This document shows, in pieces, positions 1 through 20,853 of a stretch of 20,853 nt of DNA. Position 1 is the stretch's first letter; every line of letters begins with the position of its first letter. Source of the stretch: a virus. The stretch is from the IMG/VR virus record IMGVR_UViG_3300025141_000962, positions 1 through 20,853 of that record, one strand, 5' to 3'. The notes under the pieces are model-generated. The model searched no databases. It had not been told where the DNA came from and saw only the letters and a list, made by a program, of their open reading frames with translations. Both the position numbers and the translations under genes were made by a program.

Positions 1-1339
1 AAAACAATCCGAGATTAATTAATTTAGCATGAGTACGCGGAATATTGGCCATGTCCGCAACTACTTGGTGAAAATCAGCTTCATCGTTTTTATATGAGTC
101 TACAACAGGTTCAACCGACGTATATTTTAGTTTCGACGCATAATGAACCACCAAACGGGGTTCTTGTTGACTGTAGTCAAACGCACCCCAAACACAATCT
201 TCTTCAGGTATGAATAATGACCGAATTAATGGCCCAATTTCCTTATTGCGCGCCGGAACCTGCTGTAAATTCGGGTTACTGTAGCTCATTCGACCGGTTA
301 ACGTCCCCCCACGTTCCGATCTTAGCTGGTGCACCTCTGCGTGTATACGGCCCTTGGTCTGATGTTCCAATAAAGTGTCAATAAAAGTCGTATGGGCCTT
401 GTTTATCTCACGTGCTTCCAAAATCATACGCGCAAGCGGATGCTCATTTTCCCATAGACTAGCTTTATCAAATTTAGGCTGGTTAGATTTTGGTGTTCGT
501 TCATAAGGCAGACCAGCAGCATCAAATGCTTTGGCTACACTCGCAGCGGCCCATAGTTCTACAACCACGCCGTAGTCTTTTTCAATTTGTTTGATGATTT
601 TTGCTTCGCGCTGACTTAAATCACGCTTGAGTTTTTCTGCTTTATCTAAATCAACACGCACACCCTTTTCCCGCATGTCGATTAAACAAGGAAGCACACC
701 CATTTCAAGATCAAAAATTTCTGTAAGGTTATCTTGCGCCAGTAGATTTTTAAAATGGTTCCATAAACGCAAGGTTAATCGTGCATCTTGTTCGGCATAA
801 GGGCCGACATATTGGGGCGGTAGACGCCACATATCGGATTTGGAATTAACCCCCCATTCTTTTGCAGCTTCCTCTAGCAACGCTTCGTCCTTACGCTCCT
901 GTAGGTAGGTTTTTCCAAGAGCATTAAGCGCGTAGCTCATACGATTTTCATCTATCAAAGGGGCCGCGATCATTGTGTCAATAATAAGGCCATTAATTTC
1001 ACGTATGCCGCTGGCTCGCAGCCAACCGATATCATACTGAGCATTATGGAATATTTTATCTGACGGGGCCTGCATCTGCTTTTTCAGCCAACGCCATACG
1101 ACGGCTTCGTCTAAATTGCCGCCTGTTTCGTGCCTAATGGGGAAATAATAAGCGTTTTCATCAGCAGCAACCGCTATACCGATTACATGCCCGTCTTTAC
1201 GGGGCCATCCGCTGCCACGCTCCCTTAAATGGGGGTCATAAGTTTCAAGATCGACGGCTATTTGTTTGAATTGTGATAGGTCTGGAAATTCTGAGGGCGG
1301 TACCCATTCACTCTTCGGTTGGAACAATGGTAGTTGCAT
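1..1339 (-). CDS. Family A DNA polymerase with 3'-5' exonuclease domain (3' end cut by window)
   Basis: This is the phage replicative polymerase. The gene runs off the left edge, leaving about 446 N-terminal residues. It starts at the ATG at 1339 (MQLPLFQPKSEW...), 32 bases inside the preceding gene, with a weak site (AGAAAGAAG) upstream. The exonuclease domain comes first: Exo I is VDLET, Exo II is HNAQYDIGWL and Exo III is YAEQDARLTL. The polymerase domain follows, with TGRMSYSNPNLQQVPARN, then motif A (FDYSQQEPRLVVHYA). The sequence ends inside motif B in the O-helix (RTHAKLINLGLF). All key acidic residues seen are intact. I see no DnaJ-like zinc insertion between the domains. It is the last visible gene of the block holding the putative base-modification genes, so it could be co-expressed with the enzymes that prepare its nucleotides. 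The family call is firm; only the C-terminus is unseen. Confidence 0.95.
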   Translation of the reverse strand, partial: MQLPLFQPKSEWVPPSEFPDLSQFKQIAVDLETYDPHLRERGSGWPRKDGHVIGIAVAADENAYYFPIRHETGGNLDEAVVWRWLKKQMQAPSDKIFHNAQYDIGWLRASGIREINGLIIDTMIAAPLIDENRMSYALNALGKTYLQERKDEALLEEAAKEWGVNSKSDMWRLPPQYVGPYAEQDARLTLRLWNHFKNLLAQDNLTEIFDLEMGVLPCLIDMREKGVRVDLDKAEKLKRDLSQREAKIIKQIEKDYGVVVELWAAASVAKAFDAAGLPYERTPKSNQPKFDKASLWENEHPLARMILEAREINKAHTTFIDTLLEHQTKGRIHAEVHQLRSERGGTLTGRMSYSNPNLQQVPARNKEIGPLIRSLFIPEEDCVWGAFDYSQQEPRLVVHYASKLKYTSVEPVVDSYKNDEADFHQVVADMANIPRTHAKLINLGLF

Positions 1340-1664
1340 CTGGGTCTTCTTTCTCATATATATAATCAGGCACTATGGATCCTAACCGTACCATTTCTGC
1401 TTCAACCAGTAAAAGGTATCTACGTAGGTCGCGTATATCGTCAATTACACCTGTTTTCTCAGGATGCTTTTCAATAGTGCTAAATACATTATAGGCGTAT
1501 TTTAATGTGAGATTTTCAATACGGTCCCATTTACGAGCCAACATCATAAAAGCGCCTACTCCTCCGCGCTTTTTCCAACTATCGGCATAGGCTTTTTCGG
1601 CTTCGCATAAGGAAATATGGTCATTAAGGCACAGGTCATGCACAATTTCTAAAATATTACGCAT
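1308..1664 (-). CDS. Nmad1/DUF1599-like small all-alpha protein
   Basis: This is a 118-residue soluble, mostly helical protein. The segment YADSWKKRGGVGAFMMLARK followed by WDRIENL, and then IDDIRDLRRYLLLVEAEM, matches the pattern of the Nmad1 (DUF1599) family as I remember it. In that family a Y-x-DSW-G region and a D-x-x-D-L-x-x-Y helix recur. Nmad1 was named a nucleotide-modification-associated domain because its genes sit beside DNA base-modification enzymes in phages; it resembles MazG-type NTP pyrophosphatases in being all-alpha. The role is not proven, but it may bind or hydrolyse a nucleotide. The start has a strong site (TAGAAAGGAG, 9 bases before the ATG). The first 8 bases overlap the end of the thymidylate synthase-fold gene, and the end overlaps the polymerase start by 32 bases, so all three are probably translationally coupled. 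Confidence 0.65.
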   Translation of the reverse strand: MRNILEIVHDLCLNDHISLCEAEKAYADSWKKRGGVGAFMMLARKWDRIENLTLKYAYNVFSTIEKHPEKTGVIDDIRDLRRYLLLVEAEMVRLGSIVPDYIYEKEDPDATTIVPTEE

Positions 1665-2655
1665 TTGGCTTTCTCCTTTCTAACCATTCCAAACAAGCAT
1701 GTCGCCAATCTTCTATAAGCATGTCTGCCTTAACGGTATCAAACGCAGCTTGCCATTCGCCGTTTTTCCAATGGTCCCACGTTTTTATCATAGGCCCAAT
1801 TAATTCTGTGAAAAATGGCGCATTGAGAAATGAAGAATCATTAGTATCCATATCACGTGGTATTCTAAATCTTGTATTGGAAAAATTGTCATAAAGTTCC
1901 GGACTATGGCACGGTAACCCTTCCTCTGGTATGCGGTATGCGTCAAACACGTTTTTATAGGCGTGGAAACTATCGCTTATTTGAACATACGGCCCCATCG
2001 CAACGCCAAGGCTGTCAGCAATGTATTGTTGCAACATACTGAAATGCACGGCATTGGCTCCGTACGCCCCCCAGATAATATCATTGCTGCGACAGCATAC
2101 CGTCATATGCAACTCAGGGAAATAATGTATATACTTGGGTGAGTGCCCCAATTCATCGCGCAATTTGAAATACACATGCGTATTGCAGGGAATGTCAACC
2201 TTATTGACGTTTAAGTCGTATGCGGCATCCCACATCTGTAAAACACAGCGTCGGTCGATAGGGTCTTTTTTCAAACGGCGAATAATTATATTTATTTGAT
2301 CAAGCAGCCTGTAGTCCTGTGAGAAATGGTTACGCCATCGGTAACCATAGGCCCCGTGAAATACTTCGCCATCGTCGCTGTATTCATCCATACGCTTGTT
2401 GTACCGAACCATGGATTGCACATCCCTTTGGCCGCGCAACATCCACAGGCTTTCCATTAAATGAAAAAACGGGTTGGCATCACGCACAGGGTTGAATAAC
2501 ACCCGTTCCCAAGGCTTTTCGTAAACGGTCGCCACGCAGGTGGGATATTCTAACACATCCCCGGCACGTGATCGTCGCGGTGTGCCTTCTTCATACAAAA
2601 GCTTCATGCCGCTTACAAAGGCGTCGTTTACATTTCGAGCATGTATGGTGTGCAT
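1657..2655 (-). CDS. Thymidylate synthase-fold enzyme (TS or dUMP hydroxymethylase)
   Basis: This enzyme methylates, or possibly hydroxymethylates, C5 of dUMP using a folate donor. At 332 residues it has the family's landmarks: an N-terminal phosphate-binding arginine region (RRSRAGD, 27-33), the RR pair from the partner subunit (DPIDRRCVLQMWD, R135-R136), the catalytic cysteine in DIPCNTHVYF (C157), the pyrimidine-binding asparagine in GAYGANAVHFSML (N201) and the SDSFHAY histidine (H231). Asparagine at 201 points to a uracil rather than a cytosine substrate, since dCMP-specific relatives have aspartate there. It cannot separate a thymidylate synthase from a dUMP hydroxymethylase. The start at 2655 is chosen because GGAGGAAAC lies directly upstream; an in-frame 25-residue extension to 2730 has no such site. 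Its place among putative 5-hydroxymethyluracil-modifying genes makes the hydroxymethylase reading plausible. Confidence 0.9.
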   Translation of the reverse strand: MHTIHARNVNDAFVSGMKLLYEEGTPRRSRAGDVLEYPTCVATVYEKPWERVLFNPVRDANPFFHLMESLWMLRGQRDVQSMVRYNKRMDEYSDDGEVFHGAYGYRWRNHFSQDYRLLDQINIIIRRLKKDPIDRRCVLQMWDAAYDLNVNKVDIPCNTHVYFKLRDELGHSPKYIHYFPELHMTVCCRSNDIIWGAYGANAVHFSMLQQYIADSLGVAMGPYVQISDSFHAYKNVFDAYRIPEEGLPCHSPELYDNFSNTRFRIPRDMDTNDSSFLNAPFFTELIGPMIKTWDHWKNGEWQAAFDTVKADMLIEDWRHACLEWLERRKPNA

Positions 2656-2714
2656 GTTTCCTCCAATTAGGCACCCTACCCCTACTGTACTTGTTTCTTG
2701 CCCCCTCAGGGGCC

Positions 2715-3713
2715 TTACAGGGCCTCCCAAGGGCGTTTAATTACCTTAGTATAAGGCCCCAAAGCCAAAGCACGAGCAACGGCTTTTTTATCGTTCTCAG
2801 TTACAGAGGGCCATGTTTTTTGTCCTTTATGGTCTGGCAACAATCCAGGTCGATACGTTAAAGCATCACACCCAGCACACGGACCAAATTCCCTATCGCC
2901 CTCATACAGCATTGCTCGCATAGCGTTGAATTCTTCTGACTGCCAAATCGTATCTAAGTCAGTATCAAAAGCATTGCCTATCCGGTAGTAACCGCGCCAA
3001 TCATTACAACATCCCGCAACACTGCCATCCCAACGTATGCTCATTTCTCTAAAAGGTTTACCGCATCGTTTACCCTTGGCGACAGGACTAGGTGGAAAAG
3101 CCGATCCGCAATGGTTATTCAAACTGGCGTGATTGCCCGACGTTGCGCTTGATATATCATCTACTACAACAATATCATGTTCAGTTGATTTACGCCGCTT
3201 ATGTGGATTAGCAGACTTAACCAAAGGGTAATCATAAATAGGGTATGGTCCCTTGTAGAGAAGCTTTACCTTTGGAACAATATTCACAGCTTCATAGTTG
3301 TCTAAAAGCAACACATTCAAACCTGCTTGCATCAGCGTGTTGATTTTTTCAGTGGTATCGCCACCCAGCAATCCACCCCCGTTACTGGTCATCATCAAAT
3401 GGGTCGTGGGCAAATAATCACGCAACACACGCACTATTTCCACATGGTCGGGGTTCATGGTTGGCTCACCATGCATGGCCATTTCTATACGGGGGTTCCA
3501 TTTGCGGCCTTCTGTGTGGGTCTCCCGTAAACTTGTGGCGAACCATGCAGCGTTTTCAACAGTCATGAATTTATAGGGCCTACTATTCTTTCCTGTTGTA
3601 CTGCTCGGCCCATGCGCCCCATTGTCACGTATGCCTTGAATACCGCAAAATGCGCAAGCTAGATTGCAGCCCTCGGTTAATTCAAACTGAATGCAAAACG
3701 GCGGCTCCTGCAT
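2715..3713 (-). CDS. Radical SAM protein with SPASM/twitch-type C-terminus
   Basis: This 332-residue protein should cleave S-adenosylmethionine at a [4Fe-4S] cluster to start radical chemistry. The cluster motif is CNLACAFC (C16, C20, C23; CX3CX2C). It is followed by the SAM-contacting MAMHGEP segment, the equivalent of GGEP. The C-terminal part has CGKPF-x(n)-WDGSVAGCCNDW, which fits CX12GX4C, then IGN...IWQSEEFNAMR and a final PCAGC. That is the layout of a twitch/SPASM domain holding one auxiliary iron-sulfur cluster. The start at 3713 is preferred because GGAGGTGA lies 7 bases upstream; the in-frame ATG at 3743 has no site. Its ATG shares one base with the upstream TAA (TAATG), so it is coupled to the glycosyltransferase-like gene. 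Substrate unknown. Context suggests DNA base modification, since a radical SAM enzyme takes part in thymidine hypermodification in Pseudomonas phage M6. Confidence 0.9.
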   Translation of the reverse strand: MQEPPFCIQFELTEGCNLACAFCGIQGIRDNGAHGPSSTTGKNSRPYKFMTVENAAWFATSLRETHTEGRKWNPRIEMAMHGEPTMNPDHVEIVRVLRDYLPTTHLMMTSNGGGLLGGDTTEKINTLMQAGLNVLLLDNYEAVNIVPKVKLLYKGPYPIYDYPLVKSANPHKRRKSTEHDIVVVDDISSATSGNHASLNNHCGSAFPPSPVAKGKRCGKPFREMSIRWDGSVAGCCNDWRGYYRIGNAFDTDLDTIWQSEEFNAMRAMLYEGDREFGPCAGCDALTYRPGLLPDHKGQKTWPSVTENDKKAVARALALGPYTKVIKRPWEAL

Positions 3714-4684
3714 TAATTGGTCACCTCCAAAAAGTTTTCCCATGCCCTTGTGGTTTGCTTATCCAACTCAATTAAATAATCTTGACCAAAAAGCCGACGT
3801 TGCTCATAAACGATTTGCTTGTACGTTGGTAAGGCTTCCAACACATCTTCAGCGCAATCCACTACAGGAAACAAATAATCACCTTCCTCGGGAAAAGCTG
3901 TCCGCATAGTATTTCGCGTACTTTCATCAAAAAACATAGCTACCCCTGCCGATAAGCATTCATAAAAACGATTGGCAGGTGAGTTGTAATGTGTGTGGAT
4001 ATGTTCGTCTTCAATATAAACGGTAGCCGCAAACTTAGATAAATCCCGCATAGACTTCCAGCTACCGTGTCTGGTCATATTTGGCGCGAGTGCTTTGAAC
4101 TTTTCGATCGCCTTCCCATTGGTAGAAATGTGCACGGGATAAGGCGCATTTTCAAAATACTTCTTAAAATAAAACTCCCTATCCTTTCTATAGGAACCGT
4201 AATACATCAATCCCTGTATTTTATCCTTAAAGTGGATTTCTTCTAAAGGTATAGGGTGCCATGTTAAAAGGTTCCAATTAACATAAGCATTTCCCGGACC
4301 AGTGGCATTTTCAGGAATATTACTCCATATGAAAGGAGGAGAACTATCAAAAGGCTGCTTAAAAGACCAACCACGTTCATCGCGCAATACTTTCTGCACC
4401 TGACTAATAGGCTGCACCGTATAGTCATTTTGAACATAAATTAAATTCTTACACCTACGAATTTGATCAGCCAGTTCTAGCCGTAATTCTGCCTCTGCAA
4501 ATGCGCCCATACTGTTGACGTATAAGATTGTGTCATAAGTGTGGCGTAAAAAAGGCCGACCCTTTTGTATACCGTCAACTAAATCTGCATTCAGATGATT
4601 AGCAAGATACTGCGCAACTCGCGCACTAGCTATGCTCGTCTTTGGACTGCAATAAGTCAGGTGTACTACGCAAATGTTCCTCAT
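3713..4684 (-). CDS. GT-B-like glycosyltransferase family protein
   Basis: This is a 323-residue soluble protein. The N-terminal half (ICVVHLTYCSPKTSIASARVAQYLANHL) looks like a Rossmann-type first domain. The second half has GLMYYGSYRKDREFYFKKYF and then SPANRFYECLSAGVAMFFD near residue 250. That resembles the C-terminal nucleotide-sugar-binding signature of GT-B glycosyltransferases, where an E-x-LSAG-hydrophobic motif contacts the donor. No signal peptide or membrane segment is visible. The first 59 bases overlap the upstream HMUDK-like gene, but a strong site (TAGAAAGGAG, then AAAATGA) lies before the ATG, so the start is well supported. It sits between two putative base-modification enzymes and could put a sugar on modified DNA; the match is to the fold, not to a known DNA glycosyltransferase. 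It could also act on a host surface glycan or another acceptor. Confidence 0.6.
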   Translation of the reverse strand: MRNICVVHLTYCSPKTSIASARVAQYLANHLNADLVDGIQKGRPFLRHTYDTILYVNSMGAFAEAELRLELADQIRRCKNLIYVQNDYTVQPISQVQKVLRDERGWSFKQPFDSSPPFIWSNIPENATGPGNAYVNWNLLTWHPIPLEEIHFKDKIQGLMYYGSYRKDREFYFKKYFENAPYPVHISTNGKAIEKFKALAPNMTRHGSWKSMRDLSKFAATVYIEDEHIHTHYNSPANRFYECLSAGVAMFFDESTRNTMRTAFPEEGDYLFPVVDCAEDVLEALPTYKQIVYEQRRLFGQDYLIELDKQTTRAWENFLEVTN

Positions 4685-5594
4685 TCATTTTCTCCTTTCT
4701 ACGGGCACGGTACCGCGCCCACTTAGAACGTTCTTGTCCCGGCGGCTGATAAATACTGCGTGGTTTACCTTCACCATTTTTCACACGCTCATATTTATCA
4801 AACTCACATAAACTATGTTCTATTTCCCGCATTTCTAACGTGGGTACATAGGAATGTTTTAAGGCATTCACCTTTAACAACAATTTCTTCATTTCTTCGT
4901 TCCAGCCATGCTTGCTGGAGGCAAACTTCAAGGGTCTACCAAAAACTCTATTCAAGCCACGCTTGGCCCCAGGACCGGCATTGGCCCATGTGTTGATGTC
5001 TGTTGCATCTCGAAGAACAGGGGTATGGCGTAAATCACTTACAAGCTCATAGGCCATAAATCCACCACCACCCCAACCCTGAAGCTTGCCCAAATTTTGA
5101 TGCATCTGTTGCAAGCTACCTCTACTGGCAATATCAGATAAGAGTTGCCTATAGTCCCAAATAGCAAACAAAAACTCATCCACTACTATGTTTTCCTTTG
5201 GGTCTTTTTTGCCTTGATTCGTTATAATGTACGCCCCCGTGAAGACCTTTTGCTTGTTGTCTAAACGTTCACGGGCGATACGTTTAAGGTGTCTAGGGTT
5301 ATAGATATCTTGCCAGCCTCCAATAGCCTCACACATTTCCATGGTGCCGAACATACGAAACACGGCACAGTTATAGATCATTAAGGGGTATGATTGGTGC
5401 GCGTTTGGATTGGTTAGGTTTTCTCGCATCCAAACTGTAGTTTTATCAAGCTCGCGAAATACATTCGTAAATTTGTATTTTTGAAGGATTTTATCCTCTG
5501 TCCACGGCCATGGCAAACCTTCCTTTTTCCTGCAATAAATAGCATGGCGCTGATTTATCCAGTAAAGGAAGTTGTAAAACGGCTGTGTTTCCAT
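4626..5594 (-). CDS. 5-hmdU DNA kinase helical-domain / alpha-GPT pyrophosphorylase-like protein
   Basis: This 322-residue helical protein looks like the family found in phages that hypermodify thymine: the 5-hydroxymethyl-dU DNA kinase helical domain, related to alpha-glutamyl/putrescinyl-thymine pyrophosphorylases. Landmarks are INQRHAIYCRKKEGLPWPWT (14-32), KYKFTNVFRELDKTTVWMRE (39-58), IYNCAVFRMFG (73-83), TGAYIITNQG (119-128) and a glycine-rich helix-turn segment, GWGGGGFMAYELVSDLRHTP (173-192), ending in WANAGPGAKRGL. The RH, FTNVFRELD and GPGA-x-RG signatures drive the call. No P-loop kinase domain is fused to it. In known systems such proteins act on pyrophosphorylated 5-hydroxymethyluracil in DNA, replacing the pyrophosphate with an amino acid or amine. 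The ATG at 5594 is 9 bases from AAGGAG; a GTG at 5600 would be too close. The basic tail (RYRARRKEK) may touch DNA. Confidence 0.7.
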   Translation of the reverse strand: METQPFYNFLYWINQRHAIYCRKKEGLPWPWTEDKILQKYKFTNVFRELDKTTVWMRENLTNPNAHQSYPLMIYNCAVFRMFGTMEMCEAIGGWQDIYNPRHLKRIARERLDNKQKVFTGAYIITNQGKKDPKENIVVDEFLFAIWDYRQLLSDIASRGSLQQMHQNLGKLQGWGGGGFMAYELVSDLRHTPVLRDATDINTWANAGPGAKRGLNRVFGRPLKFASSKHGWNEEMKKLLLKVNALKHSYVPTLEMREIEHSLCEFDKYERVKNGEGKPRSIYQPPGQERSKWARYRARRKEKMNEEHLRSTPDLLQSKDEHS

Positions 5595-5698
5595 AAACAC
5601 GTTCTCCTTTCTTATATCTTAGAATCTTAAGAGGAAACGTCCTATCCCACCATTGGACGCCCCCAGCACGTGGAAGGAAATGTGGGACGTGAACCGAA

Positions 5699-6301
5699 TT
5701 AGCTGCTTGCTTTAGAAGCTTTATGGACTTTAATGTACCCAGCTTTTTCTGCAAGTTGTAAGTCTTTCGCACTTCCAGGAAGACCAGCATCCCTGATGGC
5801 TGCAACAAACTCAGCCACGGTAATACCTTTCTGCATATAAGACCAAATCTTATATTTTTTGGTTCCTGGGCGAATTGGGATCTTATTTTTAATAATTTCA
5901 ATTAGATCCTCACGGCCATATAGTCTAGACCGCTTAGTTCCGGTTTTTGATGACTTAACCGTTACCTCTTCTCGTACTTCATCTAAATCTGTTATAGTAG
6001 ACATTGCACCCTTCCTATAAGGTTTTGCCTTGGTTGTGATAATATCCCAAACAACTTTAGCTAAATCCTTTTTGTAAATTGTTTGGGAAGGTTTGTACCT
6101 TACCACTTCAGGTAAGGAGAGCAAGCAGTGAATTCCAATAAGCTCATCCTCCTCATAGTATTTCAGCATGTCTTCAACATCACGTAGAACCGGGGTGAAT
6201 TTATTTATAAAGCCAGACTCTTTTGCCTCTCCCACAGTTTTAAATCTCATGGCGTACGAAGCATCCTTATGGTAATCATCAACTACAGCAAAGCAAATCA
6301 T
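5699..6301 (-). CDS. Hypothetical protein with a possible C-terminal winged-helix-like domain
   Basis: I do not recognise this 200-residue protein. It has a compact N-terminal region (MICFAVVDDYHKDASYAMRF...), a charged basic middle (KSSKTGTKRSRLYGREDL) and a C-terminal block from about residue 143. That block (YKIWSYMQKGITVAEFVAAI, then KDLQLAEKAGYIKV) resembles a small winged-helix DNA-binding unit, of the kind seen in many phage proteins. It starts with a clear site (TAGAAAGGAG, 6 bases before the ATG). It is the first gene after the terminator at 6317-6352, and so is probably the promoter-proximal gene of the base-modification and polymerase block. The 104 bases after it hold only a weak bulged inverted repeat. 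A regulator of the downstream block is one guess, with no direct support. Confidence 0.7.
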   Translation of the reverse strand: MICFAVVDDYHKDASYAMRFKTVGEAKESGFINKFTPVLRDVEDMLKYYEEDELIGIHCLLSLPEVVRYKPSQTIYKKDLAKVVWDIITTKAKPYRKGAMSTITDLDEVREEVTVKSSKTGTKRSRLYGREDLIEIIKNKIPIRPGTKKYKIWSYMQKGITVAEFVAAIRDAGLPGSAKDLQLAEKAGYIKVHKASKASS

Positions 6302-6316
6302 TACTGTCTCCTTTCT

Positions 6317-6352
6317 AAAAAGATAAGGGGTAACGAACCCGCTACCCCTTAT
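6317..6352 (-). terminator. Rho-independent terminator between the DUF932 gene and the modification block
   Basis: Read on the minus strand, a perfect 10-base stem (ATAAGGGGTA pairing with TACCCCTTAT, positions 6343-6352 and 6323-6332) encloses a 10-base loop. CTTTTT follows at once. It lies in the 79-base gap after the DUF932 stop and just before the ribosome-binding site of the next gene. It should stop or attenuate transcription from the replication operon. No promoter is obvious for the genes downstream, so read-through may matter. Confidence 0.75.
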
Positions 6353-6380
6353 ACTATAGTGACGCTACCAAGTAAAGAAC

Positions 6381-7406
6381 TTATGCAGCCTGCGCCATTT
6401 CTGTGGCAAGGGTCAAAGCATTACGCTTGTTGGTCGCCTTGCGGCCAAACCAAGCATCATGCAAAGCGTGTTGTCCCGTGCCTTGGTGGTCCATAGCGTA
6501 GGTTACAGCATTGACGGCACCCCAGTATGTTCCCTTGGCTGACTTTAGGTCAGCTCCAGGGCTGTTTTCAAACGCATCATACACTTTCTGCGCTTGCGTA
6601 CCGTTTCTGAACTGGTCACGTAAGGGGACCGCATTACCTTCAAACCCCTTGGCTTGCTCATCCTGCAGCAAATCTTGCGCAAACAGTTGAGCAACAAACC
6701 GCTCAAATTGCTCGGGCTTAATTTGCGTAGAAGCCAAAAATTCAGTTTGCTGTTGGAACCCTTCAAGCTGTTCTGTAGCCAAGCCCAACGCTTTTTCAGC
6801 TTCCTTAAATATGGATGTGGTTAACTGCACACGATGCGCCAACCTGAACATACCGCCCAAAGCAGTCGCGCTTTGCAACGCCATACTCAAGGTATTCCAG
6901 CACACTACTCGTACCGGGGTATTTAGAATTTTAAACGCCTTCCCAGGTTTGTGGCTATTAGAAACAAGGCAATAACCCCGTACCTCATCGCCACCAGGAA
7001 GGGTAAACCCATCAGAATATTTGGCTAACGCCCAAATATCCCTACCGTCACGAAGGCTACCTGCTGTTTCCATTTGCATTTGCCCCGCTTCACAGAACTT
7101 TTTGTAAAATCCCATAATTTCTGTGTTTTGGAACGGGTGCCAACCTTCTGGGCTACATACGCCTAAAATAGCGTTGGTATCATCCCGAACAATGTGATTG
7201 TGGTTGGGGTCGTTCATAAGACCCACATCCTCACTGTACTCGGGTTCTACAATGGTATACGAGGGCCGCTTACTCACGGTCCACGTAATTTGTGCGGCTT
7301 CAGCCATTTCATCAGGGGTAAGGTCATCCGATACGGCATGTCCTTCTTTATGCCACGGCACCCCGCCTGATTCGGCGTAAGCCATCGAGTCTACATATGC
7401 TGGCAT
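6381..7406 (-). CDS. DUF932 phage/plasmid-like protein
   Basis: This 341-residue protein belongs to the DUF932 family (also called phage/plasmid-like protein TIGR03299), whose biochemical role is unknown. Typical features are the N-terminal GGVPWHKEGHAV, the NAILGVCSPEGWHPFQNTEI strand region near residue 80-100, GRDIWALAKYSDGFTLPGGD, and the central NTPVRVVCWNTLSMAL. A C-terminal segment, GTYWGAVNAVTYAMDHQG, resembles the family's end. The protein is soluble, and full length for the family. The start has a good site (TAGAAAGGA, 7 bases upstream). It is the last gene before the terminator in the replication operon, 82 bases after the helicase. Those 82 bases contain an imperfect hairpin and a poor promoter-like pair that I would not call. 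Confidence 0.88.
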   Translation of the reverse strand: MPAYVDSMAYAESGGVPWHKEGHAVSDDLTPDEMAEAAQITWTVSKRPSYTIVEPEYSEDVGLMNDPNHNHIVRDDTNAILGVCSPEGWHPFQNTEIMGFYKKFCEAGQMQMETAGSLRDGRDIWALAKYSDGFTLPGGDEVRGYCLVSNSHKPGKAFKILNTPVRVVCWNTLSMALQSATALGGMFRLAHRVQLTTSIFKEAEKALGLATEQLEGFQQQTEFLASTQIKPEQFERFVAQLFAQDLLQDEQAKGFEGNAVPLRDQFRNGTQAQKVYDAFENSPGADLKSAKGTYWGAVNAVTYAMDHQGTGQHALHDAWFGRKATNKRNALTLATEMAQAA

Positions 7407-7488
7407 TTGCTATCCTTTCTAATACAGTTGCCATGTATATATAGTAGCGGCGTTTGCAACGATAACAACCGCTATTTTATCTATTGTT

Positions 7489-8985
7489 TCACATAGGAAA
7501 ATAGTATTGCGTCTGCGGCATAATGATATGCAAGCACTCTCTGGCACGGGTAGCTCCTACATAAAATGTTCGTAGTTCGTCGCTTTCATATTCTCGCATC
7601 TGCACCCACGCCTTGCGTGAAAGATCGGTCAAAAGCACCACGTTTTGGGATTCCTTTCCTTTGGCCGCATGGATGGTTGATAAACGAACACGAGGCTCTT
7701 CGGTAAGCTTTTCCCCACGACGCAATAGTGCAATCATATACTCACGCTCATGTATGGAAATATTATCAAATGCTTCATGCCAGATATTTGAGGTTTGCAG
7801 CCCATGGCTTTGTTGGAGCTGGTCAAGGGTAAACATTTCATATTCAGTTACGTCCCTTAATCCTCTTTCTTTCTTAGCAACGTTGCCGCCAGCTTTGAGG
7901 AATTGATATATTTTACGAACTGCGGCTGATGATACAGCGCCCCCCTTGCGCAGTTTTTCCCAATCCTGGATACTGGTGACGAGCGACTTACGAACACTCG
8001 GTATGTTATTTTTTGAATAAAACCATCCCTCGCGCCTGCATTGTGTTTCTATAGGTTGAAGCATGTAGTGGGTACGGGCTAACACGAGCCACTTGCCAGC
8101 CGTCATATTGATGTAGTCGAACTTAGTATGGTACTCTAATTCTCCGTCTTCGTCCCGTGGAAACCATTCCTTTTCATACCTATGGTCAATGCGCCGTACA
8201 ATGGATTTGGCGAAACGAGCTATGTTCTTAGGTAACCTAAACGATTTGTCTAGAACTATTGTTTCCCCTGTCAAATTTAAAAATTGCTCGACATCTGCTC
8301 CAGCCCATTTGAAAATAGCTTGGTCATCATCACCCGCTATGACGCAGTTTTTAGAAACCTCCTCTAATAAATATACCATTTGCCATTGTAGACGATTAAG
8401 GTCTTGGGCCTCATCAATAAAAATTGTTTCCAAAAATGGAACGGGTTTTTGCAAAAGAAATAACGACAGCATATCGGTATAATCAACAATTTCCCGGCGC
8501 TGCTTGTATAGTTTCAATGCACGATCTACACGCTCCACCTCTAACCAGGAAATGTCCAAAATATCTTCATGCCATTGCTGCTCTACAGAAACATCCCGTA
8601 TGCGAGCTTTATTTATAAGGGCTAGAATTTCGTCGCCGCGCTCATTGCCGTAAAATATACCAGTGTCTCGATCCAAGCCCCCCGAAATACGTAAGCCAAG
8701 CCAGTCCCCAAATTCCTGGTAGTGTTCGTCTCCCATCACCTGTGTGCTTTTCAACCCAAGTTGACGAAAGGCCAATGAATGTAATGTTCTGAAAAACGGT
8801 AAGTCTTTACGGCTAAGTTGAAATTTCTCACATGCGCGGGTTATTGATTCTTCATTAGCCGCGCGAGTAAAGGCAAAATAACCAATGTAGCGAGGCGGCG
8901 TTCCTGTTTCTAAGGCGTTATCGACAAGTTCTAATAGCTTGCTTGTTTTCCCTGTGCCAGGAGGGCCGAGATAAATATTCCTCAC
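7489..8985 (-). CDS. UvrD/Rep-like superfamily 1 DNA helicase
   Basis: This is a 498-residue ATP-dependent 3'-5' helicase of the UvrD/Rep type. Motifs in order are Walker A GPPGTGKT (7-14), motif Ia YFAFTRAANE (36-45), TLHSLAFR (67-74), Walker B FIDEAQD (189-195), motif III GDDDQAIFKWAG (218-229), KSFRLPKNI, motif V STIHAAKGKE (about 440) and motif VI FYVGATRARECL (about 475). It is shorter than bacterial UvrD (about 720 residues), as phage versions often are. The start is GTG at 8985, inside the GTGA overlap with the primase stop; GGAGG lies 9 bases upstream. The tight overlap suggests the primase and helicase are made in similar amounts and work together at the fork. An out-of-frame ATG nearby (8987) is not the start. 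Confidence 0.93.
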   Translation of the reverse strand: MRNIYLGPPGTGKTSKLLELVDNALETGTPPRYIGYFAFTRAANEESITRACEKFQLSRKDLPFFRTLHSLAFRQLGLKSTQVMGDEHYQEFGDWLGLRISGGLDRDTGIFYGNERGDEILALINKARIRDVSVEQQWHEDILDISWLEVERVDRALKLYKQRREIVDYTDMLSLFLLQKPVPFLETIFIDEAQDLNRLQWQMVYLLEEVSKNCVIAGDDDQAIFKWAGADVEQFLNLTGETIVLDKSFRLPKNIARFAKSIVRRIDHRYEKEWFPRDEDGELEYHTKFDYINMTAGKWLVLARTHYMLQPIETQCRREGWFYSKNNIPSVRKSLVTSIQDWEKLRKGGAVSSAAVRKIYQFLKAGGNVAKKERGLRDVTEYEMFTLDQLQQSHGLQTSNIWHEAFDNISIHEREYMIALLRRGEKLTEEPRVRLSTIHAAKGKESQNVVLLTDLSRKAWVQMREYESDELRTFYVGATRARECLHIIMPQTQYYFPM

Positions 8986-10499
8986 ATTACGTCCTCCTTG
9001 TCTTGCTTTAATTCAGGCAACGTGTACGGCGTTTTTTCAATTAAAAATTCAGCAACGTGGTAGACATTCACACCCTTGCCTTTTAAATTGAAGAATTTAT
9101 GCTCCCCACCTATGTCTGATAGTTTTGACGCCATCTGTGTGTGGTTGTACTGCTTAAAATTATGCCGCGAACAGTAATCCAATAAATCCTTTAATCTGAA
9201 ATAAGTACGGGCTTCGCTAGTCCACGGCTTACCCAGCATTAATTCATCTCGCGTTTGCGCCTGTGCGCGATCAGTGCAAAAGGCTTCTAACAAGTTAAGA
9301 AACTGCCCTTGTATGGATACTTCCTGGGGTACGTCAATTATCTCAACTTTATCTAATAATTTCTGCACCAATGCCTGCCACCCACGTTCGCCCATCTTAG
9401 GCGGCATCATATTTAAGGCTTCCATACAGGCCCGTTGGAACTTGGTTTGGTTCTGCAAATCATCGGTTTGTAAAACTAACCTATTGGCTCCAACAGTTAA
9501 AAACCACAAAGGTGGATCGCTGTTAAATTTTGATAGATTGGAAAAACTGGGGGTATAGTCTGCCGGACCTATACCAAACCGCCTAGACTTACACGTTGTT
9601 GCATCACAATAGCTGATGATGGGTTGGTCCTTGCAGCGGTACCCGTAATCCTTTTTATGTAGTTGCTTTATGACCGCAACTACCTCCGACGACGGCAGCG
9701 GCGGATCCATGTATCGACGGTTACAGTCCTCTATTTCAACTTCCCATGTATCTTGAAACGCCTTACGTAGATAAACCCCAATATTGAACAGCCCGTTGTT
9801 GCGTGTTCCCTTTGGAAAACCCTGTTCGCAAAGATATTGCAAACACGGAGGCGCTTCTTCCAATACGTCCTTTACGACAACCTCTAGGTCTTCAAGCTCA
9901 ACTTCTGTTAAGCGGTTCTCATCTACTAAATTAAGGAATTCATCTAGTGTTGCTGAGGTGCCATCAGGTTTAAGGGCGTATCGCGTTGACGCCTCAGCTG
10001 AACAATACGGCAAATTTAAGGCATTACCAATGTCGCCTCGTTCAAGAAGCAGCTTTTCCTGCTTTGGAAACACCTCTCCTTGGGAATATCCCAAGGCTGC
10101 TGCAAGCTCAAACAATTTACGCCGCATTAACGACGCATCAACAGGCTCGTCCGTAAATAAGAAAAGATGGGCACCCCCGCTTTTAGAACGACTAACAATG
10201 AATGGTAGCTTATATTCACATAGACGTTTCTGTATGGCGGGTAAGTCAATAGGGTATTCGTCAACATCAATACAACCCCACGAACAAGTGCCGTCTTCAC
10301 GTATAGGCACAATGCCAATGCCTGCCGAACCTTCTGATAGGTGCTCTGCAAACACTTGGCGCGTCGGAGTTTCACGAACTATACTGTAGCGACTATCAAC
10401 TTTCCCACCGTTTTTTGAACCAGTAGTATTATCTTGTCGCCGCAAGTACGCTATTTCTAATCCTGCAAAAGCATTTGCAAACCGTTCAATATTAAACAC
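8982..10499 (-). CDS. Archaeo-eukaryotic-type (AEP) primase
   Basis: This 505-residue protein is a primase of the archaeo-eukaryotic superfamily, close in pattern to the TOTE-type primase domain. The metal-binding DxD is in WGCIDVDEYP (D78, D80), the second catalytic motif is SRSKSGGAHLFLF (103-115, with H111), and EVFPKQ and RGDIGNALNLPYC follow (142-166). The C-terminal part has a cysteine group, YRCKDQPIISYCDATTCKSRRFG, that may bind zinc or an iron-sulfur cluster, then an alpha-helical tail. It would make RNA or DNA primers for the family A polymerase in the same transcription direction. The start is GTG at 10499: an in-frame TAG lies 15 bases upstream and the ATG at 10501 is out of frame. 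Its site (AGAAAGAAG) is weak. Its stop overlaps the helicase start. No helicase motif is fused to it. Confidence 0.88.
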   Translation of the reverse strand: MFNIERFANAFAGLEIAYLRRQDNTTGSKNGGKVDSRYSIVRETPTRQVFAEHLSEGSAGIGIVPIREDGTCSWGCIDVDEYPIDLPAIQKRLCEYKLPFIVSRSKSGGAHLFLFTDEPVDASLMRRKLFELAAALGYSQGEVFPKQEKLLLERGDIGNALNLPYCSAEASTRYALKPDGTSATLDEFLNLVDENRLTEVELEDLEVVVKDVLEEAPPCLQYLCEQGFPKGTRNNGLFNIGVYLRKAFQDTWEVEIEDCNRRYMDPPLPSSEVVAVIKQLHKKDYGYRCKDQPIISYCDATTCKSRRFGIGPADYTPSFSNLSKFNSDPPLWFLTVGANRLVLQTDDLQNQTKFQRACMEALNMMPPKMGERGWQALVQKLLDKVEIIDVPQEVSIQGQFLNLLEAFCTDRAQAQTRDELMLGKPWTSEARTYFRLKDLLDYCSRHNFKQYNHTQMASKLSDIGGEHKFFNLKGKGVNVYHVAEFLIEKTPYTLPELKQDKEDVM

Positions 10500-10521
10500 A
10501 TCCGCTTCTTTCTATAAGATG

Positions 10522-11304
10522 TTAGAACGGCACCTCGTCATCATGTGGTTCAGTGGCATCCACCTCGCCTTGCTTGACGGCTAAGGCAAATTCATAGGCT
10601 GCCTTAAAGATTTCTGAATCTTGTTGGACACCTGTCATTGTTTCGTAGTTTATATCAAGTGCGGTACTACGATTAACGACCCAACTATACCAGTTCCCTT
10701 TATTGTTTTGCTCCAGCGTAGAAGTGAGCTTGTAAATATGTGAGAACATAACAGGGGCGCGGCTTTCCCGTATCATGGACATCCAACTACGCGCACGTTT
10801 CAACTGTGTGCTTTTCATGGAAACCATCGCAGGGGTCCATTCAGACATATCATCACTTAGCAGTATCACGTACCATTGCGCCGTGTTTTCAATATAATTG
10901 CCGTTAGCCAATACGTCCTTATTGTCTTGGCTACGGCTGGTTTGCGCTAGGATATTGCTGGTAGACGAATGCCGCGCTATGGGGGCACCTTGACTGGCTT
11001 CACGGGGTGCCCATTCAATGTATTCTCGCCTGAACGTACAAGGCACAACATTCACCCCCGAGCTACCAGCGTACACCTGCTTGGTAACCGAGTTTAAAAT
11101 GCCCCCAGCTTCGGCACCATCAATATAATCAGCGGTGCCTTTTTCTGTTTCAGGGCTCATTTTCTGCAACAGCTTCAAAAACGGCGTTGCGGTATCGTCC
11201 ACGCCAACATTTTCAAAACCAGTGGTTACCAAGTCCTGTAGTTGTGGAAGCGTTATCGCACCAGCTTCCTCCGCCTTTTGAACGGCTTGTGCTTCTTTAG
11301 CCAT
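10522..11304 (-). CDS. Probable single-stranded DNA-binding protein
   Basis: This 260-residue protein ends in an acidic tail closing with DDEVPF, like the DDDIPF tip by which SSB proteins recruit partner proteins. The core includes YAGSSGVNVVPCTFRREYIEW followed by APREASQ, and GNWYSWVVNRSTALDINYET, with many aromatic residues suited to stacking on bases. It is not a close match to E. coli SSB or T7 gp2.5, so the function rests on the tail, the operon position just before the primase, and resemblance to phage proteins annotated this way. The ATG at 11304 follows the preceding stop by 3 bases; GGGAGA, inside the end of the upstream gene, is the ribosome-binding site. The gap to the primase GTG is 22 bases. 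Confidence 0.6.
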   Translation of the reverse strand: MAKEAQAVQKAEEAGAITLPQLQDLVTTGFENVGVDDTATPFLKLLQKMSPETEKGTADYIDGAEAGGILNSVTKQVYAGSSGVNVVPCTFRREYIEWAPREASQGAPIARHSSTSNILAQTSRSQDNKDVLANGNYIENTAQWYVILLSDDMSEWTPAMVSMKSTQLKRARSWMSMIRESRAPVMFSHIYKLTSTLEQNNKGNWYSWVVNRSTALDINYETMTGVQQDSEIFKAAYEFALAVKQGEVDATEPHDDEVPF

Positions 11305-11307
11305 AAG

Positions 11308-11886
11308 TTAGTCTCCCTTATATGAGGTGATTTTTGCAATACGCCCCTCGTAAACGCCAAACGTTTCTAAAGGCATTTGAACACCCTTGTTGCGCATTTC
11401 GCGTACAAAGGCCCGTAACGTTCCATTGTGTACGGTTTCTTTACGCTGTACGTCGTGACCACCAGCCACAGCATCGCTATAAAAGGCTCCGGCTACGTTA
11501 TCTTCATTTTTGTTAAATGACACAACCACCTGATTTTTAATTATGTCTTCGTGGTTGTTATCCCGCAACCAAGTGAAAGCCTGCGGTTGGTTGTCTTTTG
11601 AAATATGCACATGCAAATCATCCCGTACCGAAACATCAACACCATTAGCCGTGGTTATTGACTGCATACCCATTTCGTCCATAGCATCGGGTACAAGTTC
11701 GGTTGCGTATTTACGCTGAATTGCTTTGATGTTTTTCAGCACTTCAGTTGCCTTATCTACCAATCCACTTAGCTGTACCAACTGTTCGCACAACTGGCGT
11801 AGTTCCTGTGAGTCTTCGGTAGATAAGTTATTAAAAGCTTTAATGACCTCTGCCAAAGAAGCTTTTTCCACTTCAAGGTCTGACAC
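11308..11886 (-). CDS. Conserved phage protein of unknown function, N-terminal coiled coil
   Basis: The 192-residue product begins with a strongly helical, probably coiled-coil stretch (about residues 3-65). It then has the segment LVPDAMDEMGMQSITTANGV, a strand-rich region (VDVSVRDDLHVHISKDNQ), NQVVVSFNKNEDN and a C-terminal LRAFVREMRNKGVQMPLETF block. I recognise the pattern from many phage genomes, where it usually lacks a named function. Its place between a small unknown and the SSB-like gene suggests a replication or recombination accessory role. The start is GTG at 11886, sharing two bases with the upstream stop (TAGTG) and preceded by AGAAAGGAGA. A host-nuclease inhibitor or DNA-binding protein is possible but not shown. 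Confidence 0.7.
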   Translation of the reverse strand: MSDLEVEKASLAEVIKAFNNLSTEDSQELRQLCEQLVQLSGLVDKATEVLKNIKAIQRKYATELVPDAMDEMGMQSITTANGVDVSVRDDLHVHISKDNQPQAFTWLRDNNHEDIIKNQVVVSFNKNEDNVAGAFYSDAVAGGHDVQRKETVHNGTLRAFVREMRNKGVQMPLETFGVYEGRIAKITSYKGD

Positions 11887-12206
11887 TACTCTTCTCCTTT
11901 CTCATGTAAATCCCATCTAATTGGGTAATACTGCTTTTCTTGGCGATCCCATTTCAAAAATTGAACACGGCCACGGTTGTAGTCTCCTGCAACCATTGTA
12001 GCCATGCCAATAGCGGCAGGGTCGCCTATTAAAAGCAGGAAGTCTTCATCGCTATAGTCACGCAGCTTACGCTTTAAACGCTGTAGCGTAGGTGACGCGC
12101 TGAAGGTGACTTGGCCCCTCGGAAGCAAGTATACAATATCGCCATATTCACGAGCAGGAAGAATGTTTTGGCCGGGGGCTTCTTCTTGTACTGCATACAC
12201 GGTCAT
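11886..12206 (-). CDS. Small conserved hypothetical phage protein
   Basis: This is a 106-residue protein, the first gene of the leftward replication operon. It has no signal peptide or membrane segment. The core DFLLLIGDPAAIGMATMVAG followed by DYNRGRVQFLKWDRQEKQYY is a compact alpha/beta arrangement that I recall from other phage genomes but cannot name. The start ATG at 12206 has AAAGGTGA 5-12 bases upstream, with a second purine-rich run (AGAAAGAAG) before it. The gene directly borders the divergent intergenic region, so it is the first read by any leftward promoter there. Its stop overlaps the next GTG start. Confidence 0.7.
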   Translation of the reverse strand: MTVYAVQEEAPGQNILPAREYGDIVYLLPRGQVTFSASPTLQRLKRKLRDYSDEDFLLLIGDPAAIGMATMVAGDYNRGRVQFLKWDRQEKQYYPIRWDLHEKGEE

Positions 12207-12322
12207 GCGTTCACCTTTCTTCTTTCTACTGTGTTTTTTACACTATACCCATGTACCCTATTGGCCCGGTGGAAACAAGCCTAAAGTTATCTAGGTAGAA
12301 AAACATAAGTAAACTGCGGAAA

Positions 12323-12334
12323 ACGCGCGCGCGT
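12323..12334. repeat. 12-base alternating CG palindrome
   Basis: ACGCGCGCGCGT is a perfect self-complementary run in an otherwise AT-rich non-coding region. It could form a cruciform or left-handed DNA, or be a protein-binding site. No coding explanation exists. Confidence 0.6.
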
Positions 12335-12363
12335 CGTTTAGGAGGTTGCGCTACCGTTTAAAG

Positions 12364-12445
12364 CTTCTAATAGCCTTCTAATAGGGGTTAACCCCTTCTA
12401 ACAACTATGTTATTTCCAAAACCTATTAGAATATTGGCCTATTAG
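12364..12445. repeat. Cluster of TTCTAATAG repeats with a 14-base palindrome
   Basis: CTTCTAATAG occurs exactly at 12364-12373 and 12375-12384, partly at 12395-12402 (CTTCTAAC), and inverted at 12423-12431 (CTATTAGAA) and 12439-12445 (CTATTAG). The second copy runs into the perfect palindrome AGGGGTTAACCCCT (12383-12396). Repeated short sites in both orientations around a palindrome look like binding sites for a phage regulator or an initiator protein. Confidence 0.6.
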
Positions 12446-12470
12446 CACACTTTGATGGAACACACTATAC

Positions 12471-12487
12471 TTCGAACTGTTCGAACT
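12471..12487. repeat. Tandem TTCGAACT direct repeat upstream of the SNF2-like gene
   Basis: TTCGAACT occurs at 12471-12478 and 12480-12487, 9 bases apart start to start. Each copy contains the palindrome TTCGAA. They end 13 bases before the candidate -35 box of the rightward promoter, a place suited to an operator or activator site. Confidence 0.5.
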
Positions 12488-12499
12488 AACTATAGGGCC

Positions 12500-12528
12500 T
12501 TGTTCGTTACTTTTATATAGGGTAAAAT
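12500..12528 (+). promoter_or_regulatory. Candidate sigma70-type promoter for the SNF2-like gene
   Basis: TTGTTC (12500-12505) and TAAAAT (12523-12528) are separated by exactly 17 bases, 22 bases before the ATG at 12550. The -10 box matches the consensus at 5 of 6 positions and the -35 at only 3 of 6. Immediately upstream is AACTATAGGG, which resembles the core of a T7-type promoter, so a phage RNA polymerase is an alternative. Confidence 0.45.
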
Positions 12529-12549
12529 ATAGGTAGAAAGGAGACAAGT

Positions 12550-13998
12550 ATGAAAGAACTAATTTACCCGTTCAAAACAAAGCCGTATGATCACCAACGT
12601 ACAGCTTTGAATAAGTCGTGGGATCGCAAGGAATACGCCTTGTTCATGGAAATGGGCACAGGTAAATCCAAAGTATTGATCGATAACATAGCTGTTCTAT
12701 ATGACCGTGGCTACATCAACGCCGCTTTAATTATTGCACCGAAGGGTGTTTATCGTAATTGGGTGGCAAATGAACTTCCCGCACACTTGCCAAATCACAT
12801 ACTATCTAACATTGTAACGTGGAACCCTACTGCAACCAAAACTCAGCAAAATCTTTTGGATTCGTTATTTGAATACCCAAACGAAGACCTTAAAATCCTC
12901 GTAATGAACGTTGAGGCACTAAGCACACGGAAAGGCACAGCGTTTGCGGGGAAGTTTTTGAACGCCCATAAAACCCTCATGACCATTGATGAAAGCACAA
13001 CTATCAAGAACCCAAAGGCCAAACGGACCAAAAATATCCTAAAGCTTAGTTCGTTAGCGCCGTATAAGCGAATATTAACGGGGTCGCCGGTTACTAAGTC
13101 GCCTCTTGACCTATACGCACAGTGCGAATTCCTTGACCCTGTGTACCTAGGGTATTCGTCATACTTCTCATTCCGCTCACGGTACGCCATCATACAGCAA
13201 CGGTCAGTTGCCACGCATTCATTTCAACAAGTGGTGGGGTACCAAAATCTTGAAGAACTAAATAAGACCTTGAATAAATTCAGCTATAGGGTTCTGAAAG
13301 AGCATTGCCTAGACCTACCTGAAAAAGTTTACATGCGTCGCACAGTGCAATTAACCAAGGAACAGAAGGCCGTATACGCTGATCTCAAAAAGTGGGCCAT
13401 AGCAACCTTAGAGGACGGCGACATAACAACCACAAATGTCGTCACGCAACTGTTGCGGCTACAGCAGGTGACTTGCGGCTACGCCAAATTTGATGACGGC
13501 ACATTTCAAGAGTTGCCCAACAACCGCATAAATGAACTGTTGGCTATCTTAGAAGAAACAAGAGGAAAGGTTATTATCTGGGCCAATTACATTTATGATA
13601 TAAAGCAAATCAGCGCCGTGTTGACCAAGGAATATGGCCGCGATAGTTATGGCACATATTTTGGCGAAACATCAGATGATGATAGGCAGCGTCTTGTGGC
13701 TAATTTTCAAGACCCAAACCACCCCTGCCGCTTTTTCATCGGGCAGGTCCGTACAGGAGGCTATGGCCTTACGCTCACACAGGCGGCTACCGTAGTGTAC
13801 TATTCCAACACATATGACCTTGAGGTCCGTATGCAGTCCGAGGATCGGGCACACCGCATAGGTCAGGTGAATAGGGTAACCTACATCGATATTCTGGCTG
13901 AGGGGACCGTTGACGAAAAGATCGTCAAAGCACTAAGGAAGAAAATTAATCTAGCCACAGCCGTCATGGGCGAAGCATGGCGCGAATGGTTGGTTTAA
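12550..13998 (+). CDS. SNF2-like superfamily 2 DNA helicase/translocase
   Basis: This 482-residue ATPase is the only plus-strand gene. Motifs are YDHQRTAL (Q-like, 13-20), Walker A EMGTGKS (34-40), motif Ia IIAPKGVYRNW, Walker B as IDEST (146-150) followed by TIKN, LTGSPV (motif III), a C-terminal RecA domain with KVIIWANY, QVRTGGYGLTLTQA (motif V) and QSEDRAHRIGQ (motif VI, 429-439). The DES(T) and R-x-HRIGQ motifs are typical of SNF2-family proteins. Phage relatives are thought to remodel or unwind DNA in replication or recombination. It has no nuclease or zinc domain. The start has AAAGGAG 6 bases upstream. Its stop overlaps that of the lysozyme on the other strand by 4 bases (13995-13998), leaving no room for a terminator, so the two convergent transcripts should interfere with each other. 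Confidence 0.92.
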   Translation: MKELIYPFKTKPYDHQRTALNKSWDRKEYALFMEMGTGKSKVLIDNIAVLYDRGYINAALIIAPKGVYRNWVANELPAHLPNHILSNIVTWNPTATKTQQNLLDSLFEYPNEDLKILVMNVEALSTRKGTAFAGKFLNAHKTLMTIDESTTIKNPKAKRTKNILKLSSLAPYKRILTGSPVTKSPLDLYAQCEFLDPVYLGYSSYFSFRSRYAIIQQRSVATHSFQQVVGYQNLEELNKTLNKFSYRVLKEHCLDLPEKVYMRRTVQLTKEQKAVYADLKKWAIATLEDGDITTTNVVTQLLRLQQVTCGYAKFDDGTFQELPNNRINELLAILEETRGKVIIWANYIYDIKQISAVLTKEYGRDSYGTYFGETSDDDRQRLVANFQDPNHPCRFFIGQVRTGGYGLTLTQAATVVYYSNTYDLEVRMQSEDRAHRIGQVNRVTYIDILAEGTVDEKIVKALRKKINLATAVMGEAWREWLV

Positions 13999-14435
13999 CT
14001 CTGGCGCACAATATCAGATAGTTCAAGGGCGCGATTACCCACCTGATCCGCCCAGTTGCTATCAAGCATTTCATCTGCTGCACGGTTGTATTCCCCACGC
14101 TCAAGGGCATCCAGCATATTGCGAAATTTACGCAAGGTATATAACCCCATGTTGAAATGCATGTTGACAAGCACCCCCTGGACTTGTTTGGGTAGTTCCC
14201 CAAACCAGGAAAAGGTATTTTGTAGTTCGTCCATAGACAACGAAATATCATTCTGCAGCAAGTAATCTATTTCATCGTCGCTCAAACCACGACCACTGTT
14301 CTCATCAATATTGCGGCCTGCACCAATGGTCCAGTAACCTGCGGGACATCTATAGGCGTACTGACGCACACCTTCGTGGCGCTTTAGGGTTTCGGTTATT
14401 TCTTTAAGAAAACTCTGCGACGATACAGTTGTCAT
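13995..14435 (-). CDS. Endolysin, GH24 lysozyme (T4-type)
   Basis: This 146-residue muramidase cuts peptidoglycan between N-acetylmuramic acid and N-acetylglucosamine at lysis. The catalytic region aligns with T4 lysozyme: E21 in KRHEGVRQY, then eight residues to C30 in YRCPAGYWTIGAG, then five residues to T36. The T4 aspartate is replaced by cysteine here, as in several phage endolysins with a CPAG motif, so the enzyme is probably active. There is no signal peptide or hydrophobic N-terminal anchor, so it is a cytoplasmic endolysin that needs a holin. The ATG directly follows the putative holin stop codon (TAA ATG). Its own stop overlaps the SNF2-like gene stop on the other strand. Confidence 0.93.
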   Translation of the reverse strand: MTTVSSQSFLKEITETLKRHEGVRQYAYRCPAGYWTIGAGRNIDENSGRGLSDDEIDYLLQNDISLSMDELQNTFSWFGELPKQVQGVLVNMHFNMGLYTLRKFRNMLDALERGEYNRAADEMLDSNWADQVGNRALELSDIVRQS

Positions 14436-14741
14436 TTATTTTTTTCCTGAAGCAAAAGCTGAACCTGTTAATATAGCGCCAAACGCTAGGTGGAATAAGC
14501 CTCCGCCCATTAGCGTGAATGGACTATGCTGGCCCGTGAGTTTTTTCATCAATTCCATTTGAACCATTGGTTCTGGGGTGCTGTTGATGATTTCCATGAA
14601 TAAACTTATGTCAGGGCGATTGACTCCGTACCATATGGGGACGAACATAAAATCATAAAAGCATATCAATAAGTAAATGATAAGGGCTGTCCAACGCCAC
14701 GCCATTGTAGCTTTTTCGTGCGTTGTTAGTTCTTTTGTCAT
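14436..14741 (-). CDS. Putative holin, two transmembrane segments
   Basis: This is a 101-residue membrane protein with a charged N-terminus and two hydrophobic segments, about residues 14-38 (TALIIYLLICFYDFMFVPIW) and 73-97 (FTLMGGGLFHLAFGAILTGS). It ends in a short basic tail (SGKK). The size, topology and position just before a cytoplasmic lysozyme fit a holin that makes the membrane hole for the endolysin. It starts immediately after the stop of a 34-residue membrane peptide and ends immediately before the lysozyme, so the three are probably translated as a coupled unit. No sequence match to a named holin class is evident. Confidence 0.65.
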   Translation of the reverse strand: MTKELTTHEKATMAWRWTALIIYLLICFYDFMFVPIWYGVNRPDISLFMEIINSTPEPMVQMELMKKLTGQHSPFTLMGGGLFHLAFGAILTGSAFASGKK

Positions 14742-14846
14742 TTAGACACACGGCGGGGTGCATCTCATATTATTCGCTAATAACATAATCACAGTTACAG
14801 CCACCACCACCAAGGCCAATATCAACATTGCTCGCTTTATATTCAT
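14742..14846 (-). CDS. 34-residue single-helix membrane peptide in the lysis cassette
   Basis: This short reading frame exactly fills the gap between the large virion gene and the holin-like gene. Its ATG shares one base with the upstream TGA (TGATG), and its TAA directly abuts the holin ATG. The product starts MNIKRAMLILALVVVAVTVI, a basic N-terminus plus a single transmembrane helix of about 18 residues, and ends in a short tail with two cysteines (RCTPPC). There is no lipobox, so it is not an obvious Rz1-type spanin. It could be a pinholin-like peptide, an antiholin or another lysis helper. The perfect packing argues that it is translated even though it is tiny and has only a weak ribosome-binding site of its own. 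Confidence 0.6.
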   Translation of the reverse strand: MNIKRAMLILALVVVAVTVIMLLANNMRCTPPCV

Positions 14847-17800
14847 CACAGCACTATTTGACGAGGACGCCTAGCATTGACAATGCCGCCTTTGTTGAAA
14901 GGAGCGCCCGTTAATTGATTCAAAGCTCTTTGCCTCAATACCCCACTGGCAGTCGGTACCCCTAAACTACCGATTCCGGTGGCGGCTTGTGGGGCAGCTT
15001 GTTGTGGAGCAGCTTGCGGGGGTGGTTGATCCTGGGGCCTTGTTTGAAGAAAACGACTTAAATCATCTAATGGAGGATACGCCTTTCTCAATTTAGTATC
15101 CCACTCTTTAAGAAAACTTAACGGGGGTGCCGGAGCAGGGCTTGGGCCACGCCGAACTTCTACTCCTTGTTTTTTCTGTTCTTCTGGTGATTGGGTGTAC
15201 ACCTCTTCATACCAAGGGCCTGTTTTTACTGAATCTAATACTGTTCGAAAAGCTTCACCTTTTTCATCCAACAAATCATAGCCAAGTGCTGCTCCTGCTA
15301 ATACGGCGGCGTCTTCCCCTCGTTTTAGCATTCGCATAATCTTTATCCAATTCGCGGTTGCGTTTGGATTAAGTAACGCCATTCTATAAGTTTTAGCCAG
15401 CTCCATAGTAATTAAGTTTCTTGCTGCGGTTGCCGTAACTGCTCGTCTATTCAAAACACCCACAATAGGTTTGATTATCGTACCCACAACAGTTGAAACT
15501 ATCTGGTATTTTGGTTCTGGAGCTTTACCAGCAGATCTTCGTAGATCGCTAAAAGCGGTTTTAAAATAATTTAAAAATTGTCTCACATTTTTTGCTTGTT
15601 CTTTACCTACAAGAGCTGCAAATGGACCTCTAAATTTATCTAAATTTTTTAATATTGCGCCAGGATTACTTATGCGTTCAAGCGTACCTACAGCCGTTAA
15701 ATCAGCCTCACCAAAAATCATACGTTCTGCGCCAGCGTACCGTACAGAATCCCATTCTTGACGAGCAGCCTGTAATGCGGCAGGATCATCTTTAGTATTT
15801 CGAAATATAATTGACCGCATAGAATTGATGAAATTTGCACCCCCCTTTCCCATCATGGGCTCAACAAGCCCTTCAACACCCAAAATATTTGCATTAGTTA
15901 ATTCAACACCTGCCTTTTCAGCTGCTTTTTGAAGAGCAGCAGTTTTCTCTGCTTGCTGTTGTGCGGCCTTACTTAAAGTTCCTACATTTCGAAAACTTTG
16001 GATTTCTTCAGGGGTGAATAATTTATTGATAACACCTTCATGTGCATTTAAAAAAAGCCCCTGTGTTTTTGGAGTTACTATACCCACAACATCTTGAGCA
16101 ATTTCTGTAATCCCAGCCACTTTTGGGCCTGTTTCAACAGGTTCAAGAACAGAATTTTGAAGTTTATATCTAAATAAATTACGAAGTGCTTCTATACGGG
16201 GTAAATTTTCAGAATCTATAACGGCCTTAACTATTGTTTCTTGTAAAGGAATATTCCCTTCTGGAAAAAAATCCTCAACAGCTTTTTCCGCCGTATAACC
16301 TGATTCTTTTCCAAATTTGCGCAAAGAAGATAAAGTGCTATTGCGCCATAAATAATCATAATTAGCCCATGCTGTTTCAGCTACTTTAAGATTTGAAAGT
16401 AAGCCCTTACCCATTTTAAGATCAGCAGGGGAAACATTGGCATCATCTATCGTTTGTAATCGTTTATCACGAATTTCAACTAAACCCTGTCTAAGTTTAG
16501 TTAAATATTTTTTTGCAGGACCAGGAGTACTAAATACTTTGTTCTGAAAAAGCCGGTTAATACCAGTTAAGGTATCGTTCATTTCTCCATATGTTATTCT
16601 TTTAGGAATTCTTTTTGTCTTACCAGCAACCGTCGTTACTTCGTCTGTGAGGGCTGCTTTTACCATATCAAAAGACTTGCGTTCTACCGCACTAGCTGCC
16701 AATTCGCCAGAAATCGCCTTATCAAGATTTATTAAAAGATTTTTTTGATTAGTTTGTGTAAGGGCTTTTTTACCTTGAAAAATAGGCTTTAAATCAAACC
16801 AATTAAATTCTTCAGGAACTCTTGCCAAAGTTGTTTTATTTTGTTTTGTGAATGCGTTTTTAACATTATCAAATAATACATCTGTGCTTTTACGAGCAGC
16901 CTCACTTAATCCACGCAACTGTGGCAATACTATTTTTAAAACACCCTCAGCCGCTGGGGCGGTGGCGACTGTTTGCCAAGCTGCTTCAGCCTGTTGTTGC
17001 ACAACCGCTAATTCGTTTTGAGCTTCCACTAATAATGGATCTAAAAGAGCAGCTTGTTGACCTCTCTCCTGTATAGATTCTCCAGCTTTTAAAGCAGCAG
17101 CTTCTCTTTCTAAAGCAGTAATAGGGTAGCCCATTTCTGCGTTTAATCTATCTGCTTCTCTTTGAAGACGATCTAAACTTTTCCAGGGCGCTTCTATAAT
17201 TTCTTGCGTTTGTGTATCACGAATAATGTAGCTGCCGGGTTTTTTATCAGGCATCACCTTAAATCTAGGTGATGTAGCTATTCCCGTTTCACCTTTATCT
17301 CCAAGAAGATTGGCCGCTCTTCTTTCTTGCGCTTCATGAATCATTCGAGTTTGAGCAAGCTCACTTTCAAACCTACCGGCTCTTGCTGCTTGTTCAGTTA
17401 AGGCAGCAGCTTCTTCTAAGCGGCCTGCGTTCGTAGCTTCTTCCGCCATAGTTTGAAATACTTGTGAAGTTGTCGGTCCTTCTGATTCTCCTAACTTGCC
17501 ATAAGGTAATAAATCGCCACGAGCTTGTTTCTGTTTATAGTGTTCAAGAGCTTTTAAAAACTGTTTTGAATCTATACTCCTTAAAAATTCAGCTGAAACC
17601 ACTACTTCCCCACCGAGAGCTTTGGCCCCCAATGATGATATAGTATTACGAAGCCCCGCAACAGCCAAATTGCCTCCGACTTGTAGGCTTGCAAACAAAA
17701 CACCTTCACCCACCGAATCTACAAGAACCTGCAAACCAGATACTTTGGCTCCTGTTTCAGGGTGTTCAAAGACACCAAAATCAAAACCAGCAAAAACACC

Positions 17801-18691
17801 CTCAGGATCACTATCTTCAGTAGCACGATAAGTTTTATCGCCATTGTTTGTATATTTAAAGCCAGCCGTTGTAAGCCCTACATCACTTTTCCACCAATCA
17901 GATAGGCCAGCACCTAAAAAACCTCCTAAAACTACGCCAAACCCACCTAGAGGTGAACCAGCAACAGCACCACCAATACCCCCAACTACAGGAGTCTGTT
18001 CAACAAGTTCTTGTTGTATTGCGCGGCCTATACTCCCTCTAGGAATAAACAATTTACGTTTATCTTCTAAAGGATCTCGATACGTTATGGTATCTTCCAA
18101 ATAACGAACATCAAACACTTTTGGATCAAATACCTGACCATGTTTTTTATTGTAGAAATTAGCTAGGCGCTGTGAAAGAGCGTACTTATAGGTCTCTGGA
18201 AATTTGTCAGCAACAAAAGTCATAAAGGCAGCATCTATACCTACGGGCTCTACACCACCACCATAGGGATCTACACCCAACTTAAGAAACCGTTCATTTT
18301 GTTTACTGATTAGTTGCGCTGGATAACCTGCTCCTGCTCTTGTCTTAGCGGCTAATTGTTCACCTTCTCGTTTAGCGACCTCTTCTTTTGAAGGGAGGTC
18401 GGGCCATTCTGCTAATTGCTCGTCCCAAAAACCCGTCCATCCCGGTACACGGTCCCAAAGATTTTGTAGCGTTTGTCCGATTCTAGTATCTGAATATTCT
18501 GCTCCAGCGGCACCTTCTTTTCCAGCCCGACGATCCTCAAATAATAGTCTCTGTTCTTCTGCCGCAATGGCAGCTTCCACATCTTCATTTTCATCTGTTG
18601 CTGCTGTGGTTGAACCTTCTGGAACAGCTTGTGCTGCTTCAAATTCAGCTTCTGCATCAGTAGCAACTTCAGTTTGGGGAAAATATTCCAT
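14846..18691 (-). CDS. Very large virion-associated or ejection-type protein
   Basis: This is a 1281-residue protein of virion type, with no enzymatic motif that I recognise. An acidic, alanine- and glutamate-rich N-terminus is followed by an ordered region. A glycine-rich hydrophobic segment comes at about residues 233-263 (VGGIGGAVAGSPLGGFGVVL), which may insert in membranes. Long alanine-, glutamine- and glutamate-rich coiled-coil stretches make up the middle. The C-terminus is proline- and glutamine-rich (PPPQAAPQQAAPQAATG) and ends with NKGGIVNARRPRQIVL, an ending seen in some phage virion proteins. The size, coiled coils and membrane-like segment fit an internal virion protein ejected into the host, comparable in role to T7 gp16. 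The start has no strong site, but the upstream gene stops 6 bases before it. It is visibly more AT-rich than the replication genes. Confidence 0.6.
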   Translation of the reverse strand: MEYFPQTEVATDAEAEFEAAQAVPEGSTTAATDENEDVEAAIAAEEQRLLFEDRRAGKEGAAGAEYSDTRIGQTLQNLWDRVPGWTGFWDEQLAEWPDLPSKEEVAKREGEQLAAKTRAGAGYPAQLISKQNERFLKLGVDPYGGGVEPVGIDAAFMTFVADKFPETYKYALSQRLANFYNKKHGQVFDPKVFDVRYLEDTITYRDPLEDKRKLFIPRGSIGRAIQQELVEQTPVVGGIGGAVAGSPLGGFGVVLGGFLGAGLSDWWKSDVGLTTAGFKYTNNGDKTYRATEDSDPEGVFAGFDFGVFEHPETGAKVSGLQVLVDSVGEGVLFASLQVGGNLAVAGLRNTISSLGAKALGGEVVVSAEFLRSIDSKQFLKALEHYKQKQARGDLLPYGKLGESEGPTTSQVFQTMAEEATNAGRLEEAAALTEQAARAGRFESELAQTRMIHEAQERRAANLLGDKGETGIATSPRFKVMPDKKPGSYIIRDTQTQEIIEAPWKSLDRLQREADRLNAEMGYPITALEREAAALKAGESIQERGQQAALLDPLLVEAQNELAVVQQQAEAAWQTVATAPAAEGVLKIVLPQLRGLSEAARKSTDVLFDNVKNAFTKQNKTTLARVPEEFNWFDLKPIFQGKKALTQTNQKNLLINLDKAISGELAASAVERKSFDMVKAALTDEVTTVAGKTKRIPKRITYGEMNDTLTGINRLFQNKVFSTPGPAKKYLTKLRQGLVEIRDKRLQTIDDANVSPADLKMGKGLLSNLKVAETAWANYDYLWRNSTLSSLRKFGKESGYTAEKAVEDFFPEGNIPLQETIVKAVIDSENLPRIEALRNLFRYKLQNSVLEPVETGPKVAGITEIAQDVVGIVTPKTQGLFLNAHEGVINKLFTPEEIQSFRNVGTLSKAAQQQAEKTAALQKAAEKAGVELTNANILGVEGLVEPMMGKGGANFINSMRSIIFRNTKDDPAALQAARQEWDSVRYAGAERMIFGEADLTAVGTLERISNPGAILKNLDKFRGPFAALVGKEQAKNVRQFLNYFKTAFSDLRRSAGKAPEPKYQIVSTVVGTIIKPIVGVLNRRAVTATAARNLITMELAKTYRMALLNPNATANWIKIMRMLKRGEDAAVLAGAALGYDLLDEKGEAFRTVLDSVKTGPWYEEVYTQSPEEQKKQGVEVRRGPSPAPAPPLSFLKEWDTKLRKAYPPLDDLSRFLQTRPQDQPPPQAAPQQAAPQAATGIGSLGVPTASGVLRQRALNQLTGAPFNKGGIVNARRPRQIVL

Positions 18692-18697
18692 GGTTTT

Positions 18698-20853
18698 TTA
18701 TCGCTGACTAGGTTTCAATGCGCCGAATATTTCCGACCACTCGGCTGCTTTTTTCGCATACTGTTCATTACCTGGATATTGTTTTACAAGACTTTCTGCA
18801 GCCCGTAATCGACTTGAAACCTTCCTTGTATCCCATTTACCATTTGAAAATAATTGTTTCGCTTGTTCCGGATATCGCTTAGCAAGTATTTCTCCTACTG
18901 ATATTTGTGAGTCTGCACCTACCGTTTCATCACTGGGAGCTCCAAAACGATCTGCCGTTGGCGCTTGAAAAATCGGTACCTTAAAACGATCAAATATATC
19001 TTTTTTGGTTATATTTACACCAGGGTCCATTTTTCCTGTTTTTCTCATTTCGTCAACAGACGGCATCGTCCGAGAAATCCATTGATTAAGAACACTTGAT
19101 TGACTATTAGCCACCTGTCGATCCATTGCAAGTGTTAATTCTCTAGGACGAAATCTTCCATTTTCTGACACACCCATCATCAGCAACGCATTTGCAATAT
19201 CACGGTCAGTCAATCGGCCTCCAGGCTCATTTGTTCGAGCTAAAGCATAGGCAAGGCTAAAAATCAAAGACCTTGCTGATGTTCTCATTTCTGCAAGCCC
19301 TTGCAACGCGCTTAATTCTTCTTCATTTAATGTGCGATTAGCATTATCATACGCAGCGTCAAATGATGTATTTGCAATACTTTTTACATAACCCTTTTGA
19401 CCCAGTTTGTTCATATAGGATTTTAATCCCTTGGGTCCTTTGATTTCTGTACCGCCTAGATTAGCCTGCTGTTGTCCTGGATTAGTACCAAAGTTTTGAA
19501 AAAAACCAAGGTCATCTACGACTTTTTCAAAATTTGGCCTTTGGTCTGTTAGTGCGTAAACAAAATCAGATCCGCGTAATAAACCCTGTTGAAAAAACAC
19601 AAGTTCATTAGAGGCCACCATAGCCCGAGGATTAATATTAACTAGATCACGAAGTTGCCCCCAATCACGACTTAAATCTGCAACTGCAAGGGTATTTTCA
19701 TTTAATTTCTCAGCTGCTGCTTCACTTTTGAATGCGGCTATGGCATTTGGAGCATTTTTTGCAAAACCAGTATATATTGACATCACTTTAGTAACTGGAT
19801 CTTGAATCATAAAGGAATAAGGTTTATCCTTTTGTAAGGGGTTTCCTAAATCACCTGGAATTTTAGTAAAGTGTGCGCCTTGCTTCCAAAATTTACCGGA
19901 CGCATCTATAAACGGTCGTCTATTTATAGTTCCTTTAAATTCTATTAACTGACCACCTACCCTTTCAACTTTTGAGCCGCTTGTCCACCCAGCATCACCA
20001 TTACCTTGAGCAAGTATCTTACCGGTACCTTTATCAAGAACTATTCGTTTGGTTCCTGGAGCAAACTTTTTAGCGATCGGTTGCTTAGTATCTGGATCAA
20101 TCAGGACCTCTCCATCTGGGCCACGTTCAACACCCCATACCTCATTAATATTCATTCGTACAAGGCGTTCCATTTGTCGGGTTACGGGTTGTCCATCTGC
20201 GCCTAAAACGGGTTTTCCATCTTCACCCATAACAGGCTCGTCGACCGTAACCGTTCTTATACCGTAATCTTCATTTTGAGGTATCTCATACCCCTGAGCA
20301 GCCAGTGCTGCTCTAGGATGTATTTTTACAAGATTATCCAGGACTGTTTTAAATGTGTTGTTGGCAAGTTTCGTTGTTTGTGCAGGCGTAATATTTTTGG
20401 ATATATTTCCAAACGATTTAGTATCTTGAAGAGTTTCACCAAGAGCCCTTGCCATTGGAAGTTTAAATTCTTGAGGCATAGCGTCTATATACATCTTAAA
20501 TGTTGAAGTAACGGAGTTTTGTACTTTTAACCCATATTGTTTCTCAGCAAGATCTGCCCTTCGTTCCTGTAGGGCTTTTTCTCTTTTTTGTAATTCCCTA
20601 GTTGCTTTTGCCGATGTTGCTAGGCGTTTTTCTCTTTCAACCTCTAATTCTGCCGTACGTATTGCACGAAGTTCCGCAGAATTCGCTCGTTTTTCTGCAG
20701 CCGTAAGGCGTCTTTCTCCAGCTTTCCTAAAGATTAAGCTCATGGCATTGGATAAGGCACCCTTGCGCGTGGCTACATCTGTCTTCATCAAATCGCGCGC
20801 AATTTGTGCAACTCTAAAGCGTTCGGCCTTTTTCTCTTTCTTAACCTGAGCTA
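18698..20853 (-). CDS. Large coiled-coil virion-type protein (5' end beyond window)
   Basis: The frame is open to the right edge of the window, so the gene is cut at its 5' end. At least 718 residues are visible. The ATG at 20788 and the TTG at 20791 have no ribosome-binding site, and the upstream in-frame residues (VKKEKKAERFRVAQIARDL) continue the same charged helical style, so the real start lies outside. The visible N-terminal part is a long alpha-helix or coiled coil rich in A, E, K and R (ELEVEREKRLATSAKATREL). The rest is a mix of helices without an enzymatic motif. Its stop is 6 bases before the next large gene. The position and composition suggest a structural or ejected protein. No firmer function can be given. 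Confidence 0.6.
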   Translation of the reverse strand, partial: AQVKKEKKAERFRVAQIARDLMKTDVATRKGALSNAMSLIFRKAGERRLTAAEKRANSAELRAIRTAELEVEREKRLATSAKATRELQKREKALQERRADLAEKQYGLKVQNSVTSTFKMYIDAMPQEFKLPMARALGETLQDTKSFGNISKNITPAQTTKLANNTFKTVLDNLVKIHPRAALAAQGYEIPQNEDYGIRTVTVDEPVMGEDGKPVLGADGQPVTRQMERLVRMNINEVWGVERGPDGEVLIDPDTKQPIAKKFAPGTKRIVLDKGTGKILAQGNGDAGWTSGSKVERVGGQLIEFKGTINRRPFIDASGKFWKQGAHFTKIPGDLGNPLQKDKPYSFMIQDPVTKVMSIYTGFAKNAPNAIAAFKSEAAAEKLNENTLAVADLSRDWGQLRDLVNINPRAMVASNELVFFQQGLLRGSDFVYALTDQRPNFEKVVDDLGFFQNFGTNPGQQQANLGGTEIKGPKGLKSYMNKLGQKGYVKSIANTSFDAAYDNANRTLNEEELSALQGLAEMRTSARSLIFSLAYALARTNEPGGRLTDRDIANALLMMGVSENGRFRPRELTLAMDRQVANSQSSVLNQWISRTMPSVDEMRKTGKMDPGVNITKKDIFDRFKVPIFQAPTADRFGAPSDETVGADSQISVGEILAKRYPEQAKQLFSNGKWDTRKVSSRLRAAESLVKQYPGNEQYAKKAAEWSEIFGALKPSQR

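Follow-up and report, generated by a model that had tools for sequence, protein, structure and literature searches.

Which base would a phage make whose genes place a helical protein known from 5hmdU DNA kinases next to a glycosyltransferase and a radical SAM enzyme? This question is raised by the IMG/VR record IMGVR_UViG_3300025141_000962, of which positions 1-20,853 were analysed (hereafter the window), a fragment of the genome of an uncultured phage, in which no tRNA or Rfam features were found over the 20,853 nt. The initial annotation had described five successive minus-strand genes followed by a DNA polymerase gene, and had read them as a hypermodification locus based on 5-hydroxymethyluracil (5hmU), with a final base that is possibly new and perhaps glycosylated. 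The open reading frames lie where they had been placed, and this general reading is well supported by the gene set, the glycosyltransferase fold and the locus context. With roles assigned from fold, residues and gene association, we consider it probable that the locus is a 5hmU glycosylation cassette with radical-SAM tailoring.

The hydroxymethylase and its small companion

The DNA polymerase of family A (PolA; 2-1357, minus strand; PF00476, 7.3e-27) is cut by the window edge, and it adjoins the cassette in phage M6 and in relatives too. The thymidylate-synthase-fold enzyme is encoded at 1657-2730 on the minus strand, and comparison with relatives suggests that the true start of the gene is the ATG at 2655. 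The fold named in the initial annotation is borne out by matches to Thymidylat_synt (9.4e-22) and PHROG 5131 (2.9e-99), and the protein is of the deoxyuridylate hydroxymethylase type, being 42% identical to M6 gp58 and to comparable deoxyuridylate hydroxymethyltransferases of phages. Among its PDB profile matches, CMP 5-hydroxymethylase ranks first (1.2e-29). The catalytic Cys182 and Asn226 are conserved, the latter unchanged in 8/8 aligned sequences, and we take Asn226, where CMP hydroxymethylase carries Asp, to indicate the uracil type.

It could be argued that the enzyme is instead a dCMP hydroxymethylase, the glycosyltransferase yielding glycosyl-5hmC as in T4, where bgt lies beside gene 42, which encodes dCMP hydroxymethylase, and not far from the polymerase gene; the best structural match of the window glycosyltransferase is indeed the hmC glucosyltransferase BGT. 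We regard such a cytosine route as very unlikely, as the closest relatives of the enzyme are M6-type deoxyuridylate hydroxymethylases, the Asn226 position differs from that of the CMP enzyme, and the helical protein of the locus belongs to a family (HMUDK_hel) that takes its name from 5hmdU kinases.

Next to the hydroxymethylase gene lies that of a small conserved companion protein of 118 aa (1308-1664, minus strand) with the motif YGDSWKKRGGVGAFMMLARKWDRIEN. It recurs in related loci (98 of the 140 surveyed), usually between the hydroxymethylase and PolA. The protein had been annotated as Nmad1-like, an identity that we rejected: searches with this protein and six of its relatives returned neither DUF1599/PF07659 nor another meaningful family at E values up to 5, and PF07659 matched nothing in the window or its relatives at E values up to 10.

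The glycosyltransferase and the helical-domain protein

The glycosyltransferase gene (3713-4684, minus strand) encodes a beta-glucosyltransferase-like enzyme. By Pfam its GT-B-like character, as claimed in the initial annotation, is weak (PF13524, E 0.025, below cut-off), a profile search against PDB sequences gave no meaningful match, and identity to T4 BGT is about 15%, yet by structure the assignment is firm. An AlphaFold2 model built from 50 sequences (pLDDT 92.2, pTM 0.90), which supersedes one built from 4 sequences (pLDDT 41), was compared with the PDB using VIA-align and matched T4 BGT best (Z 20.1, rmsd 3.5, 289 residues), with T4 AGT at Z 17.4 and the best non-phage glycosyltransferase at Z 15.8. 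GT-B folds are common, and Z was near 14 or more in all 50 matches listed. Comparison of the glycosyltransferase family with T4 BGT by hhalign scored 40.3 against at most 22.9 in 40 shuffles, and paired R166, R169, D226, R239 and E242 with BGT R191, R195, D258, R269 and E272; the pairing of D87 with the catalytic D100 of BGT comes from a low-confidence extended alignment. D87 and the five other residues are invariant or nearly so among 50 relatives. In BGT, Asp100 is the catalytic residue (a D100A mutant is named in 1nzd), and R191, R195, R269 and E272 bind the nucleotide sugar.

The glycosyltransferase had been set apart in the initial annotation as the one fold outside the families linked to 5hmU. 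We instead read it as the centre of the pathway and propose, on the basis of the model, that it is a putative 5hmdU-DNA glycosyltransferase with a predicted acceptor and donor. For T4 BGT, 5hmU is a substrate in single strands or 5hmU:G mispairs alone and not in 5hmU:A (PMC4111573), so the cassette enzyme must differ from it or need help.

The helical-domain protein is encoded at 4626-5600 on the minus strand, with a GTG at 5600 and a second in-frame start, the ATG at 5594 that was chosen in the initial annotation. It had been described as HMUDK/alpha-GPT pyrophosphorylase-like. The first part of this description holds, since the protein is related to the HMUDK family through its helical domain (PF18723, E 2.2e-52), which stands here without a kinase domain; of a pyrophosphorylase, or of such an activity, there was no sign. 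The profile found no meaningful match among PDB sequences. Identity to M6 gp55 is 35%, and gp55 adjoins the M6 P-loop kinase gp54, in keeping with M6-type phages in general, where an HMUDK_hel protein accompanies the 5hmdU DNA kinase. We know of no HMUDK_hel protein outside the kinase pathway. Gene association in the present loci indicates that the protein is likely a recognition partner of the glycosyltransferase at 5hmdU in DNA.

Recurrence of the cassette and the search for a kinase

IMG/VR holds 588 relatives of the helical domain, and the same neighbouring genes recur across the loci examined; given these observations, the grouping of the cassette genes is more than chance. The co-occurrence check suggested with the initial annotation thus found that the gene set does recur together in other phages. 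Among loci with both the helical protein and the hydroxymethylase, which share descent and are mostly, like the window, parts of fragmentary records, a glycosyltransferase is present in 79 of 84 distinct loci and comes from four unrelated families, with 77 of the 79 carrying exactly one of the four. One of the five loci lacking it holds a P-loop kinase instead. The four families recur at the same place, between the helical protein and the hydroxymethylase, and a survey seeded by the glycosyltransferase alone recovered the helical protein in 37/59 and the thymidylate-synthase-fold enzyme in 35/59 distinct loci. Both results speak against the notion that the glycosyltransferase and the radical SAM enzyme are chance neighbours acting away from DNA, on a host or virion glycan, as does a glycosyltransferase fold nearest that of a DNA glucosyltransferase. 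Glycosyltransferases and HIGH-type nucleotidyltransferases that serve surface polysaccharides are known from phages (PMC7824862), but we consider this explanation extremely improbable.

One of the four families, TAGT (PF20691), is that of the T6 DNA glycosyltransferase (PMC13216743). A 435 aa family is clearly GT4-like, and a 346 aa protein of this slot (A3/A10) is a weak candidate glycosyltransferase: one of 16 members matches PF13524 (2.7e-5), no meaningful match was found among PDB sequences, and hhalign to the window glycosyltransferase family was negative. The complete isolate record of EP_H11, a cultured E. coli phage, encodes a PIG-L deacetylase, a BGT-like glycosyltransferase, the helical protein, a P-loop (AAA_28/dNK-like) protein, a thymidylate-synthase-fold enzyme and a YfbR-like deoxynucleotidase; a 5hmdU DNA kinase is absent from this record. 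As EP_H11 is in culture, the model is open to test. The flanking replication genes are kept in two related complete phages that lack the cassette.

The order of HMUDK_hel, the thymidylate-synthase-fold enzyme and PolA is that of M6, and the window is a fragment. One could therefore envisage an M6/ViI-type route, in which phosphorylation of 5hmdU is followed by its displacement by an amino acid, the kinase, transferase and PLP enzyme are encoded outside the window, and the glycosyltransferase decorates something else. We find this quite unlikely. No P-loop 5hmdU DNA kinase (PF18748) was found in the window, and the kinase profile (A9) was negative in 31 records, of which 18 belong to the window lineage and are at least 50 kb long, whereas all six kinase-bearing control records were positive. 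Likewise, the amino acid:DNA transferase (ADDT, PF18724) was found neither in the window nor across 12 records, two of them 52-57 kb long, in a search that detected the M6 control and covered two of the 18 long window-lineage records. M6-type PLP and M6-type radical SAM proteins were found in none of the 140 surveyed loci, all of them loci of relatives.

Alternatively, a diverged or distant 5hmdU DNA kinase might act first and the glycosyltransferase build a sugar on the phosphate. SP-15 offers a precedent, as its DNA bears sugar and phosphosugar on modified thymine (PMC5977210), and in a number of other phages (for example L197, L213, L228 and L242) P-loop genes of the 5hmdU-kinase type have members of the BGT-like family as neighbours. 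Against this stand the lack of any kinase relative in the window lineage or in EP_H11, and the P-loop motifs of two near-complete relatives, which, structural genes aside, sit in UvrD and in one short G010 open reading frame that partly overlaps another gene. On balance, we think a phospho-sugar route unlikely and favour glycosylation of 5hmdU itself. Mutual exclusion of glycosyltransferase and kinase was rejected as a general rule, as the survey seeded by the glycosyltransferase found both together; it holds in the window lineage. Their joint occurrence in other phages means that the glycosyltransferase is no simple replacement for the kinase.

The radical SAM enzyme, the proposed pathway and known systems

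The radical SAM gene spans 2715-3743 (minus strand), and comparison with relatives suggests the ATG at 3713 as its true start; with this start and that at 2655, most of the gene overlap in the cassette disappears. The class given in the initial annotation is confirmed by matches to Radical_SAM (PF04055, 2.4e-7) and SPASM (PF13186, 1.9e-13), and the aligned relatives share Cys26, 30 and 33 (CxxxCxxC) together with Cys227, 245, 246, 289 and 292. The protein is not a member of the M6-type radical SAM family. Its sole relative among PDB sequences is BtrN (E 1e-8), over the twitch (auxiliary-cluster) region only. BtrN oxidises a hydroxyl, and we propose by analogy that the cassette enzyme may tailor the DNA-bound sugar, for example by hydroxyl oxidation, although we know of no such radical reaction on a sugar attached to DNA. 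IMG/VR yielded 60 relatives. A glycosyltransferase lies within 4 kb of the radical SAM gene in 40/45 distinct loci, and the same radical SAM family occurs in L098 beside TET/JBP and TAGT (Pfam-confirmed), with L096 and L100 similar. A search of genome contigs gave two good matches only, both on Patescibacteria MAG contigs with HMUDK_hel and the thymidylate-synthase-fold enzyme.

In the proposed pathway, the thymidylate-synthase-fold enzyme (1657-2655) would hydroxymethylate dUMP, as its family and residues suggest. After conversion of the nucleotide to the triphosphate, 5hmdU would be inserted opposite A by the adjacent PolA. The BGT-like glycosyltransferase would move a sugar from an NDP-sugar onto the 5-hydroxymethyl group in DNA, while the HMUDK_hel protein (4626-5594), judging from its association, probably binds or flips 5hmdU:A and so picks the sites that are modified. 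Finally, the radical SAM/twitch enzyme (2715-3713) may alter the attached sugar. The predicted product is a base-J-like, further tailored glycosyl-5hmdU that would shield phage DNA from nucleases, and the cassette seems to be a phage counterpart of base J without the DNA kinase of the known thymine-hypermodification pathway. More broadly, and as a possible rather than a probable reading, HMUDK_hel proteins could be general 5hmdU:A recognition subunits whose catalytic partners are swappable, M6-type phages pairing them with the kinase and the present loci with any of four or more unrelated glycosyltransferases. In this reading the radical SAM enzyme would act next, on the DNA-attached sugar, and together these loci would form a kinase-free glycosyl-5hmdU DNA family in environmental phages.

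Each part of the cassette has a known relative, but the combination would put a protein family of the kinase pathway to another use. If our reading is true, the cassette represents a phage route to base-J-like DNA via a hydroxymethylase, and radical chemistry on the DNA-bound sugar would join the known ways to DNA glycans. Glycosyltransferases of this type, should they accept 5hmdU:A, would be useful tools for 5hmU tagging, where T4 BGT fails in normal duplex. The cassette also offers an explanation for some solitary phage TAGT glycosyltransferases, which have been noted as unexplained (PMC13216743).

Like T4 gp42 and BGT, the cassette combines a thymidylate-synthase-fold hydroxymethylase and a BGT-fold DNA glycosyltransferase near a DNA polymerase gene, the two glycosyltransferases (Z 20.1) having active-site residues in common, but its hydroxymethylase is of the uracil type, HMUDK_hel and the radical SAM enzyme are added, and PolA takes the place of gp43. 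M6/ViI thymidine hypermodification yields 5-NedU and 5-NeOmdU. The cassette shares with it the gene order of M6, with HMUDK_hel and the deoxyuridylate hydroxymethylase beside PolA, whereas no 5hmdU DNA kinase or amino acid:DNA transferase was detected in the window and the relatives' records searched, nor an M6-type PLP enzyme in the relatives' loci, the radical SAM family is a different one, and a DNA-glycosyltransferase-like enzyme is present. Phage TET/JBP clusters with TAGT likewise place the same radical SAM family beside a gene of a DNA glycosyltransferase family (L098), but in those clusters Tet_JBP oxidation is the expected source of the hydroxymethyl group, whereas the cassette uses a thymidylate-synthase-fold enzyme and another glycosyltransferase family. 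Hypermodified thymine with a sugar, as predicted for the cassette, is found in the DNA of the phages SP-15 and YerA41 (PMC5977210; PMC9023294). The structure and pathway in YerA41 were left unresolved (PMC9023294), and SP-15 differs in its dihydroxypentyluracil scaffold, its ThyX-type enzymes and a cluster resembling teichuronic acid genes (PMC5977210). Base J of kinetoplastids (beta-D-glucosyl-5hmU; PMC4111573) matches the predicted type of product, a sugar on 5hmU in DNA, but in the cassette 5hmU is predicted to arise before replication through the hydroxymethylase and not by JBP oxidation, with a different glycosyltransferase and an extra radical SAM step.

Gene order and modularity of the cassette

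The window, a 20.9 kb piece of an uncultured phage genome (virus record), carries the cassette on its minus strand. In reading order, a helical protein (HMUDK_hel, 4626-5600) is followed by a glycosyltransferase-like protein (GT, 3713-4684), a radical SAM/SPASM protein (2715-3743), a thymidylate-synthase-fold (TS) enzyme (1657-2730), a 118 aa protein (1308-1664) and a cut DNA polymerase A (PolA, 2-1357). From alignment to related genes, the suggested start codons of the radical SAM and synthase genes are 3713 and 2655, respectively. The small protein at 1308-1664 is highly conserved, and most of these phages carry it between the hydroxymethylase and PolA. For a 200 aa protein at 5699-6301, the relatives in sister phages correspond to two distinct short genes, one adjoining HMUDK_hel and the other the DUF932 gene; a fusion or paralogues are possible. 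In a related locus, a UvrD-like helicase gene is found in two frames, through a frameshift or a sequencing error (L004:2957-4416).

The complete phages DSL-LC04 and 023Pt_psg01, which are related to the window in their backbone, are both without the helical protein, and their UvrD and PolA genes adjoin or are parted by two small genes only. The cassette is therefore a module. A cultured example is Escherichia phage EP_H11 (OP688485, 111 kb; locus L261), where a PIG-L deacetylase, a GT of the window's family, HMUDK_hel (PF18723, 4.4e-35), a P-loop protein, a TS-fold enzyme and a YfbR-like deoxynucleotidase, mostly annotated as hypothetical, lie within ~6 kb (about 9.6-16 kb). The P-loop protein matches AAA_28 and, weakly, deoxynucleoside kinases. 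No 5hmdU DNA kinase was detected anywhere in this record, and no radical SAM gene in the stretch examined.

A helical protein with an exchangeable transferase

The protein at 4626-5600 matches PF18723, the helical domain of 5hmdU DNA kinases. This match replaces the pyrophosphorylase-like label of the initial annotation, as nothing shows that activity. The protein is no kinase either. In phage M6, this domain (gp55) adjoins the separate P-loop kinase (gp54); upstream lie an amino acid:DNA transferase (gp51), a PLP enzyme annotated as threonine dehydratase (gp52) and a radical SAM protein (gp53), and downstream the hydroxymethylase and PolA.

With M6 as positive control, the kinase (PF18748) was absent from the first 12 records searched, and the transferase (PF18724) from 12 records that included two of the 18 long window-lineage records. 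Among 28 further records, PF18748 detected the kinase only in those of L167, L197 and L199. Because PF18748 misses divergent kinases, a custom profile was built from ten 5hmdU-kinase-type P-loop proteins. This profile detected every one of the six controls with a kinase, among them L228, which had not contributed to it, and found no kinase in 31 of 37 records, 18 of these being window-lineage records of 50-69 kb. Complete circular relatives measure ~60 kb, and these 18 records are therefore probably near complete.

A survey that used the radical SAM and helical proteins as seeds yielded 140 loci; as these share ancestry, their counts should not be read as independent events. Among 84 distinct loci with helical protein and hydroxymethylase, 79 contained at least one of four GT families: the TAGT family (PF20691) alone in 32, a 346 aa family alone in 19, a GT4-like family alone in 17, the window's BGT-like family alone in 9, and two families together in 2. 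Of the five loci without a GT, L167 carries a P-loop kinase and the other four represent one lineage with neither GT nor kinase. Strictly between helical protein and hydroxymethylase, exactly one GT gene was found in 71/84 loci and two in 0/84. The TAGT assignment is backed by Pfam (E 1e-13), the GT4-like family matches Glycos_transf_1 (best 6.6e-9), and the 346 aa family has weaker support as a GT. The T6 enzyme that puts a second glucose on DNA is a TAGT family member (PMC13216743). Despite the shared descent of the loci, four unrelated families in one position indicate repeated replacement, and the neighbourhood is shown to be a system with an exchangeable transferase.

A separate survey, seeded with the window GT family alone and blind to the helical protein, yielded 59 distinct loci: 37 contained the helical protein, 35 the TS enzyme and 19 the radical SAM enzyme. 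In some unrelated phages, the BGT-like GT adjoins a 5hmdU-kinase-type gene; the exclusion of the kinase by the GT is therefore limited to the window lineage and does not extend to the whole GT family. Such pairs with a P-loop gene were seen in L197, L209, L213, L221, L223, L226, L227, L233 and L242, and these phages may use a phospho-sugar route.

Catalytic enzymes of the cassette

The TS-fold enzyme is of the hydroxymethylase type. It falls in PHROG 5131 (2.9e-99) and is ~42% identical to M6 gp58 and other phage deoxyuridylate hydroxymethyltransferases. CMP 5-hydroxymethylase is the top PDB match of its profile, and no thymidylate synthase was matched at that threshold. Asn226 is shared with all seven aligned relatives, where CMP 5-hydroxymethylase has Asp. 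In thymidylate synthases, Asn at this position goes with uracil, and dUMP is therefore the likely substrate.

The predicted GT structure (pLDDT 92.2, pTM 0.90; 50 sequences in the alignment) retrieved T4 beta-glucosyltransferase (BGT) first from the PDB (Z 20.1, 3.5 A over 289 residues), followed by T4 alpha-glucosyltransferase (17.4), SenB (15.8) and then other GT-B enzymes. Profile alignment with BGT gave a score of 40.3, whereas 40 shuffled sequences reached 22.9 at most; the alignment paired R166/R191, R169/R195, D226/D258, R239/R269 and E242/E272 (window GT/BGT). In an extended, low-confidence alignment only, D87 pairs with BGT D100, which is mutated in PDB entry 1nzd. Five of these residues (D87, R169, D226, R239 and E242) do not vary within the 50-member family, and R166 hardly does. 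The modelled fold and the active-site residues thus establish the GT as a structural relative of BGT; its acceptor and donor are inferred.

A GT-family gene lies within 4 kb in 40 of 45 distinct radical SAM loci, while helical protein and hydroxymethylase occur together in 28. In L098, the radical SAM protein occurs with TAGT, Tet_JBP (6.9e-25) and ParB-like genes (Pfam), and the hydroxymethyl group is expected to come from oxidation. As the shared factor is the transferase and not the source of the hydroxymethyl base, this distribution suggests that the enzyme acts upon the sugar or else the glycosylated base. The sole PDB sequence relative of the radical SAM protein is BtrN (1e-8, twitch domain only), which oxidises an alcohol of an aminocyclitol. 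In some relatives, an extra gene beside the transferase encodes nucleotidyltransferase and mannose-6-phosphate-isomerase-type cupin domains; again, a sugar is indicated.

Further neighbours were observed. Fusions of a HIGH-motif nucleotidyltransferase with such a cupin, which probably make an activated sugar for DNA modification, lie by the transferase slot at L018:6114-6977, L022:6120-6989 and L023:5967-6998, and in L096, L098 and L100 the same radical SAM family stands beside TAGT and a small cupin. An adenylylsulfate kinase (L082:6954-7559; PF01583, E 1.6e-57) adjoins radical SAM/TAGT genes, and a neighbour at 5210-5992, which has no Pfam match, looks by eye possibly sulfotransferase-like; some phages may sulfate the sugars bound to their DNA. 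One helical-protein/radical SAM/TAGT/TS cassette contains an FkbM-type methyltransferase (L091:5004-5702; PF05050, E 1.9e-5) and, by eye, a possible acyl-carrier-protein-like gene (L091:5687-5980). Contigs L252 and L253 in Patescibacteria MAGs, probably of phage origin, hold radical SAM, GT, HMUDK_hel and TS-fold genes.

Proposed pathway and known systems

We posit that dUMP would first be hydroxymethylated, that PolA would put 5hmdU into DNA, and that the BGT-like enzyme would attach a sugar, the glycosylated product then being altered by the radical SAM enzyme. T4 BGT acts on 5hmU:G or single strands only and not on duplex 5hmU:A, apparently because of a contact with the opposite G (PMC4111573). 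The recognition that is missing for 5hmU:A could come from the helical protein. The M6 5hmdU kinase favours TG and TC sites (PMC6449724), and if the helical protein carries this preference, glycosylation here is predicted to show it too.

The kind of modification is already known: PMC4111573 cites a suggestion of GlcNAc-5hmU in phage Acadian, and thymidines that bear sugars are known or indicated in the phages SP-15 and YerA41. The kinase-free combination of helical protein, GT and radical SAM protein appears to be a new variant relative to the literature compared. The cassette is not filed under the M6/ViI pathway, because searches for two defining enzymes were negative: it shares the helical protein, hydroxymethylase and PolA in M6 order but differs in its catalytic genes. 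In its mode of working it resembles T4 glucosylation, with 5hmdU in place of the hmC of T4, and in its predicted product it resembles base J.
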